Shown here: in pieces, positions 1 through 64,000 of the stretch
Position numbering within the stretch: the stretch's first letter is position 1
How the letters are laid out: every line of letters begins with the position of its first letter
Assembly: GCF_002019735.1 (NCBI RefSeq)
Contig: NZ_KV917378.1
Span: forward strand, 1,390,869 to 1,454,868
Direction of reading: 5' to 3'
DNA: 64,000 bases
Source: Salipaludibacillus agaradhaerens
GTDB lineage: Bacteria; Bacillota; Bacilli; Bacillales; Salisediminibacteriaceae
Notes under the pieces: generated by a model
What the model saw: only the letters and a program-made list of their open reading frames with translations
Told to the model about the DNA's origin: nothing
Databases searched by the model: none
Made by a program: the position numbers and the translations under genes

Positions 1-644
1 CACGGGATCGTAACTCGCCGGTTCATTCTACAAAAGGCACGCTGTCACCCATTAACGGGCTCCAACTACTTGTAGGCACACGGTTTCAAGATCTATTTCA
101 CTCCCCTCCCGGGGTGCTTTTCACCTTTCCCTCACGGTACTGGTTCACTATCGGTCACTAGGAAGTATTTAGCCTTGGGAGATGGTCCTCCCTGCTTCCG
201 ACGGGGTTTCACGTGTCCCGCCGTACTCAGGATACACTCCGGAGGAGTGACCGTTTCGGCTACAGGGCTTTTACCTTGTCCCGCGGACCTTTCCAGGTCG
301 CTTCACCTACGATCACTCTTTGTAACTCCGTATGGAGTGTCCTACAACCCCAGAAGGCAAGCCTTCTGGTTTGGGCTGATTCCGTTTCGCTCGCCGCTAC
401 TCAGGAAATCGCATTTGCTTTCTCTTCCTCTGGGTACTAAGATGTTTCAGTTCCCCAGGTCTGCCTTCTCACACCCTATGGATTCAGGTGTGGATACCGC
501 CTCATTACAGGCGGTGGGTTCCCCCATTCGGATATCTCCGGATCAACGCTTACTTACAGCTCCCCGAAGCATTTCGGTGTTCGTCCCGTCCTTCATCGGC
601 TCCTAGTGCCAAGGCATTCACCGTGCGCCCTTTCTAGCTTAACC
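1..644 (-). rRNA. 23S ribosomal RNA, 5' part (partial)
   Basis: The reverse complement begins with the typical 23S start (GGTTAAGCTAGAAAGGGCGC, ending at about 644), followed by the conserved GTGGATGCCTTGGCACTAGG. The gene runs off the left edge, so about 644 bases of the 5' domain are present. It is transcribed after the 16S gene from the promoters near 2813-2930. All open frames inside it are accidental. Confidence 0.97.
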
Positions 645-1053
645 TCTTAAACCGCAGATCATCGACAGAGCGCGTCGTCAGCTGCGTTCGCTCACCATCC
701 TCACGTACCTCAGTACGTTCCGGTGTTGCGCTCACTTGCTTCCTCGATCTCTTTGATGCTCTTTGTTTAAGCACACTTCTGGCTTATCACCAGGTGGCTT
801 AAACCCTTTCCTTTATTAAAAAGGCGGTTTTAGGCGTCTTAATGGCCTTTTTCTAAGACACTCGGTTCTCTCATCGTTTGATTAAATCAAGCGATTGTGA
901 ACCGGTGATGTCATTTATCAGTCTTTCGTTATCCAGTTTTCAAAGGTCAATTCTTACCCAACGGGTAAGTTTTTCTATCTGAGAGTTTAACCTCTCAAAA
1001 CTAAACAAAATAGCCAAAGCAAAGTTTTAATAAGCTGAGCTTAATAGCTCCTT
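645..1053 (-). other. 16S-23S internal transcribed spacer without tRNA genes
   Basis: About 410 bases separate 16S and 23S. I looked for tRNA-Ile and tRNA-Ala (the usual Bacillus spacer tRNAs) on the minus strand and saw neither a TGGTCC/CCA-type end nor a T-loop GGTTCGA. The spacer instead has AT-rich stretches, a box TGACCTTTGAAAACTGGATA (about 930-949) resembling the pre-16S leader box near 2745, and short hairpins expected for RNase III-type processing. It is therefore a tRNA-less rrn spacer. Confidence 0.8.
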
Positions 1054-2620
<1,567 letters not shown>

Positions 2621-2812
2621 AGAGTTCGATGTCTCTGACATCATGTCCAAACTTTCGTCTGGCGTTGTTGAATGTTTCCACTCAACGCTTTGTTTCTTTG
2701 ACGGGATATTTTCATATCCCACTTTGCTTGGCTTTTTGTTTAGTTTTCAAAGGTCAAAACGATAAAATATTATCCGAAGAAAATATCCATCCGCTTTTTT
2801 AGCGACTTTATT

Positions 2813-2842
2813 ACTATAACACCATGACAACTTGTAAGTCAA
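2813..2842 (-). promoter_or_regulatory. rrn promoter P2 (sigma-A)
   Basis: On the minus strand TTGACT (2837-2842) is followed after 18 bases by TATAGT (2813-2818), about 190 bases upstream of mature 16S. The leader between contains a boxA-like TTTGAAAACTAAACA (about 2740-2755). It is the promoter nearer to 16S. Confidence 0.7.
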
Positions 2843-2900
2843 TATCTTTTCTTAAAAAGTTTATCACTGTGTTTAGCGGCGCTTTATAGCGACAAGAAAT

Positions 2901-2930
2901 AATATAACATGTATCCAAACTAAAAGGCAA
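2901..2930 (-). promoter_or_regulatory. rrn promoter P1 (sigma-A)
   Basis: Minus strand TTGCCT (2925-2930), 18-base spacer, TATATT (2901-2906). It lies 88 bases upstream of P2, giving the tandem arrangement usual for Bacillus rrn operons. Confidence 0.55.
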
Positions 2931-2980
2931 CCCTATTTTAGAATAAAAATTTTCCATTTTAATAAAATATAAAGAGACTT

Positions 2981-3126
2981 TTCAATCCGTGGGCATTTGC
3001 GCCCTTCTCCACTGATTGGTCGTTGCGTGAATCAGGACATTAGCGCCCGTCATCTCCCGCCTAAATAGATTTTCTCTGCTCTCTATGTTGAGACGGGAGG
3101 TTTACGGACGGTTACCTGTGATAAAT
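2981..3126 (+). repeat. Dispersed structured repeat, family 1, copy A
   Basis: About 146 bases starting TTCAATCCGTGGG and ending TTACCTGTGATAAAT. It can fold into three parts: a head hairpin (CAATC..GTGGG against CCACTGATTG), a middle hairpin around GAATCAGGACATT, and a longer hairpin pairing CTCCCG with CGGGAG and flanking CCGT with ACGG. The same order of blocks recurs at 4547, 6259, 21275, 30390, 45001 (inverted) and 53232. It lies between the rrn promoters and ygxA; no gene is seen in the rest of 2931-3260. Confidence 0.8.
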
Positions 3127-3260
3127 CAGTACAACATCTTCTCACTATTTATTATTAATATACACGCCTTCTAGGTCATGAAAACCTTTATTTTTTTACC
3201 AAAGAGAAGCTTCACTTACTAACTTATACTACATTTCTTAAGACAAAGCCTTCACTATAA

Positions 3261-4139
3261 TTATGAAAGCTGTCCCTTAACTGTATATTTACGGTGATAG
3301 ATTACTTGGCCTTTCGTATCTTCTTTAACGACATCGATGTATCCCTTTTGGACGAGAAATTCCACAAGAATGCTTAAATCCAATGTGTATTCATGATGGG
3401 AGAGCTGCTCTTTTAACTCCTGAATCGACCATGGTGTTGATTTAGATGCCATCAATTGAAGTAAGTGGGTACTACCCATTTTTGATTTCGTCATCAATTC
3501 GAATTCGTTAGCAATGAGCAAAAGTTCAAGTCTTTTCTCAATCGATTCCGCTCCTGTCACAAGCTCTGAATAAAGTTTATGTAGTTTAGGCTCTATTTTT
3601 TTCACCTGTTGCCATACCGTTACCTCAGGATAAAAACCATGCTCAATAACAGAAAGACGAGCCAAATGATGAAGAGCGTGTATTATTTGATTGTACGCAT
3701 CTAAATAGTGGTGTTCTCGGTAAAGTAATTTCCCGTCTGTGAATCTCCGGATGAGCTTTGAAAATTCTCCGCCGATTTTTATTTGCCTTTCTTCTATAGG
3801 AAATTCTGCTAATCGCTGTTTGAACTCCTTTAAATATTCATTTCTATCAAATAACACTTTACCGTTAAGCACCCAATCAACAGCCCGACGATTCGAACTA
3901 TTTAATAACCAACTGTTTAACTGTCTTCTATTAACAAGATGCATAGCTACTTTAATAGAATCATATTCATAATGCTTTAAAATCCAAGCAGGATGACTAT
4001 CATCTAATATAACGAGCAACACTCTATCAAAATTATCTGTATTTGCATCTTCCTGAGCACGTTTCTCAATGACTATAATTCCTAAAGTACTATCATCACT
4101 TGTCCGATCTTGATAAAGCTGTCTTAGTCGATCATCCAT
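3261..4139 (-). CDS. ygxA: YgxA-like nucleotidyltransferase-fold protein
   Basis: 292 residues. It resembles B. subtilis YgxA, a protein with a nucleotidyltransferase-like fold, a substrate-binding helical middle and a C-terminal winged-helix-like segment; its function is unknown. An ATG 24 bases further upstream is open, but the start chosen (MDDRLRQLYQDR) has GGAGGTTCTTCC directly before it, and YgxA proteins begin at this point. The position next to 16S rRNA and beside ygzB/perR is the same as in B. subtilis rrnD. No metal-binding motif is visible that would allow calling it catalytically active. Confidence 0.85.
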   Translation of the reverse strand: MDDRLRQLYQDRTSDDSTLGIIVIEKRAQEDANTDNFDRVLLVILDDSHPAWILKHYEYDSIKVAMHLVNRRQLNSWLLNSSNRRAVDWVLNGKVLFDRNEYLKEFKQRLAEFPIEERQIKIGGEFSKLIRRFTDGKLLYREHHYLDAYNQIIHALHHLARLSVIEHGFYPEVTVWQQVKKIEPKLHKLYSELVTGAESIEKRLELLLIANEFELMTKSKMGSTHLLQLMASKSTPWSIQELKEQLSHHEYTLDLSILVEFLVQKGYIDVVKEDTKGQVIYHRKYTVKGQLS

Positions 4140-4546
4140 GGAAGAACCTCCATTCAACACCACTTTATTAAATTATTATTAGCTTTTCTTCATTTAAACG
4201 CTTCGTTCATTACTCCATTTAAATGTCCTATCTAAAATTTACCTAAACAAACTCTTACGTTAATTAATACAAAATAAGATACAGCTTTTCATTTTAACAC
4301 AATGGAATAAGAAGTTAAGCTCTTTTCTCATTTCGACGCGTTTTCAACAATTCCTTTTTTGTATTGTGAGAAAACCAGACAAGACTTCCTCGGCTTCAAT
4401 CACATCTCTTTATTTGACCGTATTCTTACAACTCGTTCTAGTCACTTCCTATCCCAAAAAACAATTCGTGAACAAAGTGATAAAAATCTGTTAGATGTTC
4501 ACTGTAACATGATAGAAACCAATCTTTCCTTCCTTCATAAGACGAA

Positions 4547-4692
4547 CCTTCAATCAATGGCGTTTCCATACTTCCCCCACTAATTGATAGTCGCGTGAAT
4601 CATTAGCGGCCGTTAGCTTCTACCAAAATAGATAGATGTGCTCTACTCTCTATTTTGAGGCGGGAGGTTTACAGACGGTTATGTTTGATAAA
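4547..4692 (+). repeat. Dispersed structured repeat, family 1, copy B
   Basis: Begins CCTTCAATCAATGG and ends with TTTGATAAA. It keeps the tail block GGCGGGAGGTTTAC-GACGGTTA. The GAATCAGGACATTAGCG block is shortened to GAATCATTAGCGG. It lies in the 684-base gap 4140-4823 between the divergent ygxA and ygzB. The remainder of that gap shows no convincing gene. Confidence 0.75.
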
Positions 4693-4823
4693 AACAAAAG
4701 AGGACATGACATATGTATATATTACGCCACTTTTTCATTAATCATTTAAAGAATAGAAGCCTGTTTCTTCTATTCTCTCCCCTCCATAGTATGATATAAT
4801 TTTCCTTCGGGAGGCGTTTATCT

Positions 4824-5183
4824 ATGGGTGTGAAGTATAGTAACAAAATTAACAAAATAAGAACGTTTGCGCTCGTGCTTATATTTGCCGGGATAATCAT
4901 TATGTATTTAGGCCTGTTTTTTCAAACAAATTTTATTTTAATGTCTATTATTATGTTTCTAGGTTTTTTAGCGATCATTGCCAGTACCGTTATATACTTT
5001 TGGATCGGTATGTTGTCATCTAAAACGGTCCAAGTCGTGTGCCCCGATTGTGGGAAGCATACGAAGGTATTAGGACGGGTTGATGCTTGTATGTATTGTA
5101 ATACCCCATTAACAATGGATAAATCGTTAGAAGGTAAAGAATTTGATGAGAAATATAATCACAAGAAAGGCAAGGAGGAATAA
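4824..5183 (+). CDS. ygzB: YgzB family (UPF0295) membrane zinc-ribbon protein
   Basis: 119 residues. Two hydrophobic segments (about 14-34 and 38-62) are followed by a cytoplasmic four-cysteine zinc ribbon, CPDC near residue 73 and CMYC near residue 88, and a charged tail. This is the layout of the Bacillus UPF0295/YgzB family, whose function is not known. GGGAGGCG precedes the ATG. It is convergent with perR, as in B. subtilis. Confidence 0.88.
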
Positions 5184-5233
5184 CCTCTTTGTCTTTCTTT
5201 TCTTCTTCAGACTATTGATATTAACTATACAAA

Positions 5234-5266
5234 ACAAAAAAACCGGAAACCATTAAAGGTTACCGG
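5234..5266 (-). terminator. Rho-independent terminator of perR
   Basis: On the minus strand CCGGTAACC and GGTTTCCGG pair (one mismatch, 6-base loop), followed by seven T. It lies a few bases past the perR stop. Confidence 0.85.
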
Positions 5267-5272
5267 ACCACA

Positions 5273-5713
5273 TTAATGTTGTTGCTTTTTTTTACACTCT
5301 GGACATTTACCGTAAATTTCCATACGGTGGTTATCGACAGTAAAACCAGTGACGTGCTCCGCCAACGTTTCTACCTCGTCAAGTCCAGGATAATGGAAAT
5401 CAACAATCTTTCCGCAGTCTTGACAAATGACATGATAGTGATGGGATGTATTACTGTCAAATCTGCTGGAAGAGTCCCCGTAAGTCAATTCTCTCACTAA
5501 TCCTACCTCTTTAAATACACGAAGATTATTGTATACTGTTGCCACACTCATGTTTGGAAATTTCCCTTCTAATGCCTTATAAATCTCATCCGCCGTAGGA
5601 TGTGTAGGTGCATTAATAAGAAATTCTAAAATAGCGTGACGTTGTGGCGTCATGCGAACTTTCGTATTTTTTAAAGAATGAAGGGCATCTTGAAGTTGAT
5701 CATGCTTTTCCAT
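5273..5713 (-). CDS. perR: Peroxide-responsive repressor PerR (Fur family)
   Basis: 146 residues. PerR is a metal-dependent repressor that senses H2O2 by oxidation of histidines ligating Fe(II). The five regulatory-site residues are all present, shifted by one from B. subtilis numbering: H38, D86, H92, H94 and D105. The structural zinc site is formed by C97-x2-C100 and C137-x2-C140. Aspartate at 105 (VDF) is the residue that distinguishes PerR from Fur and Zur. The winged helix spans about 15-80. SD-like GAGGTGAGGT... precedes the ATG. A near-perfect Per box overlaps its own promoter, suggesting autoregulation. Confidence 0.96.
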
Positions 5714-5811
5714 TTACCTCACCTCTTCTATAAATAAAGCTAAAACAAGCTACAATCACATAGTTAAGACTACTTATTACTAGATCTACCTTTAAAGAAA
5801 GGATTATTAAT

Positions 5812-5848
5812 TTATAATGTTTATAAACAGTATACAAAAGGCGGTCAA
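5812..5848 (-). promoter_or_regulatory. perR promoter overlapping a Per box
   Basis: Minus strand TTGACC (5843-5848), 17 bases, TATAAA (5820-5825). The Per box TTATAATGTTTATAA at 5812-5826 differs from the known consensus TTATAATNATTATAA at one position and covers the -10, so PerR would block its own transcription. Confidence 0.85.
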
Positions 5849-5930
5849 TCGTTGTCAATGTTAATACCTTCAAAGAAGTTCAACGATTTTAAAATTGTTA
5901 AACAATGTTCAGAATTGATAATATATCCCC

Positions 5931-6233
5931 CTAACGCTCACGTAATTGAAAAAATGGTAAACTATCTTTGACATCAATTAAAAAGGACGTATACCTGCTT
6001 GCCATCTCTTTCGATTGCCCTTTTTGTTTTTCTTGCGCTAGGCATATTTGCTGCATCGTTTGCTGAAGGTTCTCCACGTCTTCTTCAGTAATACCAATCA
6101 AAAAAGTCGTACTACCTTTTTTCAAAAATCCTCCACTACTAGCTAGCTCTGTCATACGATAGTTATTTGCCTTCAACCCCTCTTCCATCGCTGTTCTATA
6201 TCGATTTTGGACAACACATATCATTAATTTCAT
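5931..6233 (-). CDS. DarA/PstA-like PII-fold protein (putative c-di-AMP receptor)
   Basis: 100 residues resembling the PII-like c-di-AMP receptor family (PF06153; YaaQ/DarA in B. subtilis). The start KLMICVVQNRYRTAMEEGL and the motif SSGGFLKKGSTTFLIGI match the family's first strand, T-loop base and glycine-rich ligand loop. It is about nine residues shorter than DarA, and the C-terminal strand region differs, so this is probably a paralogue of the canonical gene (which normally sits near holB/tmk). AGGAGG-type SD precedes the ATG. It stands alone between perR and a dehydrogenase, with repeat copy C upstream. Binding of c-di-AMP is inferred from the family only. Confidence 0.75.
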   Translation of the reverse strand: MKLMICVVQNRYRTAMEEGLKANNYRMTELASSGGFLKKGSTTFLIGITEEDVENLQQTMQQICLAQEKQKGQSKEMASRYTSFLIDVKDSLPFFQLRER

Positions 6234-6258
6234 TACGACAACCTCCTATAAAATGAGT

Positions 6259-6408
6259 CTTCAATCAGTGAGTGTTTTCGTACTTTTCCCACTGGTTGGT
6301 CGTTGCAGAATCAGGACACTAGCGATCTTCATTATCTCCGCTTAAATAAATTTACCTCTGATCTCTATTTTGAGACGGGAGGTTTATGGGCGGTTATCTA
6401 TGGTATAT
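6259..6408 (+). repeat. Dispersed structured repeat, family 1, copy C
   Basis: Begins GTCTTCAATCAGTGAG, contains CCACTGGTTGGTCGTTGC, AATCAGGACACTAGCG and the tail GAGACGGGAGGTTTA...GCGGTTATCTATGG. It fills the gap between the DarA-like gene and the dehydrogenase. Confidence 0.78.
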
Positions 6409-6418
6409 AGACTATGAA

Positions 6419-7378
6419 CTAGTAGCCTTTGACAGGGTCGATTTTATTTAAGTAATCTCCTCGGCTAGTTAAAAACACGTGTAAATTATGTTCAAAAATG
6501 TCTAATGCCCGCGGCTGATATTGAGGAGATATTCCTGACATATGCGGCGTAACAGTGACTTTAGCATGTGACCAAAACGGGTGGTTGGCAGGTAACGGCT
6601 CTTCTTTAAACACATCCAAAACAACGTGCTTAAATTCACCTTCATCTAATGCCGTTAACAATGCATCTTCGTTAATGGCGTTACCGCGTCCGATATTAAT
6701 AAGTACGGCAGTCTCTTTCATTACTTTGAATTGCGGTGTACGCAATATGTCGTCTGTTTCCGGTAACTTAGGTAACACAGACACAATAAAGTCCGAAGAC
6801 TCAAGTAACGAATTTAACCCTTTTATCGTGACAACATGGTCTACATTCTCAACCGGACTCCCACTTCGATTAAGGCCAATGACTGTCATATTAAATGCTT
6901 TAGCTAAGCGGGCAATTTCTTTACCGATGGCACCTATCCCAAGGATTCCAATTGTTTTCCCATGTAGTTCTGTCATGACAGGAGATCTATCCCACTCTTT
7001 CTGCCGCTCATTCTCTATAAGTGTTTTCATTTGCCGTCCCGTCTGCAACATCATACTTAATGTGTATTCAGCCATAGGAATAGCATGTATTCCTCGAGCG
7101 TTAGTCACGATAATCCCTTGTCTCTCAATAGCGGTAAATGGCATTCTATCAAGTCCGGCGGAAATTACCATAATCCATTTCAAATTCGTTGCACGACTAA
7201 TTAACGTGTCGTCTAGATCCTCACCATAAGTAATGAGAATATCAGCTTTTGTTAAATCTTTTTCCGCTTCCTCCATACTTGTATGAAAACGAAATGTCAA
7301 TTCCGTATACTTTTCTGTTAAAAAGCGCCGTAAATCTTTTCGAATCTTAGCTGAAGATACTACAATCACGTTGTTCAT
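6419..7378 (-). CDS. D-2-hydroxyacid dehydrogenase family protein
   Basis: 319 residues; NAD(P)-dependent oxidation/reduction of a D-2-hydroxyacid. The Rossmann motif GIGAIG is at 147-152. The catalytic triad of the family is complete: R231 (NIGRGN), E260 (VFKEEPLP) and H279 (TPHMSG). The N-terminal substrate domain spans about 1-100. Length is normal for stand-alone members and there is no ACT domain, so it is not the biosynthetic SerA form. The substrate cannot be told from sequence. It is flanked by bcp (same strand, own terminator between) and repeat copy C. Confidence 0.88.
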   Translation of the reverse strand: MNNVIVVSSAKIRKDLRRFLTEKYTELTFRFHTSMEEAEKDLTKADILITYGEDLDDTLISRATNLKWIMVISAGLDRMPFTAIERQGIIVTNARGIHAIPMAEYTLSMMLQTGRQMKTLIENERQKEWDRSPVMTELHGKTIGILGIGAIGKEIARLAKAFNMTVIGLNRSGSPVENVDHVVTIKGLNSLLESSDFIVSVLPKLPETDDILRTPQFKVMKETAVLINIGRGNAINEDALLTALDEGEFKHVVLDVFKEEPLPANHPFWSHAKVTVTPHMSGISPQYQPRALDIFEHNLHVFLTSRGDYLNKIDPVKGY

Positions 7379-7526
7379 CTCCTTCAGACTGTCTTTTGTT
7401 ACCTATTATATTACCAAAGGCAAGCGACCGTCCATGACAAAAACCTCTTAGCCAACCTCCCTCTCCATTCAATTAGTACGTTCATATATAGATTGCCTTT
7501 TGTAGCACTTTACACAAATAAAAAAT

Positions 7527-7575
7527 TAAAAAGGAGGGAGATCACCTAATTTAAGCGATCCCTCTCCTTTTTTTC
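7527..7575 (-). terminator. Terminator downstream of bcp
   Basis: Stem formed by AAGGAGGGAGATC (7531-7543) and GATCCCTCTCCTT with G-U pairs. T-rich on both sides, so it could work in both directions. Confidence 0.75.
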
Positions 7576-7596
7576 TAAAGTAGTTTGTAACCAAAC

Positions 7597-8067
7597 TTAA
7601 TTTGAAACCTCTCTTAAATAGTTAAGAGCTTCTTCAACATGTCCTTTTACTCGAACTTTGCGCCACTCTTTTATTAAATTTCCTTCTTTATCAATGACAA
7701 AAGTCGAACGTTCTATACCCATATATTCTTTACCGAAGTTTTTCTTTAATTTCCAAACACCAAAATCCTCTGCTAACTGATGGTCTTCGTCTGCTAAAAG
7801 TTCAAACGGAAGATCATGCTTATTAATAAATTTTTCATGGCGGTCTACAGGATCAGGACTCACCCCTAAAATAACAGCGTCTAAATCACTGAAGCTATCA
7901 TGATTATCTCTAAAATCACACGCTTCTGTTGTACATCCCGGCGTCATGTCTTTAGGATAAAAATAAAGAACAACGTATTTCCCTCTATAATCATTAAGAG
8001 AGACTTCCTGTCCACTATTCGATTTAAGCTGTCTACTAGGTACTTTCTCACCAATTTTAATTGTCAT
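7597..8067 (-). CDS. bcp: Thioredoxin-dependent peroxiredoxin BCP
   Basis: 156 residues. It reduces hydroperoxides using thioredoxin. The peroxidatic cysteine C45 and resolving cysteine C50 form PGCTTEAC, the atypical 2-Cys arrangement of the BCP/PrxQ subfamily; the thioredoxin fold continues with YPKD and a distal R (GIERSTFVID). The start chosen, MTIKIGEKVP, has GAGGAGG eight bases upstream. An upstream open extension of 32 codons lacks a ribosome site and does not belong to the family. It corresponds to B. subtilis ygaF, next to perR and gsaB as there. No Per box is visible upstream. Confidence 0.93.
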   Translation of the reverse strand: MTIKIGEKVPSRQLKSNSGQEVSLNDYRGKYVVLYFYPKDMTPGCTTEACDFRDNHDSFSDLDAVILGVSPDPVDRHEKFINKHDLPFELLADEDHQLAEDFGVWKLKKNFGKEYMGIERSTFVIDKEGNLIKEWRKVRVKGHVEEALNYLREVSN

Positions 8068-8087
8068 TACATTTACCTCCTCATCAT

Positions 8088-8118
8088 AAAGGCTTCTAAG
8101 TGGGCTTATAAAGCCTTT
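8088..8118 (-). promoter_or_regulatory. Inverted repeat in the bcp leader
   Basis: AAAGGCTT and AAGCCTTT (15 bases apart) end about 20 bases upstream of the bcp start codon. They could form an mRNA hairpin or be a protein site; no known operator is recognised. Confidence 0.4.
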
Positions 8119-8265
8119 TACACTAAAGTCTTTGTAAATTAAGTGTCTTGAGCTGACAGACAATGATCAAATAAATTTGCATCATTTTCTTTAAGGAGCT
8201 TTTGTCTTACTCGCACCGGTTCCATATGTCTGTCCACATTTCATGATACCCAAATAAGAGGCACT

Positions 8266-8706
8266 CTACAAATGATGTGATCGTTTACGACCCACATCAT
8301 CGTAAGTAACGAAGGAGGTTACAACAAAAGCAGCTGGCAAAAGATATCCTATTAACGCCTGAAGGATAGCGATCCACCGTCCGATACCTTCAGGAATAAT
8401 ATCACCGTAACCGACTGTAAGTAATGTGACAGCGCTAAAATAAAGCGCATCTTCTATTAGGTGAAATAACGATTCACCTGGCATCTTTGTTCCTTCTTTA
8501 ATAACTTGTACACCTAGAAGCTCTAGTGCAATGTAAACCACACCAAAACCAACCGTGACATTTAAATAGACCATGATTAAAACGAGAAAATGTTTGACCG
8601 AAAGTCGACGTTCGATTCTAGGTTGCTTTTGAATCAATAGATGCATACTTGCCACTACACCAACAAAAGAACTAATTATGATGATTATAATTAGGAGGTT
8701 TACCAT
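8266..8706 (-). CDS. Two-TM potassium channel family protein
   Basis: 146 residues. An N-terminal membrane segment (1-22), a second hydrophobic helix (about 38-63), a pore helix with the exact K+ selectivity filter TVGYGD (97-102), and a final membrane helix (about 108-134). There is no RCK/TrkA-N regulatory domain, so this is a minimal ion-channel-2 type K+ channel. B. subtilis has nothing equivalent at this position. AGGTGATAAG serves as SD. The gene is divergent from hemL. Confidence 0.88.
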   Translation of the reverse strand: MVNLLIIIIIISSFVGVVASMHLLIQKQPRIERRLSVKHFLVLIMVYLNVTVGFGVVYIALELLGVQVIKEGTKMPGESLFHLIEDALYFSAVTLLTVGYGDIIPEGIGRWIAILQALIGYLLPAAFVVTSFVTYDDVGRKRSHHL

Positions 8707-8918
8707 CTTATCACCTCACGTTACTATATGAACTGAGCATTGCTATTAGGACAAATTTTCACTCAAATAAGTCAAAACTAGCTTGAAAGAAGGCATCCTG
8801 TTTGAAAAACATCGGGTAAAAGATTTCCGATAATGGCATATCCCCATTCTTTCTCTTTTCTCCTTTAATGGTACAATAACTAATGTGATATCTTGAACAT
8901 TTAGGAGGTTTACAAGTT

Positions 8919-10214
8919 ATGAAACTAGATAGATCAGAACAACTTAACAAAGAAGCCCACAACGTCATTCTTGGCGGGGTTAACAGTCCTTCACGTTCCT
9001 TTAAAGGTGTTGGTGGAGGAACACCTGTGTTTATGAAAAAGGGAAAAGGCGCTTATTTTTGGGATGAAGATGGCAACCAATACATAGATTATTTGGCAGC
9101 GTACGGTCCGATTATTACAGGGCATGCACACCCTCACATAACAGCAGCTATTAAAGCTGCCGCAGAGGATGGCGTGTTGTATGGGACACCAACAGCTTAT
9201 GAAAACCACTTTGCTGACATGCTGAGAGAGGCAATTCCCTCTCTTGAGCGTCTTAGATTCGTTAATTCAGGTACAGAAGCCGTCATGACGACTATTCGCG
9301 TAGCAAGAGCTTATACAGGCAGGAACAAAATCATTAAATTTGCCGGTTGCTATCATGGTCATTCAGATCTCGTCCTTGTAGCAGCTGGCTCCGGCCCTTC
9401 CACTACAGGCAACCCTGATTCAGCTGGCGTCACAAAAAATATCGCTGAGGAAGTGATTACCGTGCCGTTTAATGACCCTCAAGCTCTTGAGGAGGCGTTA
9501 AACTACTGGGGAGATGATATTGCAGCTGTACTCGTTGAACCGATCGTTGGAAACTTTGGCATTGTTGAGCCTGCGGAAGGTTTTCTTCAAACAGTTAATC
9601 AATTAGCACATTCAAACGAAACTCTCGTCATCTATGATGAAGTTATAACAGCTTTTCGCTTTATGTACGGTGGCGCTCAAAACCTCCTTGGGGTGGAGCC
9701 TGATTTAACCGCTCTAGGCAAAATCATTGGTGGCGGCCTCCCAATTGGGGCATATGGGGGAAAGAAAGCAATCATGGAACAAGTATCACCTTTAGGACCA
9801 GCCTATCAGGCCGGTACGATGGCTGGTAATCCAGCTTCTATTAGAGCTGGAATAGCATGCCTTGAAGTATTAAGGGAGCCGAATGTTTATGAGAAACTAG
9901 ATGATCTTGGCAAGCAATTAGAAAATGGGTTGCAAAAATCAGCGGACATCTATAATATACCAGTGACGATCAATCGATTAAAGGGAGCTCTGACGCTCTA
10001 CTTCGATACGACCCATGTATCTAATTATGAGCATGCAGAAAACAGCAGCAGTCAAATGTTCGCTTATTTTTTCAAGCAAATGCTAAAAAGAGGGATAAAC
10101 CTTGCCCCTTCTAAGTTCGAAGCTTGGTTTCTTACAATCGCCCACACACATGAAGATGTGGAAAAAACGATAAAAGCTGCAAGCGATGTATTTTCAAATT
10201 GGTCGAATGAATAA
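8919..10214 (+). CDS. gsaB: Glutamate-1-semialdehyde 2,1-aminomutase (paralogue HemL2/GsaB)
   Basis: 431 residues. This PLP enzyme converts glutamate-1-semialdehyde to 5-aminolevulinate for heme synthesis. The PLP lysine lies in [17 protein letters not shown]; the aminotransferase class III signature ([24 protein letters not shown]) and the [15 protein letters not shown] phosphate-binding region are intact. An AGGAGG is nine bases before the ATG. It sits alone beside bcp/perR rather than in a hemAXCDBL operon, matching B. subtilis gsaB, the second copy of the enzyme. Confidence 0.93.
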
Positions 10215-10233
10215 ATATACAAAATGATTTTTC

Positions 10234-10261
10234 GGACGAGCATCTCCTTTCTCGTCCTTTT
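10234..10261 (+). terminator. Terminator of gsaB
   Basis: GGACGAG (10234-10240) and CTCGTCC (10251-10257) form a seven-base-pair stem with a ten-base loop, followed by TTTTC. Confidence 0.85.
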
Positions 10262-10277
10262 CTAACACGCAAACATT

Positions 10278-10291
10278 TGTAAACGCTTTCA
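10278..10291 (+). promoter_or_regulatory. cre site upstream of gltA
   Basis: TGTAAACGCTTTCA is a full match to the CcpA operator consensus TGNAANCGNNNNCA. It lies about 80 bases upstream of the -35 of the gltA promoter, the position typical of CcpA activation rather than repression. Confidence 0.75.
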
Positions 10292-10369
10292 AAATGACTT
10301 TTTTCTTTATTATTTCCTTCGACAATCGAAAAACTGTTGAATGTACTATTCTATTTTTTGTATAAATAA

Positions 10370-10398
10370 TTGATTTTTAACGCTTAAAATGCTATATT
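10370..10398 (+). promoter_or_regulatory. gltA promoter (sigma-A)
   Basis: TTGATT (10370-10375), 17-base spacer, TATATT (10393-10398). The leader of about 95 bases contains the direct repeat TTCTGACTATTCTGATT. Confidence 0.6.
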
Positions 10399-10501
10399 GG
10401 ATATAATTCTGACTATTCTGATTCAGGCATTATTGGCGACGTTTTTTGTAAGGTTTTCTAACAGATAATTTACGATTTTACAGGAGGTGAAGGTCAATAA
10501 T

Positions 10502-13500
10502 TTGACCAGCATTATGAATGTTTCTAATGAGATTCAGCGTTTCCGCGGAGCGCTACAAAACGAGCATGACAGTTGTGGAATTGTCTCTTTCATAGAAAAA
10601 GAGAATATCCCTACAAAGAAGAACATTGACGATACGATAAAAGCATTACTAACAATGAATCACCGTGCAGGCTTTATTAATGAAGAAGGCGATGGTGTTG
10701 GTATCCATATTGATATCCCCCGTGCTCTTTGGAAGGAAAAACTGAATAAAGCAAATTTAGATGCTGCAATTGTCGATTCTCCTTCATTTGTTGTTGGTCA
10801 TTTATTTATTGAAAAGACGAACGAAACAAGTAAATTTCAACAAGAAATGAAAGATCTTTTCGAAAAAAATGGGTTTCGTCTCATTTTTGAAAGCACGAAC
10901 GAGACAAACTCAGCTGCTCTCGGTCCCATCGCTCAAAAAGCTGAGCCTGTTTTTTGGCAAATTGCACTTGAGTACAAAGACTGTAAGCAATCGTTCACAA
11001 TGCTCCGCTCCAAGTTGTTTGATCTTACCTTAGCATGCGAAAAAAATCTGGCTGTTCACGTGGCGTCGTTAAGTCACGAAAGTGCCGTTTACAAAGTGAT
11101 GGGAGCAGGCGACATATTACCGAAATACTACCCTGATCTTGCTAATCCACTTGTGGCATCAGCCATGACTCTCGGACACAATCGTTATTCAACAAATACA
11201 TTATCTAATTTTTTCCGTGTCCAGCCATTTAGTGTTATTGGTCATAATGGCGAAATTAATACCATTGCTAAACTTCGCGACGAAGCAAATATGATCGGTG
11301 TGCCATTAGTAGACGGTGGCAGTGATTCACAAGATTTAAATCGGGTCATTGATACGTTTACGTCACGCCATCATCTATCACTTTTTGAAACAATGGAAAT
11401 TTTATTCCCGCCTATCGTGAATGAAATTAAGCATTTCCCCGCACATTTAAAAGACTTATATACGTATATTCGCGAAGCCTGGGGACATTATGCTCAGGGA
11501 CCAGCAGGAATTATCTCTCGATTAGGAGATGAAGCCGTCTTTAGTGTAGATTCCCTTGGGTTGCGTCCCGTATGGATGCTTGAAACGGATACTAGCTATA
11601 TTTTTTCCTCTGAACAAGGTATTTTTACGACAAATCAATACGTGTCAGAGCCAAAACCTTTTGCTCCAGGTGAAAAAGTAGCCTTGAAGCGGAACAGTAA
11701 AGGGACAATTACTATCCTCTGGCATGATGAGCTACAAGAAGAAGTGTACAATCGACTAGCTTCAACGTTACGAATCAAAGAGGCCGGTGATCGCCTAACG
11801 ACGCAATGGAATGAAAACTCGAATACAGTCCATTTTCAACAAAACGTGACACCAAGTGTGTATTCTGCAAATGGTTGGGATCGTGAACACATTCAGCTTA
11901 TCGAGCAAATGGCAGAAAAAGGCGTAGAGCCGATTCGTTCACTTGGTCATGATGCCCCATTAGCAGCCATGCATCCTGGCCGAAAAAATGTGGCTGATTT
12001 CATTAAAGAGAGCGTAGCCGTGGTAACAAACCCTGCGATTGACCGTGACAGAGAAATGGAACACTTTTCAACGCGAGTGGTTATCGGTAAACGTCCTGAA
12101 CTCTTTCTGGCAGAAGACTTAAATGCAATTGTCCATCTAGACTCACCTATTACTGCTGAAGGCTTAGCAGGAAAAGGGTTACAAGATGAATTTAGCCATC
12201 CTTCATTTGAAGGACTTTTGGAATACTTCGATAGGAATCATGAAGTGATGAAATTAACGCTTGGCAGATTCGAAGATGAGTCAGTGGAAGAAGCATTATC
12301 CCGTTTAACACACGATGCTGTATCTGCTATTAACAATAATAAAACTTTGCTCGTCTTTGATGATCAAGGTGTGCATGATAACGAGCTTTTCTGGCTTGAC
12401 CCCCATCTCGCTATTTCAGCGGTGGATCAAGGGTTAACTCATCAGGAGCTACGCCGTCACTGTTCACTTGTTATTCGGTCTGGTAGTATAAGAACCCTTC
12501 ATGATATTGCCGTTATCTTTGGGCTAGGTGCTGATCTCATTAATCCCTATATCATGTTTGCCAGCGTTGTGGACAACAACGCCGAACCAGCAGTTAAATT
12601 ATATAGCGCCTTAAATAAAGGACTAGAAAAAATAATATCGACTATTGGTATTCATGAATTAAGAGGCTATGGACGACTTTTCTCCTCTATTGGATTAAAT
12701 GAAGACATTGCTAAAGTGCTTAATATTGTTAACTATCTTGGCAGTAAAGACGTCAGTTATGGCTTTCTCGAAATGAAAAAGGACAGCGAATCGAGATTTG
12801 AGGATTACCATGATGAAAAAGCAAAGCCCGGAAAGACATTTCACATTTTTCCTAGAATTTGGAAATCTCTTGGCGACCTTGCCTCAGGGAAAATCACATA
12901 TACAGAATACGGGGAAAAAGTCTCGGAACAAGAAATGAAAAACCCAACGACAATTAGACATTTCACAGATTTAAAAGCCCGCCAATCTGACATTCAACCT
13001 AATAATGTCGATGTGAGTGTTGGCCAGCATGACCTCCCGTTTATGATCAGTTCTATGTCATTTGGTTCACAAAACGAAGTGGCTTTCCGCGCCTATGCGG
13101 AAGCGGCAGATAGGTTAAATATGATCAGCTTTAACGGTGAAGGCGGAGAAATTAAGGATATGCTCGGCAAATATCCGAATACGCGTGGGCAACAAATTGC
13201 ATCTGGACGTTTCGGTGTCAATGTAGAGCTGTTAAACTCATCTAATTTACTCGAAATTAAGATTGGTCAAGGGGCCAAGCCAGGTGAAGGTGGACACCTT
13301 CCAGGATCTAAAGTGACAGATAAAGTGGCGGCTGCTCGTAATGCTACTACAGGTTCCGATCTTATTTCACCATCAAATAATCATGATATTTACTCTATTG
13401 AAGATTTATCTCAAATGATTGCTGAACTTAAAACAGCTAATGATCAAGCAAAAGTCACTGTGAAGGTCCCAATCGTTCCAAATATAGGGACAATCGCTGT

Positions 13501-15013
13501 AGGAATAGCAAAGGCTGGGGCCGATTATATTACGCTAAGTGGGTTTGACGGCGGAACTGGTGCTGCAAGAGTTCATGCATTACAACACGTAGGTCTACCC
13601 GCGGAAATCGGTGTTAAAGCGGCCCATTTTGCTCTTTTGGAAGCAGGCCTTCGTCATAAAGTTGAAATCTGGGCAGATGGCGGTGTGAAAAGTGTCCAGG
13701 ATGCTATTAAACTGATGCTTTTAGGTGCAAACAGAATCGGCTTTGGTACTTTATCTATGATTGCTGTTGGATGCACGGCGTGTCGAGGTTGTCATCTAGA
13801 TACGTGTCATGTGGGTATTGCTACACAAATCGAAACCGTGGATCAAGCAAAAGATCATGGGCTTCGTCGCTTTGTACCACGCGAGTATGACCTAGCTGTT
13901 AATGGGCTCATGAATCTATTCACTGAATTCGGTAAAGAGTTACAAGCGTTGACGGCTGCCCTCGGTTTTGATAATACTCAGGACCTCGTAGGACGATCCG
14001 ATTTACTTGAACAAACTCGCGGTCATGAACACTTAGACTTAGCCGACTTGTTAGCAACGTTACCTGAGCAAGATGTAGCACCTTTTGAACCAGTTAATGT
14101 ATTAGAAGAAATACAAGAGCAACAATTAGCCGTAGCAGTTGGGTCTGAATTTGAGTACCTTGATGCTAATGTTTCTGAATTAACAACTTCTCGGGAATTT
14201 GAAGCAGTTACCGCTGAACAACGTATTCTTGGTAGCCGTGTTTCATGTCACCGCGTACGTGGTAAACTAGACGGTTCTTATCGCACGTTACCTGAGATAG
14301 ATTTACGGTACACGAAAGGGTCCATTTTAGGTAATGGGCTCGGCGCCTATAATAGTGATGGTGTTAATATTCATATCTCTGGCGGAGCGCAAGACGGTGT
14401 AGGTAAAACCTCGTTTGGAGGATCATTTAAAGTATTTAAAACACAAGGACTTAACGGTCAGCTTATCAACGGATCTGTTGGAAAAGGGATAGGCTACGGC
14501 GCTCAAAAAGGGACATTTATTATTCAAGGAGACGCTGATTCACGCGCTGGAATTAGACTATCTGGTGCAGATATGATTTTCGGAGGTCGTGTGAAAAAGC
14601 CATTGAAAGCTAATAAACACTATAATACGGGCATTCATGCTAACATTAAAGGCTTTGCATTCGAGTATATGACGAATGGTCGAGGATTAGTTATGGGGGA
14701 CCCAGGTCCTTGGATGGCGGCTGGTATGACCGGTGGTGTTGTCTATCTTCGACATGACCCGCAGATGGGACTTGACGAAAAAATGCTCAACAGCCGTATT
14801 GCCAAAGGAGCAAAAGTAACAATTGAACCTCTTACAAATAAAGGGGTACAAGATGTCGTCGAGCTATTAACCATCTATCACGACGAATTGCTACAATTAA
14901 ATCAGACCGATGAAGCGGCTTACGTAGAACAATTGCTTGCCGATCCTGTCTCTCATTTTAGACAAGTAACGCCTGTTAAACAGCAAGCAGACCCTGCGGT
15001 ATCGACAGAATAA
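10502..15013 (+). CDS. gltA: Glutamate synthase large subunit (GOGAT)
   Basis: About 1503 residues. It makes two glutamates from glutamine and 2-oxoglutarate. Order of domains: class II glutamine amidotransferase starting at the nucleophile cysteine of HDSCGIVSF (a short propeptide before it would be removed), central domain, FMN-binding TIM barrel (SSMSFGSQNEVAFRAYAEAA, GEGGEIKDMLGKYPNTRG), and C-terminal beta-helix rich in glycine. The 3Fe-4S cysteines are in CTACRGCHLDTC, with one extra Cys. The start is uncertain: AGGAGGTGA is at 10482-10490, a TTG at 10502 fits best, an ATG at 10514 is the next choice. The small (NADPH) subunit gene gltB does not follow. Confidence 0.95.
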   Translation: MTSIMNVSNEIQRFRGALQNEHDSCGIVSFIEKENIPTKKNIDDTIKALLTMNHRAGFINEEGDGVGIHIDIPRALWKEKLNKANLDAAIVDSPSFVVGHLFIEKTNETSKFQQEMKDLFEKNGFRLIFESTNETNSAALGPIAQKAEPVFWQIALEYKDCKQSFTMLRSKLFDLTLACEKNLAVHVASLSHESAVYKVMGAGDILPKYYPDLANPLVASAMTLGHNRYSTNTLSNFFRVQPFSVIGHNGEINTIAKLRDEANMIGVPLVDGGSDSQDLNRVIDTFTSRHHLSLFETMEILFPPIVNEIKHFPAHLKDLYTYIREAWGHYAQGPAGIISRLGDEAVFSVDSLGLRPVWMLETDTSYIFSSEQGIFTTNQYVSEPKPFAPGEKVALKRNSKGTITILWHDELQEEVYNRLASTLRIKEAGDRLTTQWNENSNTVHFQQNVTPSVYSANGWDREHIQLIEQMAEKGVEPIRSLGHDAPLAAMHPGRKNVADFIKESVAVVTNPAIDRDREMEHFSTRVVIGKRPELFLAEDLNAIVHLDSPITAEGLAGKGLQDEFSHPSFEGLLEYFDRNHEVMKLTLGRFEDESVEEALSRLTHDAVSAINNNKTLLVFDDQGVHDNELFWLDPHLAISAVDQGLTHQELRRHCSLVIRSGSIRTLHDIAVIFGLGADLINPYIMFASVVDNNAEPAVKLYSALNKGLEKIISTIGIHELRGYGRLFSSIGLNEDIAKVLNIVNYLGSKDVSYGFLEMKKDSESRFEDYHDEKAKPGKTFHIFPRIWKSLGDLASGKITYTEYGEKVSEQEMKNPTTIRHFTDLKARQSDIQPNNVDVSVGQHDLPFMISSMSFGSQNEVAFRAYAEAADRLNMISFNGEGGEIKDMLGKYPNTRGQQIASGRFGVNVELLNSSNLLEIKIGQGAKPGEGGHLPGSKVTDKVAAARNATTGSDLISPSNNHDIYSIEDLSQMIAELKTANDQAKVTVKVPIVPNIGTIAVGIAKAGADYITLSGFDGGTGAARVHALQHVGLPAEIGVKAAHFALLEAGLRHKVEIWADGGVKSVQDAIKLMLLGANRIGFGTLSMIAVGCTACRGCHLDTCHVGIATQIETVDQAKDHGLRRFVPREYDLAVNGLMNLFTEFGKELQALTAALGFDNTQDLVGRSDLLEQTRGHEHLDLADLLATLPEQDVAPFEPVNVLEEIQEQQLAVAVGSEFEYLDANVSELTTSREFEAVTAEQRILGSRVSCHRVRGKLDGSYRTLPEIDLRYTKGSILGNGLGAYNSDGVNIHISGGAQDGVGKTSFGGSFKVFKTQGLNGQLINGSVGKGIGYGAQKGTFIIQGDADSRAGIRLSGADMIFGGRVKKPLKANKHYNTGIHANIKGFAFEYMTNGRGLVMGDPGPWMAAGMTGGVVYLRHDPQMGLDEKMLNSRIAKGAKVTIEPLTNKGVQDVVELLTIYHDELLQLNQTDEAAYVEQLLADPVSHFRQVTPVKQQADPAVSTE

Positions 15014-15020
15014 TAGTACG

Positions 15021-15058
15021 AAAAGGATGAGCTACAAGAGAGCTCATCCTTTTGTTTT
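15021..15058. terminator. Bidirectional terminator between gltA and the regulator gene
   Basis: Perfect 13-base-pair stem AAAAGGATGAGCT / AGCTCATCCTTTT with a seven-base loop and T runs on both sides. It overlaps the stop codon of the convergent regulator gene. Confidence 0.9.
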
Positions 15059-16378
15059 CTTAAGTTTACGATAAATAGCTGATCGATGTATACCCAGCTT
15101 CCTCGCTGCTTCACTCGTATTATCATGACACGAATGAATAACTTGTTTAATATAATGAGCTTCAACAACTGACATAAAATCGCCAAGCGACTTGAACCGT
15201 GCCATATTATTTTTAATAAAATGATTTAACGCATAAGAGTCTGACAGTGCTTCCTCTTCCTTCAATTCCACGGGAAAATGTTCCGTTACGACTAATCTTT
15301 CAATATAATTTTTAAGTTCCCTTGCGTTTCCTGGCCAATCATGTAGAAGCAATTTTTGAAACTCTTCAGCACTTAAATAAATATTCTTGTTATATTTCTC
15401 ATTCAATTCAGCTACAAAGTGTGAAATTAATCCTACAAGATCAAGCTTTCTCGTTCTAAGGGGCGGGACATGAATAGGAATGACATTTATTCGATAATAT
15501 AAATCTTCTCGGAATAACCCTTTAGTGACCATTTCCCATAAATCACGATTGGTAGCTGAAATTATTCGACAATTAACCGTTAGATTACGAATGCCTCCAA
15601 TTCTCCTTACATGGTTATTCTCTATAACATGGAGCAATTTAGCTTGTACTTCCAAAGGCATTTCTGATATTTCATCTAAAAAAAGAACGCCACCTTCCGC
15701 TTCTTCAATCATACCTTTTTTCGTTTCTGTTGCCCGGGGGAAAGCACCTTTTTCATAGCCAAATAATTCATGTTCAAAAAAATTAATTGGTATTGCTGCA
15801 CAGTTGATTGAAAGAAACGGGCCATTTTTGTGGTGACTTTTCCGGTAAATATATTTTGCAATCATCTCTTTACCAGTACCTGACTCGCCATAAATGAGTA
15901 CTTTACTTTCATATGATGTTATCTGGTTACATACTTTAATTATTTGTTTCATAGCAAGGCTTTCAGCAACTAATTTAGTATCACTTTCATCTATGCTTTG
16001 GCCGCTATCTTCAACAACTTTAGAAGGACACTCCTCTTTAGATAGATTCGCCTTATAGGTGTTAGATGTTGTCACCACGAGTTTAACTTTTCCATCACTT
16101 TGCAATAAAGGGGTAGCTGTGGAAAGAATACTAAATCCTTTATTTGTATTTATGGTACGTGATACTTTCTCTTTTTTCTCAATCGCTTCCATCGTGATTG
16201 AACGATTATAATAGCCCTTTTTCACCAAATCCTGGACGTTGCACTTCAATAACTCTTCAAGAGGCATGCCGACAGTTACAGCTGTAAAGTCATTAGAAAT
16301 TAAAATATTCCCTTTTGCATCAGTGACAAACAGTGTAGAAGGAGAATCACTTAAATTTTCATTTATATGAGGATTCAT
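15044..16378 (-). CDS. PAS-AAA+-Fis enhancer-binding-type regulator with altered GAFTGA loop
   Basis: 444 residues. An N-terminal PAS-like sensor (about 10-105), an AAA+ domain with Walker A GESGTGKE (164-171), Walker B GGVLFLDEIS, sensor and arginine-finger regions (FREDLYYRINVIPIHVPPLR), and a C-terminal Fis-type helix-turn-helix (SEAARKLGIHRSAIYRKLK). The loop that contacts sigma-54, normally GAFTGA, reads GAFPRA at 211-216 (codons CCC CGG in place of Thr-Gly). In the family this loop is essential for sigma-54 activation; TyrR-type members that lost it act at sigma-70 promoters. The neighbouring CoA-transferase operon is the likely target. A TATAAT lies about 40 bases upstream of the ATG. 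Confidence 0.88.
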   Translation of the reverse strand: MNPHINENLSDSPSTLFVTDAKGNILISNDFTAVTVGMPLEELLKCNVQDLVKKGYYNRSITMEAIEKKEKVSRTINTNKGFSILSTATPLLQSDGKVKLVVTTSNTYKANLSKEECPSKVVEDSGQSIDESDTKLVAESLAMKQIIKVCNQITSYESKVLIYGESGTGKEMIAKYIYRKSHHKNGPFLSINCAAIPINFFEHELFGYEKGAFPRATETKKGMIEEAEGGVLFLDEISEMPLEVQAKLLHVIENNHVRRIGGIRNLTVNCRIISATNRDLWEMVTKGLFREDLYYRINVIPIHVPPLRTRKLDLVGLISHFVAELNEKYNKNIYLSAEEFQKLLLHDWPGNARELKNYIERLVVTEHFPVELKEEEALSDSYALNHFIKNNMARFKSLGDFMSVVEAHYIKQVIHSCHDNTSEAARKLGIHRSAIYRKLKKTKG

Positions 16379-16499
16379 TTATGCACAATCCTTTTTAGTT
16401 ATTATTATAACAACATATTAAACTAATGCAGTCTCGTTTAAAAAAAGCCACGTGATCGTCACAATCAAACACCTCATTCACCTAAATAATGCAATGAAT

Positions 16500-16552
16500 T
16501 CAAATTTAAAGCTGGACACACCTATCGTATTGCATAGCGTGAGTGTCCAGCT
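16500..16552 (-). terminator. Terminator of the CoA-transferase/MFS/monooxygenase operon
   Basis: On the minus strand AGCTGGACAC (16543-16552) pairs perfectly with GTGTCCAGCT (16510-16519), followed by TTTAAATTTG. It directly follows the stop of the monooxygenase gene. Confidence 0.8.
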
Positions 16553-16558
16553 GACATG

Positions 16559-17515
16559 TTAATTGCCGATTTTCTCTTTAATCCTGTATTGTCCTAATTT
16601 TGTCATGACAACTTGTGCTTCGTCAAACATTGATGTAATCATATCTTCTACCGTGGTAAGTTTATTACACATGCCGCATATTTGTCCCGCCATGACAGAA
16701 CCTTCATCCATATTTCCTTCAAAGACAGCTTTTCTAAGTGAACCTAATGAGAGTTTTTCTAATTCATCACGTGAAGCATTATTTTTTTCTAGTTTAATGT
16801 ATTCGTCAATCATTTTATTTTTAATGCTTCGAACAGGTCCGCCTATGCTTCTGCCTGTTACAGTAGTGCTTGTGTCATCTGCATCAAGTACTGCTTGCTT
16901 GAAATTGTCGTGAGTAGGACACTCCACTGTTGTTAAGAAGCGTGTACCCACCTGAACACCTTGTGCCCCTAAAGCAAATGCCGCCGCAATACCTCTCCCA
17001 TCTCCAATTCCACCTGCTCCAATAACTGGAATAGATACGGCGTTTGTCACCTGTGGTAATAAAGCCATCGTAGTCGTTTCACCAACGTGTCCACCTGCTT
17101 CTGTTCCTTCTGCAACAATGGCATCTACGCCAAGCGCCTCCATCTTCTTGGCTATTTTAACTGATGGAACAACTGGAATAACAATAATTCCGTGAGCTTT
17201 TAACTTTTCCATATATGGGGCTGGATTCCCTGCGCCAGTAGTAACTATTTTAATTCCTTCCTCAATAAGAACATTGATAAGTTCTGGGATATTTTCCATC
17301 ATGAGCATTAAATTCACTGCGAATGGTTTATCTGTTATGGCCTTTGTACGTTGAATTTCCTCTCGTAGCCTTTCCGCCGAAAAGCCTCCAGATCCTATAA
17401 TTCCTAAACCACCTGCATTAGAAACTGCACCAACTAATGGTGATAACGCGATTTGGGCCATTGCTCCTTGAAAAATTGGGTATTTGATTCCTAACATTTG
17501 GGTAAGTTCCATCAT
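16559..17515 (-). CDS. Nitronate monooxygenase / FabK-like flavoprotein
   Basis: 318 residues, FMN TIM barrel of the NMO/2-nitropropane dioxygenase family. Visible marks: the N-terminal GIKYPIFQGAMAQIALSPLVGAVSNAGGLGIIGSGG, the EGTEAGGHVGETTTMALLPQV active-site segment with the catalytic-type His, and GGIGDGRGIAAAFALGAQGVQVGTRFL phosphate loop. Members either oxidise alkyl nitronates (for example propionate-3-nitronate) or act as enoyl-ACP reductase FabK; sequence alone does not separate the two. The HVGE motif is shared. The start is one of two adjacent ATG codons after GGGAGGA. It is the last gene of a three-gene operon, 29 bases after the MFS gene, and not in a fatty-acid cluster. Confidence 0.88.
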   Translation of the reverse strand: MMELTQMLGIKYPIFQGAMAQIALSPLVGAVSNAGGLGIIGSGGFSAERLREEIQRTKAITDKPFAVNLMLMMENIPELINVLIEEGIKIVTTGAGNPAPYMEKLKAHGIIVIPVVPSVKIAKKMEALGVDAIVAEGTEAGGHVGETTTMALLPQVTNAVSIPVIGAGGIGDGRGIAAAFALGAQGVQVGTRFLTTVECPTHDNFKQAVLDADDTSTTVTGRSIGGPVRSIKNKMIDEYIKLEKNNASRDELEKLSLGSLRKAVFEGNMDEGSVMAGQICGMCNKLTTVEDMITSMFDEAQVVMTKLGQYRIKEKIGN

Positions 17516-17544
17516 TAATTCCTCCCTGAGTTATTCCTAGTTAA

Positions 17545-18786
17545 TTACGAAGCAGGTGTAAGTGTCGTATCCTGCTTTTGTTGTTTCACTTCCATATTTT
17601 TGAAAACAAAAGTTAATAAAAGGCCTATAAGTGAAATGATTAATGCTATATAGAAGGCATTAGTAAACATACCACCGTTCGCTTCAGCTACACTATTGGC
17701 TATTCGCGGTCCAAAGAATGCTGCACCCGAATATCCGATAAACGTTACACCATAATTGACACCATAATATTTCATACCGAACTTTTCCCCTACAATAGAA
17801 GGGAAAATTCCCATTGTACCTCCGAAACATAATCCTATACCAATAATAGCGATCGCAAATCCTGTAACAGAGGTTGCTTGTGCTAAAACTAACATTAATA
17901 CTGCAATCACAATGTAAATCATCATAAGGCAATATGTTCTACCTATTTTGTCCGAAATAGCTCCCCAAAAAATTCGTCCGAGACAATTGCTCAAGGAGTA
18001 GAGGCTTACATATAAGGCTGCTGCCCCTGCTGTTAAGCCGAACATTGTTTGACCAATGACAGATGCATTTGACGTTACCATCATGCCTGATAACGCACCT
18101 ATTAAAAACATAGAGGCAATAACATAGAAGATTGGTTTCTTAATCATCTCGTGCCATGGTGTATTAATGGCACTTCCTTTACCTGACTTGGCGGGTGGTA
18201 TCCAACCTTCAGGAAGATAACCAGTTGGTGCTGGCTTAACAAATAGACCGCAACCTAGAATAATAAGTAAGAATGCTACCCCTAGTGTAAGGAGAGCAGA
18301 CTGCACACCAAAGTTGCCAATAAGGAGATTTGCTACAGGCGCTATAGCAATAGTCCCCCCACCATAACCTGCTGTAACAATTCCAGCTGCCAGGCCTCGT
18401 TTATCAGGGAATAATTTCCCCGTGTTGCCGATTGTTGAAGAGTAAACAATTCCTTGACCGATTCCAGCGATAAGTCCGTACGAAATATAAAGCATCCAAG
18501 GTGCCGTACTAAGACCAGATAGTATAAACCCTCCGCCGAATAAAGCGCCACCTACAAAAATAGCTGTTTTCGCCTTTCCTTTATCAACCATCCTCCCTCC
18601 AAGAATCATAGGGATTGGTGAAATAGCCGCATTAATAGTAAATGCCACCATAATAGTTGACATAGACACATTAAATAACTCTGTTAACGGTAAGGCAAAG
18701 ATACTAAAAGCATAGACAGCACCAACACATAGATTAATAATGGTTGAAGCGATTAGTATCTGCCATCTGTTTAAAATTCCGTTCAT
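17545..18786 (-). CDS. MFS transporter, oxalate/formate antiporter (OFA) family
   Basis: 413 residues with about twelve membrane helices. It begins RWQILIASTIINLCVGAVYAFSIFALPL and has the loop-2 motif GGRMVDKGKAKTAIFVGG, both typical of the OFA branch that contains OxlT and many monocarboxylate carriers. The loop-8 motif reads GRIFWGAISDKIGR. The substrate is unknown; a small carboxylate fits the CoA-transferase (upstream) and monooxygenase (downstream). The gap of 91 bases to the CoA-transferase shows no terminator; AAAGGGG precedes the ATG. Confidence 0.9.
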   Translation of the reverse strand: MNGILNRWQILIASTIINLCVGAVYAFSIFALPLTELFNVSMSTIMVAFTINAAISPIPMILGGRMVDKGKAKTAIFVGGALFGGGFILSGLSTAPWMLYISYGLIAGIGQGIVYSSTIGNTGKLFPDKRGLAAGIVTAGYGGGTIAIAPVANLLIGNFGVQSALLTLGVAFLLIILGCGLFVKPAPTGYLPEGWIPPAKSGKGSAINTPWHEMIKKPIFYVIASMFLIGALSGMMVTSNASVIGQTMFGLTAGAAALYVSLYSLSNCLGRIFWGAISDKIGRTYCLMMIYIVIAVLMLVLAQATSVTGFAIAIIGIGLCFGGTMGIFPSIVGEKFGMKYYGVNYGVTFIGYSGAAFFGPRIANSVAEANGGMFTNAFYIALIISLIGLLLTFVFKNMEVKQQKQDTTLTPAS

Positions 18787-18877
18787 CTTTTTTCCCCTTT
18801 CACTTTAAACGGAAAGTGGTCAGCTTGTTAACTGATTAGAAGCTGGTCCACTAACGTCTGTCTACTAGCTTTTTAGT

Positions 18878-20461
18878 TTAAACGTGAGTAACTTGATTCT
18901 TAGTTAATAGTGTTTTTAGTTGTCCCCAGCTTTCCTGAAACATGGCTGTATCCATGTCTTTTAAGTTTGGAGAGATAGCCGGTTCAAATTCCATTTGTTC
19001 TAGAATATCTTTCTGCAAATCTATTCCTGGTGCAATTTCAGTAAGAGTCATTTTGCCATCAATCAATTCAAATACTGCTCTTTCTGTTACATAAACGACG
19101 TGTTGTCCGGAATTAACAGCAAAGGCTCCACTAAAAGTAATTTGCTGAACATGTTTTAGGAATTTCTTCGCTTTTCCTTCTTGCAAAATCGTCAGTTTGC
19201 CATCTTCCACCTTTGTCTTTAAACCACCTGCCGTAAAAGTACCAGCGAACACAAGTTTTTTGGCAGAATGAGAAATATTAATAAATCCTCCGCAACCAGC
19301 CACACGAGTTCCGAATTTACTCACATTAACGTTCCCAAATTCGTCTGTCTGCGCTAATCCTAAAACAGAGAGATCTATGCCACCACCATCATAAAAGTCA
19401 AACTGAGCATCGTGGTCTACAATAGCTTCCGAATTATAAGCGTGCCCAAAATCTTTAAGTCCTGCTGGGACACCTCCTATCGAACCCGCTTCTGTGGTCA
19501 ATATAAATTGGTCATTCGCTCCTTCTTCTGCAGCCACAGTCGATACATCTACTGGAATACCAACACCGAGGTTTAATACAGCATTAGGCACAAGTTCAGC
19601 AGCTGACCGCCTTGCGATAACCTTTCGTTGATCTAAAGGTAATTTTTCAATACCTTCTAGCGGTACTTTTACGTGCCCAGAAAAGGCAGGGTTATAATAC
19701 GTATTTTCAGTCTGAAAATGGTTTTCTGGTTGTGAAATGACCAAATAATCAACTAAGATACCTGGCACCTTAATATCTTTTGGATTCAGTGTCCCTTTTT
19801 TTGCAACATTCTCCACTTGAGCAATGACGATGCCACCTGAATTTCTTGCTGCTTGGGCAATTGGAAGAACCTCCATATGTAGTCCTTCCTTTTCTAATGT
19901 TAAGTTGCCATTCTCATCTGCAACTGTCCCACGGATTATGGCAACATTAATAGGGAAAGTTTTATAGAATAACCACTCTTCATCTTCGATTGTGATGACT
20001 TTTACTAAATCTTCCTTGGCCGAAGGTGACATCTTGCCTCCTTCTACTCTTGGATCCACAAATGTGCCCATACCAACTTTTGTAATAACACCTGGGCGTT
20101 TGGCTGCGATTTCCCTAAACAGTTGCGTAATAACTCCTTGTGGTAAATTGTAAGCTTCACATTTATCTTCCTCGATTAGCTTAGCCATGCCAGGCGAAGC
20201 AATAGCAATTCCACCAATCCAACGCTTCGTCAATCCTTCATATCCTAAGTGACTCATTCCTTTATCACGACGATTCCCTACAGCACTCGCATGCATAACT
20301 GTGAGATTTTTTGGATGACCGGTTTGTAGAAACCTTTCCTCAATTGAAATCCCCATCTCTTCAGCCCAACATGATAAGCCAAATCCGCTTGCTGCCACAG
20401 TATCGTTATCTTTAATTAACTCCGCTGCTTCGGCGGCCGTTACTACTTTCGCCACATTCAT
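18878..20461 (-). CDS. Acyl-CoA:carboxylate CoA-transferase (YdiF-type)
   Basis: About 527 residues, a fused alpha-beta family I CoA-transferase (one chain carrying both halves). The catalytic glutamate is in LTTEAGSIGGVPAG and the oxyanion/GxGxP segment is VLNLGVGIPVDVS; the N-terminal half starts VVTAAEAAELIKDNDTVAASGFG. It transfers CoA between short acyl-CoAs and free acids. The start is unclear: AAGGAG is only two bases from the ATG at 20461 and eight bases from an in-frame GTG at 20455, which may be the real start. It is the first gene of the operon with the MFS and monooxygenase, preceded by two similar palindromes. Confidence 0.9.
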   Translation of the reverse strand: MNVAKVVTAAEAAELIKDNDTVAASGFGLSCWAEEMGISIEERFLQTGHPKNLTVMHASAVGNRRDKGMSHLGYEGLTKRWIGGIAIASPGMAKLIEEDKCEAYNLPQGVITQLFREIAAKRPGVITKVGMGTFVDPRVEGGKMSPSAKEDLVKVITIEDEEWLFYKTFPINVAIIRGTVADENGNLTLEKEGLHMEVLPIAQAARNSGGIVIAQVENVAKKGTLNPKDIKVPGILVDYLVISQPENHFQTENTYYNPAFSGHVKVPLEGIEKLPLDQRKVIARRSAAELVPNAVLNLGVGIPVDVSTVAAEEGANDQFILTTEAGSIGGVPAGLKDFGHAYNSEAIVDHDAQFDFYDGGGIDLSVLGLAQTDEFGNVNVSKFGTRVAGCGGFINISHSAKKLVFAGTFTAGGLKTKVEDGKLTILQEGKAKKFLKHVQQITFSGAFAVNSGQHVVYVTERAVFELIDGKMTLTEIAPGIDLQKDILEQMEFEPAISPNLKDMDTAMFQESWGQLKTLLTKNQVTHV

Positions 20462-20477
20462 CACTCCTTAGTTGTAA

Positions 20478-20497
20478 AATGTGAAATGTTTCACATT
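20478..20497. promoter_or_regulatory. Palindromic operator 1 before the CoA-transferase
   Basis: AATGTGAAATGTTTCACATT is a perfect inverted repeat around a two-base centre, ending seven bases from the ribosome site. Its core GTGAA-N4-TTCAC recurs at 20559. Confidence 0.7.
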
Positions 20498-20558
20498 AAA
20501 GCTTAAATAATAACTCGTCACATTAAAAAGCTATTATTTTAAGTCGACTTATTCCTTT

Positions 20559-20572
20559 GTGAATCATTTCAC
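20559..20572. promoter_or_regulatory. Palindromic operator 2 before the CoA-transferase
   Basis: GTGAATCATTTCAC has the same arms as operator 1, centre to centre 78 bases away. It lies just downstream of a weak promoter candidate on the minus strand (TTGACG at 20600-20605, 15 bases, TATAGG at 20579-20584). Confidence 0.6.
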
Positions 20573-20605
20573 TTGAATCCTATAATAGAAATTTGATGTC
20601 GTCAA

Positions 20606-21274
20606 TCTAGTGCAAACTGCCTGTGATAACGGCAAAAAAACGTCTCATGAATACGACACTTTCTATAACTAAGATGGTTACTCCCTCATATTTACCATGT
20701 CATTTTAAGATGAATAGATATAGGTCACATAAAACTCGCACTATTTTAAGGGAAGACAACTGTCTCATGATAGCGACACATCCAACTCTCTTATGCGAAC
20801 TATCTTCAGTCATTTTCCATAATTTTTTCCATATTATTAATGCCACTTACTCGCCTATACTTCTTGGATTAAAATGGGTACTTAATAAAGGTCTTCTATA
20901 ATAAGCTTTTCTTATAGTTTCGCTTCTTTTCTTCATCCAACTTTTCTTCCATAGACATGAACTTTGAATAAATTGTGACGTTTTTAGATGATGATATATT
21001 AACGGCTATTCTCAGAAATGAGACATCAGATAATGACATAATTAAAACAATGATTAAAGCAATTAACTTGACGGGTATACAGCCACTAGGCCCGTTCTAT
21101 TTGATTGCTATTGATAATTAAAGCCATTTCAAGTAACAACTCCGCCATATCTACATGGAATTTTACGAAATTATAGGCGAACGCACCTTGATGTTTTAAT
21201 GAAACGGGTGTATAGTACAGTTTTGTATTGATTGTCATTTTATTTCACACTCATTGAAAATGAATTGATTTTTA
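20606..21274. other. Intergenic stretch with a possible gene remnant
   Basis: No convincing gene. A 92-codon open frame at 20623-20901 has unlikely composition and no ribosome site. At 20975-21121 a 48-codon frame (GTG start; residues VTFLDDDILTAILR ... GPFYLIAIDN) reads like real protein but lacks an SD, so it may be a fragment of a lost gene. CTCATGAATACGACAC and CTCATGATAGCGACAC (about 20644 and 20764) form a degenerate direct repeat 120 bases apart. Confidence 0.4.
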
Positions 21275-21384
21275 TCTATTGAGTGAATCAGGACATTAGC
21301 TAAAGTTATCTTCCGTCTTAATAACTTTAGCTTTCTTCTCTATTTTTGAGCTAGGAGTTTTACGGAAGCTTATCTGTAATAAAT
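21275..21384 (+). repeat. Dispersed structured repeat, family 1, copy D
   Basis: The head hairpin is lost, but GTGAATCAGGACATTAGC and the tail TATCTGTAATAAAT are kept. The central hairpin is replaced by a perfect twelve-base-pair one: AGCTAAAGTTAT (21298-21309) with ATAACTTTAGCT (21321-21332). It lies just upstream of ygaE. Confidence 0.65.
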
Positions 21385-21447
21385 GAAGTTTGATATGGTT
21401 CAATTCGGTTAACTATTATTTTATGTAAGAAAGGAATTTGACTTATT

Positions 21448-22530
21448 ATGAGGCTCGGTGCCCGTATTTTCAAAACAGGATTAGCTGTAACATTAGCGCT
21501 TTACGCTGCTATGTGGATGGGATTTGAGACACCTGCATTTGGGGGACTCGCTGCTTTTTTTGCTGTGCAACCATCTGTTCACAAAAGTTTAGTACTTATA
21601 TGGGACCAGATTCAAGCGAACATCATAAGTGCCATACTCGCCATCGTTTTTGTACTCGCTTTTGGCCATGAGCCATTCGTCATTGGTGTTGTCGTGCTTC
21701 TGATTCTTGGTATTCATATTAAATTAAAAAAAGAAGCGATTATTCCATTAGCTGTTGTGACAGCAATCGTCATTATGGGAAGTCCAACAGATGACTTTAT
21801 TAATTTTGCGGCTAATAGGTTCATCCTTATTATGCTCGGTGTTTTTTCTGCTTTTATTGTCAACATGATTTTCCTTCCGCCTAAACATGAAAATCAGCTT
21901 TATCATAAAGTAACGTATGCAAACGACCAAATTATTCAATGGATTCGTTTAATTTTGCATCACGAGGTAGACTACCACACGCTAAAAAAAGATATTAAAA
22001 AAATCCGTGGTAGCGTATTAAAGGTCGAGAACATCTATGCGTTGTATAAAGAGGAACGGAGCTATTTTCGCAAAAATGAATATGCCCGTATGCGGAAGGT
22101 CGTATTATTCAGACAGATGATGACGTGCACGAAAAAAGCGAAAGAAATTTTAAAAAGTCTTAGCAGACATGATAATGTTTTAAATCAGTTACCTGAGGAA
22201 ATGGGACAGCTTTTGCAGTTACAGCTCGACTATTTAACAAATTATCATGAAAGAATTTTATTAAAGTATTCCGGCAAAGTAAAGGCACAATCCACAACTG
22301 ATTATTTTGAAGAAATTAATGATGGCAAACATCAATTAATTAATGTATTTATGACTTATCATAATACAGAGCAGATCACGTCTGATGACTGGATTCATTT
22401 CCTGCCTGTCATTGGTATTATTATTGAATACACTGAGGAGCTTGAACATTTAGACCGCTTAGTTGATGGATTTTTTACGTATCATACAGATGATAATGAA
22501 GTAAAAATTAGAGAGCGTGAAAGTTTCTAA
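21448..22530 (+). CDS. ygaE: Aromatic acid exporter family (FUSC-like) membrane protein
   Basis: 360 residues. Four to five hydrophobic segments lie in the first 150 residues (RIFKTGLAVTLALYAAMWMGFE... is the family's first helix), then a soluble, helical, charged C-terminal domain of about 200 residues with KENIYALYKEERSYFRKNEYARMRKVV. This is the ArAE_1/DUF2154-style layout of B. subtilis YgaE. Export of an aromatic acid is the family name's claim, not shown here. AAAGGA precedes the ATG. The position beside ygaD/ygaC matches B. subtilis. Confidence 0.85.
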   Translation: MRLGARIFKTGLAVTLALYAAMWMGFETPAFGGLAAFFAVQPSVHKSLVLIWDQIQANIISAILAIVFVLAFGHEPFVIGVVVLLILGIHIKLKKEAIIPLAVVTAIVIMGSPTDDFINFAANRFILIMLGVFSAFIVNMIFLPPKHENQLYHKVTYANDQIIQWIRLILHHEVDYHTLKKDIKKIRGSVLKVENIYALYKEERSYFRKNEYARMRKVVLFRQMMTCTKKAKEILKSLSRHDNVLNQLPEEMGQLLQLQLDYLTNYHERILLKYSGKVKAQSTTDYFEEINDGKHQLINVFMTYHNTEQITSDDWIHFLPVIGIIIEYTEELEHLDRLVDGFFTYHTDDNEVKIRERESF

Positions 22531-22537
22531 AAAATCG

Positions 22538-22584
22538 AAGGGACAGTCCTATAAGTATTAACTTATGAGGGCTGTCCCTTTTAT
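22538..22584 (+). terminator. Terminator between ygaE and ygaD
   Basis: Long stem: AAGGGACAG.CCT.ATAAGT paired with ACTTAT.AGG.CTGTCCCTT (one bulge), then TTTATTTGG. Usable for ygaE; the reverse direction has fewer T. Confidence 0.85.
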
Positions 22585-22629
22585 TTGGTCACCTTACACT
22601 AGCTCTTTAATCATATTTTCGATATTTTG

Positions 22630-24372
22630 TTAATGTAATTGTTGGACTTGAAAGAGGTCGTAATAGGCTCCTCGTTTCGCTAGAAGCTCACTATGTGTTC
22701 CATGCTCTATCAACACCCCATTATCAATCACGAGTATTGTATCAGCATGCGTAATCGTAGAGAGACGATGGGCCACGATAAAAGTCGTACGGTTTTCTGC
22801 CAAATTGACTAACGATTGTTGAATAAGCTTCTCACTTTCCAAGTCAAGTGCACTTGTTGCTTCATCAAAAATAAGAATCTGTGGACTTTTTAGAAATACT
22901 CGTGCGATCGCTACGCGCTGTTTTTGCCCACCAGAAAGCTTAACGCCTCGTTCACCGATATTCGTTTCGTACCCTTCAGGTAGCTCTGTAATAAACTCGT
23001 GTGCATTGGCAGCTTTAGCTGCAGCGTATACTTCTTCATCTGTCGCTTCTGGACGCCCCATTCGTATATTGAACATTACAGAATCGCTAAAAATGATATT
23101 GTCTTGGAACACGATGCCGATGTTATCACGCAATGACCGCATTTGGTAGTCGCGTATATCCTTGCCATCTACCAAAATTCTCCCTTCTGTCACATCATAA
23201 AAGCGCGGAATTAAGCTCATTATTGTGCTTTTCCCTCCACCACTCATGCCGACAATAGCCACTGTCTCTCCACGTTTTATAGTAAAGTTAAGATTCTTTA
23301 AAACTGGATCGCTGTCATTATAACTAAATGTCACATCATCAAATTTCACTTCACCATGTGGGAGACGGTAAGGTATCGCGTCTGGTTTATCTTTTATATC
23401 ATATTCTTCATCTACAAGGTCAAACACCCGGTCCATGGAAGCAACAGACTGTGTAAGTGTCGTTGAGGAATTCACGAGTCGTCTAAGCGGATTATACAAT
23501 CTATCCATGTACGTGACGAAGGCAACCATCGTACCGACTGTAAGGTTCGTTTGAATGACGAGAGCACCTGCAACACCAATTACCATAATAGGGGCTATAT
23601 CAGTAAGTGTGTTAACGACTGCAAATGTTTTCGCATTCCACTTCGTATGATCAATGGCTTTCGTTAAAAAATGGCCGTTCCGTTTATCAAACGTTTGTTG
23701 TTCGTAATCTTCAAGGGCGAATCCGCGAATGACGTTCATACCATGAAGGCGTTCATGTAGATGGCCTTGCACCTCTGCTAATGCTTGTGACCTCTTCCTA
23801 GTCAAATCCCGTAAACGGCTATAAAAATACTTAATTGCCATACCATAGAAAGGCAATAATGCAATGGCTACCAAGGTCAGCCATATATCCATTGTAAACA
23901 TAATTATAATGGCCACTAGAATCGTAAATAAATCGAGCCAAATATTCATCATGCCTGTCACAATAAAATTCTTCGTTTGTTCTACATCATGAATGACTCT
24001 AGAAATAATTTCTCCTGTTTTACTATTTGAGTAAAACCTTAGACTCAGCTTTTGTAGATGATCAAAAAGTTGGCCACGAATATCATACAGTATTTTATTC
24101 GCCGTCCACTGAGCAAAATATTGGCGATAATATTCAATAGGAGGTCGTAAGATAATAAAGACAATTAACACGATTCCCATGAGTAAATATAACTGACTAA
24201 GCTGCTCATGAGTAGACATTTCTTCAGCCCCGATAATGTCATCTATCACATACTTTAAAATTAATGGTATTAATAAAGGAAAACTAAACTTAAGCATGCC
24301 TATACCGACCGTTAAAATGATTTGTTTCATGTACGGTTTTACAAATATGAAATAACGTTTTATGCTTTGCAT
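22630..24372 (-). CDS. ygaD: ABC exporter half-transporter (permease fused to ATPase), YgaD
   Basis: 580 residues. Six membrane helices in the N-terminal half (about 15-310) and a C-terminal nucleotide-binding domain with Walker [11 protein letters not shown]-loop VFQDNIIF, signature LSGGQKQR, Walker [12 protein letters not shown] and H-loop VAHRLST. This is the type IV exporter architecture of MsbA/BmrA relatives and works as a homodimer. Same gene order as B. subtilis ygaC-ygaD-ygaE. The exported substrate is unknown. GGAGGGTAGAG precedes the ATG. Confidence 0.92.
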
Positions 24373-24466
24373 CTCTACCCTCCTTTTTAACTCTTGTTCT
24401 AAGTTGTCAGTGCTAGGACTATCGAATAAGCAAGTAGATATCTTAGCTAAATAGCAGCAAAGAGAA

Positions 24467-24498
24467 GAAGCGGCCCATAATCATTTAGGAGCCGCCTC
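24467..24498 (-). terminator. Hairpin downstream of ygaC
   Basis: Minus strand GAGGCGGCTCC and GGGCCGCTTC pair around a loop TAAATGATTAT, followed by T/C-rich TTCTCTTTGC. Probably the ygaC terminator. Confidence 0.6.
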
Positions 24499-24518
24499 AT
24501 TTCCACAGTTATGTAGTA

Positions 24519-25046
24519 TTAACGATATTGTAAAAAGCGTTCATACCAATATTCGATAAAACCCGGTTCAAAGGGACCTTTTTGTTGACTTATCCATGAA
24601 ACAAGCTCGTCCACTGTTCTTCTCAAAATAATTTCCACTTCATCTGGATAGTTCATCTGTTTCTTATGTAACGTAAATTCATCTTCGTCGAGTAATTTAT
24701 ACGTCATATCTGGAAACACCTTAATATCCAAATCATAATCAATATACTTTAATGCTTCTTCATCGTAGGTAAAGGGTGTCCCAAGATTACAGTAATAATA
24801 AATGCCATCGTTACGGATCATCCCGATAACATTAAACCAATGTTTTGAAGTAAAAAAACAGATAGCCGGCTCACGTGTTCGCCATTGCCGACCATCTGAT
24901 TCTTGAACAAGAATCCTATCATTACCTCCAATGACTTCATGGGACGTCCCTTTTAGTATAATCGTTTCTTCCCACACACGGTGTAGGTTTCCGTTATGTT
25001 TATAGCTTTGCACTTCAATATTACTGCCTACTCTCGGAAAATCCAC
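24519..25046 (-). CDS. ygaC: Nucleoside tri-/diphosphatase-like DUF402 protein YgaC (Ntdp)
   Basis: 175 residues, closely resembling B. subtilis YgaC along its length: [23 protein letters not shown] at the start, [50 protein letters not shown] in the middle and [19 protein letters not shown] at the end. The family (DUF402) hydrolyses nucleoside tri- and diphosphates in related staphylococcal protein; acidic residues D-x-D (YDLDIKV) are the likely metal ligands. It lies in the conserved block next to ygaD. Confidence 0.92.
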
Positions 25047-25179
25047 ATTGTTACTCCTTTCTTTATACTTTCTTCACGTTCTCGCAAGATATAAAGTATA
25101 AGAAAATCTGTCGTACTGCTTCTTAATTTTATGATCAGAAGCTCTAAGTGTCAGCATTTAATGATAGGTATTGGTCGTT

Positions 25180-25638
25180 CTATATCGGCTTCCGATGCGT
25201 CACCATCCGGTCCCTCACATCTAAGTAGAGATCTATTGGCGGGTGCTCAATGAGATAGTTTTTCAACTTAAAGTAGCTGATCTTATTCGTTTTGTCTCCT
25301 GGTACAATGGGTTCTTCACCGGTCTCCATAAAATAGTGATCACATGCCACCTGACAATGATCAATATATTTAGGGAACTCAGGGTCTTCGAAAATTTCAA
25401 AGGTTTCTTTAGACATATAAAATGGTCTATCCGGTTTACCACCTAAATATTTGTGCAAAAGATCGAAATCAATTTCGTGATTATCAAGAATAATACTTCG
25501 TAAAGAAATCTCTTCGTTTAATTCTTTCGCAAAATTGTTCACAGCCTCTTGCACATCTTCAATTGTTACCGATATAACATCAATTGATTCTTTCGTATGT
25601 TGCCTCCTTTTGTTTTCGGGTTTTCGCCGGAAAAACAT
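25180..25638 (-). CDS. DUF3939-like hypothetical protein
   Basis: 152 residues, soluble, no signal peptide. The start MFFRRKPENKRR has GGGAGGA six bases upstream; the longer upstream frame (23 codons, hydrophobic and out of keeping) lacks a ribosome site. I believe it belongs to the DUF3939 family of Bacillaceae (VTIEDVQEAVNNFAKELNEEISLRSIIL...YLGGKPDRPFYMSKETFEIFED), but this is from memory. Function unknown. It takes the place that ygaB holds in B. subtilis, between ygaC and sspE. Confidence 0.75.
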   Translation of the reverse strand: MFFRRKPENKRRQHTKESIDVISVTIEDVQEAVNNFAKELNEEISLRSIILDNHEIDFDLLHKYLGGKPDRPFYMSKETFEIFEDPEFPKYIDHCQVACDHYFMETGEEPIVPGDKTNKISYFKLKNYLIEHPPIDLYLDVRDRMVTHRKPI

Positions 25639-25822
25639 ATTTATCCTCCCTTGAAAGTCTGTCATAAAAAGTATGACGGCTTTAGGACACAATAAATAAT
25701 AGCACATTCACATTAATCATATTTATTATACTATTCTTTCATACATTTTAAAATGATACAAAGGAAAACTTCCTGGAAGAATCTCCTCCAGAAACACCCC
25801 CATCGACATAGACTGAACCATA

Positions 25823-25877
25823 ACAAAGAGGATGGCTCAAATAGGAACATACATACCTATACTGAGTCATCCTCTTT
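25823..25877 (-). terminator. Terminator of sspE
   Basis: Stem AAAGAGGATGACTCA / TGAGCCATCCTCTTT with an inner ATAGG/CCTAT pair, about 46 bases past the sspE stop, then TTGTTATGG. Confidence 0.8.
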
Positions 25878-25922
25878 AAACAATCGCCACCGTTTCAATT
25901 GACAGTGAATACGTTATTCAAT

Positions 25923-26111
25923 TTACTGTTGCTGTTTTTTTGAAGATGCTTGTTGTTTCTTTTGCTCAGACTGTTGATTTTGTTGACGCACTTCTTGAGC
26001 GTCAGTTTCACTTGCAAATTCATAATTCTGACCTTGGGCAGATTTTTGATTTTGCTTCTGAACTTGTTGAGCATTTGTTTTAGAAGCGTTTGGTTGTTGG
26101 TTATTTTTCAT
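25923..26111 (-). CDS. sspE: Gamma-type small acid-soluble spore protein
   Basis: 62 residues, extremely rich in Gln, Asn, Ser and Lys. It has the gamma-SASP signature EFASET and two related repeats, NAQQVQKQNQKSAQGQNYEF and DAQEVRQQNQQSEQKKQ. It does not bind DNA like alpha/beta SASP; it stores amino acids in the spore core and is cut by GPR at germination. The start MKNNQQP follows GGAGGTGATACAC; an upstream frame is not coding. The position between fabL and the ygaB slot equals B. subtilis sspE. Expression is expected in the forespore (sigma-G), but I did not resolve a sigma-G promoter. Confidence 0.93.
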   Translation of the reverse strand: MKNNQQPNASKTNAQQVQKQNQKSAQGQNYEFASETDAQEVRQQNQQSEQKKQQASSKKQQQ

Positions 26112-26213
26112 GTGTATCACCTCCACATGACTTAATATATCCAACGGTCAACATGTTACTCATAAAAAAATTATCATTTTATTCCATTTTTATTATTTAT
26201 CGGTATCTAAACG

Positions 26214-26981
<768 letters not shown>

Positions 26982-27078
26982 TTATCTCCTTTAATATTTA
27001 CTCTGTATGCTCAAATGTATAAGTTCATTCTTTCATTGAAAAACTATACGTAAAGATTATACACTAGGAGGCACACCA

Positions 27079-27303
27079 ATGTATGTTGGTAGAGACATGG
27101 CTGAGTTAACCATGACACCTAAGACAGAATGGACAGAAAAAGAATTAGCTTATTTTCATTATTTGTTTCAGCAGATTTCACCTTATTTAAGTGCTGAAGG
27201 CGTCACTATCCACCGCGAAATTGTCGAGGAAATTATGGACCGTGATGGGTTAACGCCTTTAGAAGCAGAGTGGACAAGTGGTACGAGACTTCATTTTGAT
27301 TAA
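27079..27303 (+). CDS. yfhS: YfhS family hypothetical protein
   Basis: 74 residues, acidic, soluble. It has AGGAGG nine bases before the ATG. The length and position (between mutY side and fabL, opposite strand) agree with B. subtilis YfhS (74 residues), which is not characterised beyond a link with sporulation. The sequence has no recognisable domain: MTPKTEWTEKELAYFHYLFQQ is predicted helical and ends with a hydrophilic helix. Confidence 0.75.
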   Translation: MYVGRDMAELTMTPKTEWTEKELAYFHYLFQQISPYLSAEGVTIHREIVEEIMDRDGLTPLEAEWTSGTRLHFD

Positions 27304-27317
27304 CACTACTAGCAGCG

Positions 27318-27341
27318 ACAGCCCCGTCTATACGGGGCTGT
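27318..27341. terminator. Bidirectional hairpin between yfhS and the chromate transporter
   Basis: Perfect ten-base-pair stem ACAGCCCCGT / ACGGGGCTGT with loop CTAT, between two convergent genes; there is no long T run. Confidence 0.75.
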
Positions 27342-27347
27342 TAAAGG

Positions 27348-27878
27348 TTAAGCTAAAAATATCGCCCCATAAACGAGGGCGGCGGTTATCACAAATGCAG
27401 GATGCACCTTTCTAACTTCCATAAGAAAATAACTGGCTCCTAATAAAAAGATCGTATGTATCCACCCGTTATCACTTAAAGAAGAAAAGGCAAAGCGATA
27501 TGTCATCAGTCCAAGTAGTACAGCAATCGCTGGTCTAACGATAGCGGATAACTTCTTTACTTTAGGAGAATCTTTAAATTTCATGAGTACTCCCATCAGC
27601 ACGAGCATTAATATTAAAGATGGGGCGATGGTTGCAAAGAGAGCCACTACTGCGCCAAGAACGCCTGCTTGTTCAAAACCGACAAAACCGGCCATCTTCG
27701 TAGCAATAGGACCGGGCAATGCGTTTCCAAGTGCTAAAACCTCAGCAAACTCATCCACTGTCATCCAACCATAATTATGAACTACTTCATGTTCTACTAA
27801 TGGGATTAACGCTGGACCACCACCGTAGCCAACGATATTAGGAATAAAAAAGGCGAGAAATATATGCCAATAAATCAA
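27348..27878 (-). CDS. Chromate transporter, second half (CHR family)
   Basis: 176 residues. One CHR domain with GYGGGPALIPLVEHEVVHNYGWM near the N-terminus and LGNALPGPIATKMAGFVGFE, four to five membrane helices. It is the C-terminal-like member of a split short-chain ChrA pair. Its ATG overlaps the stop of the partner gene by four bases (ATGA), so the two are translationally coupled and presumably form a heterodimer. The pair exports or takes up chromate/sulfate-like oxyanions; a role in resistance is a family inference. Confidence 0.9.
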   Translation of the reverse strand: MIYWHIFLAFFIPNIVGYGGGPALIPLVEHEVVHNYGWMTVDEFAEVLALGNALPGPIATKMAGFVGFEQAGVLGAVVALFATIAPSLILMLVLMGVLMKFKDSPKVKKLSAIVRPAIAVLLGLMTYRFAFSSLSDNGWIHTIFLLGASYFLMEVRKVHPAFVITAALVYGAIFLA

Positions 27879-28441
27879 GAAGTCTCACCTGCCTTTTCAC
27901 TGCCCTTACGCTTCTCAGGCTTAATAAAGACATAAAGAATGAGCCCGACGATTAGAATAGCAGGGTGAACACCTAATAATTGCAAGGTAATAACAGATAA
28001 TATAACTAAAAACATCACTCTCAACCACCCAAAATCAGCGGTTGATTTCTTAATAAACCCCCATGTTAAAACACCTAACATCACAGCCACTACAGGCAAA
28101 ACACCACGTGTCATTCCCTGTACCCATTCGTATTCACGAAAAGAGGCTAATGAAAAAAGTACGAAGATAAGTAAGGCAACTGTCGGTATAACTGAAGCCA
28201 CAAGCGCATTAATCATACCTATGACACCTGCAATACGAAAGCCAATATAACCAGCCATTTTAGTGGCGATCGGGCCTGGTAATGTATTACCGATGGCTAA
28301 TATATCAGACAACTCTTCTTCTTCAATCCACCCGTAGCGCTCCACAACTTCTTTTTGAATAAGTGGTATTGCGGCTGGTCCACCACCATAACCGAGAAGG
28401 CCCACTCTAAGGAAGGCCATAAATAAATTTATTTGTTTCAT
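27875..28441 (-). CDS. Chromate transporter, first half (CHR family)
   Basis: 188 residues. It begins INLFMAFLRVGLLGYGGGPAAIPLIQKEVVERYGWI and has the paired motif IGNTLPGPIATKMAGYIGFR, the CHR signature. Five to six hydrophobic segments. AAAGGTG is the SD. It begins 18 bases after the gamma-glutamyltransferase stop and overlaps the downstream half by ATGA, so the three genes look like one transcript. Confidence 0.9.
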   Translation of the reverse strand: MKQINLFMAFLRVGLLGYGGGPAAIPLIQKEVVERYGWIEEEELSDILAIGNTLPGPIATKMAGYIGFRIAGVIGMINALVASVIPTVALLIFVLFSLASFREYEWVQGMTRGVLPVVAVMLGVLTWGFIKKSTADFGWLRVMFLVILSVITLQLLGVHPAILIVGLILYVFIKPEKRKGSEKAGETS

Positions 28442-28459
28442 TTTTTCAGGACACCTTTC

Positions 28460-30073
28460 TTAATAGACCGCTACAGCTCCATCTGTTCTCGATTCGGTTC
28501 CTCCGCATAGTACGCCTGTGGTAGGATCACGCCAAATAATTTGACCTCTGCCGAAATTGTTACTGACGTGAGTGAGCATGACACTATGCCCTCTTGCAGC
28601 TAAAGCGTTAATAATGTGATTTGGGACGGATTGCTCAAACAAAACCTCTTTTTCTTTCATCCACTGCCACCTCGGAGCATCTAGTGCCGCTTGTGGGTTT
28701 AACCCAAAATCAATCGTATTCATAATGACTTGTAGATGCCCTTGTGGCTGCATAAAGCCACCCATTACTCCAAAAGGTCCTACAGGGTCTTTACCTTTCG
28801 TTAAAAACCCCGGAATAATAGTATGATACGTACGTTTACCTGGCTTCAATGCATTATCGTGTTCTGGATCAAGGCTAAAGTTATGCCCTCGATTTTGTAA
28901 AGAGATACCCGTGTTAGGGACGACTAATCCAGAGCCAAATCCCATATAATTACTTTGAATAAACGACACCATATTACCCTCGTCATCAGCAGTAGCTAAA
29001 TAAACGGTTCCACTGGAGGAAGGGTCCCCTGCTTCCGGCAAACGTGCTTCTTCCCCAATGAGCTGCCGCCTTGATTCACTATACGTCTCACTGAGTAAAT
29101 CATCCACACGTTGCTTCATATGGGACGCGTCAGTAATGTATGCTTCTCCATCTGCAAAAGCAAGCTTCATTGCTTCTATTTGTTTATGAAATGTCTCTTC
29201 ATCATCACGAGAAGTAAATGTCTCATTTTTTAAAATATTTAAAGCCATTAAAGCTACTAATCCTTGCCCGTTTGGTGGTATTTCCCAGACATCATAGCCC
29301 TTATAATGAACCTTAATAGGCTCAACCCACTCAGGTTTATATGCTGCTAAGTCCTCTTTTCTTAAATAACCACCGTTTTGGCGTGAGAAGGCGTCCATTT
29401 TATCCGCTAATTCTCCAGTGTAAAAGGCCTCTCCATTTGTGCGGCCAATTGCTTCTAATGTAGTAGCATGCCCCTCCGAACACCAAATTTCTCCGGCTTT
29501 TGGAGCCCTACCTCCAGGTGCAAAGGTATCGAACCAGCTATTGAACATGTCACCTTTTAAAGTTTTACTGAAACTGTCGGTCGCTTTTCCCCAGAAGTAT
29601 GATAGCACTGGGCTGAGGGGATAGCCATTTCTTGCATAAGATATGGCTGGCTTAAGAACTTCGGTTAGCGGTAGTTTGCCAAATTTCTTAGACAATTCAA
29701 CCCAAGCCCCCGGCGCTCCAGGTACCGTTACAGGTGTCCATCCAAATTTAGGGATTTGCTCAATGCCTTGCTCTTTCAATTTTTCGATTGAAATGCTTTT
29801 AGGCGCCTGTCCACTTGCATTCAGTCCATGAAGCTTATTTTTTGTCCATACGAGAGCAAAGGCATCACCGCCTATACCATTTGATGTCGGTTCTACAACA
29901 GTAAGGCACGCAGCTGTAGCAATCGCTGCGTCAATAGCATTGCCGCCTTTTTTAAGGATATCTAAGCCAGCCTGTGAAGCTAAGGGTTGGGATGTTGCTA
30001 TCATACCATTCCGTCCATATGTCACCATTCGTTTAGAAGGATAAGGATAATTTAAGGCATTTGCTTGTGTCAT
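28460..30073 (-). CDS. Gamma-glutamyltransferase family protein (YwrD-like)
   Basis: 537 residues, Ntn-hydrolase that transfers or hydrolyses gamma-glutamyl groups. It is autocatalytically cleaved before the nucleophile Thr in SSSGTVYLATADDEGNMVSF. Also visible: the N-terminal SQPLASQAGLDILKKGGNAIDAAIA, PNGQGLVALMALN, and the glycine loop GVMGGFMQPQGHLQ of the small subunit. No signal peptide, so cytoplasmic like YwrD rather than secreted GgtA. The start MTQANALN has AGGAGGA ten bases upstream; the upstream ATG lacks this. It leads the chromate-transporter operon. Confidence 0.9.
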   Translation of the reverse strand: MTQANALNYPYPSKRMVTYGRNGMIATSQPLASQAGLDILKKGGNAIDAAIATAACLTVVEPTSNGIGGDAFALVWTKNKLHGLNASGQAPKSISIEKLKEQGIEQIPKFGWTPVTVPGAPGAWVELSKKFGKLPLTEVLKPAISYARNGYPLSPVLSYFWGKATDSFSKTLKGDMFNSWFDTFAPGGRAPKAGEIWCSEGHATTLEAIGRTNGEAFYTGELADKMDAFSRQNGGYLRKEDLAAYKPEWVEPIKVHYKGYDVWEIPPNGQGLVALMALNILKNETFTSRDDEETFHKQIEAMKLAFADGEAYITDASHMKQRVDDLLSETYSESRRQLIGEEARLPEAGDPSSSGTVYLATADDEGNMVSFIQSNYMGFGSGLVVPNTGISLQNRGHNFSLDPEHDNALKPGKRTYHTIIPGFLTKGKDPVGPFGVMGGFMQPQGHLQVIMNTIDFGLNPQAALDAPRWQWMKEKEVLFEQSVPNHIINALAARGHSVMLTHVSNNFGRGQIIWRDPTTGVLCGGTESRTDGAVAVY

Positions 30074-30389
30074 ATGTGTGAAATCCTCCTGTTTTTTATC
30101 CATCTTAACATATTTCGCGTAACGAAATTGATTTTTTTAGCTAGAAGTAATACCTTATTTGTTTTCCAATAAGGTGATACACTACAAATGAAAGCTTCAC
30201 ATTTTAAAAATGTAGACATTCCAAAAACGCTTAGCGCTTTTCTTAATTAACACACTGTGAATGATGAGGACCGTGTAGAAGTGTTAGTCATACAAAATAA
30301 AGAGACTGTTAAACCTTTCAAAACGTGCGTCTTTTAAAGGAACATTTAACTTAATTATCATTATTTGTTGAAATCGAATAAAACGAATC

Positions 30390-30468
30390 TTCAATCAGTA
30401 GGCGTTTTCGTACACTGATTGATAGTTGCGTAAATCAGGACATGGGCGTCAGTTATCTGTGATAAATT
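30390..30468 (+). repeat. Dispersed structured repeat, family 1, copy E (internally deleted)
   Basis: It keeps the head (CTTCAATCAGTAGG...CACTGATTGATAGTTGCGTAAATCAGGACATG) joined directly to the tail (CAGTTATCTGTGATAAAT), missing the central hairpin. It lies in the gene-free stretch 30074-30673, the rest of which shows only a tiny 20-codon frame (30188-30250) of doubtful meaning. Confidence 0.7.
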
Positions 30469-30673
30469 ATTAGCGCAAATTAATCGAACATTGAAAAATA
30501 AACGGTATCAAAATATCGTTTTTTAAGGGATTGCAATGAGCTAAGGCTTTAGATCCAATAAGGGGAAAGAGTTTATCACCTCATTTAGCTGAAGGAGATT
30601 TCTCAGGAAAGCGTCTATCTGGAAACAGAAGCAGTATGAAATTGTTCACTCGTGAAAATGAATCTAAACGTAC

Positions 30674-31432
30674 TTAAAAGTTTGCATTTGATTGGCCACC
30701 ATCCACATTCAATGTGGCCCCTACTACCCATCTGGCTCGCTCTGAGGCCAAGAAAACAACAACATCAGCTATTTCTTCAACCGTACCCAACCTGCCAGCA
30801 GGAATTTCTTGCTCAACAAACTGACCAATTTTTTCGGGGTCTTCTTCAAGCCTTTTTTGCCAATTTCCAGTAGGGTGTAAGATAGATCCTGGCGCTACAC
30901 CGTTAACACGAATCCCATCTTTCGCCAACTCATCAGCCAATGATTTCGTAAAACTTATCATGGCTGCTTTCGCATTATTATAAGATGGTTTTCCGCCAGA
31001 TTCTCTGCCAAAGATTGACGAGATATTAATAATAGCGCCTTGTTTCTTTTTCTGCATATAGGGAACAGCCATCTGACTAAAGTGGACAGCTGAGAAATAA
31101 TTAAGCTGCATTGCCTCCTCAAACTGTCTCAAATCTGTTTCCATCGTTTTTCCACCGCTACTTCCTCCCACATTATTAATTAAAATATCAATGTCCCCAA
31201 ACACTTCTAAAAAAGAGGTCATCACTTTTTCACGAGCGTGGAAATCCATTAGGTCTCCTTGAAATGTCACCACTCCTGGTAAGTCTCGTTTCGCTTTTTC
31301 TAAGTCTTTTTCATTTCGAGCAACGATCCCTACTTTCGCTTGCTCAGTCAAAAAAGCCTTAGCGATTCCTTTACCAATACCCTTTGAGCCACCTGTTATT
31401 AGGACTGTCTTCCCTTGCAATTGTAAATTCAT
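30674..31432 (-). CDS. SDR family oxidoreductase
   Basis: 252 residues, classical short-chain dehydrogenase. TGGSKGIGKG cofactor loop (about 13-22), NNVGG (about 84-88) and catalytic Y...K in PSYNNAKAAMISF with the Ser of NISS before it. It ends AGATLNVDGGQ-type as ordinary SDRs do. NADP preference is suggested by R39 in VARNEKD. No pathway partner: the nearest same-strand neighbour, mutY, is 15 bases upstream and could be co-transcribed. Substrate unknown. Confidence 0.88.
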   Translation of the reverse strand: MNLQLQGKTVLITGGSKGIGKGIAKAFLTEQAKVGIVARNEKDLEKAKRDLPGVVTFQGDLMDFHAREKVMTSFLEVFGDIDILINNVGGSSGGKTMETDLRQFEEAMQLNYFSAVHFSQMAVPYMQKKKQGAIINISSIFGRESGGKPSYNNAKAAMISFTKSLADELAKDGIRVNGVAPGSILHPTGNWQKRLEEDPEKIGQFVEQEIPAGRLGTVEEIADVVVFLASERARWVVGATLNVDGGQSNANF

Positions 31433-31447
31433 GATTATGAACCCCTT

Positions 31448-32515
31448 TCAAAGTGAATGATCGATAATCTTCTGATGCGAGACAGGAAATGGATAATAAC
31501 TTATATCGTCACGATCTACAAATAACCGTGTTGTTGCTCCTGAAAATACCGTTTCCTCTAATTTCGTTATAGTAGCTGTATACACTTCCATTTCCCAAAC
31601 AATATGAGTGAAAACATGCCTTACTTCTTGAACGGCATCCTTTGCGAGACTCACTTCAACTCCAAGAGCACTTAAATGAGCTTTTAAATCATCGTTTGTA
31701 TCAGTCACAGCTTCAATATTAGGAAATTGCCACAGTTTAGCAAGAAGGCCTGTTTCAGGTCTTTTTTCAATAAGTATTTTTCCTTCTTCATCTTTAACAA
31801 CCGCTACTTTCATTTGTAATTTTTTTGGTGGCTTTTTCTTAGCTTTAACAGGTAGTATCTCTTGTACCCCTTCCTCGCGTGCAGCGCAATGCGATTGAAC
31901 AGGACAAAGAAGACAGGCTGGCTGTCTAGGTGTACAGATTAGCGCCCCAAGCTCCATTAACGCTTGATTAAAATCAGAAGCTCTTTCCTGAGAAATGAGT
32001 TTCATAACGAGCATTTCAAACGTATGGCGTGCTGAGGGTCTACTTATATCATCATAAATAGTATAAAGTCGAGATATCACTCGCATGACATTACCATCCA
32101 CGGCAGGCGCGGGTATGTTATAAGCGATGGAAAGTATGGCACCTGCCGTATAAGGTCCAACTCCTCGAAGACTTTGTACCTCATCAGGCGTGTCAGGCAC
32201 TTGTCCTCCATATGTGGCTGCTACTTCCTTTACAGCCGTATGTAAATTTCGAGCTCTAGAATAATAACCGAGCCCTTCCCATGCTTTTAATACCGTCTCT
32301 TCTTCCGCCTCAGCCAAATCTTGTAATGTGGGAAATAAAGTCATAAATCGTTCATAGTAAGGGATAACGGTATCCACTTGGGTTTGCTGAAGCATGATTT
32401 CGGATACCCAAATTTTATATGGATCATTTTCTCTCCGCCACGGAAGATCCCTTTTATTCTCATCGTACCAATTGAGTAAGTCAGATTGAAATTGAACATT
32501 GTCAATATGTTTCAC
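31448..32515 (-). CDS. mutY: A/G-specific adenine glycosylase MutY
   Basis: 355 residues. It removes adenine mispaired with 8-oxoguanine. Catalytic Glu39 (VSEIMLQQTQVD), helix-hairpin-helix LRGVGPYTAGAIL, catalytic Asp140 (PAVDGNVMRV), and four [4Fe-4S] cysteines C194-x6-C201-x2-C204-x5-C210. The C-terminal NUDIX-like 8-oxoG recognition domain follows (about 225-355). The start chosen is the GTG at 32515, with AAAAGGAGA seven bases upstream; a longer in-frame ATG at 32611 lies in the intergenic region. Position next to yfhP matches B. subtilis yfhQ. Confidence 0.95.
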   Translation of the reverse strand: MKHIDNVQFQSDLLNWYDENKRDLPWRRENDPYKIWVSEIMLQQTQVDTVIPYYERFMTLFPTLQDLAEAEEETVLKAWEGLGYYSRARNLHTAVKEVAATYGGQVPDTPDEVQSLRGVGPYTAGAILSIAYNIPAPAVDGNVMRVISRLYTIYDDISRPSARHTFEMLVMKLISQERASDFNQALMELGALICTPRQPACLLCPVQSHCAAREEGVQEILPVKAKKKPPKKLQMKVAVVKDEEGKILIEKRPETGLLAKLWQFPNIEAVTDTNDDLKAHLSALGVEVSLAKDAVQEVRHVFTHIVWEMEVYTATITKLEETVFSGATTRLFVDRDDISYYPFPVSHQKIIDHSL

Positions 32516-32769
32516 ACTATATTCTCCTTTTGAAATATTAATATTAGGGTATGAATAAACTATAAGTGTGCGTGTCCCAAATCGAATACTACTGTCTTCT
32601 ATTAGTGACATAACACATGCGTAATTTCACCTAAAAGGTTATTATAAAGCTTAAAGAGACTTTTTGTCATACAATGTGATAAAATAATAAAATTTTTGCT
32701 GACAGCTTACTTAAATGATACGATAAGCCCGAAACACGACTGACAACAAGAGGCAAGGAGGGAAACTTT

Positions 32770-33753
32770 ATGGATACAGGAACCCATGTTGTCATGGGGA
32801 TTGCCATAGGGGGATTAGCAACACTAGATCCTGCAGTATCATCTAGTCCTGAAATGACTCAAGCGGCTATGATTGGTGTGCTGGTTGGATCACAGGCCCC
32901 AGACTTTGACACCGTTTTAAAGTTACGTAACAACTCCTCATATATTAGGCATCACCGTGGTGTCACTCATTCGATTCCTTTTTTGTTTATATGGCCGACG
33001 GTGATTACCCTTTTTCTATATTGGTTAATTCCAAATCTAAATTTATATAACTTATGGGCTTGGATATTTCTCGCTGTATTTCTGCATGTTTTCGTAGATA
33101 TATTTAATGCATATGGAACGAAAGCGTTAGCGCCATTTTATTCTAAATGGCTCGCTTTAGGTATTATTAATATTTTCGATGCCTTTATTTTCATCGCCCA
33201 TATAATAGGCATTCTGTTTTGGAGGTTCGGCTTCCCACCAGGATGGACATTCCTCACCATGTATGGTGTAATCGTACTTTATTATATTTGGCGGATTAAA
33301 GCGCAGCGACGTGTTTATCATCATGTAAAGTCGTTACACCCTGATGCAACACATATTTTTACCTCTCCTACCTTTAAATGGAGTAGGTGGCATGTCGTTG
33401 TTCGAACAAACTCAATGATGTACGTTGCTGAAAGTAGAGCAAACAAAATTAACTATTTTGAATCATACCCTTTTGAGCCCATACCAGATGATCCGATTAT
33501 TAACGCAGCACGAAAAGATAAAAATTTAGCAGCCTTCCTCTCCTTTTCTCCAGCTTATCGATGGGCGGTTTCCATTGAAAGGCATGGCTATTCAGTGAAG
33601 TTTGTCGATCTAAGGTATCGTAGTAAAGGGCACTATCCCTTCGTAGCAATCGTAAGAATGGATGAAGATTTACGTATTTTAAGCTCTTACACTGGATGGA
33701 TTTATAACAACGCTTCACTTCGTCGAAAATTGGAAACCGTCGCAGTAGAATAA
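32770..33753 (+). CDS. yfhP: YfhP-like membrane-bound metal-dependent hydrolase
   Basis: 327 residues. N-terminal membrane domain with the YdjM/LexA-induced hydrolase motif DTGTHVVMGIAIGG...GSQAPDFDTV and HHRGVTHS, the histidines and aspartates that may bind metal; three to four further helices up to about 175; a soluble C-terminal domain of about 150 residues. B. subtilis YfhP regulates its neighbours but the biochemical role is unknown. AAGGAGGG is nine bases before the ATG. Divergent from mutY. Confidence 0.88.
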   Translation: MDTGTHVVMGIAIGGLATLDPAVSSSPEMTQAAMIGVLVGSQAPDFDTVLKLRNNSSYIRHHRGVTHSIPFLFIWPTVITLFLYWLIPNLNLYNLWAWIFLAVFLHVFVDIFNAYGTKALAPFYSKWLALGIINIFDAFIFIAHIIGILFWRFGFPPGWTFLTMYGVIVLYYIWRIKAQRRVYHHVKSLHPDATHIFTSPTFKWSRWHVVVRTNSMMYVAESRANKINYFESYPFEPIPDDPIINAARKDKNLAAFLSFSPAYRWAVSIERHGYSVKFVDLRYRSKGHYPFVAIVRMDEDLRILSSYTGWIYNNASLRRKLETVAVE

Positions 33754-33820
33754 TTAATATAGTCGAGATTGGAGATTAAACAACCACCAACGCACTCTTT
33801 TGAGTTCTGCTTAATAATTT

Positions 33821-33850
33821 AGACATCATGTTTATCCAAACATGATGTCT
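33821..33850. terminator. Perfect hairpin between yfhP and a small membrane gene
   Basis: AGACATCATGTTT and AAACATGATGTCT, 13 base pairs with a four-base loop (ATCC). The stop codon of the convergent small gene (33832-33834) is inside it. No T run, so it may be a protein site or a structural barrier. Confidence 0.55.
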
Positions 33851-34044
33851 AATTGCATTAATACAAAGGTAAATGGCCAAATTATAAGAGAGAATTTAAC
33901 TATTATATACATGACATTTTCTGACCAACTTAATGATTTTTTTGATTGCTTCTTTTTACGAAGATGTCTAAATAATAAGAATGACGATATCACGAAACCT
34001 AAAAACGCTAACCCTTGTAGTAAGTTCAAAAAAGGCATTATCAT
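33832..34044 (-). CDS. Small two-helix membrane protein
   Basis: 70 residues: hydrophobic helix (about 5-25), basic loop FRHLRKKKQSKKS, second helix (about 42-66). AAAGGGTG precedes the chosen ATG (MIMPFLNL); a longer frame with another ATG is open. I recognise no family. Its end overlaps a 13-base-pair hairpin. Small proteins of this kind are common beside yfhJ in Bacillaceae, but no role is known. Confidence 0.6.
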   Translation of the reverse strand: MIMPFLNLLQGLAFLGFVISSFLLFRHLRKKKQSKKSLSWSENVMYIIVKFSLIIWPFTFVLMQLDIMFG

Positions 34045-34229
34045 GAATCCTCTCACCCTTTCACACATTAAAAAAGAACTGGTGTCATGTTCGATTGAAC
34101 TGAACTCACTATGGTTTAACCTCTGTTTTATAGAATGCTTATTTTTAAAAGCGTAACCTTAGCGTACTCATTAAATCGAGAAGAACAGCCTACTAAGTAG
34201 ACTGCCCTCCATATTTTTATACGCTTATC

Positions 34230-34496
34230 TTAATGATAAAACTTCTTTTTTTCAAACCATTCTTTATATTTTGGTTTCTCTAATAATACTTCATGAAGTC
34301 GTGGTCCGTAATTATCTATCCACTGAGATAACACTTTTTCTGTCGTATCTTTTCCTTTATATTTTTGCCCTGCTTTTGCATACGTCGCCTCAAAATCTTC
34401 CCACAGCAGTTCTATCCAAGTACGAGCTTCAAAATAAGATAAGTGATCATTTTGTTCTAATAGTCGGTTAGTCAACCGTTCATAATAATCATACAT
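34230..34496 (-). CDS. yfhJ: YfhJ (WVELL-motif) family protein
   Basis: 88 residues. The central stretch LSYFEARTWIELLWEDFEATYAKAG is the family's conserved segment (WVELL in B. subtilis, WIELL here). Soluble, helical, basic C-terminus. AAGGAGC lies six bases before the ATG. It sits between the small membrane gene and sspK, as yfhJ sits next to sspK in B. subtilis. Function unknown. Confidence 0.85.
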   Translation of the reverse strand: MYDYYERLTNRLLEQNDHLSYFEARTWIELLWEDFEATYAKAGQKYKGKDTTEKVLSQWIDNYGPRLHEVLLEKPKYKEWFEKKKFYH

Positions 34497-34638
34497 ATTA
34501 AAAGCTCCTTCCTGTTATTTCTTACATGTTATTAGCCCCCACTCGATGAAAGAGATAACCGGGAGAAATTGTTATCATTAAAAAATTGGACAAGTGGAGA
34601 TAGTAAAGACAACCCTGTTAATAAAGGAGGTTAACCTT

Positions 34639-34797
34639 TTGCGTAATAATAACCGAGATTTGCCGAGTCGTATCTCATTAGATAAAGGCCGGCACGACAT
34701 GTCACGTTTTGCTTCGAAACGACCAGATGGTTCAATAAAAGATCATCCAAAACAACGAATGGCTGCTTCCTCTGAAAAACAGGAGGATGACATTTAA
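34639..34797 (+). CDS. sspK: Small acid-soluble spore protein K
   Basis: 52 residues. It starts with TTG eight bases after AAAGGAGG; there is no ATG in the right place, so a longer upstream frame starting at ATG is not used. ...FASKRPDGSIKDHPKQRMAASSEK matches the SspK pattern (YASKRPNGETNTRPQERMRAS). Minor spore-core protein made in the forespore. Located between yfhJ and yfhH as in B. subtilis. Confidence 0.88.
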   Translation: MRNNNRDLPSRISLDKGRHDMSRFASKRPDGSIKDHPKQRMAASSEKQEDDI

Positions 34798-34820
34798 GAT
34801 TTTGAAGGGAGTTTCTCATA

Positions 34821-34982
34821 ATGGTGAATACTCGGACTTTGAACGGCAAAAACAAAATGCAACAAGACCCTTTTCAATCGCCAAGAGCCAATCCAAAGCG
34901 TGCCTTTCATCAAGTAAATGGCGAAACCGAACAAAGCTTACACAATCAAATTTTGGAAGTTCAAACACGCAAAAGAACGTAA
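34821..34982 (+). CDS. YpzG-like small protein
   Basis: 53 residues. AAGGGAG lies nine bases before the ATG. The core QSPRANPKRAFHQVNGETEQSL followed by a basic tail VQTRKR looks like the YpzG family of spore-formers (from memory). It starts 23 bases after sspK stops and probably shares its forespore transcript. Another frame at 34787-35119 overlaps it but has no ribosome site and non-protein-like composition. Confidence 0.7.
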   Translation: MVNTRTLNGKNKMQQDPFQSPRANPKRAFHQVNGETEQSLHNQILEVQTRKRT

Positions 34983-35025
34983 CTATTATCAGGGAACAAA
35001 GGAGGAAGGGATGCTTTCCTCCTAC

Positions 35026-35337
35026 CTACGTTATACGTCTCCCTAAGAGAGAAATGGGTACAGCTTCCTTGCCACTGTTGGCATTTCTATATCCCCAGGC
35101 AAAAACACCATTCAAATAATCAATTAAAAAGACGTCTTCACTGTCATTTATTTGATATTTTTCCCCTGCATGAAAATCATCCGGGCTTAACAAATAGGCT
35201 TGAGCGAGTAACATTTTTCGTTCATGTACCGCAAATTCATTAATCATCCCCATCTGTTCAGCTTTTTGAGCTTTCACTTTTAAATCAGCTACTTCTTGTT
35301 GAAGTTCTGCCATGGACATTAAACTATATTTCTCCAA
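35026..35337 (-). CDS. yfhH: YfhH family (DUF1811) protein
   Basis: 103 residues. Starts at TTG with AAAGGGG eight bases before it. MSMAELQQEVADLKVKAQKAEQMG is a helical N-terminus; then LLSPDDFHAGEKYQI and FLIDYLNGVFAWGYRN, both diagnostic of YfhH (DUF1811). Function unknown. The 5' leader contains the family 2 repeat at 35369-35514. In B. subtilis it lies beside recX; here a lactate permease has been inserted between them. Confidence 0.85.
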   Translation of the reverse strand: MEKYSLMSMAELQQEVADLKVKAQKAEQMGMINEFAVHERKMLLAQAYLLSPDDFHAGEKYQINDSEDVFLIDYLNGVFAWGYRNANSGKEAVPISLLGRRIT

Positions 35338-35368
35338 TGGCTCAGCCCCTTTCGTTTCATAAAGTTAA

Positions 35369-35514
35369 GCTTCAATCAGTGGGAGTCATCTCCTACTGAT
35401 TGTTAATTTAACTTATCGAACCTTTAGGGAAAGTTTATCCCTCACCTACACTTTTCGACCTTCTTAAGTTATGAGGTAGGGGATTACTGCCCTTAAGAGT
35501 GGGATAAAGGTTCT
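35369..35514 (-). repeat. Structured leader repeat, family 2, copy H
   Basis: About 146 bases. Outer stem GAACCTTTA/TAAAGGTTC; within it TTTATCCC/GGGATAAA and a loop region; the head hairpin CAATCAGT.GGAG-TCAT-CTCC.ACTGATTG lies outside. The head resembles that of family 1. On the minus strand it ends 32 bases before the yfhH start codon. A short version is at 48449-48493. Nothing else is seen in 35338-35702. Confidence 0.75.
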
Positions 35515-35702
35515 TATTTACTAAACTTTAGTAACAAAGTAGCTAAAGCTCTTATCTTCTTTATACTATAATTTTTATGTTTTTTCTAAAGAAAAGAATT
35601 GTTACCTGTTATTACAGCTTAGAGAAGGTGTTTTCACAACGCATACATCACTTTCTTTACTCAGTAGTGTTAAACACCCATCAATGCGTCATAGTACTAA
35701 TC

Positions 35703-37370
35703 TTACAGAAACGTTAAGATAAGCCCGATCGTTCCTGCGAAGAGGGCATAATACAACATAGGTAAAATTGTCATGCGAATAATTGCTCCTTCTCTTCCTA
35801 CCAATCCTACAACTGAAGCAGCTGCAACGACATTTAAAACACAAATCATATTCCCGGCATTAGCTCCCATGACTTGAAGGGACAAAATAAGAGTGGGATC
35901 TGCACCGATTTGATCTGAAACACTTGTTTGGAACAAGCTGAACATCATATTACTAAAGGTCGCACTGCCCGAAATAAACGAGCCTAATGCACCAATAATA
36001 GGGGCCATGATCGGCCAACCGCTTCCCATCAAAGCGGATGCCGTGTTTGCCAGCTCAACTGGCATAGCCTCAAGACCACTTCCATTAATTCCTGAATTAA
36101 TAAATATTCTCACCATAGGAACAGCAGTAAATAATGTAAGCGCCGTTCCTATTACTGCCTTACCTGACCATGTAAATGCACGCCTCACTTGATTTTTTGT
36201 CATTTTATGAACAAAGATTGTAATGATCACAACGAGTATGAACACGAAGCCAGGAATATAAAGCGGTTCTAACTGTTCACCGATCTCTGTACCTAAAATA
36301 TTGTTCCAACCCACTGTGACACTCCGTAATTTTTCCTTAAATGGTAGCGCGTCAAGACGAGTAAGAACGAGAAACAAGCCTACTAGTAAATACGGTATCC
36401 AAGCGACAGCCAACGGTAACTGTGCTTTTGTTTTATCCGCCTCATCATTAGCAGTTATTTTCCCTACCCACGAAGATAACCAATTTTCTTCTTTAGCAAA
36501 GTCCCACGACGTTTTTGGTAACAGAAAACCTTTCTTGGCAGCCGGTATGACGATCATGAGTCCAATTAGTCCGCCAAAAATAGACGGGAATTCTGGTCCT
36601 AAAAAACGTGCAACTATCAAAGCTGGTAACGTAAAGCTTAGCCCTGCAAAAATGGCAAACTTCCAAATGGCCAAGCCGTCCTTCCACGACCTGTCTTCCC
36701 CAAAGAAGCGTGTTAAAATGAGGACCATGATTAGTGGCATAAAAGAGCCCACAATAATGTCAATACTCATAATTTGAGTTGCTAGCTGTTGGAGGAAAGC
36801 TGCCATGCCACCTGCTTCTGACACATAAGGTAACGCAATCGAACTCACTTCAGTTCCCTCGTATAGCCCTTGTTCTACTCCTACTATGATCGGTGTTCCA
36901 ACTGCCCCAAAAGAAACAGGTGAACTATCAGCTATTAGAGCTAAAACAACGGATGCCAACGGAGGAAATCCTAAAGCTACAAGTAAAGGCGCTGCAATAG
37001 CTGCTGGTGTCCCAAATCCTGCTGCCCCTTCAATAAAAGCACCAAATAGCCAAGCAATAATAATTAATTGCACACGGCGGTCAGGAGAGACCCCCATAAA
37101 ACTCGCTCTAATTGTGTCAATAGCACCGGAAAGTTTAAGTGTATTTAAAAGTAAAATTGCACCAAAAACAATATATAAGATGGATAGACCAATCATAATT
37201 CCTTCAATAAAAGACGCACTAATAATGATGAATGGCACTTGCCAATATACAATAGCTAATAATGCTGTCGCAACCAAGCTAATAGCCATAGCCCGTACAG
37301 CAGGCATTTTTAACACTACAAGAAAAAGCATAACTGAGATGATAGGTGTTAACGCAATAATTGATGACAT
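35703..37370 (-). CDS. lctP: L-lactate permease (LctP family)
   Basis: 555 residues, about 13 membrane helices. Family marks: [47 protein letters not shown], and [17 protein letters not shown]...[26 protein letters not shown] at the C-terminus. It carries lactate (and glycolate) with protons. AAAGGA is 12 bases before the ATG. There is no ldh nearby. A near-perfect cre at 37564-37577 lies upstream, so glucose repression is likely; no Rex site was found. Confidence 0.93.
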
Positions 37371-37563
37371 AGATAAACATATTCCTTTCTAGTGATAATT
37401 TAACTGTTGTCGAAATTCAATACTAGCCTTCCCGTTGTTCTGTATATTTACTGCTGTCAAAGCCAGATTTTTTTAAAACAAGTATTCTTATTTTGTCCTT
37501 AATCATTATATCGACATTAAAAAACAATTTTAGCTAGCGAAAAAAACAGTTTTGTGTCGATTT

Positions 37564-37577
37564 TTAAAGCGCTTTCA
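37564..37577. promoter_or_regulatory. cre-like site upstream of lctP
   Basis: Minus strand TGAAAGCGCTTTAA matches the CcpA consensus except one terminal base. It is 194 bases upstream of the lctP start, just past the recX stop. Confidence 0.6.
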
Positions 37578-37605
37578 TAAATATCTAGAAAAGAATCCTG
37601 CTTTA

Positions 37606-38424
37606 TTATGTCAAATTTTCTTCTTTTTTAGCCTGGAGCCATTGATCTATTAACTCTGTCGTAAACCCTCTTGAGAATAAAAACTGTTTTATACGCTGGT
37701 CACGTTCCCATTCAGGTTTTTTTTCATACTTCTTCCACGCTTTTTCTCCTTGTTTTTCTACTGCCCGCCATTCAATTTCTGGATCTTCTTTCAATTCAGC
37801 TTCTTTCAATGCCTCTACGGCTATAGAGTGTGAATAACCCCGCTGTATAATAAATTGAATCAATTTTTGCTGTTTCTTTTTTACTCCTTCATTCTTATAG
37901 GAGGATTGTTTTTTTTCAATCATAACGATCGCGTGGTGAAGCTGAAGCTCAGTGGAATATTGAGTCATTACATCATCAATAAGTGCTTGACTTATTCCTT
38001 TTTGATACAGCTCCTGCTGAATGATTAAAGGCCCTTTTTTTCCAGTATCACGTTTTGTACGAACAAAAGCTTCTGCAAATAGTCTGTCATCGATAAATTG
38101 CAGCTCACGGAGTCTGTCCATTATTTCTCCAGCCTGCTCATCACTGACTTCATGATCTTTCAAATAAGTTAACACTTCTAATTCAGAGCGCATTCTATAA
38201 GACAGAAAATTCAGCACTTTTTGCATCATCTTGTCTAAATTGTCTTTCTCCTGTAGTTGGGATATGTCGGCTTCTGAAATTTCTTTTCCTTTTAATAACT
38301 GTTCTTGTACTAGTAAATTTTCAGATACTGTAAAAGCATATTGATCTTTATTGTTTTCTTTTATATAAATATGAAATCTATCTTTTCTTTTTTTAGCTGC
38401 GGTAATTTTTGAAATAACTGGCAC
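37606..38424 (-). CDS. recX: Regulatory protein RecX
   Basis: 272 residues. RecX binds RecA filaments and modulates recombination. Three tandem three-helix repeats are visible, beginning with LNFLSYRMRSELEVLTYLKDHEVS, FVRTKRDTGKKGPLIIQQELYQKGIS and QRIKQFLFSRGFTTELIDQWLQ. The start is GTG with AGGAGAGG upstream. Corresponds to B. subtilis yfhG, divergent from yfhF as there. Confidence 0.9.
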   Translation of the reverse strand: MPVISKITAAKKRKDRFHIYIKENNKDQYAFTVSENLLVQEQLLKGKEISEADISQLQEKDNLDKMMQKVLNFLSYRMRSELEVLTYLKDHEVSDEQAGEIMDRLRELQFIDDRLFAEAFVRTKRDTGKKGPLIIQQELYQKGISQALIDDVMTQYSTELQLHHAIVMIEKKQSSYKNEGVKKKQQKLIQFIIQRGYSHSIAVEALKEAELKEDPEIEWRAVEKQGEKAWKKYEKKPEWERDQRIKQFLFSRGFTTELIDQWLQAKKEENLT

Positions 38425-38517
38425 CCTAACCTCTCCTTTAGTTAAAACGTTTCAAGACGTACATTTAAAGGGAATAAAAGTATAACGGTATCAAAACCTT
38501 AAGGAGGTACAATCGAT

Positions 38518-39423
38518 ATGAAAATAGCTATAACAGGTGGAACAGGTCTCATCGGACAAGCTGTTACTAAAGAACTTATTTCAAGAGATCATCATGTCCT
38601 TATTCTAACGAGAAATAAAGAAAATAAAAAGAGTAAATATGGGATCACCTATGTAGAATGGCTAAAAGAGGGTACATATCCTGAAAAAGAACTTGAAGGT
38701 ATTGATGGATTAATTAATTTAGCAGGAGAAAATTTGAATAGTGGCAGATGGACAGCGGATAAAAAGAAGGAAATATTGCAGAGCCGTATTGTCGCAACAC
38801 GTGAAGTCGTACGAATAATCGAACAGCTAAAGAAGAAGCCTGACGTTTTAGTTAATGGATCTGCAGTAGGTTTTTACGGTACGTCCTTTACTCAAACATT
38901 TACCGAAAAAGAAACGACACCAGGGAATAATTTTTTAGCTGATGTTGTAGCAAAGTGGGAAAACGAAGCCTTGAAAGCAGCGCCAACTGTAAGAGTGGTA
39001 TGTGCTCGTTTCGGCCTCGTATTATCGGTAGAAGACGGCGCCCTAAAAAAGATGTTACCACCATTTCGCCTTGGAGCTGGGGGGAAACTTGGCACAGGTG
39101 AACAATGGATGTCGTGGATTCATATCAGTGATGTGGCTAGAGCTCTAGCACATTCTCTCACTACTCCTTCCCTTCAGGGGCCTGTAAATATAACAGCTCC
39201 TCATCCACAAATGATGAAACACTTTGGGCAACAGTTAGCTGCTGTTTTAAATCGGCCATTTTGGGCCCCTGTACCAAGTAGTCTATTAAAATTCATACTT
39301 GGTGATATGAGTATCCTTATTTTAGAAGGACAAAGAGTCCTACCTGCGAAGTTAGAACAACACGATTTTCGGTTTCAATTTCCCCATCTACAAGATGCAT
39401 TAACTGATTTGATAAAAAAATAA
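38518..39423 (+). CDS. yfhF: TIGR01777-type NAD-dependent epimerase/dehydratase YfhF
   Basis: 301 residues, extended SDR fold. N-terminal TGGTGLIG, the family's INLAGENLNSGRWTADKKKEILQSR and GSAVGFYGTS, then MSWIHISDVARAL and a C-terminal WAPVPSSLLKFILGDMS..ILEGQRVLPAKLEQHDF that defines TIGR01777. Relatives include a cell-division inhibitor homologue; the substrate is unknown. AAGGAGG is 11 bases before the ATG. Divergent from recX. Confidence 0.92.
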   Translation: MKIAITGGTGLIGQAVTKELISRDHHVLILTRNKENKKSKYGITYVEWLKEGTYPEKELEGIDGLINLAGENLNSGRWTADKKKEILQSRIVATREVVRIIEQLKKKPDVLVNGSAVGFYGTSFTQTFTEKETTPGNNFLADVVAKWENEALKAAPTVRVVCARFGLVLSVEDGALKKMLPPFRLGAGGKLGTGEQWMSWIHISDVARALAHSLTTPSLQGPVNITAPHPQMMKHFGQQLAAVLNRPFWAPVPSSLLKFILGDMSILILEGQRVLPAKLEQHDFRFQFPHLQDALTDLIKK

Positions 39424-39490
39424 TTATTTCTGCATAAATGGAATAACTTCTGGTCAGTATAAGGAAAAGCGACTAAAAGGAGGCTCTCCT

Positions 39491-39622
39491 ATGGCTACCG
39501 ACGCAAAGAAAAGAAAAACAAGGGCAGAAAAACGATTAACATCCCGCGCGCTTGAAATGGCCCATCAATCTGATTTCAAAGCGGCTGATAAAGCGTTCTC
39601 CAAGCACAAATCAAACTTGTAG
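39491..39622 (+). CDS. yfhE: YfhE-like small spore-related protein
   Basis: 43 residues, very basic: KKRKTRAEKRLTSRALEMAHQSDFKAADKAF. AAAAGGAGG is seven bases before the ATG. The motif pattern (basic start, QSDFKAADKAF) and position between yfhF and yfhD agree with B. subtilis YfhE, whose function is not known. No membrane segment. Confidence 0.72.
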   Translation: MATDAKKRKTRAEKRLTSRALEMAHQSDFKAADKAFSKHKSNL

Positions 39623-39672
39623 TTGAACAATTAGTCAACATGATTAACTATGGATAAAAAGGAGCGGTTTCT

Positions 39673-39822
39673 ATGGATCCACGTAAAAAAAGACGGGAAG
39701 CAACTGAGGACGATAGCAATAAAGATGTAAAATATAGTGATGAATTAGCTGATACAGAAGACCGTGAAGCACAAGCAAGAGCGAAAGCGGCTACTCAACG
39801 CGTTAATAAAAACAATATTTAA
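39673..39822 (+). CDS. yfhD: YfhD-like small spore-related protein
   Basis: 49 residues, highly charged: DPRKKRREATEDDSNKDVKYSDELADTEDREAQARAKAATQRV. AAAGGAG precedes the ATG. The KYSDELAD..D.EA..RA..A..R pattern is that of YfhD. It is 50 bases after yfhE, with a strong terminator after it, so the two form a short transcription unit. The order yfhF-yfhE-yfhD fits the B. subtilis locus. Confidence 0.75.
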   Translation: MDPRKKRREATEDDSNKDVKYSDELADTEDREAQARAKAATQRVNKNNI

Positions 39823-39825
39823 TAA

Positions 39826-39866
39826 GACTCCTCTGCCTTCAATAAGCAGAGGAGTTTTGTCTTTTG
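39826..39866 (+). terminator. Terminator of yfhE-yfhD
   Basis: ACTCCTCTGC (39827-39836) pairs with GCAGAGGAGT (39846-39855), then TTTGTCTTTTG. Confidence 0.9.
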
Positions 39867-40101
39867 TCTATTTAAAATTGTTTTCTTTACTACACAAATG
39901 GACAAAAGACAGTTATGATGGAGAGAGAAGATTAGTGTCATTATCATTCTCTTTGATCTATCTCTTGGAACACATGTTATGTTTATGTGCTATTCTCAGT
40001 CGTACATGAGCCGCCTGCTAGAAAGGAACTGAAGCAATAAAGTACCTTCATCACTCTTTTCAAGCGCTACTATATCTTATGAAAGAAAGGACCGGTGAAG
40101 T

Positions 40102-40971
40102 ATGCCTGCATTACCACCAAGTTTCTTAGGAAAAAAAGTTTATCTGGATGGCCAAAACAGCCGTTATTACGTCTTAAAATATGAGGAGGTACAGGGGGTA
40201 AAGAAAATTCATGCGTTATTATTCGAGCGAGAAGCGCCTGTTATTTTCGCCGTTTTAGATCATAACGGTCAATTCCTTGACTCTTTTTTCCTGTCAAATA
40301 AAACGACTGTTGATTCATCTAAAGCAATGGAGCGCTATAAAAAAATAGCTGAACGCAAAAGTCATCATAAAGTAACCCAGGACGATTTAAAGGACGCACT
40401 TAAACCTGAGAAAGACGCTAAAATGAAAAACGATAATATTATTAAACACCTCATTGATGAACATCTTGAAGATATTAAGCATCAATGGCCATCTCGCCTA
40501 ATTGCCCTGCAAAATGCTGACGGCAAAGCAGACAATTCTCTCATCATGACCACGCTGAAACAAGCTATTAAAGAAGCGAATGCTTTAAAATCATTTAAAT
40601 TTATTTTAAATCACCGGATCGACTCATATATCCCACTTTTAGCTGAGCATATCAATGATCACCCTCAACTCATTCAAGAAATATCAGCCTATTATTTAAG
40701 CCACGACTACGCCAAAATCATGTCTCAATTCGTATTTAACGCAACTCAATACATTTCAATAGAAAATGCTGAAACAATTGAATTGTTATTAACAGAAGCA
40801 CAAAAGATTGACAGGGTTAACTATTCATCGGTTTTTAAGCAAGCGTTAGTTAAATTACTAAAACGCGTTAAAGTTGAAACAAATATGCCGACAAAAACGT
40901 GGCTAGGAGAAACCATTCGCAATCACTCGCTTAAAAAAGATATTGTGGACATCTTAAAAAAGACGCGTTAA
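40102..40971 (+). CDS. Hypothetical protein, 289 residues
   Basis: Not recognised. Soluble, Lys/Asp/Ile rich, without signal peptide or membrane helix. A beta-rich N-terminal part (about 10-68: KVYLDGQNSRYYVLKYEEVQ...VIFAVLDHNGQFLDSFFLSN) is followed by a basic linker (75-110) and an all-helical C-terminal domain (about 112-289). The ATG is six bases after GGTGA. Own terminator downstream; a bidirectional hairpin shared with treR. No neighbour suggests a role. Confidence 0.75.
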   Translation: MPALPPSFLGKKVYLDGQNSRYYVLKYEEVQGVKKIHALLFEREAPVIFAVLDHNGQFLDSFFLSNKTTVDSSKAMERYKKIAERKSHHKVTQDDLKDALKPEKDAKMKNDNIIKHLIDEHLEDIKHQWPSRLIALQNADGKADNSLIMTTLKQAIKEANALKSFKFILNHRIDSYIPLLAEHINDHPQLIQEISAYYLSHDYAKIMSQFVFNATQYISIENAETIELLLTEAQKIDRVNYSSVFKQALVKLLKRVKVETNMPTKTWLGETIRNHSLKKDIVDILKKTR

Positions 40972-40973
40972 GC

Positions 40974-41014
40974 CAAAAGAACAAGCCGCTGTTTAACGTG
41001 GCTTGTTCTTTCAT
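40974..41014. terminator. Bidirectional terminator
   Basis: Perfect 12-base-pair stem AAAGAACAAGCC (40976-40987) / GGCTTGTTCTTT (41000-41011) between the convergent hypothetical gene and treR. Confidence 0.88.
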
Positions 41015-41021
41015 AGCTATC

Positions 41022-41741
41022 CTAGTGGTGTACATTCCGTCGAGCGAAGTCAACAAACTTAAATTTATCTGGTCGATGACGGGATTCTGTATATTGAAAT
41101 AAACTTGCATCATCAAAATAAACGAAATTTTTCACAATGACAATATTGGTGAAACCGTCTAGGTCTAACAGACGTCTATCCTCTTCAGTCGGTTCAACAA
41201 CACTAATTTCCTTCTTAGCAAAACTAATCGTTAATCCAAGTTCATGTTCAATGTACTCGTAAATCGAGTTCTCACAAGTTTCTTTCGTTAGATTACTAAC
41301 AAAAGAATGATTAAGATAATCTTTATCAAGAATGATCCGCTCACCATCTATTTCCCTTACCCGATACACTTCCCAAACTTTATCTTTACCTGTCACATTT
41401 AAATGCCGCTGAATGTTTTGATCAGGCTTAATAAGCTCTAGCACTTCCACAATAGTACGATGCTCTTTCCCCATATTCACTGCTAGCTCTTTAAAACTGA
41501 TCAACCCTGAAATGGGAAAGTCAATTTTTTTTGCATCGAGCACGATTGAGCCCTTACCTTGAATTTTTTGAATAAAACCATTTTGTGATAATAGTGTTAA
41601 TGCTTTTCTAATCGTTTCTCGAGAGGTATTAAAGTCCTTCATCAAATCATGTTCGGACGGTAGCTTCGTATTGGCTGGATAGATACCAGACCGAATATCA
41701 TCTGCAATTTCCCGATATATTTGAAAATATTTATTTTTCAT
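41022..41741 (-). CDS. treR: Trehalose operon repressor TreR (GntR/UTRA family)
   Basis: 239 residues. N-terminal GntR winged helix (about 5-70: IYREIADDIRSGIYPANTKLPSEHDLM..FNTSRETIRKALTLLSQNGFI) and a C-terminal UTRA ligand domain that binds trehalose-6-phosphate in the family. The start MKNKYF is chosen with AAAGGTGA before it; an earlier GTG and ATG are in frame. It follows treA by 23 bases, and a perfect TTGTATATACAA operator precedes treA, so it likely represses its own operon. Confidence 0.93.
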   Translation of the reverse strand: MKNKYFQIYREIADDIRSGIYPANTKLPSEHDLMKDFNTSRETIRKALTLLSQNGFIQKIQGKGSIVLDAKKIDFPISGLISFKELAVNMGKEHRTIVEVLELIKPDQNIQRHLNVTGKDKVWEVYRVREIDGERIILDKDYLNHSFVSNLTKETCENSIYEYIEHELGLTISFAKKEISVVEPTEEDRRLLDLDGFTNIVIVKNFVYFDDASLFQYTESRHRPDKFKFVDFARRNVHH

Positions 41742-41763
41742 AGACATCACCTTTTACAGTTTA

Positions 41764-43458
41764 TCAAACTTTTTTCATATGATAAACTAACGACTCATAA
41801 GGCTTTATTGACATTGTTTTGCTTAGCACCTTATTCTCTTCATAATTAGTTAAAAGCAAAGTGGCTTCGTAGCTTTCCACGTCTAGATCATCTGGTAACT
41901 GACATTGTGTCTCCCCATCATAAAAATGGTTTATGACTAACAATTTCTCATCGTTATATGTCCGGACGTAGACGAAAAGTCTGTCGTCATTTTCTAAAAG
42001 CAACTGATAATCGCCATATGTTACTATATCTAATTCTTTCCGAAGATTAATTAGTCTCTTATAATGGTGAAAAATTGAATCTTTATCTTCAATAGCGGCA
42101 GACGCATTAATTTGCTCATAATTTGGAGCCAATGGAATCCATGGTGTTCCATCAGTGAACCCTCCATTTATGTCACTATTCCATTGCATAGGCGTCCTTG
42201 AATTATCTCGGGATTTAGCTTGGATAATCTTTAGAATCTCTTGCTCCCTATAACCTTCACTCTTTTTTGCTTCATACATGTTGAGCGTTTCCACATCGCG
42301 GTAATCATCTATCGTATTAAATTTTGGATCGGTCATGCCAATTTCTTCCCCTTGATATATATAAGGTGTCCCTTGCATCAAATGAATGGTCGTGGCTAAC
42401 ATTTTGGCAGATTGCTTATGATAGTCACCATCATTTCCATATCGTGTAACTACACGCGGCTGGTCATGGTTACACCAAAACAACGCATTCCACCCGCCAC
42501 CTTTGTACATTTCAGTCTGCCAAGTTGATAAAATACGCTTTAATGCCCCAAAATCCATCTCGGCAAGGGCCCATTTTTCACCATCAGGATAATCGACTTT
42601 TAAATGATGAAAATTAAATGTCATGTTTAATTCTTTTCTATCCGGTCTCGTGTACTTAATACAATGGTCTATCGTAGTTGAACTCATCTCTCCAACTGTC
42701 ATAACATCGTACTTGGAAAAAACACATTCGTTCATTTCATGGATAAATTCATGTACTCTTGGACCATCTGTATAGAATTTACGTCCATCACCAGGGAGAA
42801 TCGTACCTTCATCATTAGGGAAATCCTGATCCTTTGAAATTAAATTAATGACATCAAGGCGAAAACCATCTACACCTTTTTGAAACCAGAAATGCATCAT
42901 ATCGTAAATAGACTGACGCACCTCTTGATTTTCCCAATTTAAATCTGCCTGTGTAACGTCAAAAAGATGTAAATAATAATCACGAGTCGTCTCGTTATAT
43001 TGCCATGCACTTCCACCGAATTTTGACTGCCAATTTGTTGGCTCCTTCCCATTTACAGCACTCTTCCAAATATAATAATTCCTATATGGGTTAGCCTTTG
43101 ATGATGCTGATTCTTTAAACCACTTGTGCGCTGTTGACGTATGGTTAACAACGATATCCATAATTATTTTCAAGCCACGTTCATGTGCCTCTTTCAATAA
43201 TAAATCAAAGTCTTCCATCGTCCCATATTCTTCATGTATGCTGTAATAATCACTAATATCGTAGCCATTATCTCTCTGCGGCGACGTATATATTGGTGTA
43301 AGCCACAAGACGTCCACACCTAATTGTACTAGATAATCCAGTTTATCAATTATTCCTTGAAGATCACCAACGCCGTCACCTGTCGTATCGTTAAAACTCT
43401 TCGGATATATTTGGTAGACGACAGCTCTTCTCCACCATTCATTCATTTCGATTCCCAT
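41764..43458 (-). CDS. treA: Alpha,alpha-phosphotrehalase
   Basis: 564 residues, GH13 glycoside hydrolase splitting trehalose-6-phosphate into glucose and glucose-6-phosphate. Catalytic residues: nucleophile D202 (GFRLDVIN), acid/base E257 (VGEMSS), transition-state stabiliser D332 (NHDQPR); family VNHTS at 105 and SRTPMQW near the end. GGAGG is seven bases before the ATG. A TreR operator and a cre lie upstream; treR follows on the same transcript. The PTS gene treP is not in the window. Oligo-1,6-glucosidase is the alternative, but TreR linkage and operator favour TreA. Confidence 0.92.
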   Translation of the reverse strand: MGIEMNEWWRRAVVYQIYPKSFNDTTGDGVGDLQGIIDKLDYLVQLGVDVLWLTPIYTSPQRDNGYDISDYYSIHEEYGTMEDFDLLLKEAHERGLKIIMDIVVNHTSTAHKWFKESASSKANPYRNYYIWKSAVNGKEPTNWQSKFGGSAWQYNETTRDYYLHLFDVTQADLNWENQEVRQSIYDMMHFWFQKGVDGFRLDVINLISKDQDFPNDEGTILPGDGRKFYTDGPRVHEFIHEMNECVFSKYDVMTVGEMSSTTIDHCIKYTRPDRKELNMTFNFHHLKVDYPDGEKWALAEMDFGALKRILSTWQTEMYKGGGWNALFWCNHDQPRVVTRYGNDGDYHKQSAKMLATTIHLMQGTPYIYQGEEIGMTDPKFNTIDDYRDVETLNMYEAKKSEGYREQEILKIIQAKSRDNSRTPMQWNSDINGGFTDGTPWIPLAPNYEQINASAAIEDKDSIFHHYKRLINLRKELDIVTYGDYQLLLENDDRLFVYVRTYNDEKLLVINHFYDGETQCQLPDDLDVESYEATLLLTNYEENKVLSKTMSIKPYESLVYHMKKV

Positions 43459-43471
43459 TGTGAAACCTCCG

Positions 43472-43487
43472 ATTAAACGTTTTCAAA
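43472..43487. promoter_or_regulatory. cre-like site upstream of treA
   Basis: Minus strand TTGAAAACGTTTAATC resembles the CcpA consensus with mismatches only at the 3' end. It lies between the promoter region and the treA SD. Confidence 0.45.
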
Positions 43488-43520
43488 ATATAACCTTTTT
43501 AAAATATTTTAATATAAGTA

Positions 43521-43540
43521 TATCTTGTATATACAAGATA
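43521..43540. promoter_or_regulatory. TreR operator
   Basis: TATCTTGTATATACAAGATA is a perfect 20-base palindrome containing TTGTATATACAA, the known B. subtilis TreR operator core. It overlaps the -35 of a promoter candidate (TTGTAT, 16 bases, TATTAA on the minus strand). Confidence 0.9.
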
Positions 43541-43694
43541 GTAAAGTGTCTTAAGATGAAGAAGATATAGAAATCATTCACTTATTTAGTGGGCAAGTCC
43601 CTTCTTTTATTTCATTCTCTCCCTTTCCATTGATCATCATCTTTAACAAAGTCGATGAGTTAGTGGAAAAATAATGTTAAATAGAATAAACGAC

Positions 43695-43731
43695 TAACAA
43701 AAAAGGCATCATCCAAATGAATGATACCTTT
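43695..43731 (-). terminator. Terminator downstream of the YtkA-type lipoprotein gene
   Basis: Minus strand AAAGGTATCAT and ATGATGCCTTT pair around an eight-base loop, followed by TTTTGTTAG. Confidence 0.8.
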
Positions 43732-43800
43732 GCGAGATCTAAAAACAATCCTTCTTATGATCGTTATTTAAGCGATTATAGTATTAAGCTTGGAAAAAGA

Positions 43801-44601
43801 TTAATTCACTTGAATTAAATACTGGACATGCTCATGAAGGCTATCATCTTCAAGGTGAACCATCACATGGTATTCCCCTTCATCTTCGAACAGATGAACG
43901 GCTTCATACAAGCCAGCTTCCACTTCCTCGGCAGGAATCCACTCGTGGCGTTCATCGCCATGCTTCCAAATTTCATATTGGACTTCTCCATCCGACCAGG
44001 CCTCTTCTTCCCACTCCACATAAGCAGTTAGCGTCACCTCATCTCCAACTTCGGCTTCCTCTCCAGCTCGCCAATCAAGTGTCATATTCTCATGTAAATG
44101 ACCTTGTTCATGACTATCTCCTTCGTGATCATGATGATCATTATTTTCTGCCGCATTGTTTTCTTCTTCATTTTCCTCTGTCGTATGGCCAACTGTTATT
44201 TCTTCAACTGGCATCACATGTGAGCCTCTTGCAGTTACATGGGGTTGTACCATATAGACCCCATTTTGAGAGAATTCATACGTCACTTCATATATTCCCT
44301 CTTCTCCCGGAAGGTCTGCCTCGATCATATCACTATCAGCTTTTTCCCCATCCAACCAAACTTCAAAAATAACTTCAGAAGCATCATCTACCTTTTCATC
44401 CCCTTGTAAAACAAGAGCCTGTAAAACGACTTCTTCCCCTAGTTCAGCTGTCTCAGGAATATTAATTTCAGCTTCTAATGGTTCTAAGTTCACATCATTA
44501 ACATTCACCGCCCCAGAACTATTATCTGGTTCCCCTTGTCCACAAGCTGTTATTAGACCTGCTAATCCAATAACTACTAAACTAGTCATTACTCGCTTCA
44601 T
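43801..44601 (-). CDS. Lipoprotein with two YtkA/FixH-like domains
   Basis: 266 residues. Signal peptide with lipobox LITAC, so it is anchored outside the membrane. Two similar domains follow: about 45-130 (EINIPETAELGEEVVLQALVLQGDEKVDDASEVIFEVW..., GIYEVTYEFSQNGVYMVQPHVTARG) and about 175-266 (LDWRAGEEAEVGDEVTLTAYVEWEEEAWSDGEVQYEIW..., LYEAVHLFEDEGEYHVMVHLED). The linker between is rich in His, Asp and Glu. YtkA-like domains are linked with copper or heme-copper oxidase assembly in some bacteria; here no such gene is adjacent. The upstream extension (65 codons) has no ribosome site. Confidence 0.85.
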   Translation of the reverse strand: MKRVMTSLVVIGLAGLITACGQGEPDNSSGAVNVNDVNLEPLEAEINIPETAELGEEVVLQALVLQGDEKVDDASEVIFEVWLDGEKADSDMIEADLPGEEGIYEVTYEFSQNGVYMVQPHVTARGSHVMPVEEITVGHTTEENEEENNAAENNDHHDHEGDSHEQGHLHENMTLDWRAGEEAEVGDEVTLTAYVEWEEEAWSDGEVQYEIWKHGDERHEWIPAEEVEAGLYEAVHLFEDEGEYHVMVHLEDDSLHEHVQYLIQVN

Positions 44602-44949
44602 TTCCTCACCCCATGTTATTAATATTACTACTTTTACTATAGTAAAAATATATCCATTGAAAGCATACACGATTTTACAGTTAAGCGCCACCAATAGCTT
44701 GGTGTTCACATTTTCGTCACATTTGTCCCCGTCATCCTTCCTTGGGTAAGTTGAACTCTGTGAGGTAAATTTAGAACTTCTATGAACAAAGATCAAATCT
44801 CTCAGACACTAGTTCGTCTCTCCTCTTCCCTTACCCTCCCCTAGTTTTCTTATTTCGAGCTCAATCAGAACTGCTTTGTTCAGTCGTTCTAAATTTATCA
44901 GCCAATGACTTATTAAAAAACTCTCTAGCCACACTTTATTATTTTAGTA

Positions 44950-44999
44950 AAGAAAACGAGCTTTTCTCATAGACAATACTAGTGAGAAAAACTCGTTTA
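44950..44999 (-). terminator. Terminator downstream of the galactan operon
   Basis: Minus strand AAACGAGTTTTTCTCA and TGAGAAAAGCTCGTTT pair with one mismatch, then TCTTTACT. It lies about 155 bases past the ganB stop, with repeat copy F between. The remainder of 44602-45152 shows no gene. Confidence 0.75.
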
Positions 45000-45000
45000 A

Positions 45001-45147
45001 ATTTATTACAGATAGCCCTCCGTAAAACGACCATCTCAAAATAGAAAGGATCATCTATTTAGGCGAGAGCTAACGACCACTAAAGTCATGAATCAACTCC
45101 ACGATCAATCAGTGGGATAGGAACGAAAACGACCACTAATTGAAGGT
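45001..45147 (-). repeat. Dispersed structured repeat, family 1, copy F (inverted)
   Basis: Minus strand copy: CCTTCAATTAGTGG...CCCACTGATTGATCG..., GAGTTGATTCATGACTTTAGTGG, CGCCTAAATAGA..TCTATTTTGAGATGG and the tail TACGGAGGGCTATCTGTAATAAAT. It is the only copy in this orientation in the window and forms the 3' trailer of the gan operon. Confidence 0.75.
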
Positions 45148-45152
45148 TTGTG

Positions 45153-46325
45153 TTACTCATTAAAAATCTTTAATGATGGTAAGGCATTACCGTCAAAATC
45201 AAACAATGTTTGGTTGTCCCATGCATTTCCTTCGCCATCTTTCCAACCAGCATTTTCAGCCGGTATCCATGTTGGTTCCCAATAGAAAAAACCTCTGCCA
45301 TGATCATTTGGCACACCATGTATGACCGACATGACATCTTCTAAAAATGCTGTCTGTCCTTCAACAGTGGCCGGATAACCGCCTTCAACCTCTTCCTCTG
45401 TACCGAATATATTTGGAAAACCATCCCCCTCTTCCAATGTGTGAGCATAGGATGTTTCAACGACAATCACGTCTTTATTATATCTCTCACTGATGTCATT
45501 CAAGTTAGCTTGTAAGTCATTTAGGGAGCCATGCCAATAAGGATAATACGATAGTCCAATGACATCAAAGTCATGGACACCGTGAGCTAACATCTCATCA
45601 AACCACCAACGATACAAGTCATTGTCTCCTCCGTCTGCCAGGTGTAGCATTATTTCCACACTATGATTCTCTGGCAATGTGTCGTGAACGGCATCAATAC
45701 CTGCATTTACTAACTGTAAGAGATTTTCAAATCCACCGTAATCTACGCCTTGTTCTTCTCCCCATGTTTTACCGTCTGGCCACAGCATGCCAGACTGAAT
45801 TTCATTACCGATTTGAATCATATCTGGCAGGCCATCCACTTCTTCTAGCACTTGTAACGTTTCAGCTGTGTGGTCATACACAACATCGACTAATTCATCA
45901 AACGTCAAGTCTTCCCAAGCAGTCGGTTTGTTTTGTCTTTCAGGATCAGCCCAAAAATTTGAGTAATGAAAATTTAAGAGAAAGCCCATATCGTGTTCTT
46001 TTACGCGCTGTGCCATCGTGACTGTTTCCTCTAGGTCATTGGCACCGCCAACATTAACTGGGTCTTCCCATATTTTCAAACGTATATAGTTAACACCGTT
46101 ATCTTTCAATATTTCCAGAGCGTCTTTCTCTACGCCATTATCGTAGAATGTCCCTCCGCCTCTTTCTACTTTTTGCAGTAAAGAGACGTCCGCTCCTTTA
46201 ATAAAGGTTTCATCTACTTCTTTTTCACCCTCTGAAGCTAAAACGGTAAAAGAAAGTGCGGCGGCTGTCGAAAAAGCTAAAACACTTAATACTGTGCCTA
46301 AAATAAATGTCCGTTTCTTTTTCAT
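45153..46325 (-). CDS. ganB: Secreted endo-beta-1,4-galactanase (GH53)
   Basis: 390 residues. Signal peptide (1-about 30, cut after ...FTVLA). GH53 TIM barrel cleaves beta-1,4-galactan of pectin side chains. Catalytic acid/base E175 (QIGNEIQ) and nucleophile E280 (VVETSY). Also FIKGADVSLL at the start of the mature enzyme and FYWEPTWIP near the end, both family marks. No carbohydrate-binding module. GAGGTGATAG precedes the ATG. Last gene of the gan operon, 23 bases after ganA, producing the oligosaccharides taken up by GanSPQ. Confidence 0.93.
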   Translation of the reverse strand: MKKKRTFILGTVLSVLAFSTAAALSFTVLASEGEKEVDETFIKGADVSLLQKVERGGGTFYDNGVEKDALEILKDNGVNYIRLKIWEDPVNVGGANDLEETVTMAQRVKEHDMGFLLNFHYSNFWADPERQNKPTAWEDLTFDELVDVVYDHTAETLQVLEEVDGLPDMIQIGNEIQSGMLWPDGKTWGEEQGVDYGGFENLLQLVNAGIDAVHDTLPENHSVEIMLHLADGGDNDLYRWWFDEMLAHGVHDFDVIGLSYYPYWHGSLNDLQANLNDISERYNKDVIVVETSYAHTLEEGDGFPNIFGTEEEVEGGYPATVEGQTAFLEDVMSVIHGVPNDHGRGFFYWEPTWIPAENAGWKDGEGNAWDNQTLFDFDGNALPSLKIFNE

Positions 46326-46347
46326 CCACTATCACCTCATTAAAGAA

Positions 46348-48411
46348 TTAATTGGTTGATGATCCTTTCAATACAGCAATACCGTATGGTTTTAAGCGAA
46401 TCTCCGCGCCACTTTCCTCGTTATCTATCAGGTCAATAAACTGCTCACCTACTTCCACTGTTTGACTCTCACCTGTAAAGTTCATGAGAAATAGATAATC
46501 TGTTTCACCATCAGTACGCTTTTGTAAGGTAACGCCTGTAGGCAAGTGACTATTTAAGTGACGCTTCAGGCCTGCTTTGAAACTAATTTGCGTGTAAAAT
46601 GCTTCGTAAAAATGTTGACTACCGTGTGCGGCTACATAGTAAGCTTGACCTTCACCATAAGCATGACTTGTAACAGCTGGCTTTCCAGCATAAAAATCAT
46701 GTTCATACGTTGCAATAGTTTCTGCTCCTTCCAAACGGATAATGTCACATAACTCATAGACATTGTACTCCCCAGTCATATTAAGGGTGTTATCATCAGT
46801 CGCCACCATAACGTTCGTTTCATGATCATACAAAGCATCAATTTCTTCTGAATAAATACCTAACGTTTTCCGCAATGGTTCAGGGAAACCACCTAAATAT
46901 ACAAGATCATGTTCATCGACAATACCTGACCAATAAGTCGTTACAAAATGACCACCAGCAGCTACAAAAGCTTCAATCTTATCACTCACACCTGTTTTCA
47001 TCATATAAAGCATCGGGGCAATCACAAGCTTATACTTTGAAAAATCACACTGAGAGTCAACTATATCCACTGAAATCCCTTGCTCCCAAAATGCTTGATA
47101 GTGTTGTCGAACCGTTCTTTCATAATGAATACCAATATTACGAGGACCTTGAGAATCTTTCACAGCCCAACGATTTTCCCAATCAAATACGATGGCAACC
47201 TCTGAATGAACAGATGTACCTGCCACATCACGCAATTGTTCCAAAACTCCACCTAATTCGCTTACCTCTCGAAAAACGCGCGTATCCTCTCCTCCTTTAT
47301 GGTCAATGACAGCGCCATGAAGTTTTTCACTCGATCCTCTACTTTTTCGCCACTGAAAATATTGCACTGTATCTGCCCCATGAGCCACAGCTTGAAGGGA
47401 AGAAAGCAGATGCATGCCCGGCTTCTTTAATTTACTTATGTTTTGCCAGTTCGTTAAGCTTGGAGTGCTTTCCATGAGCATAAAAGGTTGCCCGTCTTTT
47501 AACGAGCGCATTAAATCATGGTTAAATGACACCCAAGAAGCTAGATTTGAAGGGGGTTCCCCATCGTGCCATGTTGGATACGAATCCCAAGAGACGACAT
47601 CCACATGCTTAGCAAACTCCCAATAATTTAACCCTTCAAACGCTTCCATAAAATTCGTCGTTACAGGCAATTGATTGGCCTTTGTACGAATTCCCTCAAC
47701 TTCGTGCTTAAAGAAATCAATTGTTTGATCTGTTACAAATCGATTCCAGTCGAGATTAAGCCCGTGAACTGATCTTTCACCATGAGGGGCCGGTGACTCA
47801 ATTTGCGACCACGATGTTATTGTGTGACTCCAAAATGTCGTCCACCAAGCATGGTTCAATTTGTCAAGCGTCCCATATTTATTTTTAAGCCACATTCTAA
47901 AAGCTTCCTGACAATAGTCACAATGACAGTCACCTCCATACTCGTTTGAAATATGCCAACCGATAACAGCAGGATGGTCAGCATAACGTTCTGAAAGCTT
48001 CCTATTCATGATCGTCACTTTCTCTCTATAAATCGGGGACGTAAAGCAATGATTATGTCGTTCACCATGTAAATTTTTGATCCGATTTTTCGAAGTGCGC
48101 AGTACTTCCGGGTATTTCTCAGACATCCAAGCAGGCCTTGCCCCACTTGGCGTCGCTAAAAAGACATAAATATCGTTTTCATATAGCGTATCTAACACAT
48201 TATCAAGCCATTCGAACGTGAACATCCCCTCTTCTGGCTCTAGAGATACCCATGAGAATATTCCTACAGACATGACATTGCAGGAGGCTTTTTTCATAAG
48301 ACGTATATCTTCTTCAAATACACCAGGATAATCAAGCCATTGTTCAGGATTATAATCAGCACCGTGTAACAATCCTTGGATTTTATCACTGATGAAAGGG
48401 AATTTTTTCAT
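46348..48411 (-). CDS. ganA: Beta-galactosidase, GH42
   Basis: 687 residues, intracellular, cleaves galacto-oligosaccharides. N156-E157 (ISNEYGG) acid/base and E314 (MLMESTP) nucleophile; structural zinc site of C122, C162, C164 and C167. Three domains: TIM barrel (about 1-390), trimerisation domain (390-600), C-terminal beta domain ending VTLQKRTDGETDYLFLMNF. AAAGGTGAT precedes the ATG. Between it and ganQ (100 bases) lies a shortened family 2 repeat, an unusual feature inside an operon. Confidence 0.94.
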   Translation of the reverse strand: MKKFPFISDKIQGLLHGADYNPEQWLDYPGVFEEDIRLMKKASCNVMSVGIFSWVSLEPEEGMFTFEWLDNVLDTLYENDIYVFLATPSGARPAWMSEKYPEVLRTSKNRIKNLHGERHNHCFTSPIYREKVTIMNRKLSERYADHPAVIGWHISNEYGGDCHCDYCQEAFRMWLKNKYGTLDKLNHAWWTTFWSHTITSWSQIESPAPHGERSVHGLNLDWNRFVTDQTIDFFKHEVEGIRTKANQLPVTTNFMEAFEGLNYWEFAKHVDVVSWDSYPTWHDGEPPSNLASWVSFNHDLMRSLKDGQPFMLMESTPSLTNWQNISKLKKPGMHLLSSLQAVAHGADTVQYFQWRKSRGSSEKLHGAVIDHKGGEDTRVFREVSELGGVLEQLRDVAGTSVHSEVAIVFDWENRWAVKDSQGPRNIGIHYERTVRQHYQAFWEQGISVDIVDSQCDFSKYKLVIAPMLYMMKTGVSDKIEAFVAAGGHFVTTYWSGIVDEHDLVYLGGFPEPLRKTLGIYSEEIDALYDHETNVMVATDDNTLNMTGEYNVYELCDIIRLEGAETIATYEHDFYAGKPAVTSHAYGEGQAYYVAAHGSQHFYEAFYTQISFKAGLKRHLNSHLPTGVTLQKRTDGETDYLFLMNFTGESQTVEVGEQFIDLIDNEESGAEIRLKPYGIAVLKGSSTN

Positions 48412-48448
48412 AAAATCACATCACCTTTACATTCATTAATAAAGCTAA

Positions 48449-48493
48449 GCTTCAATCAGTGGGGGTTTTACTGCCCCTTAAGAGTGGGATAAA
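48449..48493 (-). repeat. Structured leader repeat, family 2, copy I (short)
   Basis: Minus strand TTATCCCACTCTTAAGGGG...CCCCCACTGATTGAAGCTTAG: the two ends of copy H joined with the middle lost. It still forms a hairpin pairing CAGT/ACTG and CCCC/GGGG. It lies 38 bases upstream of the ganA start, in the ganQ-ganA gap. Confidence 0.7.
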
Positions 48494-48511
48494 ATGAGAC
48501 ATCACAAGCTC

Positions 48512-49357
48512 TTAACCTTTCGTACCACCAGCTGTTAGACCGGAAATAAGATACCGTTGTAAATATAAAAATACAGCGGCAATGGGAATAGCCACGAGAA
48601 TCGCTCCCGCTGCAAAACGCGTAAAATTGTTATCGAATTCATTACTCACAAAATTAAACAATCCTAAAGCTAACGTAAAATTCTCTTCGCTTCTCAGCAC
48701 AATTCTCGGTAATAAGAAATCCATAAACGGCGTCATAAATTGGAACAAGGCAACCACTGAGATTATGGGCTTAGCAAGAGGGATCATAATCGAATAAAAA
48801 ACTCGTAACGGGCCAGCGCCGTCAATCCTTGCCGCTTCATCTAACTCTTTCGGCACTGTATCAAAATAACCTTTTACTAGAAACGTCATCATTGGCACAC
48901 TAGCCCCGACATAGATGATAATTAACCCAACGAGATTATCGATAAGTCCTACCATATTTAATAAAAGGTAGATTGCCACCATCGCCATTAATATGGGGAA
49001 CATTTGTAACACTAATAGGATAAATAAGCCGTTTTTCCTACCGACAAATTTAAACCTTGAAAAGGCATATGCAGTCAATGTAGATATGACTACTGAGAAA
49101 AACGAGGTTGCAGTCGCCACGATTAAACTATTTTTATACCATGTAACATAACGTCCCCGTGGATCATCAAAGAACAGCCATTTAAAATGCTCTAAACTCC
49201 AATTTTCCGGGATCATTGTAGCTGAAAATAAGCTTCTTCCTGGGTTAAGGGACATACCAACAGCCCATAAAAGAGGATAAGCAATGATGACAAACATAAT
49301 TGCAAATACCCCATAAATCGCTGCCACTTCAAGTTTACTTTTTGTTTTAGCCTTCAA
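48512..49357 (-). CDS. ganQ: Galacto-oligosaccharide ABC permease GanQ (MalG-like)
   Basis: 281 residues, six membrane helices. The EAA loop reads ELDEAARIDGAGPLRVFYSIMIPLAKP, the coupling sequence of sugar permeases. It overlaps ganP by four bases (ATGA), so the two are coupled. Receives substrate from GanS; the ATPase (probably MsmX-like, shared) is not in the operon. Confidence 0.93.
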   Translation of the reverse strand: MKAKTKSKLEVAAIYGVFAIMFVIIAYPLLWAVGMSLNPGRSLFSATMIPENWSLEHFKWLFFDDPRGRYVTWYKNSLIVATATSFFSVVISTLTAYAFSRFKFVGRKNGLFILLVLQMFPILMAMVAIYLLLNMVGLIDNLVGLIIIYVGASVPMMTFLVKGYFDTVPKELDEAARIDGAGPLRVFYSIMIPLAKPIISVVALFQFMTPFMDFLLPRIVLRSEENFTLALGLFNFVSNEFDNNFTRFAAGAILVAIPIAAVFLYLQRYLISGLTAGGTKG

Positions 49358-50652
49358 TATACTTCACCCTCTTCCTTATAAGAACGGGTTCTTCTAAATT
49401 GTAAGAAAGCAAGTAACCCTATGATCAATCCGATAATCATAGAAATGGCAGCCGCCATACTATAATTTTGTTGGGAAAAAGTAAGATTGTAGACCCAAGA
49501 GATAAGAATATCGGTTCCACCTGCATTTTGTCCGCGAATAGCAGGTCCACCCTCATTAAAGAGATAAATAATATTAAAATTATTAAAGTTATGCGTGTAT
49601 TGCATAATCATCAACGGTGCTGTGGCAAACATAACGTGTGGAAACGTTATTTTAGTGAACTTTTGCCACCTTGAAGCCCCATCCACATCTGCAGCTTCAT
49701 ACCATTCATTCGAGACACTTTGTAGCACACCTGTAAATAAAGCAAACACAAACGGGAATCCAAGCCAAACTTGAATGGAGATGATTGCGACTCGTGTCCA
49801 GAAGACATCTGTTAACCATGGAATGCTCATATTAAATAGCGGTTCCATAATCTGTCTATTAATCGCACCAAATCCATCATTAAACATAGCTGCAAAAATG
49901 AGGATAGATACGAATCCCGGCACAGCCCAAGGTAAAATAAGCATCGTTCTTAATGTTTTCTTAAATTTGATCCGCTTATCGTTCACGAGAACCGCAAGGA
50001 ACAAGGCCAAAGCGATTTGAAGTGTGGTAGCGACAAGTGTCCATATAATCGTCCAGCTAATAACACTTAAGAATGTATTTTGCCAAATTGGTACAGTTGC
50101 AAGCTGTATAAAATTATCGAAACCTACCCAATCCAACAAAGCTGCCGGAGGGGCGTTCCTCAATCGATAATTCATAAATGCTAAAGATAGCATAAAAGCT
50201 AGCGGTAAAATAATCGCGAACACGACTAAGAAAAAGCCTGGACCTATGAGAAAATATGGAAATGTCTTTTCGTAAGTGTTGTGAAACGACTCTTTTAAAG
50301 AAGGAATCGTAAAACCACTCTTTAATTTTTCTGCATCTTTATAAGCGTCTCGTAAATTAATGCCATAGAATAATAGAGCCATTATTAAAAGAAAGATCGT
50401 CACAAGCCCTTGAATAATTAAAACGAGAGAATGATCTCTCCCCACTTGTGTACCGAGTGTAAAAATCCCCCATAATCCCATATCGATAAAATCTGTAAAG
50501 GCAATAATAAAAGCGAAAAAAAGAATAAAGAAGATACTTCCTTTATAAAATTTACGATTGTAAAATTGTCCTATACCTGGAATGATTGATAATAGAAGTG
50601 CTTGCAGCGGCTTATGATTAGTAAAACGGTGTGTATCTGGATCTGTTCCCAC
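49354..50652 (-). CDS. ganP: Galacto-oligosaccharide ABC permease GanP (MalF-like)
   Basis: 432 residues, with two extra N-terminal membrane helices (about 14-60) before the conserved permease core, as in B. subtilis GanP. The EAA loop is EWYEAADVDGASRWQKFTKITFPH. Starts at GTG, eight bases after AAAGGAGG. Located 80 bases after ganS and overlapping ganQ. Confidence 0.93.
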   Translation of the reverse strand: MGTDPDTHRFTNHKPLQALLLSIIPGIGQFYNRKFYKGSIFFILFFAFIIAFTDFIDMGLWGIFTLGTQVGRDHSLVLIIQGLVTIFLLIMALLFYGINLRDAYKDAEKLKSGFTIPSLKESFHNTYEKTFPYFLIGPGFFLVVFAIILPLAFMLSLAFMNYRLRNAPPAALLDWVGFDNFIQLATVPIWQNTFLSVISWTIIWTLVATTLQIALALFLAVLVNDKRIKFKKTLRTMLILPWAVPGFVSILIFAAMFNDGFGAINRQIMEPLFNMSIPWLTDVFWTRVAIISIQVWLGFPFVFALFTGVLQSVSNEWYEAADVDGASRWQKFTKITFPHVMFATAPLMIMQYTHNFNNFNIIYLFNEGGPAIRGQNAGGTDILISWVYNLTFSQQNYSMAAAISMIIGLIIGLLAFLQFRRTRSYKEEGEVY

Positions 50653-50732
50653 CCTGCTAGCCTCCTTTCTATAATTTAAACAGAAAGGAAAGTGTAGAAC
50701 TTCCCTTTCCCTATAGCATTCTGAAGGGCTAG

Positions 50733-52007
50733 TTAATTCATCATGTCAATATAATCATGAATTTCTTCAACAGCTTCTTCTAGAATTTCTCCTGGATCTT
50801 GTCCCTCAGCGTTGAATTGTAAGGAATCTTCCATCGGGTCCCAAACTTGTCCCATTTCAGGAATATTTGGCATTGGCTCCGCTGATTGAGATTGCTCTAA
50901 AAAGGCTTCTGCAAACTCGTCTTCTACAGTAGCGTCAGGTCTAGCAGGAATTTCTCCGGTTTCTTCATAGTAGTAAGATTGAGCGTCAGCTGTTGATAAA
51001 TACAGAGCTAATTGTGATGCCCAATACGTGTTTTCTGAGTAATTCGATACGAGCCACCCTTTGACACCTGCAAATGGTGTTGGCGTATTCCCGTTAGACA
51101 GCTCAGGAAGTGGCGCAACGCCTAGACTATCACCTAACGCCTCTGAATAAGACGCCATTGCCCATGGACCAGAAACGGCCATCGCGACTTTTCCATCTGT
51201 AAATAACCCATTAATCACGTCTTCATCAACACTACGGGGTAAAATTCCCCGTTCGAATAATGACTGAACTTCCTCATAGGCTTCAACAGCACCATCATTA
51301 TCTAAACCAATATCGTCAATGTTATAATTTCCTTCATCATCTTGTGAGAAGACATAGCCTCCGTAGCCACCGATCCATGGATAAACATGGTAAAAATTCA
51401 ACGCTTCAAATAAAAAACCATATTCGTCATGACTAGCATCTGTTAACGAGTCTGCCAACTCGTAAAGCTCGTCCATCGTTTCTGGGACAGCGTCTATAAG
51501 ATCTTTATTATAGTAAAGAGCTGTATTTTCCATCACGAGGGGTGCGCCATAAACTTCGCCATCTAATGTAAATGCTGTGACAGCTTCTTCTGTATACTCA
51601 GCAAGAGTATCTTCATCTACCTCAAGAGGAGCTAATAAGTTTTGTGACGTCAAATCTCCGAGTCTATCATGTGGCTGAAAAATCACATCCGGTCCTATAC
51701 CGCCTGGAGCATCTAACGCAAATGCTTCATCTTGATCGGCCATCAAATAGGCTGTCACTTCTACTTCAATACCGTATTCATCCTCAAACTGTGAAACTAA
51801 CTCTTGAACGGCCGCAAACTGATACTCATCATCATTAGCCCAAATCTCTAACGAGTCAGGTTTTTCCGGTTCTCCTGTTTCATTATGATCATTGACAGTA
51901 TTATTGGCATTTGACGTTTCTGTCTCTGTGTCATCATCCGGTCCACAACCAGCTAAAGCTGAAACGACAAGAATTGACATCCCTAAACTTACTATAAATC
52001 TTTTCAT
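50733..52007 (-). CDS. ganS: Galacto-oligosaccharide binding lipoprotein GanS
   Basis: 424 residues. Signal with lipobox LAGC (residues about 18-21), a highly acidic mature start (GPDDDTETETSN...), then a solute-binding protein family 1 domain (SLEIWANDDEYQFAAVQELVSQFEDEYGIEVEV). Exported, membrane-anchored receptor for galacto-oligosaccharides. Strong negative charge suggests a halophilic or alkaliphilic host. The start is ATG (52007), with a possible TTG one codon before. First gene of the gan operon; cre upstream. Confidence 0.92.
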   Translation of the reverse strand: MKRFIVSLGMSILVVSALAGCGPDDDTETETSNANNTVNDHNETGEPEKPDSLEIWANDDEYQFAAVQELVSQFEDEYGIEVEVTAYLMADQDEAFALDAPGGIGPDVIFQPHDRLGDLTSQNLLAPLEVDEDTLAEYTEEAVTAFTLDGEVYGAPLVMENTALYYNKDLIDAVPETMDELYELADSLTDASHDEYGFLFEALNFYHVYPWIGGYGGYVFSQDDEGNYNIDDIGLDNDGAVEAYEEVQSLFERGILPRSVDEDVINGLFTDGKVAMAVSGPWAMASYSEALGDSLGVAPLPELSNGNTPTPFAGVKGWLVSNYSENTYWASQLALYLSTADAQSYYYEETGEIPARPDATVEDEFAEAFLEQSQSAEPMPNIPEMGQVWDPMEDSLQFNAEGQDPGEILEEAVEEIHDYIDMMN

Positions 52008-52053
52008 CAAGATTCAACTCCTTTTTTATTTTTTACTAGTAACACACTTAAAT

Positions 52054-52067
52054 TATAAGCGCTTACA
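52054..52067. promoter_or_regulatory. cre site upstream of ganS
   Basis: Minus strand TGTAAGCGCTTATA matches the CcpA consensus with one mismatch. It lies about 47 bases upstream of the ganS start codon, consistent with catabolite repression of the operon. Confidence 0.65.
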
Positions 52068-52085
52068 TACCTCTTTTAATATAAA

Positions 52086-52129
52086 ATAACTCTTAATTTT
52101 TATGAAAAAATGAAACAAATTAGAGTTAT
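52086..52129. promoter_or_regulatory. Inverted repeat between the AraC gene and ganS
   Basis: ATAACTCTTAATTT (52086-52099) faces AAATTAGAGTTAT (52117-52129), 13 of 14 bases inverted. It may be the binding site of the AraC-family protein encoded upstream. No strong -35 precedes the -10 candidate TATATT, which fits an activated promoter. Confidence 0.5.
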
Positions 52130-52294
52130 CCTTTAAAGGAATAGAGACACAAAATGAATAATTAATCATTATTAAAAATTCAATGTATATCTTTATTTAT
52201 AAGGTTTAAAATCTAAACACTTCATAATAAATCTTTTAAAACTCAAATTTCGGGTGATACAACATTATAAAAATATGATACTTTATTAATTAAA

Positions 52295-53122
52295 TTAACT
52301 GTGAAGGATACGATACTTTCTGGGCGTAATCCCCTCTTTTTTTCTGAACGTAGCAACAAAATTACTAACATCATTAAATCCTACTAGAGCAGCTACTTGA
52401 TTGAGGGGAATCTCTTGATTCGATACTAAAATTTCTTTAGACTTTCTTATTCTAAGCTGAATTAAAAATGAATAAGGGCTAATACCAAAGGTATCTTGAA
52501 AGAGTCTATTTAAGTATTGAGGACTCATATTCATATGATTGGCAATATCCTGCAAACCTATATTATCGGCATAAACAATTTCCAACCAATCTACAACAGG
52601 CCGAACCTTCGTATAATTATGAGAAAGCGAAGGCTGATTGTTAATTTTCCCATAAGTTCTCAATTTAATTAAGAAATGATACAAGTAGCTAGATAGCTCT
52701 AAACGTGAGAATTCAGACTCCACCTCCACTTTATCGATCATTGCTTTCATTATATTGTAAAAATGCTTATCTTTGTTTTCGTTATACACAGCTGAAAAAT
52801 TCAATTCTAATGCCTTTAAAATGGAGACAACAGAAACACCCCCAAATGTGATATAGGCAGTAGACCATAAAGAGCCATTCGTATAATAAGAATGGGGTGT
52901 ATATGGCTTGAGGAAGATGCCTCTTCCCGGTGTCATCATATAAGATTGACCGTTAAAAGTGAAAGTTCCCTTTCCTTCTAACGTTAATAGCCAGTGAAAG
53001 TAAGGATACCCCTCCGGTCTTGTGAACTTTTGTTCCTGTGGATTATAGCCAACACTTTCTACAAATAACGGCAAGTTTTGTTCACCAGCTACAAAGGTGA
53101 ACCTCTTTTTATGAAAATACAT
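52295..53122 (-). CDS. AraC family transcriptional regulator
   Basis: 275 residues. N-terminal cupin-like sensing domain (about 15-100, FHWLLTLEGKGTFTFNGQSYMMTPGRGIFLKPYTPHSYY) and two C-terminal helix-turn-helices (about 175-275: IGLQDIANHMNMSPQYLNRLFQDTFGISPYSFLIQLRIRKSK...VGFNDVSNFVATFRKKEGITPRKYR). GAGGTGA precedes the ATG. It is directly upstream of ganS on the same strand, and is the likely galactan-responsive activator. B. subtilis uses the LacI-type repressor GanR instead. Confidence 0.9.
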   Translation of the reverse strand: MYFHKKRFTFVAGEQNLPLFVESVGYNPQEQKFTRPEGYPYFHWLLTLEGKGTFTFNGQSYMMTPGRGIFLKPYTPHSYYTNGSLWSTAYITFGGVSVVSILKALELNFSAVYNENKDKHFYNIMKAMIDKVEVESEFSRLELSSYLYHFLIKLRTYGKINNQPSLSHNYTKVRPVVDWLEIVYADNIGLQDIANHMNMSPQYLNRLFQDTFGISPYSFLIQLRIRKSKEILVSNQEIPLNQVAALVGFNDVSNFVATFRKKEGITPRKYRILHS

Positions 53123-53231
53123 TACTAAATCACCTCTTTACTTTAAGCCTTCAATAACCATCAGAACATCTTTGTGTATTGTCAGTATGTCTAAGAACTT
53201 CTATGTGTCGTTCAGTTTTATTATAAACCAA

Positions 53232-53319
53232 CCTTCAATCAGTAGCTGCTTTCGTTCTTCTTTCACTGATTGATAAGGTCCGTGATTAAGGAGATGAGCA
53301 TCCGTTATCTGTGATAAAA
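53232..53319 (+). repeat. Dispersed structured repeat, family 1, copy G (internally deleted)
   Basis: CCTTCAATCAGTAGCTGC...TTTCACTGATTGATAAGG, then GTGATTAAGGAGATGAGCATCCGTTATCTGTGATAAAA. The head is intact, the central hairpin lost. It lies in the gap before the hypothetical gene at 53392. Confidence 0.68.
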
Positions 53320-53391
53320 TACTTTATATCATAAAGGAGTGGGGATAAAAGGCATTTCCTCCCATTTGAAAAGACCAGGAGGCTAATCATC

Positions 53392-54180
53392 ATGGAAAAA
53401 GAGGTCCATAAAGTAAGATCACGTGCTAGACGCTTTAAGAAATTATTTGAGAAAATCTCCATTAATGCGCTTCCGTGGGAAATTGACGGTATACATTATT
53501 TTATGGTGAATTATCTTAAATTTAATAAGCTCCAGGGGACAGCCATTTTCTCCCCGAAAAAACGGGACGAGCATCCTGCTTCTGCCCGGGAAGCCCACTC
53601 CCCACTATTTCAATTTTATAGGCTTATGAATGAAATACATGTAGTAGGTAATAGAAGAGCCACCATTGATCCTACTTATTTTGAACACCCCCTTTCTCTT
53701 TCTAGTGAGGTGGAAAATTCTGTTCTACAAGAAGGACATGCTTTTCTCACCACGTTATTTCATAAACAAATTCAGCTTAAGCATGTTTATGCTCATTTTT
53801 TCGGAGAATTAGCTAAACTGCGTCAAGATTCCAAACCATTATCACAAGTTCATCTAGACTTGGCAATAACGACGATTGCTGAGCTTGAGCTCTATAATTA
53901 TGAAATAATGAAAGAGACAGCAAAGCATATACACGTGCTAAAAGATTGGATAAGCGCTATGAAACATGAAAAACTATGGGAAGAGATGTCTCAAAATCAA
54001 CGTGTCTTCTTTCAACAAATGGTGCAAAATGAGCAGAAGATGAAGGAACAACTTAAAAGCCTGTCAATCACCCATCAGGCAAATCGAGATAAATTGTTAA
54101 AATCGACTAAGAAAAAATATACCAACTTCTTAAAGGAAGAACGGGTTAAAGACTTTGCCAGTCTTCGTTCCCCACGGTAA
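53392..54180 (+). CDS. Hypothetical protein, 262 residues
   Basis: Not recognised. Basic, soluble, mostly helical. The last 100 residues (EKLWEEMSQNQRVFFQQMVQNEQKMKEQLKSL...) look like a coiled coil. N-terminus has RSRARRFKKLFEKIS. CAGGAGG lies about nine bases before the ATG. No signal peptide or membrane helix. It is isolated, with repeat copy G upstream and a hairpin downstream, so the context offers no hint. Confidence 0.72.
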   Translation: MEKEVHKVRSRARRFKKLFEKISINALPWEIDGIHYFMVNYLKFNKLQGTAIFSPKKRDEHPASAREAHSPLFQFYRLMNEIHVVGNRRATIDPTYFEHPLSLSSEVENSVLQEGHAFLTTLFHKQIQLKHVYAHFFGELAKLRQDSKPLSQVHLDLAITTIAELELYNYEIMKETAKHIHVLKDWISAMKHEKLWEEMSQNQRVFFQQMVQNEQKMKEQLKSLSITHQANRDKLLKSTKKKYTNFLKEERVKDFASLRSPR

Positions 54181-54337
54181 AGCCCATTTCCCCCCAAAAA
54201 GAAGATCAACTTAGTGATAAATATCCTTCTGATTATTTGAAGTACCTTTGCCCCCATCGCACTGGGTGTACAATGGCATAATCTTCGCACCTTACCTTAT
54301 CAATTACTCGCACATACTCCTTGTATAAGGTGGCGTC

Positions 54338-54371
54338 AAAGAGCTAGGAAATCACGTAATCCTAGCTCTTT
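54338..54371 (+). terminator. Hairpin downstream of the hypothetical gene
   Basis: Perfect 12-base-pair stem AAAGAGCTAGGA / TCCTAGCTCTTT, then CATTTGG. Probable terminator; the rest of 54181-54790 holds the FNT control region. Confidence 0.65.
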
Positions 54372-54572
54372 CATTTGGAGAAAAAACTTAACGCTAAATT
54401 CTGTTATAGTCCCCTACAATCAACTGTTTTTCATAAACTCAAACAAAGAAAACCCTTTCATATCAATATTTTTTTACCCTGTAATTAATTTACTTTCAAA
54501 AAATACCTTGCACTCTCTATTAATTATTGATAGAATTTATTCCATTAACGCAGTTAAATATTTGGTTAAGAT

Positions 54573-54590
54573 TTGTTCAACATTTCACAA
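54573..54590 (+). promoter_or_regulatory. Candidate Rex box before the formate/nitrite transporter
   Basis: TTGTTCA-ACAT-TTCACAA compares with the Rex operator TTGTGAA-N4-TTCACAA, with a perfect right arm and two mismatches in the left. B. subtilis ywcJ (an FNT gene) is a known Rex target, which supports it. Confidence 0.55.
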
Positions 54591-54790
54591 ATTCGGTATG
54601 TTTATGCTTTTTAATAAGTGTTGAAAAGTGACTTTAGCACTTAGTAACAATCCCCTGGCTCTATAAAGGAATGTGTACCCCTATTGACCTGTACGGTTTG
54701 CAAGTTAACACGTGCTGCAGGTTTTTTCAATTTGCTTCACTAAAATGTTTCGTGTCACGAATTATATTGCTAGAAAGAAGGATTACACCT

Positions 54791-55573
54791 ATGGAAACCA
54801 CCTCATTAGAAAAAGTAGAACAGTTAGCATTAAAAAAAGAAAAAATATTTAAAAGTGGCATCTCACGCTATTTACTCCGTGCTATTCTTGCCAGTATGTT
54901 CATTGGATTCGGCGTCATTGTAGCCTTTAAGACGGGAAGTTTTTTTTATACAGAAGCGCCGCCCTGGACTTATCCTATGGCCGCTCTCACCTTTGGGAGT
55001 GCCATTATCTTAATTGCGTACGGTGGCGGTGATTTGTTTACCGGTAATACCTTTTACTTTACTTATACAGCTTTAAGAGGAAAAATGAAGTGGTCACGAG
55101 TGTTCACCCTTTGGAGCTATACTTACTTAGGAAATATTATTGGAGCTGCCTTTTTCGCTTTTTTAATTTTTACAACAGGGTTATTTAATAGTCCCGATGT
55201 AAACGCCTTTCTTTTAGGAGTTGTTGAAAAGAAAATGACCGATCCCACAATGGAGCTTTTTTTTCGCGCGATCCTTTGTAACTGGCTCATTTGCTTAGCC
55301 TTTTTCTTGCCGATGTCTATGAAAGAGGATATGGCTAAAATAATAACAATGGTGCTATTCGTTTTTTGCTTCTTCATCTCCGGCTACGAACATAGTATTG
55401 CAAATATGTGTACGTTCGCCATTGCATTTGTGTTAAATCCGCCTGATGCCGTCAGTATTCAAGGGATGATATACAATCTTGTGCCTGTTACACTTGGTAA
55501 TATAATCGGTGGGAGTGTGTTAATGGCAGGTGTCTATTACTATATAAACAAGCCATTTCTATCAGATAACTAG
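54791..55573 (+). CDS. Formate/nitrite transporter family (FNT) channel
   Basis: 260 residues, six membrane helices. FNT marks: ILASMFIGFGVIVAFKTGSFF at helix 1, YGGGDLFTGNTFYFTYTALRGK at the first half-helix, and AILCNWLICLAFFLPMS...EHSIANMCTFAIAF. Resembles YwcJ. Conducts formate, nitrite or similar small anions. AGAAGGA eight bases before the ATG; the upstream extension of 40 residues is not supported. A Rex-type box 200 bases upstream suggests redox control. Confidence 0.88.
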   Translation: METTSLEKVEQLALKKEKIFKSGISRYLLRAILASMFIGFGVIVAFKTGSFFYTEAPPWTYPMAALTFGSAIILIAYGGGDLFTGNTFYFTYTALRGKMKWSRVFTLWSYTYLGNIIGAAFFAFLIFTTGLFNSPDVNAFLLGVVEKKMTDPTMELFFRAILCNWLICLAFFLPMSMKEDMAKIITMVLFVFCFFISGYEHSIANMCTFAIAFVLNPPDAVSIQGMIYNLVPVTLGNIIGGSVLMAGVYYYINKPFLSDN

Positions 55574-55597
55574 ATTACGAGCTTACCAATCTAGCAT

Positions 55598-55644
55598 AAA
55601 AATAGCTGTCTCAAAAGAATTCTCTTTTGTAGACAGCTATTTTT
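55598..55644. terminator. Bidirectional terminator between FNT and PLD genes
   Basis: AAAAATAGCTGTCT and AGACAGCTATTTTT pair perfectly, with an inner CAAAAGA/TCTTTTG extension; T runs on both strands. Confidence 0.9.
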
Positions 55645-55684
55645 GCATTCATTCTTTTTATGAGTGTGACTTCTTTCTTAGAAA

Positions 55685-57088
55685 TCAAAGTAAACTTTCA
55701 ATAAAAGGCACGAAAGAGGCGAGTAGACGAAGGACAGCACGTTTAAAAAAACTGACGCCTTCATTTTCATCGATTTCTTGGATGTTGTCCTTAGTCACGA
55801 GATGTGTATCCGCCTGCAAGTTAGTAATGTGACCTTCTAAAGCGGATGCAAACTCTTCCCCTTCTAAGACGATAACTGTTTCTGTATTTAAAAAGGCACT
55901 TCGTGGATCCACATTAAACGACCCTATAACACTATAATAAGAATCGATTATGAATGTTTTTCCATGAATTGATCCTTGTCCTGCATATTCATATAAGTCC
56001 ACTCCATTTTCAGCTAGATTTTCACGATATCTCTCATAACCAGAATAGGCCAAGAGGTTTGGCGTGACTTTTTTTGAATTAGTCAGGACATCTAACTGCA
56101 CAGCATCTGTTATCTTCTGTTGAAATGGAGACGTCATAACATCAGTAGGAATGACGTATGGGCTTTGAATCAAAACAGATTCTTCTGCGTCTTTTATGAG
56201 GCTCATGAGGTTTTGCCAAATGGCAGGCGAGTGGTTCATTCGCTCAATAGGATTATGCCAAATTTGAATCCCTTTCACTTGGATAGCCTCTTCTTCCCAC
56301 TCACCCACGTTTAGATGAACAACCTTTTCAAATGTGTCATGTGCTTCATGTAACATGACCTTCTTCTCAGTAGCCGCTCTCTCTCGATAGAGCGATGGAA
56401 CAAAAATCGGTTCATAGGAATAATCATGGTTAAAAAGCTCGTCAAAATATTGACTCATCTCCGTAATGGCAGACCTCTGATCGTCTCGTGCTGTTTCCTC
56501 TTTAATTAAGATGATATCCCTATCATAGACTGTATCGTCTACATCTGACTTAAAATATTTATCACCTATATTACGTCCACCTGTCATGACATAGTGATCA
56601 TCTACAATTAATAACTTATCGTGCATACGATTATGCCAAGTATACGGTCGAAGCGGGTTAAAGGGTTCATAATACTTTAGCGTAATGTTTGGATGGGTGG
56701 ATAACATGTAAGGTATGACCCTCAAATCACCTCTCATGTTATGTAACATCCCATCAAATAAAATTTCAACTTCCACCCCTCTATCCGCCGTTTCAAAAAC
56801 AGCACCCATAAAAGCATCGGTCCAAACACCTGCATGAAAAGTATGATAGGTAATAGCTAAACGTTCTTCTGCTTTTTTTAACAAATCTAAACGTACGAAG
56901 CCAGCTTGCTCATTGTCTTCTATAATAACTACCTTCTCCCCGGCCATGAGCATCTTGTTCGCCATACCCTCATTTTCTGCCTGAGGATAAGATGGGAAAT
57001 AGTGAAACATAAAGCCTGCAGTTAAAAGTGAGAACATGATGTATAGAAACAAGCTCCTTTTTACGTTCTTCCAATACATATGCTTCAT
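55685..57088 (-). CDS. Phospholipase D / cardiolipin synthase-like protein
   Basis: 467 residues. One N-terminal membrane anchor (about 9-27) and two PLD motifs, HDKLLIVDD..TGGRNIG (first half) and HGKTFIIDS..GSFNVDPRSAFLNTE (second half). The H-x-K-x4-D core is complete in both. It could form cardiolipin or exchange phospholipid head groups, or hydrolyse other phosphodiesters. Longer than some YwjE-like and shorter than Cls. The start is the ATG with GGTGGAG eight bases before; a GTG three codons up is open. Confidence 0.88.
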   Translation of the reverse strand: MKHMYWKNVKRSLFLYIMFSLLTAGFMFHYFPSYPQAENEGMANKMLMAGEKVVIIEDNEQAGFVRLDLLKKAEERLAITYHTFHAGVWTDAFMGAVFETADRGVEVEILFDGMLHNMRGDLRVIPYMLSTHPNITLKYYEPFNPLRPYTWHNRMHDKLLIVDDHYVMTGGRNIGDKYFKSDVDDTVYDRDIILIKEETARDDQRSAITEMSQYFDELFNHDYSYEPIFVPSLYRERAATEKKVMLHEAHDTFEKVVHLNVGEWEEEAIQVKGIQIWHNPIERMNHSPAIWQNLMSLIKDAEESVLIQSPYVIPTDVMTSPFQQKITDAVQLDVLTNSKKVTPNLLAYSGYERYRENLAENGVDLYEYAGQGSIHGKTFIIDSYYSVIGSFNVDPRSAFLNTETVIVLEGEEFASALEGHITNLQADTHLVTKDNIQEIDENEGVSFFKRAVLRLLASFVPFIESLL

Positions 57089-57113
57089 ATATCTCACTCC
57101 ACCGAAGATTGTA

Positions 57114-58502
57114 TTATTTAGGTAGTGTTACTTTGAATGTGGTTCCGTGACCTTTTTTACTCTTAACACTAATAGAAGCACCGTGTAAATCTACAATTTG
57201 TTTCACAATTGATAAGCCAATGCCTGTTCCTGTTTTTTTAGAACGGGCTTTATCCGTTTTATAGAACCTCTCCCATACGTGCGACAACTCTTCTTCCGTC
57301 ATCCCCACGCCTTCATCACACACATTTACATCCACATTATTGCTATGTTTATTAACTTCTAATTGAATAGCAGTGCCACTGTCAGAGTTTTGTAGCGCAT
57401 TTTGCAGTAAATTCCCCCACACTTGAGCCATTCGATCTTCATCAGCATAGATATAAATATCCTCTTCTGTATTTAATGCCATATCTATCCCATGTTTTGA
57501 AGCAGTCGGTTCCATTTTAGCTAGCATTGTACGTAACTGTTCTGTCAAGTTATATCGCTTGCAATCAAGTTTCCAATTTCCTGCCTCAAGACTTGTCTGA
57601 TCTAACAGATCATTCACTAGTTTCATAAGCCGATCTGTCTCATGACGCATGATTGTAAGATAATGCTGATGCTTTTCTTTCGGAATCGTGCCATCCATCA
57701 TCGCACCTAAAAATCCTCTTATGGAGGTTAGTGGAGATCTCAAATCGTGGGATACGTTAGCGACGAACTCTTTTCGTAACTGATCAAGACTTCCAAGCTC
57801 TTTAGCCATATAATTAAATGTATGTGCCAGCTGCCCAATCTCATCTTTGCTTTCGACATGAATACGGGCTGAAAAATCACCTTTTGCATACTGCATAGCG
57901 ACATTTCTCATGTTCGTTAATGGCGCAGTTATTTTTCTTGAAACGAAAAAAATCATGAGTGCTGTAATTAAAATAGTAAACCCTGCTGTTAAAAAGCTAA
58001 TCCAAACAATTTGGCTCGATTCATTATCGAACTCATGAAAGAGCATCACCATCACATACTCTTCAACATCAGCTGTAGGAATAATGAGCGGCTCAGCAAT
58101 CATATAAACGACTTGGGTCCCCTTACCTTGTATTCGCTTATTAACGCTCCCTTCAGCCAATACATGTTTTAAATCTTCCCTGGAAAAGCCAATACCTTCT
58201 AAGAAACCAGTATTATAAACGGGAGTGCCTTCCTGATTAAAAAGCAGAATTTGTCTATTTTCTTGATTCATACTCATTTCGAGCGACGTTTGCAACGTTT
58301 CTTCATTCCATCCTTGTTCTTTCGCATTTAAGAAATGCTCGATGAGCCGATCTTTTTGATGATCAAATGTCCTAGAGTATCTTGCCGTCATTTCATTATG
58401 AATAAGTGAATTTAATAATACCGCAAACACGACAAAGGATATAAGAAGAATTATTAAATGTGAGGAGAATAATTTTCTAAACATGCCTTTATTTTTAAAC
58501 AC
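57114..58502 (-). CDS. Sensor histidine kinase
   Basis: About 462 residues. Two membrane helices (about 13-32 and 165-187) bound an extracellular sensor domain of about 130 residues; HAMP (about 188-240); dimerisation helix with the phospho-His in FVANVSHDLRSPLTSIRGFL; ATPase with N box LLQNALQNS, DEGVGM, and GTGIGLSIVKQIV. GTG two codons into the longest frame fits the ribosome site GAGGTGA better than the first ATG. It overlaps the regulator gene by 8 bases, so the two are co-translated. Confidence 0.92.
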   Translation of the reverse strand: MFKNKGMFRKLFSSHLIILLISFVVFAVLLNSLIHNEMTARYSRTFDHQKDRLIEHFLNAKEQGWNEETLQTSLEMSMNQENRQILLFNQEGTPVYNTGFLEGIGFSREDLKHVLAEGSVNKRIQGKGTQVVYMIAEPLIIPTADVEEYVMVMLFHEFDNESSQIVWISFLTAGFTILITALMIFFVSRKITAPLTNMRNVAMQYAKGDFSARIHVESKDEIGQLAHTFNYMAKELGSLDQLRKEFVANVSHDLRSPLTSIRGFLGAMMDGTIPKEKHQHYLTIMRHETDRLMKLVNDLLDQTSLEAGNWKLDCKRYNLTEQLRTMLAKMEPTASKHGIDMALNTEEDIYIYADEDRMAQVWGNLLQNALQNSDSGTAIQLEVNKHSNNVDVNVCDEGVGMTEEELSHVWERFYKTDKARSKKTGTGIGLSIVKQIVDLHGASISVKSKKGHGTTFKVTLPK

Positions 58503-59193
58503 GTTCATTCACCTCAAATTTGTAGCCGACTCCACGTATCGTTTTTAGTTTCCAATGCGGCCACTCATCCCCAATTTTTTCTCGAATCCGTTTAATATGG
58601 ACATCAATTGTTCTGACGTCCCCTTCATAATCAAATCCCCATATTCTATCTACTAACTGCTGGCGAGTGAAGACCTGATTTTTTTCTGTAGCAAGAAAAT
58701 ATAATAATTCCAATTCTTTAGGGGGCAAAAAGAGAGAGTCCTCTCCCCGCCATAATTGATGTTGCTGAATATCAATTTCTAATTTTTCAAACTTAATCGG
58801 CTTTCGTTCTTGGTCATTCGGATGTGTCCGCCTCAGAATCGCCTGCATTCGCGCAATAATTTCTTTCGGTTCAAACGGCTTAACCACATAATCATCAGCC
58901 CCCATGTCTAGACCTTTAATTTTATCGTAACTTTCTCCTTTTCCAGTCAACATTAAAATAGGGGTTTGGCGTTCATCACGCCTGATTTCTCTACACACTT
59001 CCCATCCATCCATTTTCGGAAGCATAATATCTAAAATAACGAAATCTGGGTGTTCATCATAGTATTTTTCCCATCCTTCTTCCCCATCAATGGCGATCGA
59101 GACCTCAAAACCTTCCTGTATAAGATACAATTCTAATAGATCTGATATATAAGGATCATCTTCAACAATAAGCACGTGAAGCCTTTCTTTCAT
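58495..59193 (-). CDS. OmpR-family response regulator
   Basis: 232 residues. Receiver: DD (10-11 region VEDDPY), phospho-acceptor D in VILDIMLPKMDGW, K in VVKPFEPKE; C-terminal winged helix with RQQLVDRIWGFDYEGDVRTIDVHIKRIREKIG. The start MKERLHVL follows GGGGGAG; a longer frame is not used. Partner of the adjacent kinase. Target genes are unknown; the PLD gene follows the kinase by 26 bases and may be in the same unit. Confidence 0.93.
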   Translation of the reverse strand: MKERLHVLIVEDDPYISDLLELYLIQEGFEVSIAIDGEEGWEKYYDEHPDFVILDIMLPKMDGWEVCREIRRDERQTPILMLTGKGESYDKIKGLDMGADDYVVKPFEPKEIIARMQAILRRTHPNDQERKPIKFEKLEIDIQQHQLWRGEDSLFLPPKELELLYFLATEKNQVFTRQQLVDRIWGFDYEGDVRTIDVHIKRIREKIGDEWPHWKLKTIRGVGYKFEVNERV

Positions 59194-59242
59194 AATCTGC
59201 TCCCCCTTTTCTAGCATGTACTCATTAAGCTTACTTTAGCAT

Positions 59243-59290
59243 AAGGAAAAGCTCATGAGACTAAATAACCCTATCTCATAAGCTTTCCTT
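59243..59290. other. Long hairpin between the response regulator and the alarmone synthetase operon
   Basis: AAGGAAAAGCTCATGAG (59243-59259) pairs with CTCATAAGCTTTCCTT (59275-59290) with one bulge, loop 15 bases. No T run on either strand. It ends 18 bases beyond the stop of the 36-residue gene. Confidence 0.6.
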
Positions 59291-59307
59291 TACTTTATAA
59301 TAAACAG

Positions 59308-59418
59308 CTAATTAGCTGATAATTTTTTTGGCCTTTCACATAACGTTATTTTAATACCTAATTTTTCTAGTTTGTATTTAATTTCATATACGGATTTACG
59401 TGTGGGCATCTTTGTCAT
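59308..59418 (-). CDS. 36-residue ORF coupled to the alarmone synthetase
   Basis: MTKMPTRKSVYEIKYKLEKL... 36 residues, basic (predicted pI well above 9), helical. GGAGG nine bases before the ATG lies within the end of the alarmone synthetase gene, and its ATG overlaps the synthetase stop TGA by three bases (ATGA), a classic coupling. It is too short to classify; a relation to the synthetase is only positional. A conserved short peptide in related genomes would confirm it. Confidence 0.6.
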   Translation of the reverse strand: MTKMPTRKSVYEIKYKLEKLGIKITLCERPKKLSAN

Positions 59419-60089
59419 CTGTTGGCGCCTCCTCCGTCGTCATGGAAATACATCGGGATCACTTTCTTATCGTGATCTTCATCCAAGTGTTTTACCTGGT
59501 CATAAATAACTTTCATTTTATCATCCATCTCTTTAACTGTATCTGCAGCTTCCTTTAACCCTTTCTCAAGGTGCTTCGGAATTTTTTCATTGTATTTGTA
59601 GTAAATTTTATGTTCAAGGCTCGCCCAGAAATCCATCGCTAACGTTCGAATTTGTACTTCTACATAAACATTTTCTATGCCGTGGGATAGTGTTATCGGC
59701 ACTTGAACAATAAGATGAAGACTTTGATAGCCATTAGATTTAGGGAAGCGTATGTAGTCCTTCACCTCAATGATTGTTAAATCTGTCCGCTTTGTTATCA
59801 AACTGTATAAGTGGTACACATCCGATTTAAAAGGCGTGACAATTCTCATCCCTGCAACGTCGAATAAATTATTTTTGGCATTGTTTACCGTCGGTCTCAA
59901 GCCTTTACGGTGAAGTTTATCAATCATACTTTTGGGTGTTTTCAATCGTGTCTTAACATGTTCAATTAAACTTTCTTCTCTCATATATTTCGTTTCTTCA
60001 ACCATAATATTAACTTTTGTTTTTAGTTCATCTAGTGCAAATTTATACGGGAGTAAAAAATTTTTCCATATAGTCGCTTTATCATCCAT
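59415..60089 (-). CDS. Small alarmone synthetase (YwaC/RelP-like)
   Basis: 224 residues, single RelA/SpoT synthetase domain making (p)ppGpp, no hydrolase or regulatory domains. Family motifs: EHVKTRLKTPKSMIDKLHRKG, DVAGMRIVTPF, GYQSLHLIV and EVQIRTLAMDFWASLEHKIYYKYN. Most like B. subtilis YwaC (SasA), including the TIWKNFLLPYKFALDEL start; YjbM (SasB) is less similar. The start MDDKAT has GGAGGCG seven bases before; an upstream ATG is open. Coupled downstream to a 36-residue ORF. Confidence 0.9.
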   Translation of the reverse strand: MDDKATIWKNFLLPYKFALDELKTKVNIMVEETKYMREESLIEHVKTRLKTPKSMIDKLHRKGLRPTVNNAKNNLFDVAGMRIVTPFKSDVYHLYSLITKRTDLTIIEVKDYIRFPKSNGYQSLHLIVQVPITLSHGIENVYVEVQIRTLAMDFWASLEHKIYYKYNEKIPKHLEKGLKEAADTVKEMDDKMKVIYDQVKHLDEDHDKKVIPMYFHDDGGGANR

Positions 60090-60300
60090 TATTGTTCGCC
60101 TCCAAATAGAGATCTTACTTTCCAACTATCTTATTTGTAACTAAAAAAAGCTTATCAAATGAATATGAACAGAAAATGAACGAGTGAACTAATCCATATT
60201 TTTTTATAATTTACGGAATTTAATCCTTATTTACACTTCTTATTATAAAATAATGGGGGTAGACATTTTGTATCATGCACAGAACGGAGGTAGTAATAGA

Positions 60301-60831
60301 ATGAAATACAACAAGAAAGATGGGTTAAGTTATGAAATACGGCCTGCAAACGAGCAAGATGCCCTTGAATTATCTCACGTAAGATGGCAAATCGATGGTG
60401 AAACTGACTATCTAGATAGAGAACAAGGAGAAGATTATTTAGATGAAGCTGGATTTAAAGAGCGTATACGTCAAGATAAAGTGACAATTAACCATCTATT
60501 TTTAGTAGCTGAAGTTGACGGACAAATTGTTGGCTTTTCTAGGTGTGAAGGCAGCCATTTAAAACGACTTTCTCATCGCGTAACGTTCGGTGTATGTGTT
60601 TTAAAATCATATTGGGGGTATGAAATAGGAAAAAACCTTTTAGGAGAGTCTATTCGTTGGGCTAAAAGTCAGCAATTAAAGAAAATGACGCTGCAAGTGC
60701 TTGAAAAAAATGAAAAAGCACTAAAATTATATGAAAATAAAGGATTTGTCGTGGAAGGTGTACTTAAAGATGATAAATTACTATCGGATGGTCATTACTA
60801 TAACACCCTCCTAATGAGTAAGTTTTTATAA
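60301..60831 (+). CDS. GNAT family N-acetyltransferase
   Basis: 176 residues. Acetyl-CoA site: VTFGVCVLKSYWGYEIGKNLLGESIRW with the R/Q-x-x-G-x-G/A-type loop (YWGYEIG), then LQVLEKNEKALKLYENKGFVVEGVLKD, the last strands of the family. Substrate unknown, similar to ribosomal-protein or spermidine acetyltransferases. The start MKYNKKDG follows GGAGG by ten bases; the longer ORF start at 60253 lacks a site. Followed by the antiporter, 79 bases away. Confidence 0.86.
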   Translation: MKYNKKDGLSYEIRPANEQDALELSHVRWQIDGETDYLDREQGEDYLDEAGFKERIRQDKVTINHLFLVAEVDGQIVGFSRCEGSHLKRLSHRVTFGVCVLKSYWGYEIGKNLLGESIRWAKSQQLKKMTLQVLEKNEKALKLYENKGFVVEGVLKDDKLLSDGHYYNTLLMSKFL

Positions 60832-60910
60832 TAAAGGGTAACTGACTTTAGGAAAACACCTAGTCTTATCAATTCTTATAAATCAGCATGTCTCATAGGA
60901 GGTCATCATT

Positions 60911-62116
60911 TTGGCACTGACACCTATTATAATATTACTATTCATCGGTTATATTATTTTCACCATCGATAAGAAAAAAGAAAATTTCCCCGTTCCAGCT
61001 ATTTTAACGCTAGTTGGTATCGGACTATTTTTCGTCCCATACTTCTCTCAAGTTGAGGTCACACCAAATATTATCTATCATGTGCTCTTACCTGGATTAT
61101 TGTTTACCTCAGCTTATCAATTTCCAATCGATGCTTTCAAGCAGCATGGTGGGCTTATTAGCTTCCTTGCCACGATCGGTATTGTCATCACTGTCTTAAT
61201 GTTAGGAGCGGCAATTTTTGCATTAGCGGGACTATTCACGTCCTTGTCATTTATCGGAGCTCTGTTAATTGCAACTATGCTCACCCCCACAGATCCTGTT
61301 TCTGTTACAGCTATCTTGCAGCAATCTTCACGAGAACCACTGGTTGCCAATGTTCTTGAAGGTGAATCCTTAATTAATGATGGGACAAGTATTGTGCTGT
61401 TCACTGTTATTTTAAGTATTTTTCTCGAAAATAGTGCTCTTTCATTTACTCAAGTCCTTTGGGAGTTTGCATATGTCTCTTTTGGAGGAACTGCTATCGG
61501 CTTTTTGGGTGGCTGGCTATTTAGTAAAGCCATTCATCTCACACATGAACGCGACTACCAAGTCATGTTAAGTATTGTCGTCGCTTATGGCACCTTTAAT
61601 GTAGCAGAATATATGGGTTTTTCAGGAGTATTAGCTACTGTGTCTGCCGGTATGATGTTATCCTTTGAATTTGGTCGCTTAATTAAAGAAGAGCACTTCC
61701 GAGACGCTCTCGATAATTTTTGGCGTATTGTTGAAGTTTCCGTATTATCTATCCTATTTTTACTTATTGGACTAGTAGCAGCAGATTATTTATCATTTAA
61801 CTATTGGGTACTTGGTATTTTAATTTTTACCGTTTCAATCGGGATACGATGCTTCCTTATTATTACCACTACACAATTTTTCTCTAACTGGCGCCGTAAA
61901 ATAGGATGGAAAACTGCTACCATATTAAGCTGGTCAGGAATTAAAGGGGCTGTTTCTGTCTTTATGATTCTATCAGTAAAAGAAGCCGGAAGTGGCACTG
62001 AAACAGATTTAATCATTTCCCTCACCTTTGCAGCATTACTATTGTCGCTCGTTATACAAAGTATTGGTGTATACCCATTGTCAAAGAAGCTGTTACGGTT
62101 AAGCCCTAAATGGTAG
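60911..62116 (+). CDS. CPA1-family cation:proton antiporter (NhaP-like)
   Basis: 401 residues, about twelve membrane helices. CPA1 marks: MLTPTDPVSVTAIL and EGESLINDGTSIVLF, which contain the ion-binding D and ND pair; SWSGIKGAVSVFMIL. Exchanges Na+ (or K+) for H+, relevant for an alkaliphile. No cytoplasmic regulatory tail. TTG start eight bases after AGGAGG. The first hydrophobic segment starts immediately, so no signal peptide. The 188 bases after it hold no gene. Confidence 0.9.
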   Translation: MALTPIIILLFIGYIIFTIDKKKENFPVPAILTLVGIGLFFVPYFSQVEVTPNIIYHVLLPGLLFTSAYQFPIDAFKQHGGLISFLATIGIVITVLMLGAAIFALAGLFTSLSFIGALLIATMLTPTDPVSVTAILQQSSREPLVANVLEGESLINDGTSIVLFTVILSIFLENSALSFTQVLWEFAYVSFGGTAIGFLGGWLFSKAIHLTHERDYQVMLSIVVAYGTFNVAEYMGFSGVLATVSAGMMLSFEFGRLIKEEHFRDALDNFWRIVEVSVLSILFLLIGLVAADYLSFNYWVLGILIFTVSIGIRCFLIITTTQFFSNWRRKIGWKTATILSWSGIKGAVSVFMILSVKEAGSGTETDLIISLTFAALLLSLVIQSIGVYPLSKKLLRLSPKW

Positions 62117-62245
62117 GCTTCCATCCACCTTTTTTCATCATTCATACAGGCTTAAAACGCAAAAAGTGCCGCTTTTTTTAATAAAGGTTGTCTTCCTGAT
62201 AGCTTTTGCCTCAATGGAGGACACTGCCCTAATTGACAGAGTTGT

Positions 62246-62289
62246 TGAAAAAACAAGAGCTACTGCTGATAAAGCAGAAGTGCTCTTGA
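62246..62289 (-). terminator. Terminator downstream of the adenine deaminase gene
   Basis: Minus strand CAAGAGCACTTCTG and CAGTAGCTCTTG pair with one mismatch plus an inner CTG/CAG, then TTTTTTCAAC. Confidence 0.85.
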
Positions 62290-62304
62290 TTTCTCTAAAT
62301 ATCT

Positions 62305-64000
62305 TTAATTAATAACTAGTGGAACGACTGCTCCTTTATTAACATCAATAAGACCAAAGTCGGTAATTTTCAGCGCTGGGCTGACTGGCAAAGACAACGT
62401 GCTGATAGACATAATGGCATTATAATGCTGGTAACCTAGCTTTTCTAAACTGTGCCGCAAACTCTCAACTTCTTCAGCTAGCGCTTCCAATGGCTTTTCT
62501 GAGAGAATCCCGCCAACAGGAAGCTCTACTAATTTCAGTACTTGCCCCTCATGTACAACACAAATACCTCCTTGATGACGAATAATTTCATTAGCCGCTA
62601 TTTGCATATCCTGAGCATTTTGCCCGATAACGAGCAGATTATGATTGTCGTGAGAATAAGTTGTAGCCACCGCTCCCTTCTTAATGATATCGCCACCGAT
62701 TAATCCGTATCCACGATTACCATTTTTTCCATACCGTTCAAACGTAGCAATTAATCCAAATGGACTCGTTTCCCATTGTAACTCCTGATTATGAATTGAC
62801 ACGTACTCTTGGCGTTCTTCTGTAAAAGTCGAACCGTCTTTCACCATCATGATCCGGCATAAATGCTGGCCGTTCTCTTTCGCTTGAGTAAGTGTGAAAT
62901 CTTTAACAGAAAGCGGCTCTAAACGAACACTTCTATAAAATGTTTCAGGAAAGGCTGCATATGAGGTCTGGTCATATATTTCCCCACAACTGTAAACTTT
63001 TTTGCCGTCTTTATAGACGACATCTATAGAAAATTCTGACATATCACGCATCAAGATGAAATCTGCACACTTTCCTGGTGCGATGCTTCCTCGATCAAAG
63101 AGTTTCATACGTCTGGCAGGAGTATATGTACAGGCATATATCACTTGCTCAGGTGACATTCCCATGCTCATTGCTTTACGGGCAATGTGATTTAGGTGAC
63201 CATGTTTTGTAAATGAATCAGGCATCACATCATCTGTAACAAAGCAAAAGTGTTCTGTCACTTGATGATCTATCAAATAATTAATAATTTCAGGGGAAAG
63301 GGATTTTTCCTGAATTTCAATAAACATCCCTGCGGCAATCCGTTCTTCCATCCCTTCAACTGTTTGATGAGTATGATCCGAATCCACTCCAGCATAGAGC
63401 ATTTTCTGCAGGTCTACATCACGTAATTTTGGAACATGTCCCTCAATCGGCAATTCTGGATAACGCCTACGAATATGATTTATAATATCATTTGTCTTAC
63501 CTGGCTCCCCTGAAACGACCTCTACATAGTTCATAATTTCACCCAAGCATAGAATATCCTTTTCACTAAGTAGCTCGTCAATGTCATCCTTTGAAATAGC
63601 TCCTCCCGCCGTCTCAAGACGTGTTGCTGGGACAGAGCTTGGAATACCGTAAAATATATCAGCCACACATCCTTGACTCGCCTTTATCATCTCTGTCACA
63701 CCTTTAAGCCCAAAAACATTAGCCATTTCATGGGGTTCTGAGACAACTGTGGTGACGCCATTTTTGATCAACCCATGAGAAAAAGTTTCTGGCGTGACCA
63801 TTGTACTCTCAATATGCAAATGAATATCAATCAATCCTGGAATCATATAATACCCTCTGCCGTCGATAACCTCATCTGCTCGAAAAGTCTTTCTTCCTTG
63901 CTTACCTACGTACAAAAATTTCCCATCTTTGATGGCTACATTTCCTTTGACAAATTTGCGGAAGTAGCTATTAAATATAATGACGTTCACTATTAAACAA
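62305..64000 (-). CDS. ade: Adenine deaminase (5' end cut by the window edge)
   Basis: At least 564 residues to the right edge. Metal-dependent amidohydrolase converting adenine to hypoxanthine. HLHIEST metal motif, VSEPHEMANV, GHVPKLRD, and VTDDVMPD with the catalytic/metal Asp, all typical of the adenine deaminase family. The frame stays open to the right edge: the usual N-terminal segment (about 20 residues before the beta-strand LIVNVIIFNSY) is not complete here, so the start probably lies beyond 64000. A GTG at 63990 is the only in-window candidate and has no clear SD. Confidence 0.9.
   Translation of the reverse strand, partial: CLIVNVIIFNSYFRKFVKGNVAIKDGKFLYVGKQGRKTFRADEVIDGRGYYMIPGLIDIHLHIESTMVTPETFSHGLIKNGVTTVVSEPHEMANVFGLKGVTEMIKASQGCVADIFYGIPSSVPATRLETAGGAISKDDIDELLSEKDILCLGEIMNYVEVVSGEPGKTNDIINHIRRRYPELPIEGHVPKLRDVDLQKMLYAGVDSDHTHQTVEGMEERIAAGMFIEIQEKSLSPEIINYLIDHQVTEHFCFVTDDVMPDSFTKHGHLNHIARKAMSMGMSPEQVIYACTYTPARRMKLFDRGSIAPGKCADFILMRDMSEFSIDVVYKDGKKVYSCGEIYDQTSYAAFPETFYRSVRLEPLSVKDFTLTQAKENGQHLCRIMMVKDGSTFTEERQEYVSIHNQELQWETSPFGLIATFERYGKNGNRGYGLIGGDIIKKGAVATTYSHDNHNLLVIGQNAQDMQIAANEIIRHQGGICVVHEGQVLKLVELPVGGILSEKPLEALAEEVESLRHSLEKLGYQHYNAIMSISTLSLPVSPALKITDFGLIDVNKGAVVPLVIN

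Follow-up and report, generated by a model that had tools for sequence, protein, structure and literature searches.

A sigma-54 activator descendant in Bacillota with a decayed contact loop, a probable regulator of a sigma-A promoter

Enhancer-binding proteins (EBPs) contact sigma-54 through the L1 loop motif GAFTGA. The 64,000-nucleotide stretch of Salipaludibacillus agaradhaerens DNA that we analyzed (the window) encodes an EBP-type regulator, REG, in which this motif reads GAFPRA. What kind of promoter does such a protein serve, and how? We consider it likely that REG descends from a sigma-54 EBP and has become the regulator of a sigma-A promoter, probably as a contact activator working from about -80, with Rex-like operators lying over the start site. 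Comparison with related loci supports this reading: the contact loop has decayed while the ATPase residues are kept, the gene is under purifying selection, several hosts lack detectable rpoN, and the neighboring operon has a predicted sigma-A promoter with a palindrome at a fixed distance.

15044..16378, (-) strand: REG, PAS-AAA+-Fis regulator of 444 aa, of the sigma-54-activator family by descent
15731..15748, (-) strand: L1 loop GAFPRA replacing GAFTGA, REG residues 211-216

Pfam models identified a Sigma54_activat domain (220 bits), an AAA lid and a Fis helix-turn-helix in REG, together with an N-terminal PAS match that falls slightly under its cut-off (20.5 bits; cut-off 22.6). In an AF2 model (mean pLDDT 77.7, pTM 0.54), an alpha/beta domain occupies the N terminus, in the PAS region, followed by the AAA+ part and C-terminal helices. 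Foldseek matched the AAA+ part to structures of NtrC1, FlrC, FleQ, NtrX and PspF; a phmmer search of PDB sequences agreed, with VpsR as a weaker match (141 bits). The preliminary description of this DNA had placed GAFPRA at residues 211-216 of a protein with intact Walker A and B motifs, and both points were borne out by translation and a motif check. The loop codons are GGT GCT TTC CCC CGG GCA. Walker A (GESGTGKE) and Walker B are intact, as are an Asn that we take to be the switch residue, N277 (presumably sensor I), R290/R296 (presumably the Arg fingers) and R353 (presumably sensor II). REG therefore has the AAA+ domain, Walker motifs, Arg fingers and sensors of a sigma-54-dependent EBP, and what it lacks is the GAFTGA loop with its Thr or Ser, which is found in none of the 14 members of its clade. 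EBP homology without a functional GAFTGA is the mark of the sigma-70 type of EBP, the TyrR, HupR and Rhodobacter NtrC kind. REG is no TyrR orthologue, since it scores 250.3 against a cut-off of 576 with the NCBIfam TyrR model; its best NCBIfam match, the PrdR equivalog model, is also below cut-off (327.4 vs 795).

We collected orthologues by scanning genome contigs and by searching 35 genomes of the family, 397 of the order and 398 of the class. Including the window's, 14 distinct REG orthologues were obtained, the other 13 being 55-95% identical to REG. Second copies of P. wynnii (L132/L114 of G748, duplicating L059/G781) and Evansella (L012/G015, duplicating L057) were counted once. Because the order and class searches sampled larger groups and scored few candidates per genome, the clade is surely larger. 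The loop is GAFPRA in the window, GAFPGA in G030, GAFEGA in Evansella caseinilytica and DAYGNG in G100; GVLEGQ in P. tritici, P. silagei, P. piscarius and G685; GAFAGQ in P. helianthi and Paenibacillus sp. HOT.CON.154; GAFEGQ in P. monticola; GVIAGQ in P. wynnii; GAMPGL in G772; and a gapped REARTPDA in G740. Position 214 is Thr or Ser in 0/14 clade members and in 49/49 other aligned homologues. On a midpoint-rooted tree the 14 orthologues group together (support 100/99), and their sister (100/100) is a protein from genome G232 that is 48% identical and has the loop GSFTGA.

Could GAFPRA be a sequence error, or REG a decaying, pseudogene-like protein? Among the 14 orthologues the Gly-to-Arg step does occur in the window only, as either explanation would have it. 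However, the G030 orthologue, 95% identical to REG, has the same Pro encoded differently (CCT GGG at Pro-Gly), so the Pro is no read error. Reading frames are open in all 14 orthologues, synteny is kept, and dN/dS between the window REG and that of G030 is 0.064 (0.027-0.059 for four neighboring genes). The preliminary description had reasoned that GAFTGA in orthologues with the same neighbors would mean a sequence error or a dead gene; when we looked, all 14 lacked it. With the Pro shared, Thr/Ser lost clade-wide and dN/dS at 0.06, we rejected error and gene death, which we regard as scarcely credible. Conservation was compared in 13 of the 14 clade members (L056 was left out) and 15 other homologues. 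L1 conservation is 0.60 in the clade and 0.91 in the others, whereas conservation of the whole AAA+ domain is higher in the clade (0.85 vs 0.66), where sensor, Arg-finger and most Walker residues are invariant in the 13 rows. Low loop conservation, high AAA+ conservation and low dN/dS together indicate that the loop has been freed from constraint and the protein has not.

REG lies next to three genes on the same strand:

16510..16552, (-) strand: terminator-like inverted repeat AGCTGGACAC...GTGTCCAGCT between NMO and REG, found by eye and unscored
16559..17515, (-) strand: NMO/FabK-like flavoenzyme (TIGR03151, 411.8 bits, under the cut-off of 453.1)
17545..18786, (-) strand: MFS transporter ('L-lactate MFS transporter' NF049980, 424.9 bits, above the cut-off of 320)
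18878..20464, (-) strand: COAT, fused CoA-transferase (FadX-like, 463.5 bits, under the cut-off of 750)

The COAT start is listed at GTG 20464; the true start may be a few codons downstream. The order CoA-transferase, MFS transporter, NMO/FabK-like enzyme, REG is constant in all 13 loci with sufficient contig. Since the L059 contig ends short of the CoA-transferase, promoter counts below are out of 13 and protein counts out of 14. Outside the window's genus the neighboring enzymes are 72-84% identical to those of the window, and REG is 55-64% identical.

The promoter of this operon was predicted as follows:

20600..20605, (-) strand: -35 box TTGACG of a predicted sigma-A promoter, 17-bp spacer
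20577..20582, (-) strand: -10 box TAGGAT of the same promoter

In each of the 13 clade loci, the 600 bp upstream of the CoA-transferase contain exactly one TTGAC[CG]-N17-TA, and TTGAC-N18-TANNNT arises in 0-3% of mononucleotide shuffles. With the starts assigned here, the -35 box lies 123-221 bp from the start codon. On the opposite strand, a 92-aa GTG-initiated ORF (window 20623-20901, (+) strand) overlaps the promoter and operators and is probably no gene.

The preliminary description had also noted that the operon lacks a -24/-12 element, and the comparison agrees. The best match containing both cores in the window is 7/11 in the 600 bp upstream of the operon; across the clade a -24/-12 element precedes the operon in 0/13 loci (best both-core match 8/11), and the matches share no position. 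We therefore rejected a hidden -24/-12. For contrast, we drew on CoA-transferase matches from the taxonomic order. Of 36 matches listed, 30 were obtained as loci, and 28 of these 30 fall outside the clade. Nineteen of the 28 (CoA-transferase identity 53-61%; two, G024 and G028, from the window's own genus) have a -24/-12 scoring 10-11/11, located 43-156 bp ahead of the start codon. The loop of a neighboring EBP was readable at 12 of these 19 loci and was GSFTGA or GAFTGA. The remaining nine (47-53% identity) score 8 or less or have none. The loci L076-L094 pair CoA-transferase genes and near-perfect -24/-12 elements with adjoining EBPs that have GSFTGA or GAFTGA loops wherever these can be read, and a different dyad is present in some of them, for example TGTCCG...CGGACA in L081.

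We did not find the sigma-54 DNA-binding domain in six of seven Paenibacillus hosts, nor the activator-interaction domain in six of seven Paenibacillaceae genomes. Four genomes, including P. wynnii, were common to both searches; pooled, rpoN was not found in nine of 10 distinct Paenibacillaceae hosts, P. wynnii being the exception. For G685, G772 and G740 the search used only the 46-position activator-interaction domain. Completeness values (99-100%) cover these three genomes; one of the other six, reached by locus, is a MAG. Each of the nine hosts without detected rpoN has exactly one Sigma54_activat match at E<=1e-20, and it lies inside the REG orthologue. As this sole strong match stands in genomes with no detected sigma-54, a Sigma54_activat match does not imply sigma-54 control. 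The P. wynnii rpoN, the only one among the 10 hosts, lies beside a GSFTGA EBP and dihydrolipoamide acyltransferase and dehydrogenase genes (L137:3743-9964 of G748, by eye), as if traveling with an acetoin-type operon.

The window's own genome (4.32 Mb, one contig) does contain rpoN, as do G030, Evansella (G015) and G100. It also encodes two further strong Sigma54_activat EBPs with the normal loops GAFSGA and GAFTGA, and five weaker PF00158 matches (20-43 bits). For this genome, then, sigma-54 independence of REG rests on orthology. Might REG retain a residual sigma-54 role, its altered loop working at other promoters in the rpoN-bearing hosts? Loop changes may leave partial activity, although Francke 2011 describes activity as considerably reduced and mostly abolished (PMC3162934). 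But Thr/Ser is lost in 14/14, with a change as gross as DAYGNG even in rpoN-bearing G100, and the target operon is without -24/-12 in 13/13, in a scan that covered this operon's promoter. We find a residual role very improbable. The loss of Thr/Ser, the hosts without detected rpoN and the conserved sigma-A promoter instead support the suggestion, made in the preliminary description, of a sigma-54-independent EBP.

What, then, would REG bind? Two palindromes lie upstream of the predicted promoter:

20641..20658, (-) strand: proximal palindrome TGTCGTATTCATGAGACG, putative REG site, centered 44 bp upstream of the -35 box
20761..20778, (-) strand: distal palindrome TGTCGCTATCATGAGACA, putative REG site, at a distance that varies among relatives

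Their consensus is TGTCGC-N6-GCGACA. Counted from where the -35 box begins, the center of the proximal copy is 44 bp upstream at 12 loci and 45 bp at the other, with scores of 9-10/12 across the 13 loci; a second copy (8-11) is found 72-236 bp further upstream. Scores of at least 9/12 occur at only 29 of 7579 positions, the consensus having been derived from these same sequences and the Paenibacillus rows being related to each other. In an unconstrained 350-bp scan the fixed site was among the top two in 13/13 loci, with several ties. When the model was trained without the tested group, it was in the top two in 12/13 (L056 misses), and p for the two sites was 0-0.013 (300 shuffles), weakest for the window and G030 (about 0.013). 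A second mark of sigma-70-type EBPs, sites placed at a sigma-70/A promoter, is thus present as predicted sites. At all 27 other CoA-transferase loci examined (L077-L103), no palindrome within 400 bp scored above 8/12, and the EBPs of these loci probably use other sites.

The sister genome G232 has a perfect -24/-12 before its CoA-transferase, and one such palindrome, scoring 11/12 (0/2000 shuffles), starts 190 bp upstream of that element. This placement, with a GSFTGA sister protein in the same genome, speaks against the possibility that the palindrome serves a different regulator and that REG has some other target, as do synteny and the fit of an 18-bp dyad to Fis-type EBP sites. In favor of another regulator, the tie between palindrome and REG is sequence-based, the gap between REG and NMO is without palindrome in 10/10 loci examined (best 7/12), and the G232 EBP and CoA-transferase are on different contigs, so that their adjacency is not shown. 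Weighing these, we hold it quite improbable that REG acts elsewhere. On the reading that the palindrome is the REG site, the simplest history would be that the operator came first and that promoter and loop changed within the same lineage.

Downstream of the -10 box are two further candidate operators:

20557..20574, (-) strand: first Rex-like operator AAGTGAAATGATTCACAA, directly after the -10 box
20479..20496, (-) strand: second Rex-like operator ATGTGAAACATTTCACAT, ahead of the start codon

GNGAA-N4-TTCAC follows the -10 box directly in 12/13 loci (the exception is Evansella), and another Rex-like core lies nearer the start codon in 12/13 (the exception is G772). These cores resemble the S. 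aureus Rex operator TTGTGAAW4TTCACAA as given in PMC2883068, and the window's genome has a rex gene. In its operon the core GTGAANNNNTTCAC occurs twice; one full 18-mer is three mismatches off and the other more. Across the genome neither the exact core (13 sites vs 13 for a reversed control) nor the 18-mer with up to three mismatches (8 vs 11) is enriched, and as these counts are uninformative, we kept the motif for its position, pairing and neighbors. The 13 exact cores form just two close pairs, one before adhE and one before this operon, and single exact cores precede pflB-like and nirB genes; the S. aureus counterparts of adhE, pflB-like and nirB genes are Rex targets according to the same source (PMC2883068). 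Given that reversed cores are just as frequent across the genome and that FNR and CRP sites look alike, Rex stands as a likely candidate regulator at the operon cores. Elsewhere in this genome an AhpC-like peroxiredoxin gene that scores below cut-off has a Rex-like core, GTGAACCTTTTCAC, ahead of it (G000:C1:1063201-1063832, L124).

Whether REG would activate or repress can be judged from where its putative sites lie. If transcription starts about 6-7 nt below the -10 box, the proximal palindrome is centered near -80, and class I activators can sit near -80. This position suggests activation rather than repression. The conversion to sigma-A might instead have produced a repressor that loops between the two palindromes, in the manner of FleQ at pel, and is relieved by a PAS ligand. 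Such a repressor would account for two palindromes per promoter and for a -35 box near consensus, and TyrR both represses and activates. For FleQ, repression of a sigma-70 promoter via two boxes has been proposed (PMC10723142). What counts against looping repression is the location of the two palindromes, upstream of the -35 box in each case. A proximal spacing fixed at 44-45 bp beside a distal spacing of 72-236 bp fits polymerase contact better than occlusion; moreover, repression already has a candidate in the Rex-like operators over the start. We think a repressor unlikely, though it deserves to be kept in mind.

As a contact activator, REG would work as follows. A signal at the PAS domain would gate the protein, which in its ATP-bound form would oligomerize on both palindromes, sites that fit a Fis-type dimer; ATP would be needed at least for this assembly. 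From about -80, REG would then activate Esigma-A by direct contact, perhaps of the alpha-CTD type, while Rex, sensing NADH/NAD+, would repress through the operators that cover the transcription start. Expression would be expected with the operon's substrate available and NADH high, as in fermentation of lactate-like acids.

A bolder version takes the clade as a preserved trace of a sigma switch. The EBP would have kept its ATPase ring and operator, lost sigma-54 contact and brought the operator to a constant spacing from a newly acquired sigma-A promoter, and ATP hydrolysis would still power or gate transcription by Esigma-A. On this view the housekeeping polymerase would have an activator driven by ATP. 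We rate this as rather unlikely. Hydrolysis is reported as unnecessary both for R. capsulatus NtrC, which needs ATP binding instead (PMC10274813), and for FleQ at pel (PMC10723142). The one precedent is itself a prediction, by the authors on Caulobacter NtrC, that ATP hydrolysis contributes at sigma-70 promoters (PMC10274813).

EBPs that act without sigma-54 are a known kind, exemplified by TyrR, HupR, DhaR, Rhodobacter and Caulobacter NtrC, VpsR, FleQ at pel and probably YplP. According to Francke 2011, about 110 EBPs have deviant loops, replacement of the Thr/Ser favors Pro, and Glu occurs there in two species without sigma-54 (PMC3162934). We found no description of the REG clade among open-licence PMC papers, and the list of defective-loop EBPs in Francke 2011 may name single members.

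REG resembles TyrR and PhhR in combining an EBP-family AAA+ domain with a Fis helix-turn-helix, and differs in that those proteins control aromatic amino acid genes. Francke 2011 assigns TyrR to sigma-70 and regards its GAFTGA as non-functional (PMC3162934), PMC6375630 mentions contact with the RNAP alpha-CTD in the TyrR/PhhR context, and for A. brasilense TyrR the same source describes an L1 loop of the GAFTGA type. The Rhodobacter and Caulobacter NtrC proteins are likewise NtrC-family members without GAFTGA at sigma-70 promoters (PMC10274813), but they have a deletion in place of the loop and a receiver domain as input, whereas in the REG clade the loop is mostly substituted and the input is PAS. 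DhaR, HupR, VpsR and FleQ are said to act at sigma-70 promoters (PMC3162934, PMC10274813 and PMC10723142); they have other input domains and other targets, and FleQ uses both sigmas. B. subtilis YplP, likened to REG by description only, is a Firmicute EBP with a changed GAFTGA, probably sigma-54 independent, whose loop is described as bearing a deletion (Francke 2011, PMC3162934).

The closest comparison is the G232 homologue, sister to the clade, with the same palindrome before that genome's CoA-transferase. It differs from REG in its normal GSFTGA loop, in the -24/-12 promoter and in having rpoN (TIGR02395, 435 bits) directly upstream of the EBP (L073:4456-7215, G232:C109). G232 has a second rpoN elsewhere, and the first resembles half of a pair of sigma-54 and dedicated EBP. 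This sister, the clade-wide pattern, the fixed-distance palindrome and the Rex-like operators go beyond the preliminary description. What is new is that loop, promoter, operator and the sigma-54 status of the hosts can all be traced jointly in one lineage of Bacillota. With catalytic residues kept in 13 members, an old-loop sister with palindrome and -24/-12, hosts without detected rpoN, and a fixed-distance site at one target promoter, the clade offers a system for testing why EBPs that work without sigma-54 retain a complete ATPase.
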